The notes below the pieces were generated by a model. It did no database searches and was not told where the DNA came from. It saw only the letters and a program-made list of their open reading frames with translations. Of a stretch of DNA of 59,933 bases, positions 1 to 59,933 are shown piece by piece. This stretch comes from Ruminococcus sp. (GTDB lineage: Bacteria; Bacillota; Clostridia; Oscillospirales; Ruminococcaceae): assembly GCA_017542125.1 (NCBI GenBank), contig JAFXXU010000057.1, forward strand, positions 1 through 59,933, in the 5' to 3' direction. Positions within the stretch are counted from its first letter, which is position 1. Every line of letters starts with the position of its first letter. The position numbers and the translations under genes were made by a program.

Positions 1-137
1 ACGCCATCTGCTTGCCAGCTTTCCGTCATATTACCCAAATTCTCCTTGCCGGGCGCCAGCCCGCCTGCGTCGAATTTAGGCAATCTGACGAAAACCTGGA
101 CTTCGCATCTGACGCACAGGGGTCGTGCGGTGTTGCC
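1..137 (+). mobile_element. MITE-like element, copy A (left end missing)
   Basis: This is the right-hand ~137 bp of a repeat found five times in the window; its left terminus lies outside. It ends with the family terminal repeat GTGCGGTGTTGCC. It carries the short form at the first variable site and the GGGC-GCCA-GCCC hairpin in the middle. It has landed inside the 3' part of an acetyltransferase gene on the minus strand. No transposase is encoded, so any mobility would be supplied in trans (inference). Confidence 0.85.
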
Positions 138-439
138 TTAACAAATCCCATCGCTGCTGTCCCGATGCCTTTCCCCTGAAACTCCGGGATAACACACAGG
201 CATCCGACCTCATATACCCCTTTCTCAGGCTCCTTGCAGGAGATACACCCCACCGGTCTGTCATCGGAAAGGATGAGGAATTTTGGGTATTCAACGATAG
301 CCCGCCTCATCATTTCCACGGTCTTTCCGTATGCAGGGCATTCGCCGTATCTAATATAGTCGTCATAAAAAGAAGAATTGTAGATCTCTGTGAGCACCTC
401 TGCATCTGACAGCTCGGCTTTTCTGAATCTGATCTCCAT
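26..439 (-). pseudogene. GNAT-family N-acetyltransferase, C-terminus replaced by mobile repeat
   Basis: GNAT enzymes transfer an acetyl group from acetyl-CoA to an amine. The acetyl-CoA binding motif A is visible (VIPEFQGKGIGTAAM), preceded by typical GNAT beta strands. Right after GFVK the frame enters mobile element copy A, which supplies the last ~36 residues (ATPHDPCASDAK...), so motif B and the normal C-terminus are missing. The start is ATG at 439 behind GAGGTG; a GTG further upstream lies in another repeat copy and is not credible. The product would be 137 residues, about a third of them element-derived. It is probably non-functional; the severed 3' end should lie beyond the window. 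Confidence 0.75.
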
Positions 440-470
440 AGAACACAGCACCTCAGAAGCAATAACTATA

Positions 471-680
471 GGCAACACCGCACAACCCGCGGCTGACGCC
501 TCTGCACGCCATCTGCCGTGTCAAGCCTGCTTGACGACCGGCTTATCCGTCATATTACCCAAATTCTCCTTGCCGGGCGCCAGCCCGCCTGCGTCGAATT
601 TAGGCAATCTGACGAAAACCTGTGCCTCAACGCCAGTTGAGGTTGCGCATACTGACGCACAGGGGTCGTGCGGTGTTGCC
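471..680 (+). mobile_element. MITE-like element, copy B (210 bp)
   Basis: A complete element bounded by inverted 18-bp ends (GGCAACACCGCAC... and ...GTGCGGTGTTGCC). It carries two hairpin cassettes that copy A lacks: GTCAAG-CCTG-CTTGAC near the left and CCTCAAC-GCCA-GTTGAGG near the right. Flanks are TATA on the left and TAAA on the right, an imperfect 4-bp duplication. It lies between the acetyltransferase start and the double-hairpin terminator of the anti-sigma gene. Confidence 0.9.
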
Positions 681-694
681 TAAATTTACAGGAA

Positions 695-780
695 CAGTTC
701 ATCACCGCGCTGGGCAGCGCGGTGAAACTGCGAAAAACGGTATATCTCCCCCGCGGGCGGCGGAGGGATATACCGTTTTT
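695..780. repeat. Double-hairpin repeat, copy 1 (bidirectional terminator)
   Basis: Two hairpins in a row: TCACCGCGCTG paired with CAGCGCGGTGA, then AAAAACGGTATATC paired with GATATACCGTTTTT. A near-identical block occurs at 45065-45153. The second stem ends in a T run on both strands, so it can terminate transcription in either direction, here of the minus-strand anti-sigma gene. Both copies lie within 15 bp of a MITE-like element. Confidence 0.8.
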
Positions 781-803
781 CGTCTGATAATGGTCTTGTG
801 TTA

Positions 804-1679
804 TTATTCGTAGAAATCCTTGAACCAGGCGTGGAGTTTATCCGGGGTTGAGGAAAAGCTGCGGTCGATCTCGGTGAAGGGGGTGAAATCGCCGAGGTCA
901 CGCAGGGCGAGCTTTGAGGCGGCCTCGGCGGGGAAGTAGGCGATATGGGTGGGGTCGTCGGGCTTCCATTCCACGGCGATGAGCGTATAGGAATCGCTGA
1001 TATAGAAGGCAAGGGTGCCGGTGCCGGGGAGCTTTAACCGGGGGCGCTTGGTGAAATAGGCTTTCTCCTCCTCGGTAAGGGAAGGGAGATCCATATCGGA
1101 GATGGGGTCTTCCAGCTCTTTAATGAGGGTGGCCTGCTTCTTGGTCATATTTGAAAGGTCGATGATGCAGCCGGACTTATAATTATCTATCTCCCGGACC
1201 TTGCCGACGGCTATTTTCAGGTGTGTCCAGTCGTTGAGGGCGTTGAAGATCCTTTCGGCAAGGGCCTCCGGGTCTTTGAGGAGCGTCTGAAGCTCGGCGG
1301 CAGCCTTATCGGCGGGGTCATCGGCCTTGGTTTCGGAGCTGCCGAGGGCGGCGAGGGGGCCGGAGCTCTTGACTATACCGAAATAGGCCATAGTCCCGCC
1401 CACGCCGATGACCAATGCCAGGGAAGCGGCGAGGATGGCGCCGAAGGGGCTGCGCACCCGGGTTTTCTTTCGGGGGGTGATATTTCTGACTTCTTCGTTC
1501 TGCACGGGGGATATTTCTGTTTCCCGGGGCGGGGCAAAGGCTGCGGGCGCCGGGGAGTCTGCAAAAAAGGGTACGTCGGGGATGACGGAGAGGGCCTCGG
1601 GGGGGTTCTGCTGCATAAAGCCTTCGCCGGTCATCTCATCGAGAGGGATACCCTTTATCATATCGTCAATAAATCTCAT
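804..1679 (-). CDS. Membrane-anchored putative anti-sigma factor
   Basis: A 291-residue protein with an N-terminal cytoplasmic part (~75 residues, Pro-rich), a basic stretch (TPRKKTRVR), one membrane segment at about residues 79-101 and an outer C-terminal domain of ~190 residues. Its start overlaps the stop of the ECF sigma gene (ATGA, 1676-1679), implying coupled translation. No HxxxCxxC zinc anti-sigma motif is seen, so the assignment rests on topology and operon position, which are typical of anti-sigma partners. The ligand of the outer domain is unknown. The gene ends in front of the double hairpin at 695-780. Confidence 0.6.
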   Translation of the reverse strand: MRFIDDMIKGIPLDEMTGEGFMQQNPPEALSVIPDVPFFADSPAPAAFAPPRETEISPVQNEEVRNITPRKKTRVRSPFGAILAASLALVIGVGGTMAYFGIVKSSGPLAALGSSETKADDPADKAAAELQTLLKDPEALAERIFNALNDWTHLKIAVGKVREIDNYKSGCIIDLSNMTKKQATLIKELEDPISDMDLPSLTEEEKAYFTKRPRLKLPGTGTLAFYISDSYTLIAVEWKPDDPTHIAYFPAEAASKLALRDLGDFTPFTEIDRSFSSTPDKLHAWFKDFYE

Positions 1680-2224
1680 AGCAGGATACCTCCTTTGATA
1701 AGTGCGCTGCGGAGTGTGCGCTTGCTGCGGCTGATGATATGCTCAGTCTGTCTGACGGTGAGCCCCAGCCGCCGGGCGGTCTCCGCCAGCGTGAGCGAAT
1801 AATAGAAACGGAGGATGAAGACATCTCTGTCGGGGGAGGGGAGTGAGCGGATGCACTCTGCGATCATACGGCGGTTATGCTCGGCGGCTTCGGTGGTGGT
1901 GAAATCCACCTCGATGCCCAGGTCGCGCTCATCGTCGGGGATAGGTTCGCATTGGCTGAGGGTGCGGAGCTTATCCAGGGTGCAGCTGCGGGCTATGGCG
2001 CTGATATAAGCTTTGAGGCTGCCCTGCTCCGGGTCGATGCGCTCACGGGAGCGCCAGAGCTTATAGAAGGTGTCGGAGACAGCTTCTTCGCAGTCCTGCT
2101 CGGAGGTGAGCATAGCCGAGGCGATCTTCCGCACCAGCCTGCCGTATTTTTCCGAGGCTGCGGTCAGCCCCTTTTCGTCACCCTCCCGCAGGAGGGCGGC
2201 TATCCGTTCATCGGTCATCTTCAT
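1676..2224 (-). CDS. ECF-type RNA polymerase sigma factor
   Basis: A 182-residue sigma-70 family protein with region 2 (EEAVSDTFYKLWRSRERIDP, -10 recognition and core binding) and a C-terminal region 4 helix-turn-helix (LTLAETARRLGLTVRQTEHI, -35 recognition). The length is standard for ECF factors. Two in-frame ATGs (2224 and 2218) follow AAGGA; the first is 5 nt away and is preferred. It is co-transcribed with the membrane protein behind it, so it probably responds to an envelope signal. The target promoter is not identifiable from this window. Confidence 0.88.
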   Translation of the reverse strand: MKMTDERIAALLREGDEKGLTAASEKYGRLVRKIASAMLTSEQDCEEAVSDTFYKLWRSRERIDPEQGSLKAYISAIARSCTLDKLRTLSQCEPIPDDERDLGIEVDFTTTEAAEHNRRMIAECIRSLPSPDRDVFILRFYYSLTLAETARRLGLTVRQTEHIISRSKRTLRSALIKGGILL

Positions 2225-2375
2225 CACCGTCCTTGTTTGAAATGCATTTCACTTTAATATACCGCAGGAGCGTCCCTGAATTACAGAACGGAGGGTTAAT
2301 ATTTTGTGAATATATGATGAACGCGGCTTCTCCGTATTTAAGGGCGAAGGATTTGGCTCAACTGCTTTTCCGCTC

Positions 2376-2404
2376 TTGACAAACGGGATGAATTGGTATA
2401 TAAT
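2376..2404 (+). promoter_or_regulatory. rex promoter
   Basis: TTGACA at 2376-2381 and TATAAT at 2399-2404 with a 17-bp spacer: a perfect sigma-A consensus upstream of rex. Confidence 0.9.
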
Positions 2405-2405
2405 A

Positions 2406-2423
2406 TTGTTAGAAAATTATCAA
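2406..2423. promoter_or_regulatory. Putative Rex operator (autoregulation)
   Basis: TTGTTAG-AAAA-TTATCAA matches the clostridial Rex palindrome TTGTTAA-N4-TTAACAA with one mismatch per half. It starts two bases after the -10 box, over the expected transcription start, so bound Rex should block its own promoter. The family consensus is established knowledge; binding here is inferred. Confidence 0.7.
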
Positions 2424-2464
2424 TGTGTTGAGATAGATGCGTACACGCAGGAAAGAGGGCTATT

Positions 2465-3106
2465 ATGGCTAAGAACGGGCAGATATCATCCTCTGTAATA
2501 AAAAGGCTGCCGAGATACTACCGCTTCCTCGGGGAGCTTATGAGGCAGGGCACCGACCGGATATCCTCACGGGAGCTTTCGGAGATGATGAAGCTCACCG
2601 CCTCACAGATCAGGCAGGATCTCAACTGCTTCGGGGGTTTCGGTCAGCAGGGCTACGGCTACCGGGTATCGGAGCTGCATTCGGAGATCGGCAGGATACT
2701 GGGCGTTGACAGGGATTTCAAGACCATAGTCATTGGTGCGGGAAATCTGGGGCGGGCTATCGCCACCCACATTAACTTCGAGACCAGGGGCTGCGACCTT
2801 ATCGGGATATTTGACAAGGATCCGGCGCTGAAGGGTACCTCGGTGGGGAAGCTCAAGATAATGAGCACCGATAATCTGGAGCAGTTCTGCCGAAGGCACA
2901 AGCCGGTGATAGCAGTCCTCTGCATACCCAAGAGCGGCACTCAGGAGATCGCTGACCGGCTGGTGGGGCTGGGGCTGCGCTCCTTCTGGAATTTCTCACA
3001 TTACGATCTGAGCATAGATCACGAGGATATAATCGTTGAGAACGTTCATCTGGGGGACAGTCTGCTGACCCTGACCTACGGGACAAATGCGATAATAAGC
3101 GAATAA
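2465..3106 (+). CDS. rex: Redox-sensing transcriptional repressor Rex
   Basis: A 213-residue protein, the normal length. The N-terminal winged helix (KRLPRYYRFLGELM; ISSRELSEMMKLTASQIRQD) binds DNA, and the Rossmann fold (VIGAGNLGRAIATH) binds NADH/NAD+. Family members repress fermentation and NADH-reoxidising genes until NADH rises. The start ATG follows AGGAAAGAGGGCTATT. It is monocistronic, with a consensus promoter, a Rex-like operator at the transcription start and a strong terminator. Confidence 0.97.
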   Translation: MAKNGQISSSVIKRLPRYYRFLGELMRQGTDRISSRELSEMMKLTASQIRQDLNCFGGFGQQGYGYRVSELHSEIGRILGVDRDFKTIVIGAGNLGRAIATHINFETRGCDLIGIFDKDPALKGTSVGKLKIMSTDNLEQFCRRHKPVIAVLCIPKSGTQEIADRLVGLGLRSFWNFSHYDLSIDHEDIIVENVHLGDSLLTLTYGTNAIISE

Positions 3107-3111
3107 GAAGC

Positions 3112-3144
3112 GTGCCCCCTCTCCAAAAGGCGGAGAGGGGGCAC
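3112..3144. terminator. Rho-independent terminator after rex
   Basis: GTGCCCCCTCTCC pairs with GGAGAGGGGGCAC around a short loop and is followed by TTGTATTTT. It lies between rex and the convergent MATE gene and may serve both. Confidence 0.85.
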
Positions 3145-3176
3145 TTGTATTTTAGGGGGGTAGGATATGAGCTTTT

Positions 3177-4571
3177 TTAGCTGTGGGCAAGATCCTTGGC
3201 ACCGGCCGAGACCTTCTTGCTCTTGCGGGACTCCTCGGGGGAGTATTTTGCCCGCTCACGGAGGTAGACCACGGCGAAGGCTGCGGTATTGATCGTGAGG
3301 GCACCCACCCAAGCGCAGATCTCGGCGGCGGCGGTGGCGCGGAAGCCGTAGCTGCCGATAAGGAGCATTATGGCGCCTGTTCTGAGGAACATCTCGGCGA
3401 TGCCGGAGAGCATGGGGATGAAGGGGAAGCCCATTCCCTGGACTCCGCTGCGGATGACGAAGAGGAGATCCACGGCGAAGATCATCTTGCCGCACATGGG
3501 GAGAAACTGGACGGCATAGCCGATCTGTTCCTCGCCGTTAAGGAGCATCGAAGCCAGCCAGGCGGGGAAGAAGATCATTACCGAGCCCAGGGTCACGAAG
3601 GTGACTATGGAGATGGTCAGGCAGATGCGGAGACCCTCCTTTATCCTGTCGAAGCGCTTGGCGCCGTAGTTCTGGCTGGTGAAGGCGGACATTGTGATGC
3701 CTGCGGTGGCTGCGGGCTGCATAAACATATTGAGGAACTTGCTGCAGGCCGAGTATGCCGAGGTATAGGCCACGCCCAGGCCGTTGACGAAATACTGAAC
3801 CACCATACAGCCCACTGCGGTTATGGAATTCATAAAGGCCATAGGAACGCCGTTTCGCATAAGAGCGGCGAACCTTTTTTTATCGGGGGTGAAATCCTCT
3901 CGGGTGAGGGCAAGCACCTCCAGCTTGCGGAGCTTATTGACGCAGACGCCGCCGGAGAGGAGCTGGGAGATGACCGTTGCCGCAGCAGCGCCCTTTACTC
4001 CGAAGCCGAAGACGAAGATGAACAAAGCGTTCATACCCACGTTGAGTATGGAGGACACGATTATGGCTTTGAGGGGGGTCTTGCTGTCGCCCAGGGAGCG
4101 GAGGACACCGGCGCTCATATTGTAGAGTATTGTGGCGCAGAGGCCGCCGAAGATTATATAGCCGTAGCTGAGGCTTTCCTCGATTATCTTTTCATCGGTT
4201 TGGAGCATAACGAGGATGGTGCGCAGGAAGACGGTGCTGAAAAGGGTCAGCACGGCGGTTATTATGGCTGCCAGGGTAATGGCGGAGGCCAGCGTTCTGC
4301 GGAGCTTGACGTAATCCTTCTCGCCGAAGGCCTGAGCCACCAGTATGGAGAAGCCGTTTGAAAGCCCCATTGAGAAGCCCACGATAAGGAAGCAGAGGGA
4401 GGACATATTGCCCACCGCTGCCAAAGCATCGTCGCCGAGGCCCTTGCCGACTATTGCGGAGTCGGCGAAGTTATAGAGCTGTTGGAGCAGATTTGTCATC
4501 AGCAGGGGGAAGAAGAACCGAAGTATCTGTCCAGTCGGTCTGCCGTTTGTAAAATCCACGGTCCCGTTCAT
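3177..4571 (-). CDS. MATE-family multidrug/toxin efflux transporter
   Basis: A 464-residue, twelve-helix membrane protein of the MATE (MatE/NorM/DinF) type, with two repeated six-helix halves. Typical signatures include GRPTGQILRFFFPLLMTNLL at the N-terminus and FADSAIVGKGLGDDALAAVG in helix 1-2. Members export cationic drugs or metabolites using Na+ or H+ gradients; the substrate cannot be told here. The start ATG follows AAAGGAAATGATGAA. The basic C-terminal tail (ESRKSKKVSAGAKDL) is cytoplasmic. It runs head-to-tail 30 bp behind the GH9 gene and may share its transcript. Confidence 0.93.
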   Translation of the reverse strand: MNGTVDFTNGRPTGQILRFFFPLLMTNLLQQLYNFADSAIVGKGLGDDALAAVGNMSSLCFLIVGFSMGLSNGFSILVAQAFGEKDYVKLRRTLASAITLAAIITAVLTLFSTVFLRTILVMLQTDEKIIEESLSYGYIIFGGLCATILYNMSAGVLRSLGDSKTPLKAIIVSSILNVGMNALFIFVFGFGVKGAAAATVISQLLSGGVCVNKLRKLEVLALTREDFTPDKKRFAALMRNGVPMAFMNSITAVGCMVVQYFVNGLGVAYTSAYSACSKFLNMFMQPAATAGITMSAFTSQNYGAKRFDRIKEGLRICLTISIVTFVTLGSVMIFFPAWLASMLLNGEEQIGYAVQFLPMCGKMIFAVDLLFVIRSGVQGMGFPFIPMLSGIAEMFLRTGAIMLLIGSYGFRATAAAEICAWVGALTINTAAFAVVYLRERAKYSPEESRKSKKVSAGAKDLAHS

Positions 4572-4601
4572 TTCATCATTTCCTTTTCTTTCATTACACT
4601 C

Positions 4602-6251
4602 TTACTGTTTGTCTTTCAGGTACATAAGCAGGAACACGGTGGGGGAGTTCCAGTATATGGTTATCTCGTTGAGGGAGTAGCTGCTGGCGTCGTCGGCGAA
4701 GCACTTCATGGGGGGAGTGCCGGGGCGGATGACCTCAACTGCGAAGGGATCGCCGGGGCGGGCGTTGGGGCCGCCTGCCACCATACCTGGCATACATTCC
4801 TCGATGCCGTCGGCGAAGGCGGGGCGGAGGTGGGGGTAATTGCAGCGGAACTCGCCTGTTCCGGTGACGTAGCTGATGCCCAGGGCATTGGTGCCCAGCA
4901 GGTAGTGGAGCTGCGCCTCGGCATAGCTGCGGCTTTTCTCATCGCCGCAGAGGATGTGGCTGACGGCAAGTATCATACCGTTTTTCATAACGTTCATACT
5001 GCTGCCCCAGCAGTAGTCCCGGGGACCCATAGCCACGCCGTAGCCGCAGCTGTCGGCATAGGAGCGGAGCTCCGCGGCCTTATCCAAGAAGGCGGTCTTG
5101 AAGCGCTGTACCGTATCCCCGTCCCGCTCCCTTTCGCAGAGCAGGTAGCTGAGGGCTCCCAGGCCGCCCAGCTCGCCGTAGCCGAAGGCGGTGAGGGGGA
5201 AGTCCTTGCGGGAGTATTCAAGCATTCTTTTATGATAGCGGGCCTCTCCGGTGAGGGAGTAGAGCTCGGCGTAGGCCCAGAAGGTATTGGAGACAGCGTC
5301 ACGCTCATAGTAGCCGCCGGTATTGCAGCCCTGTGGGTTCTCAAAGCCGATGAAATCGGGGTTTGCTTCAAGCCAGTCCATGGCGCGGAGGGCGGCTTTT
5401 CGGAGCTTGTCGGCGTAGTCTGCGTCGTAGGGACGGTAGATGCCGCCGGCGAGGGCGCAGACCCCTGCCAGGTCGGCGGCTGCCATTGTGGAGATGTGGA
5501 AGATATAGAGGTCTTCCTTATCATCCTCCGGCATAACGAAGGGGGCGTGGAGGGCGGTGGTGACCTTATGGTAGACCGCGCCGTCGGGTCGCTGCATTTT
5601 CAGCAGCCAGTCCAGCTCATATTTGATCTCTCCCAGCAGGTCGGGGAGGCCGCTTTCGGGGATGCCGAGAGCAAGGGCCTTACCCGTTTCCGGGAAGAGC
5701 CTGAAGGCATAGAGCAGGTGAGCCGCCGCACAGGCACCTGCTGTTGTATATCTGCCGTAATCGCCCGCATCGTGCCAGCCCCCCGAGACTTCGAGGGTGA
5801 CGCGGGGATCGTCTCACAGTGCGGCGGGGGCGCAGTGGCACTTTTGGTGCCTGTACTGCCCGGCATACTGTTCATCGAGGCCGCAGCCGCATCTGAGAAA
5901 ATAGAATGCTTTTGCGGTATCGTGAAGCACATTATCATAGACGTCCTCACCTATCCGGAAGGAGGGGGAGAGCCTGCCGGCAGCGGTCACGCGGTACTCG
6001 CCCTCCCGGCGGAGTGCGGAGAAGTCGGCGGTGCAAACGCTGTCGCCGGAGGCTTCGTCAAAGCCGAAGGGAGCAGTCTCACCGGAGTAGACGACGTTCC
6101 CGGAAAGGTCGGTTATATCGAAGCGGTCACATTCAAAGGGGAGGACGGCTCTTTTGACGCTGTCGGGGAAATAGCCTGCCTGGTCGGTGAATATGCCGAA
6201 GGGGGTGGTCTTTAAATGAGAGCGGTCGCGCTCGAAGTATTTTCTGTTCAT
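4602..6251 (-). pseudogene. GH9 glycoside hydrolase interrupted by an in-frame TGA
   Basis: The frame encodes a ~549-residue GH9 (cellulase/cellodextrinase) protein with no signal peptide, so probably cytoplasmic. An N-terminal Ig-like domain (about residues 15-105) precedes the (alpha/alpha)6 catalytic domain with GGWHDAGDYGRYTT (catalytic Asp) and NEITIYWNSPTVFLLMYL (catalytic Glu); VADG/VGGPN-like motifs (AFADGIEE, VAGGPNARPGDPFA) are also present. Codon 146 (5814-5816) is TGA, just before the GGWHDAGDYG strand, and the reading frame is intact on both sides. A single substitution, a sequencing error or decay could explain it. Without readthrough only the Ig-like domain would be made. A divergent AraC regulator starts 90 bp away. 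Confidence 0.8.
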
Positions 6252-6288
6252 ATTCTTTGCCCTTTCCGTAAAAACTGTCTCCGGGACG

Positions 6289-6317
6289 TTGAAAAATGGA
6301 AAAAAGTGTGATATAAT
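6289..6317 (+). promoter_or_regulatory. Promoter of the AraC-family regulator
   Basis: TTGAAA (6289-6294), a 17-bp spacer and TATAAT (6312-6317). The predicted start of transcription near 6324 rules out the ATG at 6326 as start codon and supports 6341. Confidence 0.85.
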
Positions 6318-6340
6318 AACTGTATATGCGAGGTGATGCT

Positions 6341-7216
6341 ATGAACAATCTCTTTGAAAAGCAGGACAGCCTGAACGCCCCTATCGAGACCTTTGTTTTC
6401 GATGCGGCGGTGCGGGAGTTCCCGGTCAAGCCCCACTGGCATTATTTTGCCGAGTTTTTATATATGATCGACGGCTGCGCCGAGGTCAGCTGCGACGGCA
6501 GCACCCACACGGTGAAAAACGGCGAGCTCATCATCCTGCAGCCCTCGACGGTGCATTCCATACGCTCCGCGGACGGGAGGCTGCCGCTGTTCAAGGGTGT
6601 GAAGTTCGACCCCGTCAAGTTCCCGAACACCAACTCCTACGCGCCCTCGGTGAACGATCTGTTCAGATACGCCAGGAGCAAGGGGATGCAGATACATTTC
6701 TCGGCAGAGGATGCCGAGAGCCTGCACTGCCGGGAGATCTTTGACGACTGCATCGCCGAGACCGAGAGCTACCTCTACGGCAGGGATGTTATGCTGCGCT
6801 CACAGATCTACCGACTTATCTTCGGGATACTCCGCAAGTGGATAGACTCGGGGCTGAGCATCGACAGCTGCCCCATATCCTCGGGGGAGCTTTACGGTAT
6901 AGAGAACATCACCGAATACATCGACTCGCGGCTGGATGAGGGCATCCGGGTGGCGGACATCGCTGCCAAGTGCCATATGAGCTATTCCGGCTTTGCCTCG
7001 AAGTTCCGGGAGCAGTACGGCATGAGCTGCAAGGAGTACATCGAGCGGATGAGGCTTTTCAAGGCGGAGGAATATCTGCTCTTCACCGACCACGACCTGA
7101 GCTTCATCAGCCAGCAGACGGGGTTTTCGGATCAGAGCCATTTTATCCGCAGCTTCAAGAAGTACAGGGGGGTCACTCCCAAGCGCTTCCGGGACACCCG
7201 AAAGCAGAGCAAATAA
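6341..7216 (+). CDS. AraC-family transcriptional regulator
   Basis: A 291-residue protein. An N-terminal cupin-like sugar-sensing domain (KPHWHYFAEFLYMIDG, IILQPSTVHSI) is followed by a double helix-turn-helix at the C-terminus (IRVADIAAKCHMSYSGFASK; LSFISQQTGFSDQSHFIRSF; YRGVTPKRFR). AraC proteins of this layout mostly activate carbohydrate genes when bound to sugar. The start is ATG 6341 with AGGTG five bases upstream. It is divergent from the GH9/MATE genes, which are its most likely targets (inference). Confidence 0.9.
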   Translation: MNNLFEKQDSLNAPIETFVFDAAVREFPVKPHWHYFAEFLYMIDGCAEVSCDGSTHTVKNGELIILQPSTVHSIRSADGRLPLFKGVKFDPVKFPNTNSYAPSVNDLFRYARSKGMQIHFSAEDAESLHCREIFDDCIAETESYLYGRDVMLRSQIYRLIFGILRKWIDSGLSIDSCPISSGELYGIENITEYIDSRLDEGIRVADIAAKCHMSYSGFASKFREQYGMSCKEYIERMRLFKAEEYLLFTDHDLSFISQQTGFSDQSHFIRSFKKYRGVTPKRFRDTRKQSK

Positions 7217-7326
7217 AGCCCCCTTTCAGACTTCGCTTACATTATATCACCAAGCCCCCGGAATGGATATAATCTTTTAAGTCGAAAATTGAACAAATCT
7301 ATATTCGGGCAGGGTATCAAGGGCAA

Positions 7327-7360
7327 TAAAAAAGGCATCTCGGGGAGATGCCTTTTTTTC
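7327..7360. terminator. Terminator between AraC regulator and VOC gene
   Basis: AAAAAAGGCATCT and AGATGCCTTTTTTT form a stem around CGGGG. It has T runs on both strands, so it serves the two convergent genes. Nothing else is evident in the ~185 bp between them. Confidence 0.9.
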
Positions 7361-7401
7361 TTCCATTTTACAAAAGTGTTCCTAAGATAAATGAGAATAT
7401 G

Positions 7402-7788
7402 TTAAATTGAGATCCACCAACAAACGCCGTATTTGTCTATAACGGTAGCACAGCATTTGCTCCATGGAAGCTCTCCGATAGGTTCGATGATTACACCGCC
7501 GTCGCTCAAAACATTAAAAGCATTATAAACGGCTTCTTCGGTTCCCATTTCAAAAACGTTAAAAGTCATGGTTTCCCACTTGTATTTATGTACCACGTTT
7601 ATATCACAAGGATTTTTCGCTTCTGCCAATGCCAAAAAACCTTCCCCGTTTACAGATAACTCGCAGTGCTCATAAGCTGTGTTATCCTCGTTCTTAAATT
7701 CACGAGTTATTTCTGCGCCAAAAGCTTTACAGTATGATTTTGCTGCTTCAAAACTGTTTTTTACATATACTTGTGTATAATTCTTCAT
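7402..7788 (-). CDS. VOC (glyoxalase/PhnB-like) superfamily protein
   Basis: A 128-residue protein with the paired beta-alpha-beta-beta-beta modules of the vicinal oxygen chelate fold (MKNYTQVYVKNSFEAAKSYC...; VLSDGGVIIEPIGELPWSKC; ATVIDKYGVCWWISI). It resembles PhnB-type VOC proteins of unknown function; no enzyme activity is assigned. The start is ATG 7788 behind GGAGGTTGCG. The gene is clearly more AT-rich (AAA, TTT, TAT codons) than its neighbours, suggesting acquisition by transfer. Confidence 0.8.
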   Translation of the reverse strand: MKNYTQVYVKNSFEAAKSYCKAFGAEITREFKNEDNTAYEHCELSVNGEGFLALAEAKNPCDINVVHKYKWETMTFNVFEMGTEEAVYNAFNVLSDGGVIIEPIGELPWSKCCATVIDKYGVCWWISI

Positions 7789-7883
7789 CGCAACCTCCAC
7801 AAATCCCGATCTATCTTATTAACAACACAAAAGTAAAAAGAGGGACTTATTTTATTATACCGTAATTTGCCGTGAATTGAATC

Positions 7884-9002
7884 TTAGTCAGTGAAGTCTC
7901 TGTCGATATTGATATAGAAGGTGAGGCCGGTGAATTCTTCGGTGAGGGCGGCTTTGATCTCTTCGGTGATGCCCTTGGCATCCTTTTCCTCGAATTCGAA
8001 GATCAGGTCGAAGCTGACCATATTCTCCACGTCGTCGTAGTAGAAGCCGTGCATACCGATGATGTTCTTATGCTGACGGATAAGCTCGATGACCCTGTCC
8101 TTGATGGCGAAGGCTTCCTCCATATCGGTATTGGAGGCGTAGATGCCTATGGTGAGTATCACGCCGAACTCGTTGTAGATGGCGGCGGTGATCTTGCGGG
8201 TGAGGACGTCGATCTCCTTGGCGGTCATTTCGTCGGCGACCTCGATGTGTACCGAGCCAAGATTTTCCTCGGGGCCGTAGTTGTGGAGGATGAGGTCGTA
8301 GCAGCCGAAGACCTCCCTGAAGGTATTGATCCGGCGCCTTACGGCTATGGAGAGCTCACGGTCGGCGCGTTTGCCGATGATGTCGCTGAGGGTGTCGCGG
8401 AGGATCTCGATACCGGCTTTGAGTATGAACACAGAAATGCCTGCGCCCAGCCAGCCCTCGATGTTCCAGCCGAGGGTCATGGATACGATGGCGGAGATCA
8501 GGGTGGCCACCGAGATCACGGCGTCGAAGGAGGCATCGGTGCCGGAGGCGGTGAGGGAGCCGGAATTGAGCTTGCGCCCCATTGCGATGAAATAGCGTCC
8601 CAGAAAGAACTTGGTGAATATGGCTGCGGTGATGACCACGACGGTCAGCATTGTGAAGTGGGTATCGGCGGGGGTGATGATCTTCTCCACCGATTCGCGG
8701 AGGGAGCTGACACCGGCGGTCAGCACGATAACAGCGATCACCAGGGAGGTGATATATTCGATCCTGCCGTGGCCGTAGGGGTGCTTTTTGTCGGGAGCCT
8801 TGCCCGCCAGCTTGGTGCCGATTATGGTGATCAGGGATGAGAGGGCATCGCTCAGGTTGTTTACCGCGTCGAGTATAACGGAGATGGAGTTGGCGGCGAA
8901 GCCTGCGATGGCCTTGAACAGCACCAGGGCTGCATTCACGAGTATGCCCCGGATGCTGACCCTGACTATTTGCTGGGAGCGGGTGAGAGTTTTTTCGCTC
9001 AT
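7884..9002 (-). CDS. Cation diffusion facilitator (CDF) family transporter
   Basis: A 372-residue CDF protein with six predicted helices and a C-terminal cytoplasmic metal-sensing domain (ending ...TFYINIDRDFTD). Helix 2 carries DAVNNLSDALSS, and the loop HPYGHGRIEY follows. CDF proteins export Zn2+, Fe2+, Mn2+ or similar ions by proton antiport; the DxxND-type site here reads D-A-V-N-N, and the ion is unknown. ATG 9002 is 10 nt from AGGAGG; an earlier ATG at 9011 is too close to it. It is translationally coupled to the upstream OhrR-type gene, so export is probably induced together with it. Confidence 0.9.
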   Translation of the reverse strand: MSEKTLTRSQQIVRVSIRGILVNAALVLFKAIAGFAANSISVILDAVNNLSDALSSLITIIGTKLAGKAPDKKHPYGHGRIEYITSLVIAVIVLTAGVSSLRESVEKIITPADTHFTMLTVVVITAAIFTKFFLGRYFIAMGRKLNSGSLTASGTDASFDAVISVATLISAIVSMTLGWNIEGWLGAGISVFILKAGIEILRDTLSDIIGKRADRELSIAVRRRINTFREVFGCYDLILHNYGPEENLGSVHIEVADEMTAKEIDVLTRKITAAIYNEFGVILTIGIYASNTDMEEAFAIKDRVIELIRQHKNIIGMHGFYYDDVENMVSFDLIFEFEEKDAKGITEEIKAALTEEFTGLTFYINIDRDFTD

Positions 9003-9007
9003 AGTCG

Positions 9008-9451
9008 TCATTCCTCCTTGATGCAGCCCAGCAGCTTATAGAGCAGCTTGTAGAGGGTCTTTGATTCATCGGGGGTAAGGCTTATGCAGCAGGCCATCTG
9101 CCCGGGAACGGAGCTGGCCTTTTCGCGGAGAGCCTCGCCCTCGGGGGTGACGGCGGCGATGAGCACGCGCTCGTCCTCGGGGCTGCGGGAGCGGGTGATA
9201 TAGCCCTTGCTCTCAAGATTTTTGAGGACGGGGGTAAGGGTGCCGCTGTCCAGATAGAGGCGCTGCCCCAGATCCTTGACGCTTATACTTTTTTCAGCCC
9301 AGAAGACCATCATAGCGATGTACTGGGTATAGGTCAGCTCCAGCTCATCGAGATAGGGGCGGTAGCGCTTGATTATCTCCCGCGAGGCGGCGTAGAGGGG
9401 AAAGCAGAGCTGGTTTTCCAGCCTGAGCATATCGAAGTTATTCTCGTTCAT
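9008..9451 (-). CDS. OhrR-type MarR-family regulator
   Basis: A 147-residue winged-helix MarR protein whose N-terminus matches the organic-peroxide sensor OhrR: NQLCFPLYAASREI contains the reactive cysteine (about residue 16). The DNA-binding part reads ISVKDLGQRLYLDSGTLTPV and the wing RSRSPEDERVL. OhrR is released from DNA when this cysteine is oxidised. Promoter and an OhrR-like operator lie directly upstream (9500-9537). No ohrA peroxidase follows; the partner is a CDF exporter. Confidence 0.85.
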   Translation of the reverse strand: MNENNFDMLRLENQLCFPLYAASREIIKRYRPYLDELELTYTQYIAMMVFWAEKSISVKDLGQRLYLDSGTLTPVLKNLESKGYITRSRSPEDERVLIAAVTPEGEALREKASSVPGQMACCISLTPDESKTLYKLLYKLLGCIKEE

Positions 9452-9499
9452 TATATGAGCTCACTCCCTGTATGATAAATTTTGTCAAATTCTATTTGA

Positions 9500-9514
9500 T
9501 ACAATTTAATTATA
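9500..9514. promoter_or_regulatory. OhrR-like operator
   Basis: TACAATTTAATTATA on this strand is TATAATTAAATTGTA on the other, one base from the Bacillus OhrR half-site unit TACAATTAAATTGTA. It contains the -10 box of the regulator promoter, so binding would block transcription. A second inverted repeat, TCAAAT-AGA-ATTTGA, lies just downstream of the start site. Confidence 0.7.
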
Positions 9515-9537
9515 CACGATAATTTGCGTTTTGTCAA
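9509..9537 (-). promoter_or_regulatory. Promoter of ohrR-like/CDF operon
   Basis: Read on the minus strand: TTGACA (9537-9532), 17 bp, TATAAT (9514-9509). A perfect consensus overlapped by the operator. Confidence 0.9.
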
Positions 9538-9544
9538 GGGGGGG

Positions 9545-9735
9545 AGATAATTAACAAGTAATAATTAATAATTAATAATTAACAATTCAGGTATCGCCTG
9601 CGGCGATGTATATTTTTCCGCGAGGCGGGCAGAAAAAAGTCGGCGCAGAGCGCCGACTCCATAATTAGAAATTGTAAATTAGAAATTGTAAATTAAAAAT
9701 TATTAATTATTAATTATAAATTATTAATTATCAAT
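9545..9735. repeat. AT-rich imperfect tandem repeats around a GC hairpin core
   Basis: Runs of taattaataattaacaatt-type repeats flank a core with GGTATCGCCTGCGGCGATG and the hairpin AGTCGGCG-CAGAG-CGCCGACT. A related element lies at 41250-41400, sharing the GGTATCGCCTGCGGCGATG hairpin, A/T-rich or tgcaatgcaca-type arms and a ..CTCCRTAATT boundary. No coding potential. It looks like a small non-autonomous or palindromic repeat between the ohrR-like promoter and the lipoprotein stop. Confidence 0.65.
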
Positions 9736-10199
9736 TATCTTTCCGTGGGGATCAGAGGGCCCCATTCGTAGCCGTCGTCGGGGAGATGGAGGTCGTCATC
9801 GGCGGCGGTGACGGCGGGGGAGGCGGAGGTCTCGGTCTGTGTTTCTGTTGAGGTCTGCTGGGGTGCTTCTGTGACGGCGGGAGTGCTTTGTGAGGAGCCT
9901 GTTTCGGCGGGAGCGGGGCTGTCGGAGGAGGGGGCGGTGTTCGTATCGGCAGGGGGGAGGGCCTCGGTCGTGGGTTCGGTCTCGGCGGGGGCGGTCACGG
10001 TTTCGGAGAGGCTGTCCGGAGAGGATTTGTCTTCGGAGGGGGCGGTGAATGTATCTGGGGAGTGGGAGCTCTCTTCGGTTATGGAGGTGAAGGAGGGCTC
10101 ATCCGGGAGGGGGGAGCTTTCCGTGGCTTGGGAGGAGCTTTCGCCTCCGCAGGCTGCGAGCAGGAGGGCGGCGAGGGCCGCGGGCAGAAGTCGTTTCAT
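9735..10199 (-). CDS. Low-complexity lipoprotein
   Basis: A 154-residue secreted lipoprotein of unknown function. The signal peptide MKRLLPAALAALLLAACGG has the lipobox LAAC, giving a lipidated Cys at residue 17. The mature part is almost entirely Ser, Thr, Glu, Pro and Ala (disordered), ending with a short acidic/aromatic tail (DDDLHLPDDGYEWGPLIPTER). The start is ATG 10199 behind AAAGGAGAGATCCC; the longer frame upstream lacks a signal. It may be a wall-spanning spacer or a decayed substrate-binding protein; neither can be shown. Confidence 0.75.
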   Translation of the reverse strand: MKRLLPAALAALLLAACGGESSSQATESSPLPDEPSFTSITEESSHSPDTFTAPSEDKSSPDSLSETVTAPAETEPTTEALPPADTNTAPSSDSPAPAETGSSQSTPAVTEAPQQTSTETQTETSASPAVTAADDDLHLPDDGYEWGPLIPTER

Positions 10200-10301
10200 G
10201 GGATCTCTCCTTTTTCGGTGGGATAGGCTTTTTGATGATTGTAGCACATCCCGGGGGAAATGTAAAGGGGGAGCAATTGTAAACTATATGTAAATCTTTG
10301 G

Positions 10302-10341
10302 CGGAATGTTGCACAGTCGCGTGCAACATTCCGTCTTTTTT
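10302..10341 (+). terminator. Hairpin with T-run ahead of the lysis cassette
   Basis: CGGAATGTTGCAC pairs with GTGCAACATTCCG and is followed by TCTTTTTT. It lies 35 bp upstream of the first holin-like gene, with no gene on the plus strand before it, so it may attenuate transcription of the cassette. Confidence 0.7.
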
Positions 10342-10375
10342 CGCTGTTAGTGAGGGGGGACAAAGGAGGTATCGT

Positions 10376-10570
10376 ATGATAAACAGGATAGCAAAGCTGA
10401 TAGATGTGAAATCTATCGTGACCCTGGCGCTGACGGCGGTTTTCTGCCTGCTGGCGGTGGAGGGTGAGGTCTCGTCGGAGCAGTTCCTGACGGTGTTCAC
10501 CGTGGTGATCAGCTTCTATTTCGGGACGCAGTTTGAGCGGGGAAGGAGGGAAGACCGTGATGACAAGTGA
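10376..10570 (+). CDS. Small holin-like membrane protein
   Basis: A 64-residue protein with two predicted membrane segments (SIVTLALTAVFCLLAV and FLTVFTVVISFYFGTQF) and a charged C-terminus (ERGRREDRDDK), the general form of small phage holins. The start ATG is preceded by AAAGGAGGTATCGT, a near-perfect ribosome site. Its end overlaps the next gene, which has a coiled coil, and the pair stands before an endolysin-like gene. No family is recognised from sequence alone; the role is inferred from size, topology and context. Confidence 0.6.
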   Translation: MINRIAKLIDVKSIVTLALTAVFCLLAVEGEVSSEQFLTVFTVVISFYFGTQFERGRREDRDDK

Positions 10571-10775
10571 GATAATCGTGGCGCTGCTTTCGCTGATAGG
10601 AACGTTCCTCGGGACATTTTCGGGCATCAGGCTGGTGACCTACCGGCTGGAGCAGCTGGAGAGAAGAGTTGAGAAGCACAACAGCGTTATAGAGCGTATG
10701 GCGCTGGCTGAAAAGGACATCCGTGAGGCGGGAAGACGCCTGGGTGAATTGGAGAAATGGAGGCAGGAGCTATGA
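10560..10775 (+). CDS. XhlA/holin-associated-like small protein
   Basis: A 71-residue protein with one N-terminal membrane helix (IIVALLSLIGTFLGTFSGI) and a long charged coiled coil (RLEQLERRVEKHNSVIERMA), like phage haemolysin XhlA-type accessory proteins in mirrored orientation. It overlaps the preceding gene by 11 bp and the following one by 4 bp, so the three are translated together. The ribosome site GGAAGGAGGG is strong. The function is inferred from the cassette. Confidence 0.6.
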   Translation: MTSEIIVALLSLIGTFLGTFSGIRLVTYRLEQLERRVEKHNSVIERMALAEKDIREAGRRLGELEKWRQEL

Positions 10776-11434
10776 CCTTTGATGAGTTCAGAAAGAAATA
10801 CGACGGCAGGGCTGTGGACTACGACGGCGCTGCGGGGGTGCAGTGCGTTGACCTGATAGACCGGTATCTTGAGGATGTTTTCGGGATAAAGGGAGTATGG
10901 GTCACGGGGGCTAGGGAGTTTTATACCAAGTTCCTGAGATACGAGGCGCTGACTGATAGCTTCGAGAGGATACCGAACACCCGTGAGCTCACCGTCAGCA
11001 AGGGGGATATAGTTGTCTGGAACGGCGGGCGCTGGGGGCACGTTGCCATAGGTACGGGCAGGGGCTCCATCGACTGGTTCGAGAGCTTTGAGGAAAATAC
11101 TCTCGGGCGGCACGAGCCTGCACATACGGAGATACACTTCTTCAAGAGAAGGACGGGAGCTGATTGCTGCGCCCCGGTGCTGGGGGTGCTGAGAGCAAAG
11201 GATCAGAGCCTTGTCACAGGGGAGAAGAGCTTTGAGCGCTACTCGGTGAGAGTTACTTATCCCAGGGGGCTGAATGTACGCTCCGGGGCGGGGGTAGGAA
11301 ATCCCCTGGTCGGGTATCTGAGCCGGGGAGAGGTGCGTACCGTCACCGCCGAGAAGAGGGTCGGCAGCCAGGTCTGGGGCAGGCTCGGAAACGGCGGCTG
11401 GATCTGTCTGACGGGGTTTACGGAGAGGTTCTGA
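10772..11434 (+). CDS. CHAP-domain endolysin with C-terminal SH3b domain
   Basis: A 220-residue peptidoglycan hydrolase. The CHAP domain shows the catalytic Cys in GVQCVDLIDRYLED and the His in GRWGHVAIGTG (amidase/endopeptidase). A bacterial SH3 domain follows (YPRGLNVRSGAGVGNPLVGY ... VWGRLGNGGWICLTG), which usually binds cell wall. There is no signal peptide, as for phage endolysins that need a holin. The start is ATG 10772 (GGCAGGAGCT upstream). With the two small membrane proteins it forms a full lysis module, but no phage structural genes are nearby. Confidence 0.85.
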   Translation: MTFDEFRKKYDGRAVDYDGAAGVQCVDLIDRYLEDVFGIKGVWVTGAREFYTKFLRYEALTDSFERIPNTRELTVSKGDIVVWNGGRWGHVAIGTGRGSIDWFESFEENTLGRHEPAHTEIHFFKRRTGADCCAPVLGVLRAKDQSLVTGEKSFERYSVRVTYPRGLNVRSGAGVGNPLVGYLSRGEVRTVTAEKRVGSQVWGRLGNGGWICLTGFTERF

Positions 11435-11518
11435 ATATCGAGCTGTGGGCTGGTTCTCTCTTGTGAATTTTGTGTATTTTAACTAACATTGTGGAAAAAT
11501 ATTAGTCCCATATGTGCA

Positions 11519-11547
11519 TTGTATTCAAAGAATATTTTTGGTATAAT
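11519..11547 (+). promoter_or_regulatory. Promoter of the GH13 gene
   Basis: TTGTAT (11519-11524), 17 bp, TATAAT (11542-11547), followed by a ~70-nt leader with a GC-rich stretch and AAAGGAG before the start codon. Confidence 0.75.
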
Positions 11548-11620
11548 GAATATGTTGTGAAGAACAATAATCCTTCCGGGGGGGAGAAGGCCTCCGGGAA
11601 AGCATAAAGGAGATAATCAT

Positions 11621-12931
11621 ATGTGGGCTTATGACAGCGTGTTTTATCAGATCTATCCGCTGGGCTTCTGCGGGGCGCCCTTTGAGAACGACGGGGTGCA
11701 GGAGCACCGCATACTGAAGGTGCTGGACTGGATAGACCATATCAAGGAGACCGGCTGCAATGCTGTATATTTCTCGCCTGTGTTCGAGTCGGACACTCAC
11801 GGCTACAACACCAGGGACTACACAAAGATCGACTGCCGTCTCGGCACGAACGAGGACTTCAAGCAGGTCTGCGACGCTTTGCACGAGGCGGGGATAAAGG
11901 TAGTTCTGGACGGTGTTTTCAATCACGTCGGGAGGGGTTTCTGGGCCTTTAGGGACGTACTGGAGAAGCGGTGGGAGTCACCCTACAAGGATTGGTTCAA
12001 CATCAGCTTTGACGGAAACTCCAACTACAATGACGGCCTCTGGTACGAGGGCTGGGAGGGGCATTACGATCTGGTAAAGCTCAATCTGCGCAACCCTGCG
12101 GTGGCTGACCACATCTTTAACTGCGTAAGGCAGTGGAGAGAGGAATTCGGCATTGACGGACTGAGGCTGGACGTGGCTTACTGTCTGGACTTTGACTTCC
12201 TCAGAAATCTGCACAATGTCTGCAAGGGGATAGACCCGGAGTTCTTCCTGCTGGGAGAGCTGCTCCACGGGGATTACTCCCGCTGGGTGAACGGGGAGAT
12301 GCTGGATTCCGCTACGAATTACGAATGCTACAAGGGGCTGCATTCCAGCTTCAACTCGATGAATATGTTTGAGATCTGCCACTCGCTGAAAAACCAGTTC
12401 GGGCCGGAGCAGTGGTGCAGGTACAGGGGGATGCATCTGCTCTCCTTTGTGGACAACCACGATGTATCGAGGATAGCGTCGGTGCTGAAAAATCCGGAGC
12501 ATCTGAAGCTCATATACGCGCTGATGTTCGGTATGCCGGGTATTCCCTGCGTGTACTACGGTTCGGAGTGGGGCACCAAGGCAGAGAAGAAGGACGGCGA
12601 TCCTGCGCTGAGGGTATCCTTTGAGGCACCGGAGAGCAACGAGCTGACCGAATGGATAGCTAAGCTGGCGGAGGCGCACAAGGGGAGCAAGGCGCTCTGC
12701 CACGGAGGGGTCTCCATACCCGTTTTGACGAACAAGCAGTGCATCATTGAGAGGGCCTGTGACGGTGAGCGGGTAATGATAGCGATCAATGCTGACTCGG
12801 AGCCATACACGGCGCATTTTGATGCGAAGTGCGGGAGAGCCGAGGATATGCTGAACGGCGGATGGCATGATTTCGGCGGCGGGAGCACATTAGCTCCGTA
12901 CTCGGCGGAGTACTGGAAATGCGAGAGATAA
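11621..12931 (+). CDS. GH13 alpha-amylase-family enzyme (cytoplasmic)
   Basis: A 436-residue (beta/alpha)8 GH13 enzyme. Conserved regions: VVLDGVFNHVG (region I), GIDGLRLDVAY (nucleophile Asp), FLLGELLHGD (acid Glu) and LSFVDNHDVSRI (third Asp). A short beta domain ends the protein. There is no signal peptide, so it should act on internalised oligosaccharides, like cyclomaltodextrinase/neopullulanase-type members; the exact specificity is uncertain. It is a single-gene unit with promoter and terminator. The start ATG follows AAAGGAGATAATCAT. Confidence 0.9.
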   Translation: MWAYDSVFYQIYPLGFCGAPFENDGVQEHRILKVLDWIDHIKETGCNAVYFSPVFESDTHGYNTRDYTKIDCRLGTNEDFKQVCDALHEAGIKVVLDGVFNHVGRGFWAFRDVLEKRWESPYKDWFNISFDGNSNYNDGLWYEGWEGHYDLVKLNLRNPAVADHIFNCVRQWREEFGIDGLRLDVAYCLDFDFLRNLHNVCKGIDPEFFLLGELLHGDYSRWVNGEMLDSATNYECYKGLHSSFNSMNMFEICHSLKNQFGPEQWCRYRGMHLLSFVDNHDVSRIASVLKNPEHLKLIYALMFGMPGIPCVYYGSEWGTKAEKKDGDPALRVSFEAPESNELTEWIAKLAEAHKGSKALCHGGVSIPVLTNKQCIIERACDGERVMIAINADSEPYTAHFDAKCGRAEDMLNGGWHDFGGGSTLAPYSAEYWKCER

Positions 12932-12943
12932 GACAAGAGACAG

Positions 12944-12975
12944 CAAGAGCCTCACGGAAAAACGTGAGGCTCTTG
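12944..12975. terminator. Bidirectional terminator
   Basis: CAAGAGCCTCACG pairs with CGTGAGGCTCTTG across GAAAAA. It separates the convergent GH13 and TetR genes. Confidence 0.9.
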
Positions 12976-12978
12976 TTA

Positions 12979-13593
12979 TTACTTATCTTCTGTGAACTGC
13001 TCTATCATCCCGCGGATGGTCTTATACAGCTCCGGCTTTAATTGCTCTAACGAGCAGGGCTCTTTATAAAGGATCGTTGAATAGCAGGTGGAGGATACCA
13101 GCTCGGTTATCATATAGAGCAGCAGCTCAGGCTGCCTGATGGGCTTCTCCGACTGGGACAGCAGCTCCTCAAAGGCTTCACGGAAGTTGACCTCGCCGTT
13201 CTTTTGCTCGCTCCTTGCATTCAGGGCTGCCATGAATACTCCCCAGCTGAGGTTCTTTGAGATGAAGTTCAGCAGGGATTTGTTCTCATTGAGCTGGTTG
13301 ATTATGTTGTCGATCAGGAAGATGACTTTATCCTCAAAGCACAGCTCGCGGTCGCTTGAATTGAGCTCCTTCGCTGCCCGCAGGAGCACCTGCTCGCTCT
13401 TCTTGGCGATCAGCTTGTTGCGGATGTCGTATTTATCTTTAAAGTAGAGGTAGAAGGTCCCCTTGCCGACCCCTGCCTTGCCGGCGATGTCGGTGATGGA
13501 GGTCTTGCTGAAACCCTTTGTGGTGAAAAACTCGAATGCCGTATTGAGCAGGGAGCTTTCCTTGCTCTTTTTCTTCATATCGACCTTTGACAT
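12979..13593 (-). CDS. TetR-family transcriptional repressor
   Basis: A 204-residue TetR protein with N-terminal helix-turn-helix (FFTTKGFSKTSITDIAGKAG, VGKGTFYLYFKDKYDI) and a helical ligand domain. The start ATG 13593 follows AGGAAGTGTCGGGA; 27 further upstream codons have no ribosome site and are not used. The gene faces away from the MMPL operon, and the region between them holds four copies of an ATGACC-N3-GGTCAT palindrome, so it almost surely represses that operon and itself. The inducer is unknown. Confidence 0.92.
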   Translation of the reverse strand: MSKVDMKKKSKESSLLNTAFEFFTTKGFSKTSITDIAGKAGVGKGTFYLYFKDKYDIRNKLIAKKSEQVLLRAAKELNSSDRELCFEDKVIFLIDNIINQLNENKSLLNFISKNLSWGVFMAALNARSEQKNGEVNFREAFEELLSQSEKPIRQPELLLYMITELVSSTCYSTILYKEPCSLEQLKPELYKTIRGMIEQFTEDK

Positions 13594-13683
13594 TCCCGAC
13601 ACTTCCTTTTGCGGATTTTTAGATGCAGCTGCGATCACAGCTATATTATAACGTATACTTCCTGTATTTGTCAATAGCGAAAA

Positions 13684-13830
13684 ATGACCAATAGTCAGTT
13701 ATGAAAGCCTGTACTTTTGTGCGGTCAGACAAAAATTATGACTGACGGTCATTTTTATGCTCAAAGCTATTGACTAACGGTCAGTTTTGTAATATAATAA
13801 TGAAGTGAAAGAAAAATGACCGTCGGTCAT
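13684..13830. promoter_or_regulatory. Four TetR operators
   Basis: Related 15-bp palindromes occur at 13684-13698 (ATGACCAATAGTCAG), 13738-13752 (ATGACTGACGGTCAT), 13770-13784 (TTGACTAACGGTCAG) and 13816-13830 (ATGACCGTCGGTCAT, perfect). The third contains the -35 box of the MMPL promoter; the fourth lies in its leader; the first is next to the tetR side. This arrangement predicts tight repression in both directions. Confidence 0.85.
13770..13798 (+). promoter_or_regulatory. Promoter of the MMPL/LxxG operon
   Basis: TTGACT (13770-13775), 17 bp, TATAAT (13793-13798), with operators on and on each side of it. Confidence 0.9.
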
Positions 13831-13849
13831 AAAAGGAGATGACAGTCAA

Positions 13850-15964
13850 GTGGTAAAGTTCGGCAATTTCATAGTCAGGCACAGGATCATTATCATAATC
13901 CTGAGCATACTGCTTTTGATACCCTGCGCCATAGGCTATATCAAGACGCGGACCAACTACGATATCCTTTCGTATCTACCCAAGGATATAAAGACGATGC
14001 AGGGGCAGGACATCCTGCTGGACGAATTCGGCAAGGGCGGCTTTTCAATGGTCATGGTTGACGGCATGAGCGACAAGCAGGTCGCCGAGACCAAGAAGCA
14101 GATAGAGCAGGTGCCCGGAGTTGCCAGCGTGGTCTGGTACGACAGCATTGCGGATATCACGATACCGAAGGAGATACTCCCCCAGAAGTTTTACGATTTC
14201 TTCAATGCGGACAACGGTGATTCAACGCTGATGATCGTATTCTTTGAGGGTACGACGGCTGCGGACGAGACCTTGATCGCCATTGACAAGATCAGGGACA
14301 TTGCTGACAAGCAGTGCTTCGTCAGCGGAATGAGCGCCATAAACGACGATATGAAGCACATCACCGAGAACGAGACCTTGATCTATGTGCTGGTGGCGGT
14401 GGCTCTGGTATCGCTGGTGCTGGCGATCTCGATGGACTCCTTCCTCATACCCGTATTCTTTATGATAAGCGTGGGCTTTGCGGTAGTTTACAACCTGGGC
14501 ACCAACATCATAGCGGGGGAGATATCCTTCCTGACCAAGGCTCTGGCGGCGGTGCTGCAGCTGGGTGTTACCATGGATTACTCCATATTCCTTTACCACA
14601 GCTATCTGGAGAACAAGGAGAAGTACCCTCACGACAACGAGAAGGCTATGGGCGAGGCCATAGGTGCCACCATCGTTTCGGTGGTAGGCAGCTCGATCAC
14701 CACCATAGCGGGCTTCCTGGCGATGTGCTTTATGAGCTTCACGCTGGGTCTTGACATAGGCGTAGTAATGGCCAAGGGCGTTGTGTTCGGAGTTATCTGC
14801 TGCGTAACGGTGCTGCCCTCGATGATACTCACCTTCGACAAGGCGATCGGCAAGACCCGCCACAAGGAGCTGCTGCCCTCGATGGACGGTCTGGCGAGGG
14901 TGATAGTAAAGCACTCGGGGCTGTTCATCACGATCTTCTTCGTGCTGCTCTCGCCGGCTATATACGGAAACTTCAACAACAAGGTCTACTACAAGCTGGA
15001 CTCGACGCTGCCCAAGGATCTTGACAGCGTTGTGGCGAACACCAAGCTGCTGGAGGAGTACGGTATGAACTCCACCCATATGCTGCTGGTGAGCACCGAT
15101 GTTTCGCCCAAGGACACCAGAAAGCTCTGCTCGGAGATCGAGCAGCTGGACGGCGTTTCGATGGTACTGGGCCTTGACTCGGTGGTGGGCTCGAAGATAC
15201 CTGCGGAGGTACTGCCGGAGCAGCTGACCTCTTTGCTGGAAAGCGAGAACTGGAAGCTGATAATGGTGGGCTCGGAATACGAGGTAGCCTCGGATGCGGT
15301 GAACGAACAGTGCAGGGAGATAGAGGATATACTTGCCAAGTACGACGACAAGTCGATGCTGATAGGCGAGGCGCCTGCCACGAAGGATCTTATAGACATA
15401 ACCAACCGGGATTTCAAGGTAGTGAACTTCCTTTCGATAGCTGCCATATTTGCCATCATACTGGTGGTGCTCAAATCGGTATCGCTGCCGATCATACTTG
15501 TATCGGTCATAGAGTTTGCGATATTCGTGAATATGGGCATACCCACCTACACGGGCAGCAAGGTGGCCTTCATAGCCTCGATAGTTATAGGCACCATACA
15601 GCTGGGAGCCACGGTGGATTACGCCATACTGATGACCACCCGATACAAGACGGAGCGTATGAGCGGGCTTGACAAGCACGAGGCCATAACGGTGGCGCTC
15701 TCCACCTCGATAAAGTCCATAATGGTATCGGCGCTGGGCTTCTTTGCGGCCACCTTCGGAGTAGGCATCTACTCGGATATAGGGCTTATCTCGGAGCTTT
15801 GCATACTGCTGGCGAGAGGCGCGATCATTTCGATGGTAACTGTCATCGTGGCGCTGCCCTCGTTCCTGACGGCTCTTGACGGGCTTATCTGCCGGACGAC
15901 GGCGGGGATGCCCAAGGGGAAGCGTATGCCGGTGAACTCGAGACTGTTTATGAACGAAAACTAA
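13850..15964 (+). CDS. MMPL/RND-family membrane transporter
   Basis: A 704-residue RND-superfamily protein of MMPL type. There are two repeats of one helix, an outer domain and five helices (first helix HRIIIIILSILLLIPCAIGY; second half starts near residue 350). MMPL signatures include VLQLGVTMDYSIFLYHSYLE and TIQLGATVDYAILMTTRY, whose Asp residues are the proton-relay type. It starts at GTG 13850 behind AGGAGAT. It lies 13 bp upstream of the LxxG-repeat gene and under TetR control. Related systems export lipids or proteins to the surface; the cargo here is unknown. Confidence 0.9.
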   Translation: MVKFGNFIVRHRIIIIILSILLLIPCAIGYIKTRTNYDILSYLPKDIKTMQGQDILLDEFGKGGFSMVMVDGMSDKQVAETKKQIEQVPGVASVVWYDSIADITIPKEILPQKFYDFFNADNGDSTLMIVFFEGTTAADETLIAIDKIRDIADKQCFVSGMSAINDDMKHITENETLIYVLVAVALVSLVLAISMDSFLIPVFFMISVGFAVVYNLGTNIIAGEISFLTKALAAVLQLGVTMDYSIFLYHSYLENKEKYPHDNEKAMGEAIGATIVSVVGSSITTIAGFLAMCFMSFTLGLDIGVVMAKGVVFGVICCVTVLPSMILTFDKAIGKTRHKELLPSMDGLARVIVKHSGLFITIFFVLLSPAIYGNFNNKVYYKLDSTLPKDLDSVVANTKLLEEYGMNSTHMLLVSTDVSPKDTRKLCSEIEQLDGVSMVLGLDSVVGSKIPAEVLPEQLTSLLESENWKLIMVGSEYEVASDAVNEQCREIEDILAKYDDKSMLIGEAPATKDLIDITNRDFKVVNFLSIAAIFAIILVVLKSVSLPIILVSVIEFAIFVNMGIPTYTGSKVAFIASIVIGTIQLGATVDYAILMTTRYKTERMSGLDKHEAITVALSTSIKSIMVSALGFFAATFGVGIYSDIGLISELCILLARGAIISMVTVIVALPSFLTALDGLICRTTAGMPKGKRMPVNSRLFMNEN

Positions 15965-15977
15965 GGAGGCATTTGCT

Positions 15978-18824
15978 ATGAAATATACAAAGATAATCGC
16001 AGCGGTGCTCGCTATACTGCTTTCTGCGGGTGCTACGGGGCTCTATGCCAAGGGGCAGTCGGACAAGGAGAACGAGACCAAGCCCGCACAGACCAGGACA
16101 GCAGAGGAGGCGGCCTTCACAAGGAACCCCTCGGATGCTCCGGCGGAGAAGGACGAGACGGTCTATGTTATGTATACCAGCGGCAACGAGGTAAAGGATA
16201 TCATCGTAAGCGACTGGCTGAAGAATTCCAAGGCGCTTGACAGTCTGGAGGATCTTTCCGACCTGACCGACATCGAGAATGTAAAGGGCTATGAGGAATT
16301 CACTCACTCGGGCGACAAGCTGACCTGGAGCGCCGGGGGCAAGGACATCTACTATCAGGGCAAGTCGCAGAAGGAGCTGCCGGTAAGCGTTAAGATAGTT
16401 TATATGCTGGACGGCAAGGAGATGACCCCGGAGGAGATAAAGGGCAAGAGCGGCAGGGTGACTATCCGCTACGAATACACCAACCACACCAAGTCGAAGC
16501 AGACGGTGGACGGCAAGGATTATGAGGTATGCGTGCCTTTCCTGATGGCTAGCGGGACAATTCTTGACTCGGATAAGTTCACCAATGTGACTGTTTCAAA
16601 CGGCAGGGTAGTATCCGACGGAAAGAGGCAGATCGTTATAGGCATAGCTCTGCCGGGTCTGGCAGACAGCTTGGGGGTAGACTTCTCGAAGTACGATATT
16701 AGCATCCCCGAGAGCGTGGAGATCACTGCGGATGCTGTGGATTTTGAGACCACCACATCCCTGACGCTGGGGACGGATCAGGTATTTGCGGAGATGGATC
16801 TTGATAAGGACGACAGGATCGACACCATCAAGGATAAGCTGAAGGAGCTCACCTCAGCCTGCGATCAGCTTTGCGACGGCACCTCGAAGCTTTACGAGGG
16901 CATCAAGACGTTGAGTGTGGGTACGGCGGCTCTGGACGAGGGTGCAAAGACGGCGAAGGACGGAGCCTCGGAGCTGGCAAACGGAAACGCGCAGCTGGCT
17001 GACGGAGCGTCGCAGCTGGCTGACGGCACCAAGAAGGCCTACGACGGCTCGGTATCCCTTTCGGAGGGGCTGGCTTCGGCGAGAGCGGGAGCGGGGGATC
17101 TGGTGAACGGTCTCCTGTCCGCGAAGGACGGTTCCGGGAAGCTGGCAGCGGGAGCTCCCGCTTTGAAGGACGGCATCGGCAAGCTGGCTGACGGTTCCTC
17201 CAAGCTGGCGGACGGCACCAAGCAGATCTCGGACAATATGAGCGCTCTGGCAGACGGAGCCTCACAGATAAACACGGGAATGGGCACCCTGGCAAGCGGT
17301 GCGGCTCAGGCAAAGGAGGGCTCGGGCTCTCTGGCGGGCGGTCTTAGCGAGGCGAAGGACGGCTCGGATAAGCTGGCGGCGGCTGTCCCGGCGCTGAAGG
17401 AGGGCATCGGTCAGCTTTCGGACGGCGGAAACGAAGTAGCTGCGGGGGCAGGTCAGCTGGCGGGAGGTCTCTCGCAGCTTGACAGCGGCGCGGCTCTGCT
17501 CGACCAGGGAATGGGCGATCTCGCCGACGGGGCGAAGACGGCTAAGACAGGTTCCTCGGAGCTGGCGGCGGGTGCCAAGCAGGTAAATGACGGAGCGGCA
17601 CTGCTCAGCGGCGGTCTTACGCAGCTGGCGGGGGGTGCATCACAGCTGGATCAGGGCATGGACACAGCTGCGGCGACTCTGGATCAGACCATTGAGAACA
17701 ACAAGAAGGTTTTGGCGGCGCTGAACGGTATGCTGGCGGCAGCTGCCGATGAGGCTGAGAAGACGGCCATACAGACCATGATAACCACCCTTTCGACGAC
17801 TATCGCATATCAGGAGCAGGTGGCGGCCTCGATGAAGGAGGGCGGCGCTCTCAAGGAGGGAGCCTCGGCTGTGAGCGACGGAGTCTCCAATGCGGCGGCT
17901 AAGGCGGGCGAACTGGCGGAAGGTACCGGGGAGGTCAGCGGCGGAGCCAAGGCGCTGGACGAGGCTATGACGAAGATCTCCGGCGGTGCGGCGACCCTTT
18001 CCGAGAAGACAGGGACGCTGGCGGGGTCGGTAAAGCAGCTCTCGGAGGGAGCGACTAAGCTCAGCGGCGGAGCTACGGCTCTGAGCACGGGCATCAACAC
18101 TCTGGCGCTGAACAGCGGTGCTCTGGCAGAGGGTCTGCTCTCGCTGAACACGGGGCTTGCACAGCTCTCGGGGGGCGCATCGCAGCTTGATGCGGCGCTG
18201 GCGCAGATCTCCGGCGGAGCGGCACAGCTTTCGGCGGCAGCGGGTCAGCTTTCGGGCGGGGCCTCACAGCTGGCTGATGGCAGCAAGCAGGTGACACAGG
18301 GAGCATCCGAGCTCAACGGAGGCATCAGCGAGCTGGCGGGCAAGAGCAGCGCTCTTATCGAGGGCATCACGGCTCTTGACGGCGGGCTGGGTCAGCTCTC
18401 CGACGGTGCAGGGAAGCTCCGGGACGGACTGGTTCAGCTGGACGACGGTGCGGCAAGTCTTTCGACGGGTCTGAACACCATAATGATCTCCACCGAGGCT
18501 TTGAAGACCGGTGCTGTAAAGCTCTCGGAGGGCAGCCAGAAGCTCTTCGGCGGGTTGAAGGATCTCAGCGACGGCACAGGCAAGCTGCGCAGCGGAGTAT
18601 CCCAGCTTGAGGACGGTGCCAAGGAGCTTGACGAGGGTATGCACAGGTTCAAGACCGAGGCTATCGACAAGATAGCGGATATCATCGAGAACGATGCCGA
18701 GGAGGGCATTGCCCGTTTCAAGGCGCTGACCCAGGCGGCGAGAGGCTACTCCAGCTACTCCGGCAAGCCGGAGGATATGGCGGGGAACGTTAAGTTCATA
18801 TACACCACGGACGGAGTTTTTTGA
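15978..18824 (+). CDS. Secreted LxxG heptad-repeat protein (YhgE/Pip-related)
   Basis: A 948-residue protein. Signal peptide/anchor MKYTKIIAAVLAILLSAGAT is followed by a globular N-domain (~residues 45-275) and then several dozen heptads of the type LADGASQ/LAGGLSQ (Leu-x-x-Gly every seven residues, ~290-900), forming a long coiled rod. A break with DQTIENNKKVLAALNGMLAA sits midway. Such xxxLxxG repeats mark YhgE/Pip/EsaA-like surface proteins paired with MMPL partners. Unlike those, no C-terminal membrane block is seen. The ribosome site is AAGGAGG. The repeats are also near-repeats in DNA, a source of length variation. Confidence 0.82.
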   Translation: MKYTKIIAAVLAILLSAGATGLYAKGQSDKENETKPAQTRTAEEAAFTRNPSDAPAEKDETVYVMYTSGNEVKDIIVSDWLKNSKALDSLEDLSDLTDIENVKGYEEFTHSGDKLTWSAGGKDIYYQGKSQKELPVSVKIVYMLDGKEMTPEEIKGKSGRVTIRYEYTNHTKSKQTVDGKDYEVCVPFLMASGTILDSDKFTNVTVSNGRVVSDGKRQIVIGIALPGLADSLGVDFSKYDISIPESVEITADAVDFETTTSLTLGTDQVFAEMDLDKDDRIDTIKDKLKELTSACDQLCDGTSKLYEGIKTLSVGTAALDEGAKTAKDGASELANGNAQLADGASQLADGTKKAYDGSVSLSEGLASARAGAGDLVNGLLSAKDGSGKLAAGAPALKDGIGKLADGSSKLADGTKQISDNMSALADGASQINTGMGTLASGAAQAKEGSGSLAGGLSEAKDGSDKLAAAVPALKEGIGQLSDGGNEVAAGAGQLAGGLSQLDSGAALLDQGMGDLADGAKTAKTGSSELAAGAKQVNDGAALLSGGLTQLAGGASQLDQGMDTAAATLDQTIENNKKVLAALNGMLAAAADEAEKTAIQTMITTLSTTIAYQEQVAASMKEGGALKEGASAVSDGVSNAAAKAGELAEGTGEVSGGAKALDEAMTKISGGAATLSEKTGTLAGSVKQLSEGATKLSGGATALSTGINTLALNSGALAEGLLSLNTGLAQLSGGASQLDAALAQISGGAAQLSAAAGQLSGGASQLADGSKQVTQGASELNGGISELAGKSSALIEGITALDGGLGQLSDGAGKLRDGLVQLDDGAASLSTGLNTIMISTEALKTGAVKLSEGSQKLFGGLKDLSDGTGKLRSGVSQLEDGAKELDEGMHRFKTEAIDKIADIIENDAEEGIARFKALTQAARGYSSYSGKPEDMAGNVKFIYTTDGVF

Positions 18825-18882
18825 CAATTAATAATTTATAATTATAGTGTCCGCGCTGCGGACGGGGTGCTTGGTGAATACG

Positions 18883-18917
18883 GCAGCAGTACAAGTTTTT
18901 GGACTGCTGCTGTTTTT
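18883..18917 (+). terminator. Terminator of the MMPL operon, containing a GTAC motif
   Basis: GCAGCAGT pairs with ACTGCTGC, followed by TGTTTTTCTG. The loop region holds the 16-bp motif GTAC-AAGTTTTT-GGAC (18889-18904). Upstream, GTCCGC-GCT-GCGGAC (18849-18863) is a second small hairpin. Confidence 0.75.
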
Positions 18918-19147
18918 CTGTTGCTTGGGGATGGGTGAGATCTCCGTGGATGAGAGGGGAGCGGGTGTTGATGGGAGGATATGACCGGAGGGGCGGGATG
19001 TTCGGTATATGAGTACGATAATCTGGACTTGTTGTGAGAGGCGGGGGTGCTAGGTCCGGCGGCGTGGTGAGATTAAAACGGAAACTGTACGGAAATTTGT
19101 ACTGTTATCAGGACGGTGCCGGAGGAGAGGGGATGTTTGCGGTGAGG
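18918..19147. other. Non-coding stretch
   Basis: No credible frame with a ribosome site is seen. The only recognisable element is the motif GTAC-GGAAATTT-GTAC at 19087-19102. The sequence is G-rich and otherwise featureless. Confidence 0.6.
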
Positions 19148-19176
19148 TTGACAGGGAGTGGAAAACAGAGTATAAT
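19148..19176 (+). promoter_or_regulatory. Promoter of the YfhO-family gene
   Basis: TTGACA (19148-19153), 17 bp, TATAAT (19171-19176), a perfect consensus. A mobile element has inserted 19 bp downstream of the -10 box, so it is transcribed as part of the leader. Confidence 0.85.
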
Positions 19177-19195
19177 ACTTTTAGTATGATACTAA

Positions 19196-19367
19196 GGCAA
19201 CACCGCACAACCCACGGCTAACGCCTCTGCACGTCATCTGCTTGCACTTTTTCCGTCATAGCACACAAATTCTCCTTGCCGGGCGCCAGCCCGCCTGCGT
19301 CGAATTTATGCACTCTGACGAAAAAATTGACTGCGTATCTGACGCACAGGGGTTGTGCGGTATTGCC
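19196..19367 (+). mobile_element. MITE-like element, copy C (172 bp)
   Basis: The shortest and most diverged copy, without cassettes at the first and third variable sites. It is bounded by GGCAACACCGCAC and GTGCGGTATTGCC and flanked by a perfect 4-bp duplication CTAA (19192-19195 and 19368-19371). It sits between promoter and coding region of the YfhO gene. Confidence 0.92.
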
Positions 19368-19503
19368 CTAAAGGTGATCGTAAAGCTCGGAGGAAATTAT
19401 AACAGCGGAGAAGACCAAAGATCCAGAGTTTTAAAGCTGATCTGTTAATATGAGCTTTCAGAGCTTCAGGATCGGCTATGATTATCGGCAAAGGAGGGTG
19501 CTT

Positions 19504-21903
19504 ATGGAGGGAGGAACGTCCCGGGGAGGCTTCAGGAGCTTTGCAAAGACGTTTTTATACTGCTCGGTTTTGTTTATCCTCTCAATGATACCCATACTCA
19601 CGGTGACGGGGGGGAGGTATGTATATTCCGGGGATTACAACGGGCAGATCGTATCCTTCTGGGAGCATATCCATAATACTCTGAAAAGCGGCATCACGCT
19701 GTTTGACTGGAGCTCGGATATCGGTATGGACTTTGTCAGCGGGTACTCCTTTTACGGGCTGGCAAGCCCCTACACTCTGCTTAGCCTGGTGTTCCCGGCT
19801 TCTCTGCTGCCCTACGGCATAACTCTGCTCAACGCCTTCAAGTTCGGGATAGCGGGTGCTGCGGCGCACCTTTACTGCTCGAGATACACCGAGAAGGAAA
19901 GCTCCGCCAGGATATGCGGTATGCTTTATGCTTTCTCGGGGATAATGCTGTTTGATCTGGTATTTCATTTTTCGGATACGATCTCGCTGTTCCCGCTGGT
20001 GCTGTGGTCGCTGGACAGGCTGATGTACGAGAACAGGAAGGGGCTGTTTGCGCTGTTCCTGGGTATCAGCGCGGCGAGCAATTACTATCTCTTCTTCGGG
20101 ATATGCGTTTTCCTGGTGATGTATTTCGTTATCAAGGTGCTGAGCCATGAGTATGCTCTGAACGGGAAGAAGCTGATCTCGGCAGCGGCAGAAGCTGTGG
20201 CGGGGACGGCTTTGGCGGCGGTGATACTTCTGCCGTCATTCCTGATGATACTGGACAGCCCCCGGGCGAACAATACGATCTCGCTTATTAACTCGGTGGT
20301 ATATGAGAACAAGGAGGTCTGGCTGAAGCTGCCGGAGTCAATGCTGTTCCTGCCGGAGCGGTGTGTTTACAGCTTCTTTGCCGACAGCCGGGAGATAAAC
20401 ATCTCATCGCTTTCGCTGTTCATACCGCTGTTTACGGTGGTGGGAGTCATCAGCGAATGGCGAAACCGGAGGCACAGCTGGCATAACCGTCTGCTGACGG
20501 TATGCCTGATATTTTCGGCAGTACCCATATTGAACAGCTCATTTTCAGCATTCAACGGGAACTATTATGCACGCTGGTTCTTTATGCCTCTGCTGATAAT
20601 GATAATGATGACCGGCAGATACCTTGACCGGTTTGAGACTGCGGATATAAAATACGAGCTGATCGGAGTGGGGGCGGCCACGGCTGCCTTCTCGGCTTAC
20701 GGGATCTACCGGATCTTTAAGCTTTCGGAGGGGGCGAAGGAGCTGGGCTCAAGGGCTCTGCCGACAGCTTCCTGTGTGTTTATACTGGGGTTTTCCGCGA
20801 TATCTGTTCTGCTGCTGTATGTTATCAGGTATCACAAGAACGATATCCTGAACGCGAGGCGGCTGCCGCTGATAACGGCTGCGGTCTGTGTCATACCGTT
20901 TTACTTCTATTCGGCAAATCATCCGGACATAACCTCGGTCTACACGGAGAGGGCTTACGAGAGCATCTACAACAGCGGTACGGAGCTTAGCATAGACGAT
21001 GAGGGCTTTTTCAGGACCACCTGTTCAGGCTCGGATATGGGCAACTACCCAATTGCCTGGGACTACCCGGTGGTGGGGCTGTTCAGCAGCACTGTTCCCC
21101 GGAGCATATCGGAGTTCTATTCCTACATTGCACAGCCGAGGTACAGCAACTCGCTTCAGAACATTTTACAGGATGAGTATGCGGTGAACAGCTTCCTCTC
21201 GGTAAAGTACGACCTTATATGCAATCACAAGCTGGCGGGCGGCGTAGAGGTGGATCCCAAGGATGTGGAGCAGCCGAGATACGGCTACACCTTAAAGGAC
21301 AGCAGCGGCTCCTATCTTATTTACCAAAATGAGAATTACATCCCTATGGGCTTTACCTACGACCATTATCTGCCGCTGGAGGAATTTGACCCGGTGGAGT
21401 TCCGCAGCGGGGAAGAGGCTATGGATACAGAGGAGGCTTACAGGAGAGAGAAGCTTCTGCTGAAAGCCATATGGCTGACGGACGAGCAGATAGAAAAATA
21501 CGGCGGGATGCTCACCCTCCTGCCCGAGGATGAGAAGAAGGATACCTCGGAGGCGGCTTATGTTTCCGACTGTGAGCGCCGCAGGGAGTCGGCGGCGGTG
21601 AGCTTTGAGACTGACGGCAGGGGCTTCACATCAAAGGTGTCACTTGACCGTGAGAACCTGGTATTCTATTCTGTTCCGTACAGCGAGGGGTTCACTGCCT
21701 GTGTGGACGGTGAGCCTGCGGAGATAGAATGTGTATTCGGCGGGCTTTGCGCGGTGGATGTGCCGGAGGGAGTCCACACGGTGAGGTTCGATTACTTCCC
21801 GAAGGGGCTTGCGGCGGGCATAGGGATATCCTGCGGCGCTGCGGTGATCCTGGCGGTATATCTGATAATATGCAGGAAAAAACAGGGGAAGGCAGCTGAA
21901 TGA
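19504..21903 (+). CDS. YfhO-family polytopic membrane protein
   Basis: A 799-residue protein of the bacterial YfhO family: about a dozen membrane helices with extracellular loops (e.g. SMIPILTVTGGRYVYSGDYN near the start, FNGNYYARWFFMPLLIMIMM mid-way), a large outer C-terminal domain (~residues 490-770) and a last helix before a basic tail (CRKKQGKAAE). Members are thought to be GT-C-like and to act in glycosylation of lipoteichoic acid or other surface polymers; the substrate here is unknown. The start is ATG 19504 behind AAAGGAGGGTGCTT; the earlier ATG at 19450 has no ribosome site. Confidence 0.85.
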   Translation: MEGGTSRGGFRSFAKTFLYCSVLFILSMIPILTVTGGRYVYSGDYNGQIVSFWEHIHNTLKSGITLFDWSSDIGMDFVSGYSFYGLASPYTLLSLVFPASLLPYGITLLNAFKFGIAGAAAHLYCSRYTEKESSARICGMLYAFSGIMLFDLVFHFSDTISLFPLVLWSLDRLMYENRKGLFALFLGISAASNYYLFFGICVFLVMYFVIKVLSHEYALNGKKLISAAAEAVAGTALAAVILLPSFLMILDSPRANNTISLINSVVYENKEVWLKLPESMLFLPERCVYSFFADSREINISSLSLFIPLFTVVGVISEWRNRRHSWHNRLLTVCLIFSAVPILNSSFSAFNGNYYARWFFMPLLIMIMMTGRYLDRFETADIKYELIGVGAATAAFSAYGIYRIFKLSEGAKELGSRALPTASCVFILGFSAISVLLLYVIRYHKNDILNARRLPLITAAVCVIPFYFYSANHPDITSVYTERAYESIYNSGTELSIDDEGFFRTTCSGSDMGNYPIAWDYPVVGLFSSTVPRSISEFYSYIAQPRYSNSLQNILQDEYAVNSFLSVKYDLICNHKLAGGVEVDPKDVEQPRYGYTLKDSSGSYLIYQNENYIPMGFTYDHYLPLEEFDPVEFRSGEEAMDTEEAYRREKLLLKAIWLTDEQIEKYGGMLTLLPEDEKKDTSEAAYVSDCERRRESAAVSFETDGRGFTSKVSLDRENLVFYSVPYSEGFTACVDGEPAEIECVFGGLCAVDVPEGVHTVRFDYFPKGLAAGIGISCGAAVILAVYLIICRKKQGKAAE

Positions 21904-21923
21904 TCTGATATAAGATAAAAGCA

Positions 21924-21963
21924 AAAACGTCAGCAGTACGATATTTTGTACTGCTGACGTTTT
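21924..21963. terminator. Strong bidirectional terminator with GTAC motif
   Basis: AAAACGTCAGCAGTAC pairs perfectly with GTACTGCTGACGTTTT around GATATTTT. The base of the loop forms GTAC-N8-GTAC (21936-21951), and a second motif copy follows at 21968-21983 (GTCC-TGAAATTT-GTAC). It ends both the YfhO gene and the convergent rluB gene. Confidence 0.9.
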
Positions 21964-22003
21964 AAATGTCCTGAAATTTGTACTAAACGCAAGGCACGGG
22001 CTG

Positions 22004-22732
22004 TCAGCCCTTTGTTATTGCGTTGCGGAGGGCGCGGAGCTCTTCTGCGGTGAGCTCGCGGTATTTGCCGGGCTGGAGCATCCCAAGCTTTATGGGACCC
22101 ACGGCGGTGCGCCTGAGGCGGGCGACTTCAAGCCCCACGGCCTCGCACATCTTTCTGATCTGGCGGTTGCGTCCCTCATGGATGGTCATCTGGAGCACCA
22201 CGCGGCCTTTCTCCTTTTCGAGGACGATCACCGTTGCGGGGGCGGTCATCCTGCCGTCGATCTCCACGCCCTCGGAGAGCCTGACCAGCTGCTCGTCGGT
22301 GATATCGGGGCGGACGGTGACGCGGTAGGTCTTGGAGATATGGCGGGAGGGGTGCATAATATCGTTGGCGAACTGCCCGTCGTTGGTGAAGAGCAGCAGG
22401 CCCTCGGAGTTGCGGTCCAGCCTGCCCACGGGGTAGACCCTCTCGGGGAGGTCGTAGAGCAGCTCATTGACGCTGCGGCGGTCAAGCTCGTCCTTCATTG
22501 TGGTGACATAGCCCCGGGGCTTATTGAGCATAATATAGTAGAGGCGGCGCTTTTTGACCTGCCTGATCTGCTCGCCGTCAACGGTGATGAGATCGGTGGG
22601 CAGAGCCTTATCGCCGGTGGCAACGGGGTGGCCGTTGACCTTTACCTTGCCCTGGGCGATGAGCTCCTCGGCTTTTCTGCGGGAGCAGAGGCCGCTCTCT
22701 GCGATGAGCTTTTGAATCCTTACCTTTTCCAT
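22004..22732 (-). CDS. rluB: 23S rRNA pseudouridine synthase RluB-like
   Basis: A 242-residue enzyme of the RsuA/RluB/E/F family. The N-terminal S4 RNA-binding domain (VRIQKLIAESGLCSRRKAEE) is followed by the catalytic domain with GRLDRNSEGLLLFTNDG, whose Asp is the catalytic residue. It isomerises a uridine in the ribosomal RNA. The C-terminal GRNRQIRKMCEAVGL motif is present. The start ATG follows GGAGAGACAT. It is the last gene of the minus-strand block, separated from dacF by a tandem repeat. Confidence 0.92.
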   Translation of the reverse strand: MEKVRIQKLIAESGLCSRRKAEELIAQGKVKVNGHPVATGDKALPTDLITVDGEQIRQVKKRRLYYIMLNKPRGYVTTMKDELDRRSVNELLYDLPERVYPVGRLDRNSEGLLLFTNDGQFANDIMHPSRHISKTYRVTVRPDITDEQLVRLSEGVEIDGRMTAPATVIVLEKEKGRVVLQMTIHEGRNRQIRKMCEAVGLEVARLRRTAVGPIKLGMLQPGKYRELTAEELRALRNAITKG

Positions 22733-22742
22733 ATGTCTCTCC

Positions 22743-22985
22743 TTAGTTGTAGTGAGGGGTCATCTCCCTCGCCGCCTGCGGCGGCTCGGGAATGTGCGGA
22801 AAACGCATCTCACCCCCTGCGGGGGCGAGAGCGTTTTCCGCCTTAGCTGTTATGAGGGTCATTACCCTCGCCGCGGGGGTCGGGGGCTGCGGAAAATGCA
22901 TCTAACCCCTGCGGGGGGCGGGAGCGTTTTGCGCTTTAGATGTTATAGTGATATTACCCTGGCTGCAGGGACGGGGATTTGTGAT
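22743..22985. repeat. Degenerate ~95-bp tandem repeat
   Basis: Units start at 22743, 22843 and 22936 (the last partial), each opening with TTAG(T/C/A)TGT and containing TACCCTCGCCG and the inverted pair GCGGAAAACGC / GCGTTTTCCGC. They fill the gap between dacF and rluB. No gene is seen in it. Confidence 0.75.
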
Positions 22986-22998
22986 ATTCTGGTGGGGT

Positions 22999-24081
22999 CT
23001 ATGCTGCACTGGGGGCGGTGATGGGGAGGGAGCGTATCAGCCTGCCGTCCAGGTAGAAGCGGGTCTCGCCCACCTGTTGGCCGGGGGCGACGGGGGCATA
23101 GAGGAAGGGGCGTATGAGAGTTACCCTTTCAAGCCTGCCCACTGCTGAGGCGGGGAGTGATATGCTGCTGCTTTCGCCGGTGCAGAGCAGCTCCTTTTCG
23201 CCGCCGGCGAGGGCTATCTTATAGCCCGGGAGCTCGGGGGTGAGCTCTGCCTGCTGCATAAGGCCGAAGCAATAGTCGTAGAGCTTTGAGTGGTCTGACC
23301 AGTCATCCGGGTCGTTTAAGGTGACGCAGATGAGCTCGGCGCCGTTTCTCTCGCAGGCGGAGACCAGGCAGCGTCTGGCCTTATCGGTGAAGCCGGTCTT
23401 AACGCCGAAGACGCCCTCACAGCCGGTGAGCAGGCGGTTGGTGTTGGAGAGCCAGCGCTTATAGGGGGGCGCTCCGAACTCCACCTGTGCGGATCTCGTT
23501 CCGCAGATGTGGCGGAAGTCGGCGTTTTGCAGGGCGGTGCGGGTGAGGGAGGCCATATCGAGGGCGGTGGAGAAATGCTCATCGGTGTAGTCGTCGAGGC
23601 CGGAGGGGGTGACGAAATGGGTGTCATCAAGCCCCAGCTCGGCGGCGTATTCGTTCATCAGTCCGACGAAGCTCTCAATGCTCCCGGAGACCCTTACGGC
23701 TGCGGCGTTGGCGGCATCGTTGCCGCTGGGGAGCAGCATACCCGTGACCAGGGTGCGGAGGGTGACGGTATCCCCCTCACAGAGACCCATAGAGGAGCCC
23801 TCGACCTTTATGGCTTCGCTGTCAACTACGAAGGGGGCATCAAGCCCCTCCTGCTGCAGGGCGATATAGGCTGACATTATCTTGGTGGTGCTTGCCATGG
23901 GCAGGCGCTCCCTTTCGTTTTGGGCATAGAGGACGTCGCCGGAGACAGCGTCGATGACGACGCAGCTTCTGGCTGAGACCTGCGGTAGAGGGGATGCCTG
24001 GGCGGGCAGGGCGGCGGTGGGTGCTGAAAAACAAGCGGCAGCGCTCATAACTGCCGCCGCGATGAATGCAAAAATGAACAT
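22999..24081 (-). CDS. dacF: D-alanyl-D-alanine carboxypeptidase (DacF-like)
   Basis: A 360-residue penicillin-binding protein of the low-molecular-weight type that removes terminal D-Ala from peptidoglycan. Motifs: SxxK in MASTTKIMSAY (catalytic Ser), SGN in LLPSGNDAAN and KTG in VFGVKTGFTDKA, then the C-terminal beta domain. The Sec signal peptide is MFIFAFIAAAVMSAAACFSA. In spore formers DacF trims cortex peptidoglycan. It follows gerW in the conserved order seen in Clostridia. Confidence 0.93.
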   Translation of the reverse strand: MFIFAFIAAAVMSAAACFSAPTAALPAQASPLPQVSARSCVVIDAVSGDVLYAQNERERLPMASTTKIMSAYIALQQEGLDAPFVVDSEAIKVEGSSMGLCEGDTVTLRTLVTGMLLPSGNDAANAAAVRVSGSIESFVGLMNEYAAELGLDDTHFVTPSGLDDYTDEHFSTALDMASLTRTALQNADFRHICGTRSAQVEFGAPPYKRWLSNTNRLLTGCEGVFGVKTGFTDKARRCLVSACERNGAELICVTLNDPDDWSDHSKLYDYCFGLMQQAELTPELPGYKIALAGGEKELLCTGESSSISLPASAVGRLERVTLIRPFLYAPVAPGQQVGETRFYLDGRLIRSLPITAPSAA

Positions 24082-24181
24082 AGCGATACCTCACAGAACG
24101 GTTACGGCCCCTTACACTTTTGGGGGCATATAACTATTCTGCGGGATATCGTCTGAGATATACGCGCCTTATATTACCAGA

Positions 24182-24595
24182 TCAGTCCTCATCGGACTCC
24201 ATTTCCATATCCTTGGGAGGCTGCTTGGCAGTTTTCTTGTCAACGAGGTCGATGATCTTATCCACTACCTCGGGAACAACGTTGGCGATGGCGTTCTGGT
24301 AGTTGGTGTTGGTGGTCATCTGGAGCAGCTTGGTCTCGCCCTCACGGCATACGATGAATGCCATGGGCTGGACCGTAACGCCTGCGCCCGAGCCGCCGCC
24401 GAACTGGCCGCCGGACTTGGTGGGAAGGTCGCTTCCGCCGGAGGCGAAGCCCATAGAGACCTTGGAGATGGGGATGATGGTGGTGCCGTCGGCAGTAACG
24501 ATAGGCTTGCCGACAACGGTCTCGCACTCGGTCAGCTCCTTGATCTTTTCCATCGCAGTCTTGACGAGCTGCTCAAGCTTTGTGTTTTCGCTCAT
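24182..24595 (-). CDS. gerW: GerW/YtfJ-family sporulation protein
   Basis: A 137-residue protein. The core VVGKPIVTADGTTIIPISKV, then the Gly-rich SKSGGQFGGGSGAGVTVQP-like stretch and VVPEVVDKIIDL, are diagnostic for YtfJ/GerW. In Bacillus it is a forespore protein needed for normal germination. Homologues are common in Clostridia next to scpAB and dacF, as here, including organisms not known to sporulate. Confidence 0.9.
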   Translation of the reverse strand: MSENTKLEQLVKTAMEKIKELTECETVVGKPIVTADGTTIIPISKVSMGFASGGSDLPTKSGGQFGGGSGAGVTVQPMAFIVCREGETKLLQMTTNTNYQNAIANVVPEVVDKIIDLVDKKTAKQPPKDMEMESDED

Positions 24596-24629
24596 TTATA
24601 TCAGTCCTTTCAAATGATTCGCCCTTTTG

Positions 24630-24833
24630 TTATTCGCAGGTGTTCTTCTTAGCGGAAACGCCTACTATACAGCTGATGCTCATAAACATGGCAAAGAACA
24701 TTACAGCCAGAGCAAAGATCATGCTGGTGTTCCACTTCAACTGGATCTTGATGCCTGCCTTGTCGTGGCCGAGGCGGAACAGGAAGCTGTTCTGCTTTTT
24801 CTTCTTTTCGATGTTGACATTCTCGTTATACAT
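24630..24833 (-). CDS. Small single-pass membrane protein
   Basis: A 67-residue protein with a basic N-terminus (NIEKKKKQNSFLFRLGHDKA) and one membrane helix (MIFALAVMFFAMFMSISCIV). It lies in line between the DUF2953 and gerW genes with AAAGAGGAG upstream. No family is recognised; co-transcription with gerW suggests an envelope or sporulation role (weak inference). Confidence 0.6.
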   Translation of the reverse strand: MYNENVNIEKKKKQNSFLFRLGHDKAGIKIQLKWNTSMIFALAVMFFAMFMSISCIVGVSAKKNTCE

Positions 24834-24858
24834 AATGACACACTCCTCTTTGATGTAT

Positions 24859-25797
24859 TTATGCCGCGGCTGCCTGAGCCTTAGCGGCTTTCTTCTTTTT
24901 TCTTCGCTGACGCAGGAAGGTTATCAGGAAATTGATACCCGTGCAGAAGGCTATGGCTATCAGCGTTGAGGGCCTTACTCTTACGGTGAGGGCGGCTGAG
25001 CCGTCGATCTTGTTTTCGTTGAAGCAGCAGCGGACGTCGGCGCGTTTGAGCTTCAGGGTGAAGATCAGGGCGATCTTCTCAAGCAGCCCGAAGACCAGCT
25101 TCTGCACCATACCGTAGTAGATCGCGGCCTCGTGGGCATCGAAGCGGCCTACCTCGCCTTGTATCTCAACGCCTTCAAAGCGTATGGCCTTGCAGAATTT
25201 CTTCACTGCCTTCCAGCCTATGGGGATATAGGGGCGGACTTTCTCGAACTTCTCTTTCAGAGCGGCGAGCTTGCCCTTGCCCTTTTCCTTGGGAGGCTTT
25301 TCGGCTTTTTCTTTTTTCTTTTTATCCTTACTTTCCTCCGGGGGGGCTTCGCTTTCGGAGGGCTCGTCCTTTTCTTCTTCGGGGCTGCTTTCCTCGGAGG
25401 TCTCGGATCCTTCGGCGGTCTCGGAGGCGCTTTCGGGCTCCGGTGCTTCATCGGGGGAGTCCTCAGCCGAGTCGGCAAACTTATCGAGGTCGGCCAGGAG
25501 GTCGTCGTCAAAGGAGTCGAGGGTCTCGGCGGGAGGGGCGTTCCGGGCGGGCTTTTTCTTACCGCTGCCCCTGGGGTAGAGGGTGAGGAAAAGCCATTTG
25601 GCTTTGATGCTTATCCCGGCGCTCCGGCTGGCTTCAAGGTGTATGGACACCGAAAAGTGCAGCAGGACTACTATCAGCACCAGCAGACCAAGCATCGTCC
25701 ACCAGAAGATATGGAAGTATATCAGCAGCGCGAATAGGGCGATCACCGCTAAGATGATGCCTATAAGCTTCAGCTTCTTTTTGATGTCGCTCACCAC
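24859..25797 (-). CDS. DUF2953-domain membrane protein
   Basis: A 312-residue protein: an N-terminal membrane hairpin (LIGIILAVIALFALLIYF; TMLGLLVLIVVLLHFSV), a long acidic, Glu/Ser-rich disordered stretch (~residues 85-165, ending in a Lys-rich run), the DUF2953 core (YIPIGWKAVKKFCKAIRFEG...) and a C-terminal basic tail. The function is unknown; the gene is a constant neighbour of scpB and ytfJ in Clostridia. It probably starts at GTG 25797; the ribosome site is weak, and coupling to scpB is possible. Confidence 0.8.
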   Translation of the reverse strand: MVSDIKKKLKLIGIILAVIALFALLIYFHIFWWTMLGLLVLIVVLLHFSVSIHLEASRSAGISIKAKWLFLTLYPRGSGKKKPARNAPPAETLDSFDDDLLADLDKFADSAEDSPDEAPEPESASETAEGSETSEESSPEEEKDEPSESEAPPEESKDKKKKEKAEKPPKEKGKGKLAALKEKFEKVRPYIPIGWKAVKKFCKAIRFEGVEIQGEVGRFDAHEAAIYYGMVQKLVFGLLEKIALIFTLKLKRADVRCCFNENKIDGSAALTVRVRPSTLIAIAFCTGINFLITFLRQRRKKKKAAKAQAAAA

Positions 25798-25821
25798 GCT
25801 TTCGTACTGAGTCCGGGGGGA

Positions 25822-26379
25822 TCATTCCTCCGCGGGGGCTTCGAGATCGTCGAAGCTGATCTGCTCCGACTGCTCGGGCAGCGGGGGCAGCTGTGACAGG
25901 CTTGAGATGCGGAAGCTCCGCAGGAAGCTGTCAGTGGTCTTGTAGGCGATGGGACGCCCGGGGAGCTCCAGCCTTCCGGCTTCGCAGATGAGACCCTTCT
26001 CGGCCAGGGAATTCACGGTGGAGGAGGAGTCAACGCCCCTGACGTTATCCACAAAGCTCTTGGTGACGGGCTGGTTGTAGGCGACTATCGCCAGGACTTC
26101 CATAGCCGCCGCCGAGAGAGCGGTGTTCTTTCTGATCTCAAAGGCTTCCTTGATCTGCTCGGAGAAGCAGAGCTTGGTGGCCAGCTGGTAGCAATCCTCC
26201 AGGGTGAGGAGCTGCAGGCCGCTGTCGGGGCGGGAGTATTTTTCCTCCAGCGCCTTGATGACTTCCTCCAGCTCACGGGGCTCGAAGCCTGCGGCAAGCG
26301 CCAGCCTTTCGCCCTCTATGGGTTCGCCGCCCGCAAAGAGTATGGCTTCGACGGCGGCTGTCTTTTCATTCAGATCCAT
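25822..26379 (-). CDS. scpB: Segregation and condensation protein B
   Basis: A 185-residue protein with two winged-helix domains (first: NEKTAAVEAILFAGGEPIEG; second: LAIVAYNQPVTKSFVDNVRG, typical ScpB). ScpB forms the SMC-kleisin condensin with ScpA and Smc. A disordered acidic tail (FDDLEAPAEE) ends it. The start ATG follows GAGGAAATAAA, directly behind scpA. Confidence 0.95.
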   Translation of the reverse strand: MDLNEKTAAVEAILFAGGEPIEGERLALAAGFEPRELEEVIKALEEKYSRPDSGLQLLTLEDCYQLATKLCFSEQIKEAFEIRKNTALSAAAMEVLAIVAYNQPVTKSFVDNVRGVDSSSTVNSLAEKGLICEAGRLELPGRPIAYKTTDSFLRSFRISSLSQLPPLPEQSEQISFDDLEAPAEE

Positions 26380-26380
26380 T

Positions 26381-27964
26381 TTATTTCCTCAGTTTCATAG
26401 CAAGCGAATAGCTGCGTTCTCCCGCTTCAAAGGGAGGGCGTCCCCAATAGTAGCGCCTGCCGTAGTAATTGGGCTTGAATTCAGCCGCGGGGGGCTCGGT
26501 AAAGCCGGCCAGCCTGATGAGCGTTTCAAGCTCGGCATCCGCCTCGGCGTAGGAGAGCACGCGCTCAGCGGGGGGGTCTTCCTGCGGCCCGGGTGTTTCC
26601 GATGCTTCCTCCGGAGCGGGGGTGGGCTCTTCGGGAGCCGGTCCCTCTGTGGCTTCGGGGAGCTCTATGGGCGCGAAGGCTGGGATGGCTTCTCTCTCGG
26701 CGGGGGGCTCGATAAGCATTACCGTCCGGGAGGTGAGCGCCAGCTGCACGGAAAAGGGCTTTACGGGCTTGTCCTCGGGGAGGGGCTCGCTTTCGGCGGG
26801 TTTATCTTCCACGGCGGGGAGGGGCTCGCTTTCGGCGGGTTTATCTTCCTCGGCGGGGAGGGGTTCGCTTTCGGCTGGTTTATCTTCCTCGGCGGGGAGG
26901 GGCTCGCTTTCGGCGGGTTTATCTTCCACGGCGGGGAGAGGCTCGCTTTCGGCGGGTTTGTCTTCCGCGGCGGGGAGGGGTTCGCTTTCGGCGGGTTTGT
27001 CTTCCACGGCGGGGAGGGGTTCGCTTTCGGCGGGTTTGTCTTCCGCGGCGGGGAGAGGGTCGCTTTGGGCGGGTTTGTCTTCCGCGGCGGGGAGGGGTTC
27101 GCTTTGAGCGGGTTTGTCTTCCACGGCGGGGAGGGGTTCGCTTTGAGCGGGTTTATCTTCCGCGGCGGGGAGGGGTTCGCTTTCGGCGGGCTTATCTTCC
27201 TCGGCGGGGAGGGGTTCGCTTACGCTTATTGTTATATTATCATCAAAGGGCGGGTCGCCCTCGCGGGGTTCGGCACGCAGCTCGATGACGGTGTTATCGT
27301 CGTTTAAACATATCCTGCCGGACTTGGTCAGTTCCAGCACGGCGAGGAACGCCGCGATGCGCTCGGAACGGTCCTCCATCCCGTCATAGAGGGCGGACAT
27401 ATCGAAATGCCCGACGGAGAACAGGCGGTGCAGGATATCGGTTATCTTGGACTCCACCGAAACTATGCGGTGGGAGACGATGGGCGAGAACATAGTTGCG
27501 CGCAGGGGCTTATACTCCTTGACCTTAGAGGATATGGCGGTGTAGGCGTCGAAGAGCTCCTGCTTGTCGTGCTCGCGGGTGTACTGCTTGTTTACGGGCA
27601 GCTTTACGGGCTCTCTGACGAAGATGAGCCCGCCGGCATAGCTCTCGCGGAGCATCTGTGCTGCCAGCTTGCAGACGGAGTATTCTATCAGGCTGCCCTG
27701 GAGCTCCTTTTTGAGCTCCTCTGCTTCCTCGGGCTGGGGGAGCAGGTAGCAGGTCTTGATATATATGAGCCGGGCGGCCATCTCCAGGAAATCGGCAGCC
27801 TGCTCGTAGTCCTTGACATCGAGGCCTTCTATATAGGTGAGGTACTGCTCCAGCAGCAGGCTGATCTCGATATCGTAGATATTCAGCTTGTGCTTGGTGA
27901 CGAGGTGCAGGAGCAGATCCAGGGGGCCCTCAAAGGTCTCGAGCTTGAATGATATGCTTTCCAT
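26381..27964 (-). CDS. scpA: Segregation and condensation protein A with a long repeat-rich tail
   Basis: The kleisin of the SMC complex. Residues 1-~245 are a full ScpA: N-terminal FKLETFEGPLDLLLHLVTKH, which binds the Smc neck, helical linker, and C-terminal winged helix (ESKITDILHRLFSVGHFDMS ... RICLNDDNTVIEL). Typical ScpA ends here at ~250 residues; this one goes on to 527. The extra part holds eleven 13-residue repeats (SEPLPAxEDKPAx), a Pro/Glu-rich stretch, and a conserved-looking end (YAEADAELETLIRL..., YYGRRYYWGRPPF). The start ATG follows GAGGGGGAT. Confidence 0.93.
   Translation of the reverse strand: MESISFKLETFEGPLDLLLHLVTKHKLNIYDIEISLLLEQYLTYIEGLDVKDYEQAADFLEMAARLIYIKTCYLLPQPEEAEELKKELQGSLIEYSVCKLAAQMLRESYAGGLIFVREPVKLPVNKQYTREHDKQELFDAYTAISSKVKEYKPLRATMFSPIVSHRIVSVESKITDILHRLFSVGHFDMSALYDGMEDRSERIAAFLAVLELTKSGRICLNDDNTVIELRAEPREGDPPFDDNITISVSEPLPAEEDKPAESEPLPAAEDKPAQSEPLPAVEDKPAQSEPLPAAEDKPAQSDPLPAAEDKPAESEPLPAVEDKPAESEPLPAAEDKPAESEPLPAVEDKPAESEPLPAEEDKPAESEPLPAEEDKPAESEPLPAVEDKPAESEPLPEDKPVKPFSVQLALTSRTVMLIEPPAEREAIPAFAPIELPEATEGPAPEEPTPAPEEASETPGPQEDPPAERVLSYAEADAELETLIRLAGFTEPPAAEFKPNYYGRRYYWGRPPFEAGERSYSLAMKLRK
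26792..27220 (-). repeat. 39-bp minisatellite inside scpA
   Basis: Eleven exact-length units of 39 bp (429 bp), each coding SEPLPA(E/A/V)EDKPA(E/Q), plus a partial twelfth down to about 26765. Units differ by a few bases, so copy number is free to change in frame without breaking the protein. Confidence 0.95.
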
Positions 27965-27977
27965 ATCCCCCTCGATT

Positions 27978-28649
27978 CTAGCCGATCAGCGACTTGGCGA
28001 TGGGGTCTACCCAGAAGGTGAACTTGTCGATCAGCCAGAACATACCGTCCTGGACCCAGCCGAGGGGCTTGTCGAGGGCGCCGCTGATGAGCAGGAGGAG
28101 GAAGCCGAGAGATATATATAGCTGATTCTCGGCCATGAACTTATCTACCTTGGGCGGGGTGAAATAGCTGAGTATCTTAGAGCCGTCAAGAGGCGGGATA
28201 GGTATGAGATTAAAGGCAGCGAGGCCGACGTTAATGAGGGTAAAATACTGGAATATGAGATATCCCCACATAAGGCCCTCATTATCGGGGTTAGAGATAT
28301 ATGCTGCGAGCATAAACTTATAGATGATCATACCGAAGATACCGAGTATGACATTTGCGATAGGGCCTGCGGCGGCGGTGATGGCCATACCCTTACGGGA
28401 CTTCTTGAAATTAAGGGCATTGACCTGGACGGGCCTGCCCCAGCCGAAGCCTGTGAAGAAGATGCAGATCGCGCCGACGGGATCGATATGGGCGAGGGGG
28501 TTAAGGGTCAGTCTATGCTGATAGCTTGGGGTATCATCGCCGAGTTTATCGGCAGCCCAGGCATGGGCGAACTCATGGAAGGGGATAGCCATAAATATAA
28601 CGATCAGTTTTACGCCATACTTAAGGACATCCTGTTGTGTAAGACTCAT
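27978..28649 (-). CDS. Site-2-protease family (M50) membrane metalloprotease
   Basis: A 223-residue membrane protein with the zinc motif HExxH in AIPFHEFAHAWAADKLGDD and the second-ligand motif NLIPIPPLDGSKIL. Small S2P-like proteases of this type lie upstream of scpAB in many Firmicutes; the substrate is unknown. First gene of the operon, with promoter at 28679-28707. The ribosome site is GGAGGATCAAA. Confidence 0.92.
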   Translation of the reverse strand: MSLTQQDVLKYGVKLIVIFMAIPFHEFAHAWAADKLGDDTPSYQHRLTLNPLAHIDPVGAICIFFTGFGWGRPVQVNALNFKKSRKGMAITAAAGPIANVILGIFGMIIYKFMLAAYISNPDNEGLMWGYLIFQYFTLINVGLAAFNLIPIPPLDGSKILSYFTPPKVDKFMAENQLYISLGFLLLLISGALDKPLGWVQDGMFWLIDKFTFWVDPIAKSLIG

Positions 28650-28678
28650 TTTGATCCTCCATAGAAAATATATACATT

Positions 28679-28707
28679 ATTATATCACACTTCGGGCAAT
28701 AATGCAA
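28679..28707 (-). promoter_or_regulatory. Promoter of the S2P-scpAB-dacF operon
   Basis: Read on the minus strand: TTGCAT (28707-28702), 17 bp, TATAAT (28684-28679). It is the only good promoter seen ahead of the minus-strand block 28649-22004. Confidence 0.8.
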
Positions 28708-28735
28708 GTGATTTTGGGAAAAAAGGGGGAGATGC

Positions 28736-29065
28736 ACTGCAGAAGCCGAGCGTCAGGGCACAAAGCTCATAGACCGCGGGTCAATCTTTATTCCTCGGCT
28801 TCGCTCGGAATAAAGCGGGGGCGCGGTCAGCCCCCTGGCGGGGGGTCAAGGGGGCGGAGCCACCCTTGCAGGGCTCGGGACAGAGTCCCGTTCGGGGCGA
28901 AGCCCCGACCAAAGGCGCTGCGCCCAAAGAAACAAAGGGACACCCCTTCGTGTTTCATCACTATGTAACAAGGGACAAACAATCCCGCAGCGCCGCGAGC
29001 TCCTGTGCCTCTCCGCAGACACAGGAAGAGCGGGCGAGCTCAGCTCGCAAGCGATTTACGTACGG
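28736..29065 (-). repeat. Mosaic GC-rich repeat, block A (inverted relative to block B)
   Basis: Its reverse complement closely matches 47770-48060: AAATCGCTTGCGAG, CTCTTCCTGTGT, GGGATNGTTTGTCCCTTG, GGGGTGTCCCTTTG, GCAGCGCCTTTGGTCGG and CCGCTTTATTCCGAGCGAAG follow in the same order. It contains several hairpins but no credible gene. The A and B blocks face each other across ~19 kb. Confidence 0.85.
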
Positions 29066-29100
29066 TAGCTCACCGAATTTCGGTCGGTAAGGGGCGTCCC

Positions 29101-29480
29101 GCCCGAACTATCGCATTGGTCGACAGAATAGGAGCGCGCCCAGTTTCGGGGGCTTTCCGGTCGCCCCCGAACCCCTTCGGGCACGCCCCGCCGATCGCAC
29201 TGGTCGGCAGGCTGAGCGCACGCCCAGTTTCGGGGGCTTTCCGGTCGCCCCCGAGCCCCTTCGGGCACGCCCCGCCAATCGCACTGGTCGGCAGGCTAAG
29301 CGCACGCCCAGTTTCGGGGGCTTTCCGGTCGCCCCCCGAACCCCTTCGGGCACGCCCCGCCAATCGCACTGGTCGGCAGGCTAAGCGCGCGCCCAGTTTC
29401 GGGGGCTTTCCGGTCGCCCCCGAGCCCCTTCGGGCACGCTCCGCCAATCGCACTGGTCGGCAGGCCGGGAGCACGCCCCG
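29101..29480 (+). repeat. 84-bp tandem repeat array
   Basis: Four units about 84 bp long plus partial ends. The marker CAGTTTCGGGGGCTTTCCGG begins at 29141, 29225, 29309 and 29394; each unit also has CCCCTTCGGGCACGCCCCGCC and ATCGCACTGGTCGGCAGGCT. One related unit occurs alone at ~57800-57870. Open frames run through it on both strands because the unit is a multiple of three, but they have repeat-only sequences and no ribosome sites. Confidence 0.92.
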
Positions 29481-29707
29481 CTTTATTCCGAGCGAAGCTG
29501 AAGAAGAAAGATCGACCTCGCAGTTTTGGCCTTTGTGCCTTGATGCTTGCTTTGCCGTGAAAAAAATAGAAAAGGTTAAAAAAATAATACAAAAAAGCCA
29601 CGCCCGCCCCTTGCCTTTTTGGATGAAATGTGCTATAATGATTAAAACTGTGCATCGTCAGTTTTTGCGGCTTTGCCGCCAGTATATTGTAAAGGAGTAG
29701 GTTATTT
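29481..29707 (+). promoter_or_regulatory. Leader and promoter of cellobiose phosphorylase
   Basis: The promoter is TTGCCT (29611-29616), 17 bp, TATAAT (29634-29639), with AAAGGAG before the start codon. Upstream, modules CCGCTTTATTCCGAGCGAAGC and GGCCTTTGTGCCTTGATG are shared with the leaders at 47.99-48.05 kb and 57.92 kb respectively. Confidence 0.7.
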
Positions 29708-32125
29708 ATGCAGTACGGTTATTTTGACCTCGAAAACAAAGAGTATGTCATTACCCGCCCCGATACCCCCGCGCCTTGGGCTAATTACCTCGGTTCACCT
29801 GAGTACGGCGCTATCGTGTCCAATAACGCAGGAGGTTACAGCTTTGTGAAAAGCGGCGCTAACGGTCGTATCGCCCGCTACCGCTTTAATTCTATGATGG
29901 CTCTCCCCGGCAGATATGTCTATATCAGAGACAATGATAAGAATGACTATTGGTCCGCCTCCTGGCAGCCCGTGGGCAAGCCCCTCGATCAGTACAAGAG
30001 CAAGTGCCACCACGGTACCGCTTACACTACCATCAAGGCTTGCTATTCCAAGATCCACAGTGAGGTAACTTACTATGTTCCCCTCAACAAGACCTACGAG
30101 GTTTGGAGGGCTAAGATCAAGAACAATTCCGAGACCACCAGGAGCCTTTCGCTCTTCGGTTTCGTTGAGTTCACCAACGAGAACAACTACGAGCAGGATC
30201 AGGTAAACCTCCAGTACACCCTGTTCATCACCCGTACAAGCTTTGAAAACGGCAATATGATCGTTCAGCATATCAACGAGAACTCCGGCAAGGATGCTTC
30301 CGGTTCCAATCACCGCGAGAGATTCTTCGGTATGGTGGGCGCTCCCGTTTCCGCCTGCAACGGTAATCTTGACAGCTTCATCGGCTCTTACAGGACTTAC
30401 TCCAACCCCGTTGCGGTGGAGAGAGGCTTCTGCGACAACAAGATGAACTACAACTCCAACGCCTGCGGCGCTCTCCAGAGCGAGGTTATGCTGGCTCCTC
30501 AGGAGGAGGTAGAGCTTATCTACATCCTCGGTCAGAAGGATCCCACCACTGCAAAGGCTATCCTTGACGAGTACAAGGCTGCCGGCAAGGTGGATGCAGA
30601 GCTCAAGGAGCTGGTGGATTACTGGCACGGTCAGCTGGACAACTTCAAGGTAGAGACCCCCTCGCCCGAGTTCAACAACATGGTGAACGTATGGAACGCT
30701 TATCAGTGCTTCATCACCTTTATCTGGTCGAGAGCGGCTTCCTTCATTTACTGCGGTCTGAGAAACGGCTACGGCTACCGCGACACCGTTCAGGACATTC
30801 AGGGTATCATCCACATCAATCCCGAGCTGGCGGCTGAGAAGATCAGATTTATGCTCTCGGCACAGGTTTCCAACGGCGGCGGTCTGCCTCTGGTCAAGTT
30901 TGACCACAATGCGGGTCACGAGACCTGTCCCGACGAGAACGACGAGAACAGCGTTTACGCGAAGCAGACGGGTCATCCCTCTTACAGAGCGGACGATGCG
31001 CTGTGGCTGTTCCCCACTGTACTGAAGTACATCGGCGAGACCGGCAACAAGGCATTCCTGGATGAGGTCATCGTTTATGCTGAAGAGGGCGGCGGAGAGG
31101 CCACTGTTTACGAGCATCTGAAGAACGCTATCCGCTTCTCGCAGGAAAGGCTGGGCGCTCACAAGATGCCTGCAGGTCTCCACGCTGACTGGAACGACTG
31201 TCTGAGAATGGGCAAGAAGGGCGAGAGCACCTTCGTAGCATTCCAGCTCTACTACGCTATGAGCGTTATGAAGAAGTGGGCTGAGGAGAAGAACGACAGC
31301 GAGTACATCGCATATCTGGACAAGGCACAGGCTGAGTTGGGCAAGTCCCTCTCCGACTGCTGGGACGAGGACAGATTTATCAGAGGCATCCGCGAGGACG
31401 GCGTGATCGTCGGCGCGAAGAAGGATCCCGAGGCTTCCATGTGGCTCAATCCTCAGAGCTGGGCGGTAATTTCCGGCTTTGCCTCCAAGGAGCAGGGCGA
31501 GACCGCTATGGAGAGCGTTCACGAGATACTGAACACTCCTTACGGCGTAAAGCTGCTTGAGCCTCCTTATGTTGACCACTACTTTGACGGTGCGCTCATG
31601 CACATCTTCAACCCCGATACCAAGGAGAACGGCGGTATCTTCTCGCAGACCCAGGGCTGGGCTATCCTGGCAGAGTCGCTGCTTGGCCACGGTAACAGGG
31701 CCTTTGAGTACTTCCTGGAGAGCTCGCCTGCTTCCATGAACGCCAAGGCCGAGCAGAGAGTGCTGGAGCCCTACGTTCACGGTCAGTTCACCGAGAGCAA
31801 GCGCTCGCCCTACGCCGGCAGATCTCACGTTCACTGGCTGACGGGTACCGGCTCCACCGTAATGGTAGGCTGCGTTGAGGGTATCTGCGGTATGAGACCC
31901 AACGCTGACGGTCTTGTTATCGACCCGGCTATCCCCGCAGAGTGGGACGGCTTCAAGATCGAGAAGACCTTCCGCGGCAAGCGTGTCAAGATCGACATCC
32001 AGAACCCGGATCACGTTCAGTCGGGTGTTAAGTCGATGACAGTCAACGGTGAAAAGGTTGAGGGCAACTTCCTCTGCCAGTGCAAGCTGACTGATGTTAC
32101 TGAGGTAACGGTAGTAATGGGATAA
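29708..32125 (+). CDS. cbp: Cellobiose phosphorylase (GH94)
   Basis: An 805-residue cytoplasmic enzyme of normal family length. It splits cellobiose with phosphate into glucose 1-phosphate and glucose, saving ATP. The N-terminal beta-sandwich (MQYGYFDLENKEYVITRPD) is followed by an (alpha/alpha)6 barrel with GYGYRDTVQDIQGI and the acid Asp in LHADWNDCLRMG, then the jelly-roll end. The lack of a signal peptide fits uptake of cellodextrins. Codon use (AAC, TAC, GAG, CTC) looks optimised for high expression. It is monocistronic, with its own promoter and terminator. Confidence 0.97.
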   Translation: MQYGYFDLENKEYVITRPDTPAPWANYLGSPEYGAIVSNNAGGYSFVKSGANGRIARYRFNSMMALPGRYVYIRDNDKNDYWSASWQPVGKPLDQYKSKCHHGTAYTTIKACYSKIHSEVTYYVPLNKTYEVWRAKIKNNSETTRSLSLFGFVEFTNENNYEQDQVNLQYTLFITRTSFENGNMIVQHINENSGKDASGSNHRERFFGMVGAPVSACNGNLDSFIGSYRTYSNPVAVERGFCDNKMNYNSNACGALQSEVMLAPQEEVELIYILGQKDPTTAKAILDEYKAAGKVDAELKELVDYWHGQLDNFKVETPSPEFNNMVNVWNAYQCFITFIWSRAASFIYCGLRNGYGYRDTVQDIQGIIHINPELAAEKIRFMLSAQVSNGGGLPLVKFDHNAGHETCPDENDENSVYAKQTGHPSYRADDALWLFPTVLKYIGETGNKAFLDEVIVYAEEGGGEATVYEHLKNAIRFSQERLGAHKMPAGLHADWNDCLRMGKKGESTFVAFQLYYAMSVMKKWAEEKNDSEYIAYLDKAQAELGKSLSDCWDEDRFIRGIREDGVIVGAKKDPEASMWLNPQSWAVISGFASKEQGETAMESVHEILNTPYGVKLLEPPYVDHYFDGALMHIFNPDTKENGGIFSQTQGWAILAESLLGHGNRAFEYFLESSPASMNAKAEQRVLEPYVHGQFTESKRSPYAGRSHVHWLTGTGSTVMVGCVEGICGMRPNADGLVIDPAIPAEWDGFKIEKTFRGKRVKIDIQNPDHVQSGVKSMTVNGEKVEGNFLCQCKLTDVTEVTVVMG

Positions 32126-32153
32126 TACCGATATCCTATTAGGCATACAGGGA

Positions 32154-32185
32154 GCGCCTGTCCGAGAAATCGGACAGGCGCTTTT
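32154..32185 (+). terminator. Terminator after cellobiose phosphorylase
   Basis: GCGCCTGTCCGA-GAAA-TCGGACAGGCGC followed by TTTTG. A near copy lies after the XRE gene at 33231-33258. Confidence 0.9.
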
Positions 32186-32191
32186 GCGTGA

Positions 32192-32207
32192 GGGCAAAAT
32201 TTTGGAC
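32192..32207. promoter_or_regulatory. GTAC-N8-GGAC motif, degenerate copy
   Basis: GGGC-AAAATTTT-GGAC. It lies between the paired terminators at the same relative place as the better copy at 33276-33291 (GTAC-ATAAATTA-GGAC). Confidence 0.45.
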
Positions 32208-32232
32208 TGCAAAGTGCAGTGGGGATAAGAAA

Positions 32233-32265
32233 GCACCTGTCCGGATATTTGGACAGGCGCGGTTT
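32233..32265. terminator. Terminator of first SHOCT gene
   Basis: GCACCTGTCC-GGATATTT-GGACAGGCGC, with a T run after it on the plus strand and AGAAAGC on the other side. An almost identical hairpin ends the second SHOCT gene at 33317-33344. Confidence 0.75.
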
Positions 32266-32862
32266 TTATATGCCGAGGATCTGTTTCTTTTTGGCGTTGT
32301 ATTCTTCCTCGGTTATCGCGCCGCAGTCGAGGAGTTCTTTAAGCTCTTTGATCTGCGATGACACACTTTCAGATTTTTGTTCAACAGGACGATATGGTTT
32401 TTCTTTGTCATTCGGATACTGATTCTGGTTAATTGCGTTTTGCGAAAGAGAATACGGCAGTTGAACCGCACAAATAATAATGCCGATTATATTAAGGAAA
32501 AAGCCCCACCAAAAGCCGTTGTTTTCCTCAATTGGATAACCTTTGGATTCCATAATTTTTTCACAGATAACGCCGATAATAGAACTTGCTGTTAAACCTG
32601 ATATGATAGAAATCAGAACAATTTTCGCTTCATTATCTTTAATTGCGCCTGCTCCTACAAGAATTACAATTAGAATAAGTAAGGAAAAAAACACAACAGG
32701 TACAAAAGTCTTCTTCCGTTTTTTGTTAGCGAAAGAATTAATTTTTACGAAATTCTTTTTATATATAAATATTGCCGTAAGAATAACTGCCAGAGGAATA
32801 AAAGTTATAATAAAATCCCCAACAGAAGCTTTATTAGATGCTAATTGTATCATAAACATCAT
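32266..32862 (-). CDS. Membrane protein with C-terminal SHOCT domain (1)
   Basis: A 198-residue protein with four or so hydrophobic segments (FIITFIPLAVILTAIFIY; VPVVFFSLLILIVILVGAG; IVLISIISGLTASSIIGVI; WWGFFLNIIGIIICAVQL), a polar linker and a C-terminal SHOCT motif (IKELKELLDCGAITEEEYNA). SHOCT is a short helical domain at the ends of many bacterial proteins, perhaps for oligomerisation. The gene is AT-rich compared with its neighbours. The ribosome site is AAGGAGG. It is divergent from the XRE gene. Confidence 0.75.
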   Translation of the reverse strand: MMFMIQLASNKASVGDFIITFIPLAVILTAIFIYKKNFVKINSFANKKRKKTFVPVVFFSLLILIVILVGAGAIKDNEAKIVLISIISGLTASSIIGVICEKIMESKGYPIEENNGFWWGFFLNIIGIIICAVQLPYSLSQNAINQNQYPNDKEKPYRPVEQKSESVSSQIKELKELLDCGAITEEEYNAKKKQILGI

Positions 32863-33002
32863 CGTACTCTCCCTCCTTACTGTTATGCATTTATATAGAT
32901 GCTTCTAAAAGCAGTATAGCATTTATTTGAGTGCATTACAAGAGCATCTATACGAATTCATGATAAAATCTACATAACGTACAAATCACTTGGAGGTATT
33001 TT

Positions 33003-33221
33003 ATGTATTATTATCAGCGAATTCGTGATATGAGGGAGGATAATGATATGTCACAGCAGCAGGTCGCAGAGCTGCTTGAAATAACCCGTCAGCAATACCA
33101 GCTCTACGAGTCCGGGAAGAGGGAGATGCCGATGCATTTGTTTGTGGTGCTGGCGAAGCATTACAATGTGTCGCTGGATTATCTGGCGGGGCTGTGTCAA
33201 TGCAAGAAACCGTTGGGATAA
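33003..33221 (+). CDS. XRE-family transcriptional regulator
   Basis: A 72-residue protein consisting of one Cro/CI-type helix-turn-helix (DMSQQQVAELLEITRQQYQLYE, FVVLAKHYNVSLDYLAG). The start ATG follows TTGGAGGTATTTT. It lies between two SHOCT-domain membrane protein genes, divergent from one and convergent with the other, and may regulate them. There is no separate ligand domain. Confidence 0.88.
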   Translation: MYYYQRIRDMREDNDMSQQQVAELLEITRQQYQLYESGKREMPMHLFVVLAKHYNVSLDYLAGLCQCKKPLG

Positions 33222-33230
33222 ATAAGCAGC

Positions 33231-33258
33231 GCCTGTCCGAAAATTCGGACAGGCACTT
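33231..33258 (+). terminator. Terminator of XRE gene
   Basis: GCCTGTCCGA-AAA-TTCGGACAGGC followed by ACTTTTG; duplicate in structure and sequence of the one at 32154-32185. Confidence 0.85.
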
Positions 33259-33275
33259 TTGCGTGTGCGGTATGT

Positions 33276-33291
33276 GTACATAAATTAGGAC
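33276..33291. promoter_or_regulatory. GTAC-N8-GGAC motif
   Basis: GTAC-ATAAATTA-GGAC, perfect copy of the dispersed 16-bp motif, between two terminators. Confidence 0.6.
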
Positions 33292-33316
33292 TGCAAATCG
33301 TAGTGGGTATAAGAAA

Positions 33317-33349
33317 GCACCTGTCCGGATATTTGGACAGGTGCTGGTT
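33317..33349. terminator. Terminator of second SHOCT gene
   Basis: GCACCTGTCC-GGATATTT-GGACAGGTGC with T run on the plus side; the twin of 32233-32265. Confidence 0.8.
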
Positions 33350-33350
33350 T

Positions 33351-33752
33351 TTATATGCCCAGTATCTTTTTGCGGGTGGCTATGTATTCCTCTTCGTTGA
33401 TAAGGCCTTGATCGTAGAGGGACTGGAGCGAACGGAGCTCCTCCTCAACGGTGATGGTGGGGTCGGGCTGCTGATAGGGCGGGGGAGTGGGGCTGCCGGT
33501 ATAGCGGTAGGGGTCGTTCTGATAGGGCGGGGGCTGGGGGATGTTGCGGTTCTGTTTGAGGGCGCAGATGATCAGCCCGAAAAAGCTCAGGAAAAATCCC
33601 AGCAGGAAGCCGTGATTTTCGCCCTTGCCGTAGCCCTTGTTTTTCAGGATGCGATGCCCCAGAAAGCCGAAGAAGAGGCCGTCGATCAGGCCGATAATGA
33701 GCATCCACCTGAAAAGATGACCCATAAAGTTGTAGAACTCTCCGCTGGTCAA
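33351..33752 (-). CDS. Membrane protein with C-terminal SHOCT domain (2)
   Basis: A 133-residue protein: two hydrophobic segments (MLIIGLIDGLFFGFLGHRIL; FLLGFFLSFFGLIICALKQ), a Pro-rich linker (PPPYQNDPYRYTGSPTPPPY) and a SHOCT end (LQSLYDQGLINEEEYIATRK). It is a shortened relative of the protein at 32266: the same GF(F/L)LxxxG(L)IICA segment and the same ILGI terminus. The best start is TTG 33752, eight bases after AAGGAGG; the GTG at 33761 overlaps the ribosome site. Confidence 0.72.
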   Translation of the reverse strand: MTSGEFYNFMGHLFRWMLIIGLIDGLFFGFLGHRILKNKGYGKGENHGFLLGFFLSFFGLIICALKQNRNIPQPPPYQNDPYRYTGSPTPPPYQQPDPTITVEEELRSLQSLYDQGLINEEEYIATRKKILGI

Positions 33753-33848
33753 TGCGGTCACCTCCTTGGGATCGTATCGGGGAGGGGGTGCCCTCCGCTT
33801 TTGAGACTATTATACTACACAAAGGCGGGATTGTCAAGGCTGAAAAAG

Positions 33849-33894
33849 AAAGCTCTCCTGTCCAATAAACAGGACAGAAGAGCTTTGGTTTTTT
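33849..33894 (-). terminator. Terminator of the zinc-ribbon gene
   Basis: AAAGCTCTCCTGTCC pairs with AGGACAGAAGAGCTTT. It has T runs on both sides and faces two minus-strand genes in line. Confidence 0.75.
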
Positions 33895-33906
33895 AGCTGA
33901 AAGGGA

Positions 33907-35052
33907 TCAGAACTGATCGCCGATGGTATGCTCCTTTTCGGGGTCGGACTCGGGATCGGGATACTGACCAACCATTTCGGAGTCCTCGTCCTCGGCATAC
34001 TGAGCCCACTGAACTTTTTTGCCCTCGACATAGAAGGAAACTGTGCCGGAGTCAGAGCCGTTTTCTTCCATTGCAGTTTTAACTGCCTTTTGCAGAGGGT
34101 CGCTGGTATCGAGATCATCCACGTCAACGGGGCCGCAGAGACCGTCATTGATCTCTTTTCTTTTGCCGTCGGCTATAAGCCAGGATATCTCGCTGTTTAC
34201 GGTGGTAAATACCAGCTTGGCAGCAGTGTTTACGGTTTTCAGCTTCGACTTGCCGACGTACTCGTCCAATGCGGAGGCTGACTTGGAATCGGCCTCGGCA
34301 TCGCCCTTATCAAAGGTATAGACAATGGAGCGTGTGCTGGTCTTGATGGTGAGGACGAGCTGATCGTCCTTGAACTTGGCGGTCGCCTTGGATTTATCCT
34401 TGTCGATCTCAACGGTGTAGGTGTCGTCGTCCTTTTCCCAGGAGAAGTCCTGGGTCTCATCGCCGAGGGCAATCTTACCTGTGCCGTCGGACTCGAATTC
34501 TGCTTTGAACAGTCCGGCGAAGCTTACGCCGAATCTTTCCTCATACTCCTCGGCGGTATAGGATTCGCCGCCGGAGGCCATCTTTGTGCAGTGCCACTTG
34601 CCGACGATATCGTCTCCGCCGCCTTTCAGGAAGAAGAGGATCAGGAACACTGCCAGGCCGATAACTGCCAGTGCAGCCACGGTGATGATGATGATCTTCT
34701 TGTTTACGCCCTTGGCGCCGGGCACGGTATTCTGCATGGGGACGGCTGCATAGCCTGCGGGTACGGCTGCGGGGTCATAGTAGCCCTGCTGCGGCTGCTG
34801 ATACTGGGGCTGCTGCGGCTGCTGGTACTGGGGTTGCTGCGGCTGCTGGTGCTGAGGCTGCTGCGGCTGCTGATACTGGGGTTGCTGCGGCTGCTGGTAC
34901 TGAGGCTGCTGGGGCTGCTGATACTGGGGCTGCTGAGGCTGCATCTGGGGCTGAGGCTGGGGAGCGGGAGCCGCCTGCTGGATGGGAGTACCGCAGCCGG
35001 TACAGAACTTGGCGTTCTCGGGGAGAGAAGCGCCGCAATTCGGACAAAACAT
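33907..35052 (-). CDS. Zinc-ribbon protein with Gln/Pro repeats and one membrane helix
   Basis: A 381-residue protein. The N-terminal zinc ribbon (CPNCGASLPENAKFCTGCG, four Cys) is followed by ~60 residues of YQQPQQPQ repeats, one membrane helix (IIIITVAALAVIGLAVFLIL) and an outer domain starting DDIVGKWHCTKMASGG, which resembles lipocalin/DUF-type single-copy domains that report lipid-like ligands. The function is unknown. The ribosome site is AGAAAGAAGGATATCT. It is transcribed alone. Confidence 0.8.
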   Translation of the reverse strand: MFCPNCGASLPENAKFCTGCGTPIQQAAPAPQPQPQMQPQQPQYQQPQQPQYQQPQQPQYQQPQQPQHQQPQQPQYQQPQQPQYQQPQQGYYDPAAVPAGYAAVPMQNTVPGAKGVNKKIIIITVAALAVIGLAVFLILFFLKGGGDDIVGKWHCTKMASGGESYTAEEYEERFGVSFAGLFKAEFESDGTGKIALGDETQDFSWEKDDDTYTVEIDKDKSKATAKFKDDQLVLTIKTSTRSIVYTFDKGDAEADSKSASALDEYVGKSKLKTVNTAAKLVFTTVNSEISWLIADGKRKEINDGLCGPVDVDDLDTSDPLQKAVKTAMEENGSDSGTVSFYVEGKKVQWAQYAEDEDSEMVGQYPDPESDPEKEHTIGDQF

Positions 35053-35273
35053 AGATATCCTTCTTTCTCACCGGATGCGAGGCTATGCACCTGTATCCGG
35101 AGCATAAATTTCTTAAATAATTATACCATTTCATTCCCGGGAAATCAATATCATACTGTCTGCGGTAGGGATTTTTCTGCATAACGTACAAAGCGGGGAG
35201 AGGTGTTTTAGGTATTTTTTATCATCTTACACTTTCCTGTGAGGGTCGGGGAGCGGGGGAGGGGGTGCTGTGC

Positions 35274-35302
35274 TTGACATCACCTGCGATGCGTGATATA
35301 AT
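35274..35302 (+). promoter_or_regulatory. tyrA promoter
   Basis: TTGACA (35274-35279), 17 bp, TATAAT (35297-35302). The start of transcription falls ~30 bp before the ATG at 35340, excluding the upstream in-frame codons. Confidence 0.88.
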
Positions 35303-35339
35303 CGTAGAAGCAGATAACACCGAACAGGAGCTGAGATAT

Positions 35340-36185
35340 ATGAAAATAGCTATCGTGGGGCTGGGGCTCATAGGGGGCTCCCTTGCCAAGTCCATAAAGA
35401 AAAACACCAGGCACGGAGTTTTCGGATACGATATAAATCAGGAGACCCTTACCGCCGCTCTGGCGCAGGAGGCTATCGACGGGGAGACGGATATCGACGG
35501 GCTCTCCCGCTTCGATGTGGTGATACTGGGGCTTTATCCCGAGGCGACGGTGAGCTTCTGTCTTGAAAATGCGGAGAAGTTCCGCAAGGGGGGCATCGTC
35601 ATCGACACCTGCGGCATCAAGGCTTCGGTGGTCAGCAGGGTCGAGAAGCCGCTGGCTGATGCGGGCGTTCGGTTTGTGGGATGCCATCCCATGGCGGGGC
35701 GGGAGTTCTCCGGCTTCGATCACTCTTTGGACAATCTCTTTGACAAGGCGAGCTTTATCATGACCCCCACCGATCAGACCCCGATGTCGGCGGTGAGGGA
35801 GGTGTCGGATCTGGCCTATGAGATAGGCTTTGCCAAGTGCGTTATCTCCACCCCGGAGGAGCACGACAGGATCATTGCCTTTACCTCGCAGCTGGCGCAC
35901 ATCGTTTCCTCGGCTTACGTCAAGAGCCCCAGCCTGATGAAGCAGGCGGGATTCTCTGCGGGCAGCTTCCGGGATCTTACCCGGGTAGCCAAGCTCAACG
36001 AGGATATGTGGACGTCCCTTTTCCTGCTGAACCGCGAGCCGCTTATTGATGAGATCTCACATATCATCTCCTGCCTGGAGGATTACCGGGACGCTCTCTC
36101 GTCACAGGATGCCGAGCGCCTCAAGGCGCTGCTCCGGGAGGGAAGGATACTTAAGGAGAAGTCAAACGCATCCCTCGGAAAGTAA
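35340..36185 (+). CDS. tyrA: Prephenate dehydrogenase
   Basis: A 281-residue NAD(P)-dependent enzyme of tyrosine synthesis (prephenate to 4-hydroxyphenylpyruvate). The Rossmann motif is MKIAIVGLGLIGGSLAKSIK; the catalytic-domain motif is VGCHPMAGREFSGFDHS. Helical C-terminal domain; no ACT regulatory domain, so feedback control by tyrosine through ACT is not expected. The start ATG follows AGGAGCTGAGATAT. Single-gene transcript. Confidence 0.94.
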   Translation: MKIAIVGLGLIGGSLAKSIKKNTRHGVFGYDINQETLTAALAQEAIDGETDIDGLSRFDVVILGLYPEATVSFCLENAEKFRKGGIVIDTCGIKASVVSRVEKPLADAGVRFVGCHPMAGREFSGFDHSLDNLFDKASFIMTPTDQTPMSAVREVSDLAYEIGFAKCVISTPEEHDRIIAFTSQLAHIVSSAYVKSPSLMKQAGFSAGSFRDLTRVAKLNEDMWTSLFLLNREPLIDEISHIISCLEDYRDALSSQDAERLKALLREGRILKEKSNASLGK

Positions 36186-36194
36186 AACAGCTCT

Positions 36195-36226
36195 CCGCCT
36201 CTGTGCTGCAGCAGGGGCGGTTTTTT
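36195..36226 (+). terminator. tyrA terminator
   Basis: CCGCC...GGCGG with an inner CTG/CAG pair, then TTTTTT. Confidence 0.8.
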
Positions 36227-36238
36227 GTCCCCCGTTCC

Positions 36239-36267
36239 TTGACAATTTGAAAAGGATGTGCTATAAT
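36239..36267 (+). promoter_or_regulatory. tRNA-Leu promoter
   Basis: TTGACA (36239-36244), 17 bp, TATAAT (36262-36267), eight bases ahead of the tRNA. Confidence 0.92.
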
Positions 36268-36275
36268 ACCCTTAT

Positions 36276-36359
36276 GCTGCTGTGGCGGAACAGGCAGACG
36301 CAAGGGACTTAAAATCCCTCGGTGGAAACACCATACGGGTTCGATTCCCGTCAGCAGCA
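36276..36359 (+). tRNA. tRNA-Leu (anticodon UAA)
   Basis: An 84-nt class II tRNA. Acceptor GCTGCTG pairs with CAGCAGC; the anticodon stem GGGA/TCCC holds CTTAAAA with anticodon TAA; the variable arm is CGGTGGAAACACC; the T arm is CGGGTTCGATTCCCG. Discriminator A; CCA is not encoded. A strong terminator (36373-36415) follows. The phage remnant begins directly behind it, in line with use of the tRNA as an integration site. Confidence 0.95.
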
Positions 36360-36372
36360 CTGCTTTTTACGG

Positions 36373-36415
36373 CTCTTAAACTGCGCAAATGCGCGGTTTG
36401 GGAGTTTTTCTTTTT
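36373..36415 (+). terminator. tRNA terminator
   Basis: CTCTTAAACTGCGC pairs (with G-U pairs) with GCGCGGTTTGGGAG around AAAT, followed by TTTTTCTTTTT. Confidence 0.85.
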
Positions 36416-36438
36416 GCGCTTTTTTGGGGTTTGGGCGC

Positions 36439-37314
36439 TACGAATACGCCTCGGCACCGGATGACGTTTTCAGGAAGCACGACAAATGCACCTGCACAGT
36501 GACCTACGAATGCCGCTGGATGCGCCGGGATGTCTGGAGCAAGAAGAAATGGGAAGCGGATCCGAAGGACGTACAAGCCCAGAAGGAGTTCGCCGAGCAG
36601 CAGCGGGAGCAGCTTCGCCAGCTGGACGAGCGTAAGAAAGAAAAACGGCGAAAGGCTAAGGAAGCTGCAGCTAAAGCAAAAAACCCAAGGGTGCTTTCCA
36701 AAGAAGAAGGGAGCAGGATCCATAATAAATTGTTGACAAAGCGCAAAGGTAAGTTGACAGGTGAGGTCGAAAGTGGTATAATTAAATCAGAAAAAGGTTC
36801 ATCAGCTTTTTCGCCTGAAAGAAAAAATAAAATGCTTCGTGATGAGGCAATCATTTCAGGCAATACTTTTGAAACAGCAATTATTTATAATGCTGACGGA
36901 TCGTTTGCATTTAAAATGAAGGGTTACTCCGATAAGGTTATCTTTACAGATAAACAAATTGATAAGATGAAGGGAAAGGTGTTAACGCATAACCACCCCA
37001 ATGGTACAAATTTTTCCACGCATGATATCAATATGATGCGTTATGGTAAATTGCAAGAAATAAGGGCTTGCAATTCAAAGGGTGCTTATGTTTTAAGGCT
37101 GAGAGAAGCATGGTCAAAAGAACTTGACAGTCTGGATTTAATTGAAAGTGCATATAACAGAATTGAAGATTCACTGCTTTCAAAGCATCTTGATTTAAAA
37201 GCACAAAATGGATTATCGTTTTCTCAATTTATTCAACAGCTTGACGACGATGTGATGACTGAATTTGCAAAGAAGTATGGACTTGATTACTTTTGGGAGG
37301 AGAGAGTATTATGA
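36439..37314 (+). pseudogene. 5'-truncated MuF-type phage head protein fused to JAMM-like domain
   Basis: The frame starts inside a phage minor-head (MuF/SPP1 gp7) protein: APDDVFRKHDKCTCTVTYEC is the typical end of that domain. A charged helix (KKEKRRKAKEAAAKAKN) and then a ~190-residue C-terminal domain with FETAIIYNADGSFAFKMKG, VLTHNHPNGTNFSTHDINM and LQEIRACNSKGAYVLRL follow. HxHP-x5-SxxD plus an upstream Glu is the arrangement of JAMM metallopeptidases, and MuF proteins with such C-terminal domains are known as phage polymorphic toxins. The MuF body is missing and no convincing start codon exists, so expression is doubtful. Base composition turns AT-rich from ~36720, unlike flanking genes. 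Its stop overlaps the next start (ATGA). Confidence 0.65.
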
Positions 37315-37523
37315 TGATTGATATAGCCGATGTTCCGGAGACCAAAGATTTTTCTGATTATCCCGAAAGAAATGAGTTTATATTAGATGATCGCCCAGCA
37401 AAATTTGACAGAGAAGCATTCAGCAATAATCAGATAAAGCGAGTGCGCCCCGGTAATCCCAAATATGATGATGCGCTCACATTAGAAGAAGTAATGAAAA
37501 TACTTGATAAACCGTCTGACTAA
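37311..37523 (+). CDS. Small protein coupled to the MuF/JAMM-like gene (candidate immunity protein)
   Basis: A 70-residue acidic soluble protein (MMIDIADVPETKDFSDYPER ... ALTLEEVMKILDKPSD). The start ATG 37311 overlaps the preceding stop and has GGGAGGAGAG upstream, so translation is coupled. AT-rich like the gene before it, and followed by its own terminator. No family is recognised. Position and size fit an immunity protein or antitoxin of the preceding C-terminal domain; this is inference. Confidence 0.6.
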   Translation: MMIDIADVPETKDFSDYPERNEFILDDRPAKFDREAFSNNQIKRVRPGNPKYDDALTLEEVMKILDKPSD

Positions 37524-37538
37524 TCAGGCGGTTTTCTT
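37510..37538 (+). terminator. Terminator of the small gene
   Basis: AACCGTCTGA pairs with TCAGGCGGTT, then TTTCTT. The stem includes the stop codon region. Confidence 0.75.
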
Positions 37539-37631
37539 ATACCCAAAAACAGAAAGGATTTGATCAAATGATCTCACTGATAATACTCGGCTGGATCTTA
37601 GGCACTTTGTCAGCTTCGTCTTGGGGCAAAC

Positions 37632-37660
37632 AAAAACCCTCCCGGGGGGAGCCGGGAGGG
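37632..37660 (-). terminator. Terminator of the WYL operon
   Basis: On the minus strand CCCTCCCGG pairs with CCGGGAGGG and is followed by TTTTTG. Confidence 0.85.
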
Positions 37661-37666
37661 TGGGGA

Positions 37667-38659
37667 TCAATATTTATCGAGCATATCGTTGAGGCGCTGG
37701 CGGGCTTCACGGACTACATCGGAGGGGTCGAGGATACGGACTTTAGTTCCGAACTGGAAGAGCCAGCCCCAGAATGTGGGAGCGAGCTGCACCTCGCATC
37801 TGATGACGAAGGTGGTTTCGGAATTCTTCATACACTCGACGTTCTCGCCGAAGCGGTCGATGACCACATCCATAAGGGAGTTATCGAACTGGATCTTAAG
37901 CTCGCGCTTTTCGCCGCCGTACATAGAATAGAGGGACTTATAGCTATCGAGCTCCCGCTTCTCGTCGTCGGTGAAGGGGGCGATCTTGGAGTCGGTGATA
38001 GTTACCTCGGTCATTCTGTCCACGCGGTAGCGGCAGACTCTGCCGTGGTTATGGCAGACGCAGGTGAGGTAATAGTTATCGTTCTCCCAGACGAGCTCAT
38101 TGGGCGAAACGAGGTAGGGCTCGCCGCCGTGCTTGAGCTGGCGCTTCTTCATTGAATTATAGGTATAGTACTTGAACGTTATCTTCCGCTTTTTGAGGAT
38201 AGCGTTCTGGATAGTATTTATGCTGTAATATATAGTCTCATTGATCGACTTGTTACGGCTTCTCTGGGCGATATAGATAGCTCTGCCCAGCTGAGCCGCG
38301 GTGAACTTATTGGTGATCCTCTGGAGCTTAGAGATAAGCTCGTTGGATTTCTTGGTGGTCAGGAACCGGCAGGATGCTACCGCGCTGGCAAGAATGAACA
38401 GCTCCTCAGCCGTAAAATCCTCCCTGTTGGAATAGAAGTAGGCATTGGAATGACCCTTCTTGACCGTTTCGATAGTAACGCCGCTGTCGCACAGCGTGGC
38501 TATATCGTCGTAGATAGTCTTACGCTCAGCCTTGATGCCCTCTTTTTCGAGGATATCGATGAGCTCGTTTCCTGTGATGACGTTGTTCTCGTCGGTCTGA
38601 GTTTTGAACAGCTGCTCCATACGCAGCAGCTTCTGCTTTTGCTTTGACGCGCCTGCCAT
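37667..38659 (-). CDS. WYL-domain transcriptional regulator
   Basis: A 330-residue protein: N-terminal winged helix (LIDILEKEGIKAERKTIYDD), central helical part, WYL domain (EPYLVSPNELVWENDNYYLT ... RYRVDRMTEV) and C-terminal WCX extension (FDNSLMDVVIDRFGENVECM). WYL regulators sense nucleic-acid fragments or small ligands and often control defence or DNA-damage genes. The start ATG 38659 (GGGGAGGAAACGTA upstream) overlaps the stop of the DUF896 gene, so the two are coupled. No defence genes are next to it. Confidence 0.9.
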   Translation of the reverse strand: MAGASKQKQKLLRMEQLFKTQTDENNVITGNELIDILEKEGIKAERKTIYDDIATLCDSGVTIETVKKGHSNAYFYSNREDFTAEELFILASAVASCRFLTTKKSNELISKLQRITNKFTAAQLGRAIYIAQRSRNKSINETIYYSINTIQNAILKKRKITFKYYTYNSMKKRQLKHGGEPYLVSPNELVWENDNYYLTCVCHNHGRVCRYRVDRMTEVTITDSKIAPFTDDEKRELDSYKSLYSMYGGEKRELKIQFDNSLMDVVIDRFGENVECMKNSETTFVIRCEVQLAPTFWGWLFQFGTKVRILDPSDVVREARQRLNDMLDKY

Positions 38660-38880
38660 TACGTTTCCTCCCCGCATCGTTTCAAATCCGAAACTTTGAT
38701 TTTTGAGCCGTCGGGCTCAATGATCGTCATGCTTTCCAGCTGAGATCTCAGATTCCCCGTCACCGAAGCGCGGTACTCGTCCCGAAGCTGCTGCCTTTCT
38801 TTCTGTTCATCGGCAGTAAGCTCCCTGACGCGAGAGATCCCGGTAAGCTCAGACAATCGCTCAAGCTTTTTTTTCTCCAT
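38659..38880 (-). CDS. DUF896 (YnzC/UPF0291) family protein
   Basis: A 73-residue protein with the family N-terminus (MEKKKLERLSELTGISRVRE, LTADEQKERQQLRDEYRAS) and a helical hairpin. The Bacillus relative YnzC belongs to an SOS-induced operon; its role is unclear. The family usually ends with a conserved short tail, here SDLKRCGEET. Transcribed with the WYL regulator from 39091. Confidence 0.9.
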   Translation of the reverse strand: MEKKKLERLSELTGISRVRELTADEQKERQQLRDEYRASVTGNLRSQLESMTIIEPDGSKIKVSDLKRCGEET

Positions 38881-39062
38881 AAATTTTTACTCCTCTTGCA
38901 CGGGGACACAACTCACCCGTACTGCCTTCGCAGCTTACACAATCATCGCTGCATAACACTATGTGTCTGTTAATGCGGACTGGAGATTTTTTTATGTCTG
39001 ATTTTCTCCGTTTTTCTTTATGTTTAGTCCACAAAAACACCCACAATATGTCGGCAAAACAT

Positions 39063-39091
39063 ATTATAACACATAATTTCGCAGATTTCAA
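39063..39091 (-). promoter_or_regulatory. Promoter of DUF896-WYL operon
   Basis: On the minus strand: TTGAAA (39091-39086), 17 bp, TATAAT (39068-39063). A leader of ~175 nt follows, in which no clear regulatory fold was recognised. Confidence 0.85.
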
Positions 39092-39163
39092 CAAGTAAAT
39101 TGCACAAACTGTCCTTTAAAAATCCCTCATTTTACACAAAAAATGTTATTTTTACCTCTTCTC

Positions 39164-39192
39164 TTGACAATTTCGGGCTTTCGGTGTATCAT
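39164..39192 (+). promoter_or_regulatory. Promoter of the 39.4-41.2 kb operon
   Basis: TTGACA (39164-39169), 17 bp, TATCAT (39187-39192). The predicted transcript starts near 39199, just ahead of a LexA-like box. Confidence 0.75.
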
Positions 39193-39206
39193 TATAGACA
39201 GAGAGC

Positions 39207-39220
39207 AGAACAAATGTTCG
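39207..39220. promoter_or_regulatory. LexA-like (SOS) box
   Basis: AGAACAAATGTTCG reads CGAACATTTGTTCT on the other strand, one base from the Gram-positive LexA box CGAAC-N4-GTTCG. It lies just past the expected transcription start, a repressing position. Confidence 0.5.
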
Positions 39221-39372
39221 AGGCTGTTCCGCTCAGGCCTTACCCTGCCCCGTGGGGCTCTCTGCTATAAGAACGGATCGGATGACAGCGCGGCAGATCA
39301 CCCGCCCATTTTCCGAGCCAAAGGATGATACAAGAACACAAAGAAGGAAAACCGTCAACAGGAGGGATAATG

Positions 39373-39618
39373 ATGAAACAGCTTATGGAGAGCTACGAAA
39401 GAGATATAGAAGCCATAGCAGCGAGGACAGAGGAGCTGCGGCGCCGGGCGGCGGGGATGACCACCGCCGAGGAGCACGACAGCCTGCTCTCACGCATCGA
39501 CCTGCTCATAGCCGAGCGCTACGAGCTCATGCACTCGCTGGCAATGATGAGAAAGCTCACGGGGCCTAAGCAGCCTTCGCCGAGCCTGCGTTTCAGAAGC
39601 GGTGATGCAGCTTGCTGA
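39373..39618 (+). CDS. Small coiled-coil protein of unknown function
   Basis: An 81-residue, mostly helical protein (MKQLMESYERDIEAIAARTE; EHDSLLSRIDLLIAERYELM) with a basic tail. AGGAGGG precedes it; ATG 39370 and 39373 are both possible. It overlaps the sigma-like gene by 7 bp and so probably works with it; small helical partners of this kind precede sigma-like genes in phages and mobile elements. No family is recognised. Confidence 0.6.
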   Translation: MKQLMESYERDIEAIAARTEELRRRAAGMTTAEEHDSLLSRIDLLIAERYELMHSLAMMRKLTGPKQPSPSLRFRSGDAAC

Positions 39619-39944
39619 GGATCAGCTTCAACGATCTGCTCGACTATCAGCAGGCGCCTCTGCCCGAAAGGGAGCGGAGGCTGGTGGGCAGCTATCCCGT
39701 GCTGCTGCACTCTGTGCTGGAGGACAGATTGACTAAAACGCAGAAATGTTATATAATGTTATATTATATAGATAAGAAGCCGATGACCGAGATCGCCCGG
39801 ATGTTCGGAGTCAACCGCTCGACTGTGTCAAGGACCATAAACCGGGCTAGGGAGCGTCTGGCGAAGGCTATCGGCTGCGTGATACTGAAAAAAGCCATTG
39901 AAGAAAGAGGTGAGCTTCAGGAGGATGAAGACCCCGATAATTGA
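39612..39944 (+). CDS. Sigma-70 region-4-like DNA-binding protein
   Basis: A 110-residue protein whose C-terminal half is a helix-turn-helix of the sigma region 4 type (KPMTEIARMFGVNRSTVSRT, INRARERLAKAIG). It lacks region 2, so it is not a full sigma factor; it resembles sigma-like regulators of phages and conjugative elements. It starts at TTG 39612 overlapping the previous gene. Its end overlaps the decarboxylase start by 20 bp. Confidence 0.7.
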   Translation: MLRISFNDLLDYQQAPLPERERRLVGSYPVLLHSVLEDRLTKTQKCYIMLYYIDKKPMTEIARMFGVNRSTVSRTINRARERLAKAIGCVILKKAIEERGELQEDEDPDN

Positions 39945-41247
39945 TTTCATAGAGAGCTACAACAAAAGCGGCATTGTGAGGCTGCATATGCCGGGGCATA
40001 AGGGCGTGCCGATCCTTGGGGCAGAGAGCCTTGATATCACCGAGATAAAGGGTGCCGACTACCTCTACGAGGCGGAGGGGATAATCGCTCAAAGCGAGGC
40101 GAATATGTCCTCGCTTTACGGCTCGGCGCTGACCTGCTACTCCACCGAGGGGTCGTCCCTGTCCATAAAGGGGATGCTGGCTGCTGCGAGAGAGCAGCTG
40201 GGAGAGCTGCATATTGCCGCTGCACGGAACTGCCACCGGGCATTTCTGAACGGCTGCATACTCCTTGACCTTGACCCGGTATGGATATACCCGGAGAAGC
40301 CCTCGGAAAATCTCTGTGCGACCTCGGTGACGGCGGAGGATGTGAGGCGGGTGTTTACGGAGCATCCGGAGCTGAATGCGGTGTATCTCACATCCCCGGA
40401 TTATCTGGGGAATATGGCTGATATAAAGGGGATAGCCTCGGCCTGCCGGGAGAGGGAGGCTCTGCTGCTGGTGGACAACGCCCACGGAGCCTATCTGCGG
40501 TTTGCAGGGGAGGGGCTGCATCCTCTGGAGCTGGGGGCAGACCTTTGCTGCGACTCGGCCCACAAGACACTCCCCGCCCTGACGGGGACGAGCCTGCTGC
40601 ACGTTTCAAGGTCCGCGCCGGAGGGGCTTGCGGGGAGAGTGAAGGCGGCGATGTCGCTGTTCGCTTCAACGAGCCCCAGCTATGTGCTGCTCTCGAGCCT
40701 TGACCGCCTGACCTCTGAGCTGGCAGGGGAGCTGCCCCGGAGGATAATAGAATGCTGCAGGAGGGTCGCGGAGGTCAAGAGTGAGCTGGCGGCCATGGGT
40801 TTTGAGCTTTCGGGCAGCGAGCCGATGAAGCTGACCCTCGCCGCACCGGGATATACCGGGGACGAGCTGGCGGGTCAGCTCCGAAGCCGGGGCATAGAGC
40901 CGGAATACTCGGATGAGGGCTGCGTGGTGCTTATGCCCTCGCCCTATAACTCGGGGGAGGACTTTGAACGTTTGGTCTCTGCGCTCCGGGAGCTGCCGAA
41001 GCGTGAGGGGGGAAGGCTCCCCCGGCCTGAACTGCCCTCGGCGCAAAAGGCTATGACCCTCAGAGAGGCTTATTTCGCCCCCTTTGAGCGCATACCTGTG
41101 GATAAGGCGGCGGGGAGGGTCTGCGCCAGGAGCGCCATGTCCTGCACGCCCTCGGTGCCTGTCATCGTGGGGGGAGAGGTTTTCGACGAAAAACTGATAA
41201 ATTTTTTGAAAAGGTATAGCTTTTTTGAGGCAGATGTGGTAAAATAA
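39925..41247 (+). CDS. Orn/Lys/Arg decarboxylase family PLP enzyme
   Basis: A 440-residue fold-type I enzyme. MPGHKGVPILGAESLDITEI is the family opening, LVDNAHGAYLRF carries the PLP-ring Asp/His and SAHKTLPALTGTSLLH the PLP lysine. The C-terminal domain follows. Relatives (YaaO/SpeA) make cadaverine or agmatine. It has the position of Bacillus yaaO, ahead of darA-holB-ricT, but tmk, normally next, is absent. The exact start is uncertain: ATG 39925 has AGGAGG immediately before it, and GTG 39910 is an alternative. Confidence 0.88.
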   Translation: MKTPIIDFIESYNKSGIVRLHMPGHKGVPILGAESLDITEIKGADYLYEAEGIIAQSEANMSSLYGSALTCYSTEGSSLSIKGMLAAAREQLGELHIAAARNCHRAFLNGCILLDLDPVWIYPEKPSENLCATSVTAEDVRRVFTEHPELNAVYLTSPDYLGNMADIKGIASACREREALLLVDNAHGAYLRFAGEGLHPLELGADLCCDSAHKTLPALTGTSLLHVSRSAPEGLAGRVKAAMSLFASTSPSYVLLSSLDRLTSELAGELPRRIIECCRRVAEVKSELAAMGFELSGSEPMKLTLAAPGYTGDELAGQLRSRGIEPEYSDEGCVVLMPSPYNSGEDFERLVSALRELPKREGGRLPRPELPSAQKAMTLREAYFAPFERIPVDKAAGRVCARSAMSCTPSVPVIVGGEVFDEKLINFLKRYSFFEADVVK

Positions 41248-41249
41248 GA

Positions 41250-41400
41250 ATGCAATGCACAGTTATCAATGCACAATGCGCAATGAAGGTATCGCCTGCG
41301 GCGATGTATATCTGAACGCTTCGCGTTCAGATTGCGCATCTCGCGCAGACTGCTTTTTGCAGGCGCACTCCGTAATTGTGCAGTTGTGCATTGAAAAAGC
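41250..41400. repeat. Hairpin repeat in place of tmk
   Basis: Arms tgcaatgcacagtt / cagttgtgcattga enclose the hairpins GGTATCGCCTGCGGCGATG, CTGAACGCTTCGCGTTCAG, TGCGCATCTCGCGCA and CTGCTTTTTGCAG. It shares the first hairpin and its boundary with 9545-9735. No coding potential. It lies between the decarboxylase and darA. Confidence 0.75.
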
Positions 41401-41432
41401 TGCGGGCATCCCGCAAGGACGGAGGACAGACT

Positions 41433-41756
41433 ATGAAGCTCGTATACGCGATAGTCAATGATGACGATACATATGCCGTTACCAAGGCTTTGCAGAAGCA
41501 GGGCATAAGAGCCACCAAGCTCGCTTCAACCGGGGGCTTTCTTTCCCGGGGCAACACCACCTTTATGATCTGCTGCAAGGATGAGCAGGTGGATGATGTT
41601 GTGGCGGCCTGCAGGGAGTTTTCAAAGAAACGCAGGCAGGTGGTTATGTCCTCGGAGATAAACGAGGGGCTGGCTGCGGGTGCCGAGCCGGTGGAGGTCA
41701 CTATCGGCGGAGCCACCATCTTCGTGACGGATATCGAGAGGTTCGAGCAGGTCTGA
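41433..41756 (+). CDS. darA: Cyclic-di-AMP receptor (DarA/PstA, PII-like)
   Basis: A 107-residue PII-like protein, family length (MKLVYAIVNDDDTYAVTKAL, GIRATKLASTGGFLSRGNTT with the TGGFLxxGNTT ligand loop, GGATIFVTDIERFEQV). It binds cyclic di-AMP; the downstream partner is not established. The start ATG follows GGAGGACAGACT. It is two bases ahead of holB, so one operon. Confidence 0.95.
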   Translation: MKLVYAIVNDDDTYAVTKALQKQGIRATKLASTGGFLSRGNTTFMICCKDEQVDDVVAACREFSKKRRQVVMSSEINEGLAAGAEPVEVTIGGATIFVTDIERFEQV

Positions 41757-41757
41757 T

Positions 41758-42738
41758 ATGAAGCTTTATTCCAACGAAGAAAACAAGCGCCTCATCGCCT
41801 CGATGATAGCCAAGGGGCGGGAGCCTCATTCGGTGGTGATCACCGGCGAGAGGGGCTCGGGCAGAAAGGCGCTGGCAAGATATTACGCTCAGGCTCTCTT
41901 CTGCGAGAGCGGGACGGGCATCCCCTGCGGGAAGTGCCGCCGCTGCCGTATGACAGAGCACGGCAACAACCCCGACCTCATAACTCTGGAGGCCAATGAG
42001 AACGGCAACTATATGCTGGACTCGGTGAGGGCTATGGTCTCGGATGCGGTGATAAAGCCTAACGAGGGGAGCTATAAGGTCTATATCATCCCCGACTTTG
42101 ACCGCTCGGTGAACACGGCGGTACAGGTGCAGAACGTGCTGCTGAAGCTCATCGAGGAGCCGCCCCCGCACTGCGTGGTCATACTGACCTCGGTCACAAA
42201 GGAGATATTTTTGCAGACCATAATCTCCCGTGTGATATGCTTCGGGACGGAGCGCTGCACAAGGCATCAGGCTGAGGAATGGCTGACGCTGCAGGGACGT
42301 TTCGAGCAGGATGACATCATCCACGCGGTGGGCTGCTGCGGTGGGAACTTCGGGCGGTGTCTGGAATTCTTAGAGGGCAAGGAGCTGCCTGCGGCTTACG
42401 AGATCGCCAGGTCGGCCTGCGATGCGCTGATCAAGGGCAGCGAGTACGAGCTGCTGAAAGCCTTCACCGCTGCTGACGGCAAGAAGCCCATACTCAGGCA
42501 GGCGCTGCTTTTTCTGGCGGAGACGGTGCGGACAGCTGCGCTGCTCTGTATAGGAGCGCCCCACGAGCCCTGCTGTTACGAAAAAGGAGCCGAGCAGCTC
42601 TCGAAGGGCTGGCAGAGCGATACCGCCGACCGCGCATATCAGCTCTTGACCGATGCGGTGATGCGTCTTGACGCCAACTGCTCGCAATCGCTGACCGTCA
42701 ACAATCTGACGGGGCAGCTCATAAAGGCAAAGCAATAA
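41758..42738 (+). CDS. holB: DNA polymerase III subunit delta'
   Basis: A 326-residue clamp-loader subunit. The AAA+ fold has a P-loop-like ITGERGSGRKALARYYAQAL, zinc cysteines in IPCGKCRRCRM, and the LLKLIEEPPPHCVVILTSV motif with sensor 1. It works with DnaX and HolA to load the sliding clamp. It lies between darA and ricT as in Bacillus. Confidence 0.93.
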   Translation: MKLYSNEENKRLIASMIAKGREPHSVVITGERGSGRKALARYYAQALFCESGTGIPCGKCRRCRMTEHGNNPDLITLEANENGNYMLDSVRAMVSDAVIKPNEGSYKVYIIPDFDRSVNTAVQVQNVLLKLIEEPPPHCVVILTSVTKEIFLQTIISRVICFGTERCTRHQAEEWLTLQGRFEQDDIIHAVGCCGGNFGRCLEFLEGKELPAAYEIARSACDALIKGSEYELLKAFTAADGKKPILRQALLFLAETVRTAALLCIGAPHEPCCYEKGAEQLSKGWQSDTADRAYQLLTDAVMRLDANCSQSLTVNNLTGQLIKAKQ

Positions 42739-42776
42739 GCCCGCAGTTATCCCCGGGGCTTTTCAAGGAGGTACAT

Positions 42777-43640
42777 ATGCTTAAGATCATAGGAGTAAGG
42801 TTCAAGTCTGTGGGAAAGATATACTATTTCGATCCCGCAGGACTTGATATAAAAATGAACGACAAGGTCATCGTCGAGACCGCGAGGGGCATAGAGTGCG
42901 GCGAGGTGGCTCTGGTAGATCGGGAGATCGACGAGACCAAGTTCTCGAACCCGCTGAAATCGGTGATCAGGATCGCCACCGAGCAGGATATGCAGCAGAT
43001 AGAGCGCAACAAGAAAAAGGAGGCGGACGCCTTCGTTATCTGCCAGCAGAAGATCGAGGCCCACAAGCTGAAAATGAACCTCATCGAGGTGGAGTGTACC
43101 TTCGATAACAGCAAGCTGCTTTTCTATTTCACCGCCGAGAACAGGGTGGATTTCAGAGAGCTGGTAAAGGATCTGGCATCGGTGTTCCGCACCCGTATCG
43201 AGCTGAGGCAAATAGGTGTGCGGGATGAGGCCAAGATGCTGGGAGGCTTAGGCATCTGCGGGCAGCCCTTCTGCTGCTCGAGGTTTCTTGGGGAGTTCCA
43301 CCCCGTATCCATAAAGATGGCGAAGGAGCAGTCGCTCTCGCTGAACCCCACAAAGATCTCGGGCACCTGCGGCAGGCTGATGTGCTGCCTCAAATACGAG
43401 CAGGACAGCTACGAGCAGCTCTTCAAGACCACTCCCAAGGTGGGCTCCATAGTCAACACCAAGGACGGGCGGGGAGTTGTTGAGGAGACTAATCTCCTCA
43501 CCGGCAAGCTGAGAGTCAAGATCGACAAGACCGATAACGTAGTAACCGTTGACAAGGCGGATGTTGAGGTCATCAAGGAGGGCTGGTCGAAGGTCAACAA
43601 GAACGAGATGAAGGCTCTCAAGGATCTGGAGGATAACTGA
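42777..43640 (+). CDS. ricT: PSP1-domain protein RicT (YaaT)
   Basis: A 287-residue protein with the PSP1 domain and its Cys cluster (GICGQPFCCSRFLGEF; CGRLMCCLKYEQDSYEQL). In Bacillus RicT joins RicA and RicF, with Fe-S clusters, to help RNase Y mature mRNAs and affects sporulation and competence. The start ATG follows AAGGAGGTACAT. A weak GC hairpin (43671-43686) follows the stop. Confidence 0.94.
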   Translation: MLKIIGVRFKSVGKIYYFDPAGLDIKMNDKVIVETARGIECGEVALVDREIDETKFSNPLKSVIRIATEQDMQQIERNKKKEADAFVICQQKIEAHKLKMNLIEVECTFDNSKLLFYFTAENRVDFRELVKDLASVFRTRIELRQIGVRDEAKMLGGLGICGQPFCCSRFLGEFHPVSIKMAKEQSLSLNPTKISGTCGRLMCCLKYEQDSYEQLFKTTPKVGSIVNTKDGRGVVEETNLLTGKLRVKIDKTDNVVTVDKADVEVIKEGWSKVNKNEMKALKDLEDN

Positions 43641-43747
43641 GTTACCGGACGTGATCTGTTCCCCGCCCCGGCGGGGAGCTGTGTTTTACGTCCCTTTTCA
43701 AAGCCGCAGGGCGGCTGACTATCTGAAACGGAAGAGGGTAAGCTTAA

Positions 43748-45028
43748 ATGATAAGATTCAAAAACGGCAGAGTGCTGACTCTTGACGGCAGCTGCGAGGT
43801 TGAGAACAAGGAGGTCTGGGTCGAGGGGGATAAGATCGCATTCGTGGGTAAACCCACGGACGAGCAGCTCAAGACCGCCGTATTCGAGCGGGAGATAGAC
43901 CTGGAGGGGGATCTGCTGATGCCCGCCTTAAAGAACGCTCACACCCATTCGGCGATGACTTTTTTGCGCTCCTATGCGGACGATCTGCCCTTGCAGGATT
44001 GGCTGTTTACACAGGTCTTCCCCATGGAGGCAAAGCTCACCGGCGAGGATGTTTACTGGTTCACCAGGCTGGCGATACTTGAATACCTCACCAGCGGAGT
44101 TTCGGCAAGCTATGATATGTATTTCAAGCTGGACGATTACATCAAGGCGAACATCGACAGCGGCTTCCGGACGGTGATGTGCGACGCTGTCAGCGACGGA
44201 AAAGAGAGGGCTGCTGTTGTTGAGGAAAGATATCTCAGATACAACGGGATGCATCCGCTGATCTCATTCAGGCTGGGCTTCCACGCGGAATACACTGCGC
44301 AGTACGGTCTGCTTGAAGCAATAGGTGAGCTGGCGAAGAAATACAAGGCGCCTGTCTCGACCCACAACTCCGAGACCGCCAAGGAGGTGGCCGACTGCAT
44401 CAAGAAATACGGCAAGACCCCCACGGCTCTCTTTGACAGCCTGGGCATCTACGACTACGGCGGAGCGGGCTTCCACTGCGTATATCTCTCCGAGGAGGAT
44501 ATGGACATCTTTGCGGAAAAGGGAGTTTACGCTGTAAGCTGCCCCTGCTCGAATGCAAAGCTGGCAAGCGGCATCGCGCCCATTACCCGTTTGATCGAAA
44601 AAGGCGTCAAGCTGGGTCTCGGCACCGACGGCCCCGCATCGAACAACGCCCTGGATATGTTCAGGGAGATGTACCTGCTGACCGTTTTGCAGAAGCTGCG
44701 CAACAGCGATGCGGCAGCCCTCCCCGCGGATGAGGTGCTGAGTATCGCCTGCAGCGGCTCGGCAAGAGCCATGGGTCTTGAGAACTGCGACTGCATAGCT
44801 GTGGGCAAGCAGGCGGATCTTACCGTCATCGACCTGAACAAGCCCTCGATGCAGCCCATCCACAACATCCCGAAAAATCTGGTCTACAGCGGCTCCAAGG
44901 AGAATGTGAAGCTGACTATGGTAGCCGGAAAGGTGCTTTACGAGGGAGGCAAGTTCTTCGTGGGCGAGGATGACAGGACTATCTACGCCAAGTGTGCGGA
45001 GCATTTTGAGGCTTTGAAAAACCGCTGA
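43748..45028 (+). CDS. Amidohydrolase, MtaD-like (MTA/SAH deaminase)
   Basis: A 426-residue amidohydrolase. Metal ligands: NAHTHSAMTFLRSYADDLPL (HxH), a third His in LGFHAEYT, a fourth in STHNSETAKE and the Asp in LGTDGPASNNALDMF. This set and the DLPLQDWL motif match MtaD/TrzA-type enzymes that deaminate 5'-methylthioadenosine and S-adenosylhomocysteine; other amino-heterocycles cannot be excluded. The start follows GGAAGAGGGTAAGCTTA. It ends in front of the double-hairpin repeat. Confidence 0.88.
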   Translation: MIRFKNGRVLTLDGSCEVENKEVWVEGDKIAFVGKPTDEQLKTAVFEREIDLEGDLLMPALKNAHTHSAMTFLRSYADDLPLQDWLFTQVFPMEAKLTGEDVYWFTRLAILEYLTSGVSASYDMYFKLDDYIKANIDSGFRTVMCDAVSDGKERAAVVEERYLRYNGMHPLISFRLGFHAEYTAQYGLLEAIGELAKKYKAPVSTHNSETAKEVADCIKKYGKTPTALFDSLGIYDYGGAGFHCVYLSEEDMDIFAEKGVYAVSCPCSNAKLASGIAPITRLIEKGVKLGLGTDGPASNNALDMFREMYLLTVLQKLRNSDAAALPADEVLSIACSGSARAMGLENCDCIAVGKQADLTVIDLNKPSMQPIHNIPKNLVYSGSKENVKLTMVAGKVLYEGGKFFVGEDDRTIYAKCAEHFEALKNR

Positions 45029-45064
45029 GATCCGGGGCTGATGAAGCCTTGAAAATACTCGGTC

Positions 45065-45153
45065 TGTTCATCACCGCGCTGCGAAGCAGCGCGGTGAAAG
45101 TGCGAAAAACGGTATATCTTCCCCGCCCGGCGGCGGGGGGATATACCGTTTTT
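45065..45153. repeat. Double-hairpin repeat, copy 2 (terminator)
   Basis: The same order as at 695-780: TCACCGCGCTG / CAGCGCGGTGA, then AAAAACGGTATATC / GATATACCGTTTTT. The loop of the first hairpin differs (CGAAG against GG) while both stems are kept. It terminates the deaminase gene and lies 6 bp from MITE-like copy D. Confidence 0.85.
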
Positions 45154-45159
45154 GCTTGA

Positions 45160-45350
45160 GGCAACACCGCACGACCCGCGGCTAACGCCTCTGCACATCA
45201 TCTGCTTGCCAGCTTTCCGTCATATTACCCAAATTCTCCTTGACTTGCGTCAGCAAGCCTGCGTCGAATTTAGGCAATCTGACGAAAATCTGTGCCTCAA
45301 CGCCAGTTGAGGTTGCGCATACTGATGCACAGGGGTCGTGCGGTGTTGCC
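45160..45350 (+). mobile_element. MITE-like element, copy D (191 bp)
   Basis: Bounded by the family ends and a perfect 4-bp duplication TTGA (45156-45159, 45351-45354). It has the CCTCAAC-GCCA-GTTGAGG cassette on the right. In the middle the usual GGGC-GCCA-GCCC hairpin is replaced by CTTGC-GTCA-GCAAG, so sequence differs while pairing is kept. Confidence 0.93.
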
Positions 45351-45457
45351 TTGAAATAAGTTCTTTCACAGGCGGCTGTGAGAGATGAACTATTTTGTCC
45401 GGTTATGGCTGTATTCGTAGACGATGAACAGGTAGAAAACCGCTGCTGCAAGATTTG

Positions 45458-46078
45458 TCAGCATTTATCCTCACCTTGCCTGCAGAGCTCCCAGGGGGTC
45501 TCGGCCAGACGGATGAACCAGCCCTGGGGCTGCTTGCAGACGGGGCAGGTCTCCGGGGCCTGGGTGCTGCATCCGATATAGCCGCAGTTGAGGCAGAGCC
45601 AATCCTCCTGCTTGTCGGAGCAGAAGAGCCTGTTCTGCTCCAGAAGTTCGGCGAAGCGCTCGTAGCGGTCGCCGTGGGCTCCCTCTATCGAGGCGATGTT
45701 CTCGAAGTCCCTGGCGATGTCGGGGAAGCCCTCGTCGCGGGCGGTCTTTGCAAAGGCGGGGTAGACCTCCTGCTGCTCCTTGCGCTCGTGGTCAAGGGAG
45801 TGGCGCAGCAGCCGGGCGGGTTCCTCGGAGCACTCGGTGGGGTAGTCGGCGGAGATGCTGACGGACTCGCAGCCGCACTGCTTGAGGTGGTCATAAAAGA
45901 CTTCGCCGTGGATCTTTTCCTGGGCGGCGGTGAACTTGAATAGGTTCGCCAGGACGAACAGCTGCTTCTGGCGGCAGACCTTTTCAGCGATCTTGTACCG
46001 GGAGCAGGAGAGGGCTTCTCCTGCGAAGGCACGCATCAGATTTTCTTTGGTTTTGCTTTGACAGAGCTCATTTGACAT
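45458..46078 (-). CDS. Rubrerythrin-like peroxidase with rubredoxin-type end
   Basis: A 206-residue protein: four-helix di-iron domain (FAGEALSCSRY, FTAAQEKIHGEVFYDHL, SIEGAHGDRYERF supply Glu/His ligands) and a C-terminal rubredoxin-like site with CLNCGYIG and CPVCKQPQGWF (four Cys). Rubrerythrins reduce hydrogen peroxide in anaerobes. The spacing CPxCxxPQ is the rubrerythrin form. The start ATG follows GCGAGGAATCATT. Confidence 0.94.
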   Translation of the reverse strand: MSNELCQSKTKENLMRAFAGEALSCSRYKIAEKVCRQKQLFVLANLFKFTAAQEKIHGEVFYDHLKQCGCESVSISADYPTECSEEPARLLRHSLDHERKEQQEVYPAFAKTARDEGFPDIARDFENIASIEGAHGDRYERFAELLEQNRLFCSDKQEDWLCLNCGYIGCSTQAPETCPVCKQPQGWFIRLAETPWELCRQGEDKC

Positions 46079-46113
46079 AATGATTCCTCGCTTTCATATA
46101 TTATTATCTGTTG

Positions 46114-47430
46114 TCACATTGTAAGGGTGCCGCTCTCACTCTCGAAGAGGATGAGGATCTGTTCTTCCTCGCCGGAGTAGGCGTTGAAGTAGACCAGGAC
46201 GTGGGTGCCGTCGGCGGTCTCACACTTGAATTCGTAGCAGAGCAGTTCCTCCTGGGAATCGCTGGGGATGACGGCGAGGCCTCGGGACAGCACCTTTAAT
46301 TTCGGGCTCAGCTTCTTCTGGGCATCCAGGACGGAGATGCGCTTATCACTGAAAAATCTCCGCTGGTGGTTGACGAGATATCCCCTGGCATCATAGCCCA
46401 CGATCTCGCCCGTATCCATTGCGACGGAGACCTTGATAAGGTCGGTATAGCAGCAGATATCCGAGAGGTAATAGGCGTAATTGATGGTCATTACGTGGTT
46501 AATATTCTCATAATAGGTGCGGCGCATATTGCCGATGCCCAGGCTTTCAAGATAGGCGTCGCCCGCCCGGAGGGCTTCCTCATCGGAGAGGCTTTCGGTC
46601 ATGACCTCGCGGCTTTTCAGCAGGTAGGAGATATAGCCGCCCTGCTCGGTTACGGCGCAGGCTGCGGAGCCCTCGCTGTCGGAGAAGAGGAAAGAGGGCA
46701 TTTTGCCTTCCTCCTTGGAGGAGGATGTGAGGACGGCGGGATCGACTTTAAGGGCGAGGGCGGCGGTCTCCAGAGCCTTTTCCCGGGAAATGCGCTCCTT
46801 GCCGGAGGTCATGATCGGGGTCTTTTCGAGGATATGGTCGGAGAAGGGGCCGTCGTAGACGAGGGTGGGGTAGGAGTCAAAGCCCTCCTCAAAGTCGGTG
46901 AAGCCCTCGGTGACATTGGGGACGGCGCTTTCGCTGCTGAGCTTAGGCATCTCGCCGGAGGAGAGGGCGCCCTCCAGGGCCCACATATCCTCCTTCAGTT
47001 TTTCGGAGAAGGAGAAGAGGGCTTCCAGGTTTTTATACTCCTCATCGGAGATCGTTTCGCCCTGCCGGACTTTTTCGCTCATTGCGAGGGCATAGTTACC
47101 CACCTGGGAGAGGAATTTATAGGTGTTGCCCAGATTCATCTCGCCGACGGGGAGCTGCGCAAGTGCGGCTTTTGCTGTGGATGAATCCCGCCAGAGCTGC
47201 TGTGAGAGCTTGGCGTGCATATCGGCGGTGCCGGCATAGAGCTCCTTTCTAAGGGTATTTGAGATATTATCTGCTGCGAGTGAGAGCTCCTCTATTGCCC
47301 GGGAATACCCGGCTTCGACGGAGCGCAATGCTCTGTTGTTTTCCTGCATGAGCTTGATATTCCTTACCAGCAGGACTGCTGCGGCGATCGCGGTGAAGGA
47401 GATGACCCTGATCATTGTTCTGCGTTTCAT
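46114..47430 (-). CDS. ypeB: Germination protein YpeB
   Basis: A 438-residue protein with an N-terminal membrane anchor (VISFTAIAAAVLLVRNIKLM), a helical first half (e.g. LSLAADNISNTLRKELYAGT) and three PepSY-like repeats towards the C-terminus (SREKALETAALALKVDPAVL). In Bacillus YpeB holds the cortex-lytic enzyme SleB in the spore and is needed for germination. The usual sleB neighbour is not adjacent; a SleB-like gene is at 52864. The start follows ATGGAGGCCAT. Six copies of a GTAC motif fill the leader. Confidence 0.9.
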   Translation of the reverse strand: MKRRTMIRVISFTAIAAAVLLVRNIKLMQENNRALRSVEAGYSRAIEELSLAADNISNTLRKELYAGTADMHAKLSQQLWRDSSTAKAALAQLPVGEMNLGNTYKFLSQVGNYALAMSEKVRQGETISDEEYKNLEALFSFSEKLKEDMWALEGALSSGEMPKLSSESAVPNVTEGFTDFEEGFDSYPTLVYDGPFSDHILEKTPIMTSGKERISREKALETAALALKVDPAVLTSSSKEEGKMPSFLFSDSEGSAACAVTEQGGYISYLLKSREVMTESLSDEEALRAGDAYLESLGIGNMRRTYYENINHVMTINYAYYLSDICCYTDLIKVSVAMDTGEIVGYDARGYLVNHQRRFFSDKRISVLDAQKKLSPKLKVLSRGLAVIPSDSQEELLCYEFKCETADGTHVLVYFNAYSGEEEQILILFESESGTLTM

Positions 47431-47445
47431 ATGGCCTCCATTGGT

Positions 47446-47612
47446 GTACTGTTTTCTGTACTGATTTGATTATGTGTACTGAATATTGGACTGTTTATGT
47501 TTGGGATGATGTGTACTGAATATTGGACTATGTACTATTTATTGGACAATTGGTTTATATTACTTACAGTACATATTATTGTACTTCTGATTTTGAAGTA
47601 CGTTAATTTGTA
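47446..47612. promoter_or_regulatory. Array of six GTAC-N8-G(G/T)AC motifs upstream of ypeB
   Basis: Starts at 47446, 47476, 47513, 47532, 47568 and 47597, each 16 bp with an A/T-rich 8-bp centre (e.g. GTAC-TGAATATT-GGAC, GTAC-GTTAATTT-GTAC). A minus-strand TATAAT at 47627-47622 would place the ypeB transcript start just before the array, so the motifs lie in the leader. They may be operators for a cooperative regulator; no known consensus was recognised. Confidence 0.75.
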
Positions 47613-47769
47613 CTTATATCTTATTATAGTATGCTTAAAAAATCGGTAATTATTCATTAAGGATGAGGGTGTTGCATTCGGGGGAGTTTTGTGTTATAAT
47701 ATATATTGGCTGATTGTGAGCTTTTTATTCATTGCGTTTTTTTGAGTTATTTGATTTCTTGCCTTGTGT

Positions 47770-48060
47770 GCTTGGGGACGGAAATCGCTTGCGAGCGGAG
47801 CTCGCCCACTCTTCCTGTGTGTGCGGAGAGGTGGGGGAGTTCGCGGCGCTGCGGGATAGTTTGTCCCTTGCGGCAGAGAGAAGGTTATTAAAGGGGTGTC
47901 CCTTTGTGTCTTTTGTGCAGCGCCTTTGGTCGGAGCTGACGCTCCGAATTGGGGCTCTGCCCCAAACCCCGCAAGGGAGGGCGCTGCCCCCCTTGCCCCC
48001 CCTGCCAGGGGCCGGCGCCCCCGCTTTATTCCGAGCGAAGCCGAGGAATAAAGATTGACC
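47770..48060 (+). repeat. Mosaic GC-rich repeat, block B
   Basis: The same chain of modules as block A (28736-29065), in opposite orientation, with small insertions and substitutions. It ends in CCGCTTTATTCCGAGCGAAGC plus GAGGAATAAAG, a hairpin. It occupies the leader region of the cysteine desulfurase gene. No gene is seen in 47640-48130. Confidence 0.85.
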
Positions 48061-48130
48061 TGCGCGATTCGCTCCGCGTTTGGTTTACCTGGCTTTTATT
48101 TGATCTTTCTTATGCAAAGGAGCATTTTAA

Positions 48131-49264
48131 ATGATATATTTCGATAATGCGGCTACTACCCGTCCCACCGAGAATGTTATCTCTGCTGTTACCGGTGGGC
48201 TCCGTGAGTTCGGGAACCCTTCCTCGCTTCACGGTCTCGGTCTCGCCGCTGAACAGAAAAGAGAACACGCCCGCGAGGTCATCGCTGCCTCCCTCGGTGC
48301 TGCTCCCCAGGAGATATTCTTTACCTCCTGCGCCACCGAAAGCAGCAACACCGCTATCTTCGGTGTGTCGAAAACTGTCGGGAAGCGAAAAAAGCGCATT
48401 GTCACCACCACGGTGGAGCATCCCTCGGTGGCTGTTTGTGCGGACACACTCGCTGCTCAGGGCTTTGAGGTCATCCGAGTAGCTCCCAGGGCTGACGGCA
48501 AATTCTACTCCGAGGACATTATCTCCGCAGTAGACGGCAACACCTGTCTGGTGACCTGTATGCTGGTCAACAACGAGACCGGCACCATCCTCCCTGTTGA
48601 GGAGGTTTTCCCCAAGCTGAAAAAGCTCTACCCGGAGGTGGTTCTTCACTGTGACTGTGTTCAGGGATATATGAAGCTCCCCATTCGGGTGAAAAAGCTG
48701 GGTGCGGATCTGATCTCTCTGAGTGCTCACAAGATCCACGGCCCCAAGGGGATCGGTGCGCTTTACATTCGCAAAGGCTTGCACATCCCCTCATTCATAG
48801 TCGGGGGAGGGCAGGAGAGCGGTTTCCGTTCCGGGACGGAATCAGTTCCTTTGATCGCAGGCTTCGGTGCGGCGGTTGAAGGCTTGATGGGGAGCATCTC
48901 CCGGAGGTGGGAGAAGGTTTCCGGACTACGCGACCGGTTATTTGAGCTTTGCGGACAGACCGAGGGGATTTATATAAACAGTTCCCGGGAATGCTCGCCC
49001 TACATTGCGAGCATAGCGGTTAAGGGTTTGAAGTCCGAGGTGCTATTACACTTTCTGGAGGAGCGGGGCATCTACGTTTCCAGCGGGTCGGCCTGCTCAA
49101 AGGGGAAGAAGAGCTCGGTGATCGCTCAGTTCGGCATCCCCGACGAGCTTTCGGACTCGGTGCTCCGGATCAGCTTTTCGGACGAGAACACTCTTTCCGA
49201 GATCGACGAGCTGATAATAGCCATCAAGATCGCCCAGAGCAGCCTGGCAAAGATACGGAAATAA
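48131..49264 (+). CDS. Cysteine desulfurase (NifS/IscS type)
   Basis: A 377-residue PLP enzyme that moves sulfur from cysteine to acceptor proteins. Motifs: YFDNAATTRPTENV at the N-terminus, PLP lysine in SLSAHKIHGPKGIGALY and active Cys in SSGSACSKGKKSSVI. It lies just upstream of thiI, the classic partner that receives the persulfide for 4-thiouridine. The ribosome site is AAAGGAG. The first ~250 codons use CTC, CGT and GTC more than the rest of the window. Confidence 0.95.
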   Translation: MIYFDNAATTRPTENVISAVTGGLREFGNPSSLHGLGLAAEQKREHAREVIAASLGAAPQEIFFTSCATESSNTAIFGVSKTVGKRKKRIVTTTVEHPSVAVCADTLAAQGFEVIRVAPRADGKFYSEDIISAVDGNTCLVTCMLVNNETGTILPVEEVFPKLKKLYPEVVLHCDCVQGYMKLPIRVKKLGADLISLSAHKIHGPKGIGALYIRKGLHIPSFIVGGGQESGFRSGTESVPLIAGFGAAVEGLMGSISRRWEKVSGLRDRLFELCGQTEGIYINSSRECSPYIASIAVKGLKSEVLLHFLEERGIYVSSGSACSKGKKSSVIAQFGIPDELSDSVLRISFSDENTLSEIDELIIAIKIAQSSLAKIRK

Positions 49265-49344
49265 TGCGAACGAATGTGCCATACTATTTATAATATATAT
49301 AGATAAGAAATATAAGAGATAATACAGAAAGCCGAGGAAAGAAA

Positions 49345-50523
49345 ATGAAGGAACTCATACTTTGCAAGTACGGTGAGATCGCCCTCAAGGGTCTGAACAA
49401 GAGCAATTTTGAGAGCGTGCTCCAGAAAAACGTAAGAAGGCGGTTACAGGATCTGGGTAAATTTGAGGTGACCCGCTCCCAGTCCACGATCTATGTGGAG
49501 CCCTTGGAGGATGACATCGACATGGACGAGGCAGTTGACCGTCTGCGGAAGGTGTTCGGCATCGCCAAGCTGACCCGGGCGCTGGAGGTTGAAAAGTCCA
49601 TGGAGGCCATACTGAACGAAACGATGGAATACCTGGCGGCTGCCTTTGAGGGACACAGGACCTTCAAGGTCAATGCCAAGCGTGCGGACAAGAAGTTCCC
49701 GGTGAAGTCGCCGGAGATCTGTTCCGAGCTGGGGCACAGGATCCTGGAGCAGTTCCCGGATATGAAGGTGAATGTTCACGAGCCGGATGTGACCGTCACG
49801 GTGGAGATCAGAGAGAAGTACGCTTTCATCAACGCTCTGCGCATCGACGGTGCGGGCGGTATCCCGGTAGGTACCGGCGGCAGGGGTATGCTCCTTCTGT
49901 CGGGAGGCATCGACTCGCCGGTGGCGGGATATATGATGGCGAAGCGGGGAGTAGTGGTTCAGGCGATACACTTCGAGGCGCCCCCCTACACCTCCGAGAG
50001 GGCAAGGCTCAAGGTTGAAAAGCTGGCGGAGAAGATCGCGGCCTACTGCGGAGACATAAATTTCCACTGCGTTCCTTTCACCGAGATCCAGGAGGCTATA
50101 AGGGATCACTGCCCGGAGGAGCTGTTCACCATCATCATGCGGAGGCTTATGATGGAAATTGCACAAAGGATCTGTGAGCGGGAGGACTGCTCCTGCCTGA
50201 TAACGGGGGAGAGCCTGGGGCAGGTCGCAAGCCAGACGATGTACGCTATGGTCTGCACCGATGCCGCCTGCCGCATCCCCGTACTGCGTCCCTGCATTGG
50301 ATTGGACAAGTCAGAGATAGTAGAAATTGCCAGAAATATAGATACTTTTGAGACTTCGATACTCCCTTACGAGGATTGCTGTACGGTATTCACTCCGAAG
50401 CACCCAAAGACAAGACCTGTGCTTGATGACGTGGAAAAAGCCCAGAAATTATTTGACTTTGAGCCAATGATCGCTAAGGCTGTGGAAGGGACGACAGTCA
50501 AGCTGATTAAAAATTTCATATGA
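49345..50523 (+). CDS. thiI: tRNA 4-thiouridine synthase
   Basis: A 392-residue enzyme: NFLD/THUMP RNA-binding part (residues ~1-165) and PP-loop ATPase (LLSGGIDSPVAGYMMAKRG). The rhodanese extension of enterobacterial ThiI is absent, as usual in Firmicutes. C-terminal PYEDCCTVFTPKHPKTRP carries conserved Cys. It adds sulfur at U8 of tRNAs, taking it from the upstream desulfurase. The last ~100 codons are more AT-rich. Confidence 0.96.
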   Translation: MKELILCKYGEIALKGLNKSNFESVLQKNVRRRLQDLGKFEVTRSQSTIYVEPLEDDIDMDEAVDRLRKVFGIAKLTRALEVEKSMEAILNETMEYLAAAFEGHRTFKVNAKRADKKFPVKSPEICSELGHRILEQFPDMKVNVHEPDVTVTVEIREKYAFINALRIDGAGGIPVGTGGRGMLLLSGGIDSPVAGYMMAKRGVVVQAIHFEAPPYTSERARLKVEKLAEKIAAYCGDINFHCVPFTEIQEAIRDHCPEELFTIIMRRLMMEIAQRICEREDCSCLITGESLGQVASQTMYAMVCTDAACRIPVLRPCIGLDKSEIVEIARNIDTFETSILPYEDCCTVFTPKHPKTRPVLDDVEKAQKLFDFEPMIAKAVEGTTVKLIKNFI

Positions 50524-50974
50524 TTTTTGATGATAAAAACGCTCAAGTGCAGGTATACAGTGGTTCTGAAATGTAAAGCTAAACGCCTTTCTAAAACGAT
50601 ATTAGCTAACATATTATGGTAATTCTGACATAAAGCGGTATATTGCAAAGATGTGAACAAAACGTCAAAAATGGGTACTGTAAAGGTTGCGGCCTTTCAA
50701 AAACGGTTCAATACAGAAATTTGGACGCATTTTGAGATGAAATCGAACCAAGATATTGCTAAAAATGGTAAATAATTACAGGAAAATTGGCTGTGAAAAA
50801 TTTTGGACAGCTAAAAAGTTACATCACGGTTAAGCCTGTAACCTCATTTTAATAAATTGTACCGAATTTTGGACAGAGGCTAATATATACCGCATTTGTG
50901 CACATTTAACAAACGCCTATTCTGCGCACTTTGAGACGTTAAAGCAGGTCAGCGTAAACGTGAGATACTGTTTC
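50524..50974. other. Non-coding AT-rich stretch with three GTAC-type motifs
   Basis: No credible gene. Motif copies: 50711-50726 (ATAC-AGAAATTT-GGAC), 50793-50808 (GTGA-AAAATTTT-GGAC) and 50859-50874 (GTAC-CGAATTTT-GGAC, perfect). AATTTTGGAC occurs repeatedly. It separates thiI from the pncC-sortase operon and may hold its control region. Confidence 0.55.
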
Positions 50975-51046
50975 GGGGGCTTTTCGGGGTAATACAAGAA
51001 TATTCATAAATATATGGATATTACCCTGCCAAAAGCCCCCTTTTTT
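50975..51046 (+). terminator. Large hairpin with T run ahead of pncC
   Basis: GGGGGCTTTT pairs with AAAAGCCCCC and GGTAATA with TATTACC inside it; TTTTTT follows. Either terminator of thiI or an attenuator in the pncC leader. Confidence 0.8.
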
Positions 51047-51098
51047 AGTTCAAAGATACTTTGATATTCGCATTTTGTTCAAAATTCAGGAGGATTAT

Positions 51099-51677
51099 AT
51101 GTGCAATGTGAAAAATTCTGACGGGCTCGGCTCGTTCAAATTTGCCAAAGATAACAAAGTGGTTACAAAAAGGCTTGACATTGTTACAAGTCGTGTTGTA
51201 AAATATATGATAGCTAAATGCATAAGCCTCTCTGCGGCCGAAAGCTGCACCGGCGGACTGATAAGCCAGAGCGTCACAAGCGTTCCCGGCGCGTCGGCCG
51301 TCTATCACGGAGGCGTGTGCAGCTACACCGAGGACGTCAAGCGGGAAGTGCTGGGCGTCAGCGGGGAGACACTGAGGAAATTCAGTGTATATTCCCCGGA
51401 GGTGGCCAGCGAGATGAGCGCAGGAGTCATGAAGCTCATGCGAACCGACGCAGCCATCGGTGTGACGGGTATCGCGGGGCCTGCGGGCGGAAGCGATGAG
51501 AAGCCCGTCGGTACAGTCTTTGTTTCGGTAAGATATAAAGACCGCGAGTGCGTCAGGGATCTGGCGCTGTATAAAGAATATGAACAATTGGACAGAGAAA
51601 GCATTCGTATCCTGTCGGCGGCATATGCTCTGGAGATGCTGGAGCAGCTGATCAAGAACGAAAGCGAGGTATGCTGA
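51099..51677 (+). CDS. pncC: CinA C-terminal domain protein (nicotinamide-nucleotide amidase)
   Basis: A 192-residue single-domain CinA/PncC protein: SLSAAESCTGGLISQSVTSV, VYHGGVCSYTEDVKREVLGV and IGVTGIAGPAGGSDEKPVGT are the conserved blocks. PncC deamidates NMN in NAD recycling. About 30 extra residues precede the domain. The start ATG 51099 follows CAGGAGGATTAT. It overlaps the sortase start by one base. Confidence 0.92.
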   Translation: MCNVKNSDGLGSFKFAKDNKVVTKRLDIVTSRVVKYMIAKCISLSAAESCTGGLISQSVTSVPGASAVYHGGVCSYTEDVKREVLGVSGETLRKFSVYSPEVASEMSAGVMKLMRTDAAIGVTGIAGPAGGSDEKPVGTVFVSVRYKDRECVRDLALYKEYEQLDRESIRILSAAYALEMLEQLIKNESEVC

Positions 51678-52801
51678 TGTCTATGGCTAATGAAGTAAAA
51701 AATCTGTCCGAGCAGGACAATACCAACTTTTTCATAAGATTCATAAAATACTTCGTTCCGTGGAAGGGCGACGGCAGCTCGGAGATCATAAGAAAGATAG
51801 TTTTCGTATTCTCCATAGTGCTGTTCGTGATGTCGCTCAATGAGCTGACGGATTTCCTCAAAACGGATCAGGCTGAGCTGAACTACGCTCAGAGCATTGC
51901 GAAGTATGAGCCCGATTGGGACGATGATCTGAACCTTGACTCCGTCGGTCAGGACGTTAAGCCGAATGAAGATAACAGCTCGGCGGGTCCCGGTGAGAAG
52001 CCGGCCTCCCAGGAGGATGAGACCAAGGAGAGGGTAGTCCAGAACTGGGCCAAGGATCTTATCAAGCGTAACAGTGACGTTGTCGGGTGGATCAAGATCC
52101 CCGGCTTCTGCAACGACAACGGCGATGAATACATCAACTTCCCCGTGCTCCAGAAGGCATATGAGGGAAGCGTCGATGAAGCGAACAATTACTACCTTAC
52201 CCGCAACATCGACAAGAACTACTACGAGTCGGGCAGCATCTTTGCTGACTGCCTCGTCCCCATCGACGAAAACGGTCAGCCCGATAACATAGTTATCTAC
52301 GGGCATCATATGAGAAGGCTCGGGACCTCCTTCACCCACCTTGCCGAGTACAAGAGCGGCGTGGATATCCTGAGGAAATACCCGATGATCCAGTTCCAGA
52401 CCGTTTACGAGAATAATCAGAAATACGTTATCATCGGCTGCTTCGTAGCCGCTGCGGATGATTCCCAGGACGATATCGCTATCTTTGATTATTGGAGATA
52501 CAGAAACTTCGACGATGACAAGTATTCGTTCGACAAGTGGATCGACAATGTGAGGAAGCAAAGCTGGTATTCCTGCGATGTCGAGTGTACCGCCGAGGAC
52601 GACTACATCACTCTCTCGACCTGCTCCAATGAGGTCAGCTCCATGAGATGGGTCATCGTTGCCAAGAAGCTCACCGCCAAGGACAACCTCGACCTGATCG
52701 TGGAGTCCTACAAGGAAAGACCCGATTCCGAGATATACTTCCCCAAGGTTTGGAGAAACGTCTGGGGCAACAACAAGAAGTACCTCGGCTGGTCCTACTG
52801 A
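51677..52801 (+). CDS. srtB: Class B sortase
   Basis: A 374-residue transpeptidase. N-terminal membrane anchor (IVFVFSIVLFVMSLNELTDF), an acidic linker and the sortase fold with His in VIYGHHMRRLGTSF, Cys in ITLSTCSNEVSSMRW and the Arg just after. It joins surface proteins to peptidoglycan or to each other. The start ATG 51677 is six bases after GAGGT. It is followed by two secreted wall-acting proteins, with no sorting-signal substrate next to it. Confidence 0.93.
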   Translation: MSMANEVKNLSEQDNTNFFIRFIKYFVPWKGDGSSEIIRKIVFVFSIVLFVMSLNELTDFLKTDQAELNYAQSIAKYEPDWDDDLNLDSVGQDVKPNEDNSSAGPGEKPASQEDETKERVVQNWAKDLIKRNSDVVGWIKIPGFCNDNGDEYINFPVLQKAYEGSVDEANNYYLTRNIDKNYYESGSIFADCLVPIDENGQPDNIVIYGHHMRRLGTSFTHLAEYKSGVDILRKYPMIQFQTVYENNQKYVIIGCFVAAADDSQDDIAIFDYWRYRNFDDDKYSFDKWIDNVRKQSWYSCDVECTAEDDYITLSTCSNEVSSMRWVIVAKKLTAKDNLDLIVESYKERPDSEIYFPKVWRNVWGNNKKYLGWSY

Positions 52802-52863
52802 TCCGCGGCGGGCGGAGATTTGCAGCCGGCTTTTCAGGCTGCGGAAAGGTCACGTGATCCCTG

Positions 52864-54024
52864 ATGAAACAGAGCAGATCCGAACAAAGCGATAAACAGG
52901 GCATCAGATATTCTGCCGCAAAGGCAGCTATCGCCCTCTGCGCCGCGGTAGTAGTTATCGCGGGATGCACCTTCGCCGTATACGGAAGCAGTGCAATAGG
53001 CACAAATGAGGCTGTCAAGGCCGCTGATATAGCCTTCAAGGCTGAAAGCGTGACAGTCACCGGCGACGTATCCGAGGAAGTGCCGGAGGCAGCAGAAGAG
53101 CCCGAAGTTACCGAAGCGTTCACGCTCGTTGATATGAAGAAGGCTGAGGTCGGAGCTTATGCAGAGGGCTATTCCTCTGCAGAGGCTGACAAGGCAACAT
53201 CCACTACGACTACCACCTCCGCCGCAGCTACCACCACAGCTCCCGAGACGACAACTGCACCCAAGACCACTACCTCAAAGGCCACGACTACCAGAAAGTC
53301 CGTTACCGAGGAGGCAGAGAAGATCGAGATGGAGCAGCCCGCCGAGAAGCTTGAGGAGGTAAAGTTCAATCAGTTCTCAGCTGCCAAGACTATGTATGTT
53401 GTTTCCTCCGTAAACTTCCGCAAGGGGCCGTCGATGAACGACACCATTATGGAGGTGCTGGACAGGAACAAGGAGGTCAAGGTCACTGCTCTCAGCGCAG
53501 ACGGTCAGTGGTACGCCGCCCAGGCGGACGGTCTCACCGGCTATATAATGGCCAAGTACCTCTCGGAGAACAAGATCACCACTACCACGACCACCACAGC
53601 TGCCCGTCAGCCCGATATCTCGGGAACGGGAAGCGTGATAAGCTATAACGCCGTCGATTTCGAGATGATGACCTATGTGGTACAGAGCGAGGTCGGCAAC
53701 TGCGACGAGAAGAGCAAGCTCGCCGTCTGCAACGTTATGATCAACCGCGTAAAGTCCAACGAGTTCCCCAACACCCTTGCTGAGGTGCTCACTCAGAAGG
53801 GACAGTTCACCGCGGTATCCCACTACTACAACAAGACGAACCCGCCCAATCAGAATACTATCGACTGCTGCCTGAGAGCCCTTAACGGCGAGGGTGCGTG
53901 GATAGTGAACGGTGCGACGTTCTACTATACGCCCAAGTATTCGAGCGCCAAGGCTGCGGCTTGGTTTGAGAGCCTTTGCCTTTGTGCCTCCTTCGACGGG
54001 CAGAGATTTTTCAAGAACTGGTAA
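52864..54024 (+). CDS. SH3-domain cell-wall hydrolase (SleB/CwlJ type)
   Basis: A 386-residue secreted protein: signal/anchor (AAIALCAAVVVIAGCTFAVY), Thr-rich linker (~residues 110-150), SH3b domain (MYVVSSVNFRKGPSMNDTIM ... GLTGYIMAKYLS), a second Thr run and a C-terminal Hydrolase_2 domain (VQSEVGNCDEKSKLAVCNVM; GQFTAVSHYYNKTNPP; catalytic Glu in QSEVG). SleB/CwlJ enzymes cut peptidoglycan or spore cortex as lytic transglycosylases. Here the Thr-rich linkers suggest work in the vegetative wall. Confidence 0.88.
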   Translation: MKQSRSEQSDKQGIRYSAAKAAIALCAAVVVIAGCTFAVYGSSAIGTNEAVKAADIAFKAESVTVTGDVSEEVPEAAEEPEVTEAFTLVDMKKAEVGAYAEGYSSAEADKATSTTTTTSAAATTTAPETTTAPKTTTSKATTTRKSVTEEAEKIEMEQPAEKLEEVKFNQFSAAKTMYVVSSVNFRKGPSMNDTIMEVLDRNKEVKVTALSADGQWYAAQADGLTGYIMAKYLSENKITTTTTTTAARQPDISGTGSVISYNAVDFEMMTYVVQSEVGNCDEKSKLAVCNVMINRVKSNEFPNTLAEVLTQKGQFTAVSHYYNKTNPPNQNTIDCCLRALNGEGAWIVNGATFYYTPKYSSAKAAAWFESLCLCASFDGQRFFKNW

Positions 54025-54100
54025 GCTTACCCAATGACATACGAGCGTTCCCCTCAAAAGGAACGAACAGACGCGGCTATGCCGCCAGAAGGGATGGATT

Positions 54101-55645
54101 ATGGAACCACTGCGAAGGACCGCACTCGCTAAGAGATCAACAGCCGCTGCAGGTATCGCTGCCGCACTGCTGGTCGGAGCGCTTTTCCCTGCCGTGAGCA
54201 GAGGAACAGCCGAAGCGGGTGTAACAACAAAGGCTGCCTCGGGCGCTGTTTCGGCTTCCGCCGAGATGGATGACAACGAGATGGTCGAGTATATCGAGTA
54301 TCGCAAGGCGGGTATCGACGAGTATTCACTCGCCGCCGTTACCTCCGTACCCGAAGCTGAGCCCTCCGAGGAAGTAAAGCCCGAGGAGACGGAAGTCAAG
54401 GAGGAGGGTGAGAAGATCTCACTCAGCGATATTCAGGGCGACAGCGCAGAGCCCTACGTTTACAGAGCCGATTTTGCCATCGAGCTCCCTGCCGACGGCA
54501 CCAAGGTCTACGATCCTCAGCCCGAGAAGCTGAACTACACCAAGACACGCTCCATCGCTAAGGAGTACTACACCGTCAACGACCTGATCACCGGCAGAAA
54601 GATCACCATGAACGCATACGATCTGGTGTGCGGTATGGTGTATAACGAGATCGGCGCCAACTGGAACGTTGAGGCTATCAAGGCTCAGGCAGTAGCTGCC
54701 TACTCTCACCTGAGATTCAACGACGCTATGGGCTTTGTACCCACCGTCGCCGTAAAGACGGGTTATCCCGCAAAGATCAAGAACTGCGTATCTGCGGTTG
54801 AGGGTCAGTGCGTATACTACAACGGCGGTATCGCCAACACCGTATATGCAGCCTCCACAGCAGGCTACAGCTGCGACAGCGCCAAGGTATTCGGCGTAAG
54901 CTATGCTTATCTGAAGCCCGTTGTTGGCGCCTACGACTCCCAGGATCCCAACTACGGCACCACTACCAAATTCACCGAGTCCTTCATCCGCAAGAAGCTG
55001 GAGGCAAGACTGGGCTTCAAGCTCTCGAACGATGTGAAGAACTGGTTCAAGGTGGCTTCCGTATTCAGCGGAAAGTACGTTGACACTCTGGTCATCGACG
55101 GCGGCAAGGCCAAGATGTCGGGTCAGGCTGCAAGAACGCTGTTCGGGCTCAAGTCCGCAGCCTTCGAGATCAGCTACAGCAACGGCTTTTTCACCTTCAA
55201 GACCTACGGCTACGGCCACGGCGTGGGTATGTCCCAGTGGGGCATGAAGCTCTATGCAGACCACGGCTATTCCTATGACCAGATCCTCAGGCATTATTAT
55301 GTGAATACCGCCATCAAGGTATCCGATGCCAGCGTTAAGGCTCTCAAGAGGGGCAATATGAGCGATGCAGAGCTCCAGAAGCTCATCAAGGAGTCCACAG
55401 TTGCGGCTCCCGAGAGCTCCGGTGCTAACCCTGTCAACGACATAACTGTGGATAAGGACGCCGTCAAGAAGGCAGAGGCTGCCGAGAAGGCCGCTGAGGC
55501 CTCTCAGACGAGCGCTGCGGAGACACCCGCACAATCCACGCAGGAATCTGCTCCCGCGTCTGAGAACGGCTCACAGAGCGTCTCAGAGGGTACAGAGGCT
55601 CAGACTCCCACCGAGGAGGAGCCGGCTGAGGAGCCTGCCGCATAA
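54101..55645 (+). CDS. SpoIID/LytB-domain secreted protein
   Basis: A 514-residue protein: signal anchor, acidic linker, SpoIID domain (~residues 165-410: YDLVCGMVYNEIGANWNVEA, IKAQAVAAYSHLRF, YGYGHGVGMSQWGMKLYADH) and an Ala/Glu/Ser-rich tail. SpoIID is a lytic transglycosylase acting on stem-peptide-free glycan in engulfment; LytB relatives enhance amidases. The conserved Glu (YNEIGANW) is present. The start ATG follows GAAGGGATGGATT. It lies 76 bp after the SleB-like gene. Confidence 0.88.
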   Translation: MEPLRRTALAKRSTAAAGIAAALLVGALFPAVSRGTAEAGVTTKAASGAVSASAEMDDNEMVEYIEYRKAGIDEYSLAAVTSVPEAEPSEEVKPEETEVKEEGEKISLSDIQGDSAEPYVYRADFAIELPADGTKVYDPQPEKLNYTKTRSIAKEYYTVNDLITGRKITMNAYDLVCGMVYNEIGANWNVEAIKAQAVAAYSHLRFNDAMGFVPTVAVKTGYPAKIKNCVSAVEGQCVYYNGGIANTVYAASTAGYSCDSAKVFGVSYAYLKPVVGAYDSQDPNYGTTTKFTESFIRKKLEARLGFKLSNDVKNWFKVASVFSGKYVDTLVIDGGKAKMSGQAARTLFGLKSAAFEISYSNGFFTFKTYGYGHGVGMSQWGMKLYADHGYSYDQILRHYYVNTAIKVSDASVKALKRGNMSDAELQKLIKESTVAAPESSGANPVNDITVDKDAVKKAEAAEKAAEASQTSAAETPAQSTQESAPASENGSQSVSEGTEAQTPTEEEPAEEPAA

Positions 55646-55674
55646 AATTACCTATAATTGTAAATTTATAGCAG

Positions 55675-55715
55675 AAAAATGGTATTCCCGCACTGATCGG
55701 GGGGATATCATTTTT
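55675..55715 (+). terminator. Terminator of the wall-enzyme operon
   Basis: AAAAATGGTATTCCC pairs with GGGGATATCATTTTT. It follows the SpoIID-like gene by ~30 bp. Confidence 0.8.
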
Positions 55716-55821
55716 CGCATATCTCCGCGCCGGAAAACCGACGGGGAGACACTTGCATTTCCCGAGATGATCTCTCGGCTCCCGAATCGTCTAATATTTT
55801 TATGTTTGGAGGAATAAACAT

Positions 55822-56760
55822 ATGGGAATTTTCGACAAGAACCCCAACGACCGCAGAGGTGATATCGCCAGAGTCAACAAGAACATCAATGTTGACCTGG
55901 AGGAGATCAACCGCAAGTACACCGAGATAGGCAGGATCGTAAAGCTGCGCTGTCTCGACCAGGTGACAAATGAGGACGTCAGAAGGCTCGCCGGCGAGAT
56001 CGACGTTCTGCTTGCCGACCTCAAGCGGCTCAATGAGGAGCTCAACGTCATCAACGGGATCAAGATCTGCCCCAACTGCAACGGCAAGATCGACATAAAC
56101 GTGGCATTCTGCCCCAACTGCGGCACCAAGCAGCCCGTAGGCGGACAGGCAGCCGTTCCGGCAGCAGCACCCGTTCAGCCGGCTGCGCCCGTGCAGCCTG
56201 TATATCAGCAGCCTGCTCCTGCTCCGGCTCCCATACCTGCACCCCCGGCTAATGCGCCGATACCTGCTCCCATGCCTGCACCTCCGGCTAATGCGCCGAT
56301 ACCCGCTCCGATGCCCGTACCTCCGGTAAATGCACCGATACCTGCTCCTGTTGCTGAGCCTGTTCCTGCTCCCGAGGCCGTTGCCGAGGCAGCAGAGGAT
56401 ATAGCCGCAGCCGAGGAGAAGGAAGCTGACGAGATCATCGCTATGGCTGAGAAGGCCGAGGAAGCTGTTGAGGAGAAAGTCGAGGAGAAGGCAGCCGAGA
56501 TCGAGGAGAAGGCAGAGGCCGCTCCCGAGCCCGCTGCACCTGTAGTTCCCAAGCCTGTTGAGGTGAAGCCCTTCGAGATGCCCAAGCCTCCCGTACAGAC
56601 TCCTCCCGCTCCTGCACCGATCCCCGCACCTGCTCCTGCTCCGGCACCTGCTCCCGCAGCTGCACCGGTCGGCAACCAGGGATTTGTATTCTGCACACAG
56701 TGCGGCAGCAAGGAGCCCGCAGGCACACGCTTCTGCTCGCAGTGCGGCAACCCGATGTGA
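55822..56760 (+). CDS. Double zinc-ribbon protein with Pro/Ala-rich linker
   Basis: A 312-residue soluble protein. Helical N-domain (~1-80), zinc ribbon 1 (CPNCNGKIDINVAFCPNCG), a long Pro/Ala linker with APIPAPMPAPPAN repeats, an acidic helix (EEAVEEKVEEKAAEIEEKAE), more Pro/Ala, and zinc ribbon 2 at the very end (CTQCGSKEPAGTRFCSQCG). Unknown function; probably a scaffold or regulator. The ribosome site is GGAGGAATAAACAT. Confidence 0.8.
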   Translation: MGIFDKNPNDRRGDIARVNKNINVDLEEINRKYTEIGRIVKLRCLDQVTNEDVRRLAGEIDVLLADLKRLNEELNVINGIKICPNCNGKIDINVAFCPNCGTKQPVGGQAAVPAAAPVQPAAPVQPVYQQPAPAPAPIPAPPANAPIPAPMPAPPANAPIPAPMPVPPVNAPIPAPVAEPVPAPEAVAEAAEDIAAAEEKEADEIIAMAEKAEEAVEEKVEEKAAEIEEKAEAAPEPAAPVVPKPVEVKPFEMPKPPVQTPPAPAPIPAPAPAPAPAPAAAPVGNQGFVFCTQCGSKEPAGTRFCSQCGNPM

Positions 56761-56794
56761 TATTCGGAGCCTTATTTGAATCAAAAGAGTCTTT

Positions 56795-56825
56795 AAAAGG
56801 GACGGCTTTGGCTGTCCCTTTTTTA
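56795..56825 (+). terminator. Terminator before maf
   Basis: AAAAGGGAC pairs with GTCCCTTTT; the T run ends 14 bp ahead of the maf start, so maf probably has little read-in. Confidence 0.8.
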
Positions 56826-56839
56826 ATGAGGTGTTGTAA

Positions 56840-57439
56840 ATGATTTTCGCTTTACAGGATATGCTCCGGGGCCGGAAGGTGGTGCTTGCCTCAAAGTCGC
56901 CGAGGCGCAGGGAGCTGCTCAGGCTGCTGTTTGATGAGTTTGAGATAGTCCCCGCAGAGGGAGAGGAGATAATCCCCGAGGGGACGCCTGCCGAGGATGC
57001 CTCGCGCTTGCTGGCGGAGCAGAAGTGCAGAGCCGTAGCGGAGAAATACCCCGATGCACTGGTCATAGGCTGCGATACCACCGTGATTTCGGACGGAGAG
57101 ATACTCGGCAAGCCTGTTGACAAGGCTGATGCCTTGCGGATGATATCAGTTCTTTCGGGGAACAGGCACAAGGTCATAAGTGGCGCGGCGATATGTATAG
57201 GTGGCAGACTTGACAGCTTTAGCGTGGAAACTGTCGTTAAGTTCAGAAGCTTGTCGGAAGATGAGATAGAGGCGTATGTTGCCACGGGAGAGCCTATGGA
57301 CAAGGCGGGAGCTTACGGGATACAGGAGAAGGGCTGTCTGCTGGTGGAGGGGATCGAGGGTGATTTCTTCAACGTGGTAGGTCTGCCGGTGACGGAGCTT
57401 GCGCTGCACATTGAGAAGCTGCTGGGGGGTGAGGGGTAA
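56840..57439 (+). CDS. maf: Maf-family nucleotide pyrophosphatase
   Basis: A 199-residue protein with the family motifs LASKSPRRRELLRLL, VIGCDTTVISDGEILGKP and KAGAYGIQEKGCLLVEGIEG. Maf proteins hydrolyse non-canonical or pyrimidine nucleoside triphosphates; YhdE-type members prefer dTTP/UTP. Start ATG follows GAGGTGTTGTAA. It overlaps the next small gene by one base. Confidence 0.94.
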   Translation: MIFALQDMLRGRKVVLASKSPRRRELLRLLFDEFEIVPAEGEEIIPEGTPAEDASRLLAEQKCRAVAEKYPDALVIGCDTTVISDGEILGKPVDKADALRMISVLSGNRHKVISGAAICIGGRLDSFSVETVVKFRSLSEDEIEAYVATGEPMDKAGAYGIQEKGCLLVEGIEGDFFNVVGLPVTELALHIEKLLGGEG

Positions 57440-57747
57440 TGCTGTTCGGGAAGAAGAAGCCGAAGGGCACGCCCCGCGCCGAGCTGGAGGCTCTCCACGG
57501 CAAGAGGCTTTCGTATGCGGTGGAGCGCAGCGGGGGCGAGGAGCTTGTGCTTGGGCGTAACGGGGGTATCTCGGTGAGCGGGGACGAGCTGGTGCTGGTC
57601 TGTGACGGTCACGAGATATTCAGGTGCAGTCTGGAGGGCTGCATAGCGGCGGAGCTTATGAGCCGGAACGGAGTAGACATCAAGGGAGATGACCCGGAGG
57701 GGAAGAGAAGGCATATAGTTGCGTATTACTCGAATTTGAGGCAATAG
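57439..57747 (+). CDS. Small protein of unknown function downstream of maf
   Basis: A 102-residue protein (KKKPKGTPRAELEALHGKRL; ISVSGDELVLVCDGHEIFRC), with predicted beta strands and no membrane segment. The start overlaps the maf stop (TAATG) and has GGGGTGAGGGG before it, so it is co-translated. No family is recognised. Confidence 0.7.
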   Translation: MLFGKKKPKGTPRAELEALHGKRLSYAVERSGGEELVLGRNGGISVSGDELVLVCDGHEIFRCSLEGCIAAELMSRNGVDIKGDDPEGKRRHIVAYYSNLRQ

Positions 57748-57794
57748 CGGCAGAAGCTAAACGTCAAGGCACCACGCCCGGATAACAGTGTTGA

Positions 57795-57984
57795 ACGGCA
57801 GGCATGGAGCACGCCCCGTTTCGGGGGCTTTCCGGTCGCCCCCGAACCCCTTCGGAAGGTTTGCTGCCGGACGGAAATCGCTTGCGAGTGCAGTCGAGGA
57901 GTATTGTTCGACGGGCGGTTTATGGGCTTTGTGCCTTGATCATTTCTTTGTTTGCACTTATTATTTTGTAAAGGAGCCTTTGCT
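57795..57984 (+). repeat. Repeat-derived leader of the two-component operon
   Basis: Contains one unit of the 84-bp repeat (TTTCGGGGGCTTTCCGGTCG, CCCCCGAACCCCTTCGG), the AAATCGCTTGCGAG module of blocks A/B and GGCTTTGTGCCTTGATC, shared with the cellobiose phosphorylase leader. AAAGGAG precedes the start codon at 57985. No clear -10/-35 pair was found. Confidence 0.75.
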
Positions 57985-58659
57985 ATGTTCAGTATCATGG
58001 TCGTTGAGGATGACGTCAATACAGCTCGCCTTACTGCCGATGTTCTCGAGGAGAACGGCTATTCCGTGCTCACTGCCCGGGACGGGGTCGAGGCGTTGGA
58101 GCTTATGGAGCAGAAACACGTCGATCTTATCGTGGCTGATATTATGATGCCCCGTATGGATGGCTTTGAACTGACCCGGCAGCTCCGCCTTGCCGACAGC
58201 AGTGTGCCTATTATCATGGTCACTGCCAAGGAGGCTATCGCTGACAAGAAACGCGGCTTTATCGAGGGCACCGACGACTATATGGTCAAGCCCGTGGATG
58301 AGGAGGAGCTCCTGCTCCGTATCGCAGCCCTGCTGCGGCGCTCACAGATCGCCAACGACCATAAGATCACCGTGGGCTCCACCGTGTTCGATTACGACAC
58401 CCTCTCCGTCACCGACCCCTCGGGACGCAGTGAGCTGCCCCTGAAGGAGTTCATGCTGGTCTACAAGCTGCTGTCCTATCCCGATAAGATATTTACCCGC
58501 CGCCAGCTTATCGACGAGATCTGGGATATGTCCTCTGAGTCGGATGAGAGGACGGTGGATGTCCACGTCAACCGCCTCCGTGAACGATTCAAGGACAATT
58601 CGGATTTCGAGATCGTCACCGTCCGGGGGCTGGGGTATAAAGGAGTGAAGCGCCTATGA
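57985..58659 (+). CDS. OmpR/PhoB-family response regulator
   Basis: A 224-residue protein: receiver domain (MVVEDDVNTARLTADVL; phospho-Asp in DLIVADIMMPRMDG; Lys in YMVKPVDEEELLLR) and a winged-helix output domain (FTRRQLIDEIWDMSSESDER, VDVHVNRLRERF). Partner of the histidine kinase that follows with ATGA overlap. The start is ATG 57985 behind AAAGGAG. The first half uses CTC/CGT/GTC codons more than neighbouring genes. Confidence 0.95.
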   Translation: MFSIMVVEDDVNTARLTADVLEENGYSVLTARDGVEALELMEQKHVDLIVADIMMPRMDGFELTRQLRLADSSVPIIMVTAKEAIADKKRGFIEGTDDYMVKPVDEEELLLRIAALLRRSQIANDHKITVGSTVFDYDTLSVTDPSGRSELPLKEFMLVYKLLSYPDKIFTRRQLIDEIWDMSSESDERTVDVHVNRLRERFKDNSDFEIVTVRGLGYKGVKRL

Positions 58660-59726
58660 TCAGAAGGAAACCCTCCGAAAGCACAAAGAGGATCATCGTT
58701 GAGAACTACGGCTCGGTGGTGCGGAACCTCTCGGCTTACGTTTTTCTGATCATCCTGCTGGCTTCGCTGCTGGCTCTGGGTATGCTCTATCTGCTGAGGC
58801 TTCTGGGATATTTCCCCTCCCGTGCCGAGGCGCCGCTGATCTATATGATAATCTTCATCATCACCAGCGCCATCATCGGGACGATCATAGCTTATATAGT
58901 CTCCAAGCGGATACTTACGCCCCTTGCAGAGCTTAAAGCGGCTATCAACGAGGTGGAGAAGGGGAACTTCGATGTAAGGGTTGACGGAGAGGGTACCCCG
59001 GACGTTTTCAAGGAGCTTATCGAGAATTTCAACAAGATGACCGCCGAGCTGGGCGGCATAGAGATGTTCCGCTCCGACTTCATCAACAGCTTCTCGCACG
59101 AGTTCAAGACGCCGATAGTCTCCATAGAGGGGTTTGCGAGGCGTCTGAAAAAGGACGACCTGCCGGAGGAAAAGAGGCGGGAGTACATCGACATCATCAT
59201 TTCAGAGTCCAAGAGGCTGACGGGGCTGGCCACCAATATACTGATGCTCAATAAGCTGGAAAATCAGCAATACATCAGCGACAGGGTGAGCTTTTCGGTA
59301 GACGAGCAGCTTCGCTCCTGCATACTGCTGCTTGAAAAGGAGTGGACGCGGAAGGGGATAGAGTTTGATATCGACCTTGAAGAGCTGGAACTGTTCACCA
59401 ATCAGGAGCTGCTCTCACAGGCGTGGCTGAACATCATCGGCAACTCGATCAAGTTCAGCGGTGAGGGCTCGACGATCACAGTAAAGGGGTACAAGAGAGA
59501 CAACCGGATCCGCATCAGCATAGCTGATGAAGGCGAGGGTATGGACGAAGAGACGATAAAGCACATATTTGAGAGATTCTATCAGGGTGACTCGGCGCAC
59601 GCTTCGGAGGGGAACGGCCTGGGACTGCCTTTAGTAAAGAGGATAATCGAGCTTTGCGGAGGAACGATAAGAGTAGAGTCGCAGAAGGGCAAGGGCACGG
59701 TATTTACGGTGTTCTTTAAGGTATAG
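58656..59726 (+). CDS. Membrane sensor histidine kinase
   Basis: A 356-residue kinase: two membrane helices (YVFLIILLASLLALGMLYLL; IYMIIFIITSAIIGTIIAYI) with only a ~15-residue outer loop, a HAMP domain, the phospho-His box (FSHEFKTPIVSIEGFARRLK), and a HATPase with N, G1 (DEGEGMDE), F (IFERFYQGD) and G2 (EGNGLGLPLVK) boxes. The tiny outer loop suggests an intramembrane or envelope-stress signal. Its TAG stop borrows its G from the first base of mobile element copy E. Confidence 0.95.
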   Translation: MIRRKPSESTKRIIVENYGSVVRNLSAYVFLIILLASLLALGMLYLLRLLGYFPSRAEAPLIYMIIFIITSAIIGTIIAYIVSKRILTPLAELKAAINEVEKGNFDVRVDGEGTPDVFKELIENFNKMTAELGGIEMFRSDFINSFSHEFKTPIVSIEGFARRLKKDDLPEEKRREYIDIIISESKRLTGLATNILMLNKLENQQYISDRVSFSVDEQLRSCILLLEKEWTRKGIEFDIDLEELELFTNQELLSQAWLNIIGNSIKFSGEGSTITVKGYKRDNRIRISIADEGEGMDEETIKHIFERFYQGDSAHASEGNGLGLPLVKRIIELCGGTIRVESQKGKGTVFTVFFKV

Positions 59727-59933
59727 GCAACACCGCACAACCCGCGGCTGACGCCTCTGCACGCCATCTGCCGTGTCAAGCCTGCTTGACGACCGGCTTA
59801 TCCGTCATTATTACCGTGTCAACTTGTTGACACTATTCTCCTTGCCGGGCGCCAGCCCGCCTGCGTCGAATTTAGGCAATCTGACGAAAACCTGGACTTC
59901 GCATCTGACGCACAGGGGTCGTGCGGTGTTGCC
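59726..59933 (+). mobile_element. MITE-like element, copy E (208 bp)
   Basis: A complete element ending exactly at the window end. It has the GTCAAG-CCTG-CTTGAC cassette and, at a further site, GTGTCAAC-TT-GTTGACAC, which no other copy here has. The right target duplication cannot be seen. The left flank is TATA, as in copy B. Confidence 0.93.

Follow-up and report, generated by a model that had tools for sequence, protein, structure and literature searches.

Exchangeable hairpins of a mobile Ruminococcus repeat as optional arms of a conserved predicted RNA fold

Five copies of a repeat in a single contig of Ruminococcus sp. differ from one another by whole hairpins at fixed sites. Are these hairpins mobile cassettes in their own right, or parts of a larger structure? 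The window analysed here, 59,933 nt long, is the whole of contig C66 of a 2.9 Mb genome in 91 contigs. A sequence-only reading had proposed a mobile repeat family with 18-bp inverted ends and interchangeable palindrome cassettes; all five copies (A to E) lie where it had placed them, as do their hairpins (Table 1). Copies A and E sit at the two ends of the contig, so that A has been cut short by the assembly and the sequence to the right of E is missing. Two perfect 4-bp target duplications had been announced, and both are present: CTAA flanks copy C (19192-19195 and 19368-19371) and TTGA flanks copy D (45156-45159 and 45351-45354). Copy B, located between TATA and TAAA, has none. The inverted ends are real, but only 13 bp of them are identical, the rest being imperfect (base 14 is A or G). 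The end motif GGCAACACCGCAC, with at most two mismatches, occurs 9 times in the window for 1.18 expected, and nine occurrences were reached in 0 of 100 shuffles.

Table 1. Copies of the repeat in the window and their hairpin arms; the minus strand is that of the predicted RNA.
Feature	Position	Strand	Description
Copy A	1..137	minus	incomplete; short left block, GGGC-type central stem, short right block
Copy B	471..680	minus	210 bp, full length; long left arm, short second site, GGGC central stem, long right arm
Copy B, left-site arm	520..535	minus	GTCAAG-CCTG-CTTGAC
Copy B, central stem-loop	575..586	minus	GGGC-GCCA-GCCC; apical stem of the predicted RNA fold
Copy B, right-site arm	625..642	minus	CCTCAAC-GCCA-GTTGAGG
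Copy C	19196-19367 (19192..19371 with duplications)	minus	172 bp; all blocks short
Copy D	45160-45350 (45156..45354 with duplications)	minus	191 bp; TTGA duplication
Copy D, central stem	45244-45257	minus	CTTGC-GTCA-GCAAG
Copy D, right arm	45295-45312	minus	
Copy E	59726..59933	minus	208 bp, last base is the contig end; GGGC central stem, short right block
Copy E, left arm	59775-59790	minus	
Copy E, second-site arm	59816-59833	minus	

The family is abundant in its own genome, where the end motif with at most one mismatch is found 254 times (136 + 118), for 1 + 1 with a reversed-pattern control, and where two gapped patterns list full copies with exact ends, 43 for one and 7 for the other. Many contigs of this genome terminate within copies of the repeat; these elements fragment the metagenome assemblies of the genomes that carry them. 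A longer end pattern is present in 9 of 16 genomes of the genus, with 5 to 254 matches each, and in 2 of 45 genomes beyond it, with 1 or 2 matches. Among the matches listed, the contigs bearing the pattern are mostly MAGs named Ruminococcus sp., with the rumens of sheep, goat and roe deer as sources, and include uncultured Clostridia, Chakrabartyella piscis and, with single matches, unrelated bacteria. The Chakrabartyella chromosome harbours a more diverged family of 160-162 bp, with identical ends and a similar layout of stems. When a phage collection was queried with copy D, 11 records were obtained, corresponding to six human faecal contigs labelled phage and to five Aeromonas phages, whose 21-nt matches were taken as chance. 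All five of the faecal contigs examined (of six) hold full elements, which constitute a third version of the repeat, and a second query (L416) returned 5 records, identical to the faecal contigs found with copy D. One contig matched in a collection of viral contigs, and a plasmid collection gave no match for two DNA queries. The expectation that many further genomic copies exist is thus confirmed in the genome itself, in relatives of the genus, in Chakrabartyella and in the human gut.

Target duplications argue for mobility. They are perfect over 4 bp in 83 of 110 copies, compared with a mean of 32.7 and a maximum of 43 in 2000 trials of random flank re-pairing, and are not perfect in the other 27; the 110 copies have both flanks available and their left end correctly placed, five of 115 having been dropped for a wrong left end (83/115 before). 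The duplicated words are TTAA (48), TAAA (14), CTAA (6), TATA (4) and nine others. Before filtering, 89 of 153 pairs agree over 4 bp and a single one over 5 bp, and in the wider loci from the order and the class a duplication was recognised by eye in 19 of 44 evaluable copies. Together with the copy number, these duplications support the proposal of a mobile repeat family. Elements range from 171 to 230 bp and their length variants are not multiples of three, so that, judged by length only, they contain no transposase gene of their own. Of 73 copies, 21 overlap an ORF of at least 100 aa.

The search for a transposase with matching ends was successful in part. A sister genome (G014) contains a 660-bp element with a shortened IS5-family transposase (L434, 1280-1939), with ends GGCAATACCGCACAA and GGCAACACCGCACAA and TTAA at each side, whose terminal 15 nt (GGCAAYACCGCACAA) are identical to those of the repeat. 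Its product, a DDE protein, scores 155.4 bits with NCBIfam transpos_IS5_4 (cut-off 140) and 79.7 bits with PF01609. This remnant is a single, internally deleted case, and an intact IS5 with these ends did not turn up in the material examined, the Ruminococcus genome of the window being without PF01609 match. Among 11 genomes searched with the PF01609 profile, 5 have a match; the 9 matches include one place with the ends, on contig C195 of G014 (two matches). The IS5 group uses a 4-bp target of the YTAR kind, which TTAA and CTAA fit, and which TAAA, TATA and others do not. By tblastn, the remnant is related to the transposase of ISBmu23 in phage KS5 (40.8% identity; ends GGAAACACTGATCAAT and GGAAACGCTGATCAAT, CTAA at each side) and to ISXfu2 (end GGAAGGTCTGATCAAC, CTAG); a search of the viral contigs with the protein found no relative.

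Several candidates for an autonomous element were rejected. In 219 loci and the window, seven end pairs lie 450-4000 bp apart with equal 4-bp flanks, and none was accepted: by eye, those of L044, L172, L192 and L209 join the ends of separate elements that are neighbouring or adjacent, the pair of L209, which is the largest, covers ordinary genes, and the other pairs were taken as chance. In the complete Chakrabartyella genome (100 of 104 end matches), a 1461-bp candidate contains ordinary genes, and two further candidate stretches show no transposase by eye. In another complete genome (G144), none of the end matches (32 of 32) is paired at 0.6-3 kb, as judged by eye.

How variable are the hairpins when many copies are compared? 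The fetched loci provided 199 end pairs, of which 151 passed a core filter, the 48 failing pairs being short derivatives or chance pairs. Twenty of the filtered rows come from Chakrabartyella, including one chance pair, which leaves 19; among the 131 others, 121 copies were parsed, and the 10 unparsed rows comprise two non-elements, three rows with a false outer end, and five real copies with deletions or substitutions. In the parsed copies, the left block measures 10 or 29 nt (15 in one case), the second 10, 26/27 or 30 nt, the central 16 or 35/36 nt, and the right 15 or 34/35/37 nt, two right blocks of 22 nt being an artefact of an early parse anchor. These blocks form 24 combinations among the 121 copies of the genus. 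At the second site the alleles are GTGTCAAC-TT-GTTGACAC or ACGTCATC-AAA-GATGACGT, at the central site GGGC/GCCC, CTTGC/GCAAG or AAGGC/GCCTT, with CAGGC/GCCTG and CATAC/GTATG in the human-gut copies, and at the right site CCTCAAC/GTTGAGG or GCTCAA/TTGAGC. Alleles of one site may thus be wholly different in sequence yet still paired, and the description of discrete hairpin blocks at fixed sites, with pairing kept while sequence is not, applies throughout the parsed set. That hairpins change as units and not gradually is true of the block lengths at all four sites, but some central alleles differ little (ACTTGC..GCAAGC against CCTTGC..GCAAGG), and stepwise change exists alongside block change.

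In the genome of the window, all four combinations are found for the left-second, left-central, left-right and central-right pairs of sites, and not for the second-central and second-right pairs. The presence of all four combinations, with identical arm sequences, points to recombination between copies. One further locus of this genome (L451, G000:C79:2050-2500) joins the long left arm to the ACGTCATC-type second-site hairpin, a combination absent from the 121 parsed copies.

The nature of the hairpins becomes clearer when the opposite strand to the one first described is considered. This minus strand is predicted to fold better, into one long branched hairpin, in 121 of 121 Ruminococcus copies (mean -107.5 vs -81.6 kcal/mol), and it has the higher predicted stability in 5 of 5 copies from the human gut and in 19 of 19 from Chakrabartyella. 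Sequence similarity, end patterns and patterns containing one oriented heptamer (TCTGACG) served to gather the Ruminococcus copies, and those of Chakrabartyella were gathered by their ends; none of these criteria scores the fold. For copy D, the minimum free energy is -112.6 on the minus strand (z -11.9) and -86.0 on the plus strand (z -7.7); when the ends of four copies (18 bp) were kept fixed and the interior shuffled, z lay between -5.7 and -8.7 for the minus strand and between -2.2 and -4.0 for the plus strand. Across the 121 copies, G.U occupies 856 cells of the predicted pairs and A.C 101; an A.C pair here is a G.U pair on the opposite strand, so that the excess of G.U identifies the strand.

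Whether the stems co-vary can be answered positively. In an alignment of ten sequences (five Ruminococcus and five human gut, from which the structure itself was derived), 97.8% of the cells of 67 pairs are paired and 25 pairs show two-sided changes, a result matched by 0 of 500 shuffles; sliding the partners lowers pairing to 34-45%. A covariance model trained on the minus strand, which gives copy C a score of 185.6 bits on that strand, detects the fold at E <= 1e-4 in two overlapping samples, one from the order (49 of 394 genomes, 33 of 169 genera) and one from the class (23 of 391 genomes, 15 of 223 genera), with at most 7 candidates scored per genome. In 48 rows outside model building, 93.6% of the cells are paired, G.U and A.C stand at 318:37, and 58 of the 67 pairs have a two-sided change in at least 2 sequences, the class-wide alignment being fitted to the structure model (12 of 75 rows, on the opposite strand, were dropped, and 48 of the remaining 63 counted). 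A second class of ends of the RNA elements (GGAAGCACTGATTAAATC, GTAAGCGCTGATTAAATA) resembles by eye those of ISBmu23 and ISXfu2. One RNA core therefore occurs with different ends, which look like those of different IS5-family members. Rfam reports a single tRNA in the window, one chance miRNA match far below cut-off in the region of copy D, and tRNAs only in the loci of six relatives.

The variable hairpins have a defined place in this fold. Left and right arms are predicted to face each other where the lower stem meets the middle stems, the second-site arm interrupts the upper middle stem, and the central site corresponds to the apical stem-loop, which is extended in some copies. In predicted folds, the arms form hairpins in all 59 occurrences tested (17/17, 11/11, 12/12, 18/18 and 1/1), and with long blocks 73-95% of core pairs are retained on average per combination, with 63% for the lowest copy. 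The variable sites correspond to peripheral arm positions, which explains why variation is found there. On these predictions, one conserved fold carries the hairpins as optional arms, and these have been recombined between copies. The notion of interchangeable palindrome cassettes thus survives in the mosaic combinations, but the palindromes do not look like independent mobile units and appear instead as optional arms of a fold of the opposite strand.

The most probable explanation, in our view, is that of a non-autonomous, IS5-driven element (a MITE) encoding a strand-specific structured RNA, with arms exchanged between copies. Its full forms, about 172-230 bp, would be moved in trans by IS5-family transposases, which would recognise the element ends and duplicate 4 bp of target, TTAA being the commonest. 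The minus strand would specify a long folded RNA, with a basal stem made of the terminal repeats, an adjacent small side hairpin, middle stems and an apical stem-loop. Arms would probably be born or lost as whole hairpins, via foldback template switching during DNA synthesis, and may then be reshuffled between copies by recombination or gene conversion. From the present comparisons we infer transcription of the RNA strand, mobilisation in trans, this mechanism of arm birth, and a benefit of the fold to the lineages that multiply. Against this explanation, a scan of two stretches gave no sigma-70-like promoter, no intact IS5 partner came to light in the genomes searched, and core-less short forms with duplications exist.

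A bolder reading, which we hold to be rather unlikely, goes further on this last point: the element would be a class-wide structured RNA, apparently unnamed, with selection acting on its own mobility. The fold would promote multiplication of the IS5-driven element, perhaps through an effect on the transposase or its message, or by rendering insertions tolerable; resident copies would decay neutrally, and the core would be re-fitted with local IS5 ends, its arms being exchanged as modules. 

Evidence for the main explanation comes from variants at paired positions. Those shared by at least 4 copies keep pairing in 32 of 45 cases, compared with 17 of 51 for private variants (Fisher p 0.00025). 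Shared variants show linkage inside subfamilies, and some of the private ones may be assembly errors. A random single change would leave the pair intact in 36% of cases (transitions weighted 4), and the shared variants scored as the opposite strand keep pairing in 22 of 45. The fold was thus preserved in those lineages that multiplied, whereas individual copies drift. The difference holds in the other genomes (24/11 vs 12/30, p 0.0006), and is not significant in the genome of the window taken alone (22/8 vs 15/8, p 0.56).

Alternatively, the repeat could be a pure DNA palindrome, the fold being a by-product of template-switch correction in cruciforms or quasi-palindromes, with no RNA under selection. 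The arms are indeed near-perfect palindromes, and one 79-bp copy (L144:866-944), with TTAA at each side, represents an almost exact foldback of one end via the right-site arm, as template switching would yield. However, correction at the DNA level has no strand preference, whereas G.U exceeds A.C more than eightfold and the same strand is the more stable in every Ruminococcus and Chakrabartyella copy collected without fold scoring, which makes this explanation quite unlikely.

A strand preference and a conserved fold would be accounted for without transcription if the folded strand were single-stranded DNA recognised by a recombinase. Integron attC sites and REP/RAYT hairpins are folded single-stranded substrates of this type. 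The orientation of the copies relative to flanking genes, which is random (20, 18, 17 and 16 of 71, with genes defined by ORF length only), is compatible with such a role. Yet 4-bp duplications, and an IS5-type DDE remnant with the same ends, indicate ordinary double-strand cut-and-paste, and G.T pairs in DNA are weaker than G.U pairs in RNA; we regard this possibility as very doubtful.

The elements might also have been domesticated by their hosts as parts of untranslated regions (transcript stabilisers, RNase III targets or terminators), the arms tuning their effect on neighbours. Copies do lie near predicted genes, at median ORF-based distances of 82 and 55 bp. BOX, RUP and SPRITE are thought likely to affect co-transcribed genes (PMC3049150), and small mobile repeats can carry RNA motifs used in mRNA regulation (PMC2229807). 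Random orientation, however, speaks against a directional role for the neighbours, private variants appear unconstrained overall, although 15 of 23 stay paired in the genome of the window, and no terminator-like site was seen in two copies scanned. Such a function thus seems distinctly improbable.

Finally, that the hairpins are independent mobile palindromes inserting into the repeat, as whole-unit differences at fixed sites might suggest, is hardly tenable: the left-site hairpin occurs at 50 exact places genome-wide and all 45 distinct contexts examined lie within the element, seven arm motifs searched in 445 fetched sequences (1.56 Mb, mostly around elements) have the expected element flank in 160 of 161 distinct contexts, the remaining one being within an element by eye, and the arms substitute for a few bases instead of being inserted with a duplication.

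How does the proposed IS5-driven element with a structured RNA compare with known systems? REP and REPIN sequences, mobilised by RAYT, lack a target duplication and depend on a tyrosine transposase, whereas the present element has 4-bp duplications and a DDE-type partner remnant. ERIC and Correia elements, put forward in the sequence-only reading as the nearest analogues, are likewise short, dispersed, non-autonomous, MITE-like repeats (PMC2229807), but belong to other hosts, the comparison being one of descriptions. BOX elements are closer, since a modular composition is described for them: boxA, boxB and boxC, plus D, E and F in S. suis (PMC3049150). They share with our element modularity, terminal inverted repeats, target duplications and a predicted RNA structure, and their optional internal module is predicted to interact little with the remaining fold (PMC3049150). 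Compared by description, BOX is streptococcal with boxB in tandem, while our arms are mostly single at four sites; the strand-specific fold, the class-wide covariation and the ends matching an IS5-family remnant also set the present element apart. BrickBuilt elements of Porphyromonas gingivalis have IS5-family ends and interior repeats predicted to form stem-loops, but these internal repeats are of 23 nt, the duplications differ in length, and the portion of the source drawn on mentions no RNA core shared across genera (PMC4596501). IStrons are DNA transposons carrying a structured RNA (PMC4227781), in that case a self-splicing group I intron ribozyme joined to an IS, in contrast with about 170-230 nt, no gene and no Rfam match here. 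Non-autonomous repeats driven by insertion sequences, their RNA folds, their modular make-up and IS5-ended MITEs are already known, and modular MITEs such as BOX are the nearest in style; searches of an open-access library gave no description of this element family. Bacterial MITEs are usually regarded as relics of insertion sequences, whereas here the fold of the RNA strand is kept across genera while terminal repeats and arms are exchanged. This makes it testable whether a structured RNA aids the spread of a DNA transposon, and provides a natural data set for the gain and loss of RNA helices as units.

Short forms of the element are also found. Five 60-bp forms (L076, L087, L125, L126 and L211) have one common junction, and four of them a perfect duplication; other core-less forms with duplications measure 33 bp (L134:4691-4723), 50 bp (L395, G023) and 79 bp (the L144 foldback). 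The core is thus probably dispensable for transposition, unless it was lost after insertion, and these forms suggest that movement does not strictly require the RNA core. A tandem duplication of the right arm occurs once, at L108, outside the 121 parsed copies, and none is present in the parsed block lists.

Matches restricted to the core (model positions 26-134) were considered as a stand-alone ancestral RNA gene, and this was rejected since they are embedded in larger repeats, treated here as a side family. Such a repeat with an RNA core is found in L385-L391 (G068, G184, G217 and G339), and is about 280 bp long in the two genome pairs compared. It includes a segment resembling a tRNA T-arm (GGGTTCGACTCCC), ARAGORN reporting no tRNA gene, and in L387 a second core is present on the opposite strand. 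Two other arrangements were noted. In the complete genome G144 (L408, G144:415265-415637), two 29-bp hairpins with the element end sequence bound about 370 bp that contain many short hairpins, and at G339:C30:7784-8652 (L367) three RNA elements follow each other head-to-tail with a spacing of about 348 bp, forming a local tandem array.

The window contains other repeats. A second dispersed repeat with a terminator-like hairpin (GCAGCGCGGTGAAA.TGCGAAAAACGGTATATC...) adjoins copies B and D (714-785 and 45086-45150), and another is present in two copies with a AGGTATCGCCTGCGGCGATGTATAT core (9565-9633 and 41263-41331). An array of 39-bp units extends over about 680 bp (26659-27341), and a CTG-rich, imperfect array of short units (34762-34977) perhaps encodes a repetitive protein segment. 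An 84-bp tandem array (29080-29483) has a dispersed copy, 78% identical, 28 kb away at 57768-57855.
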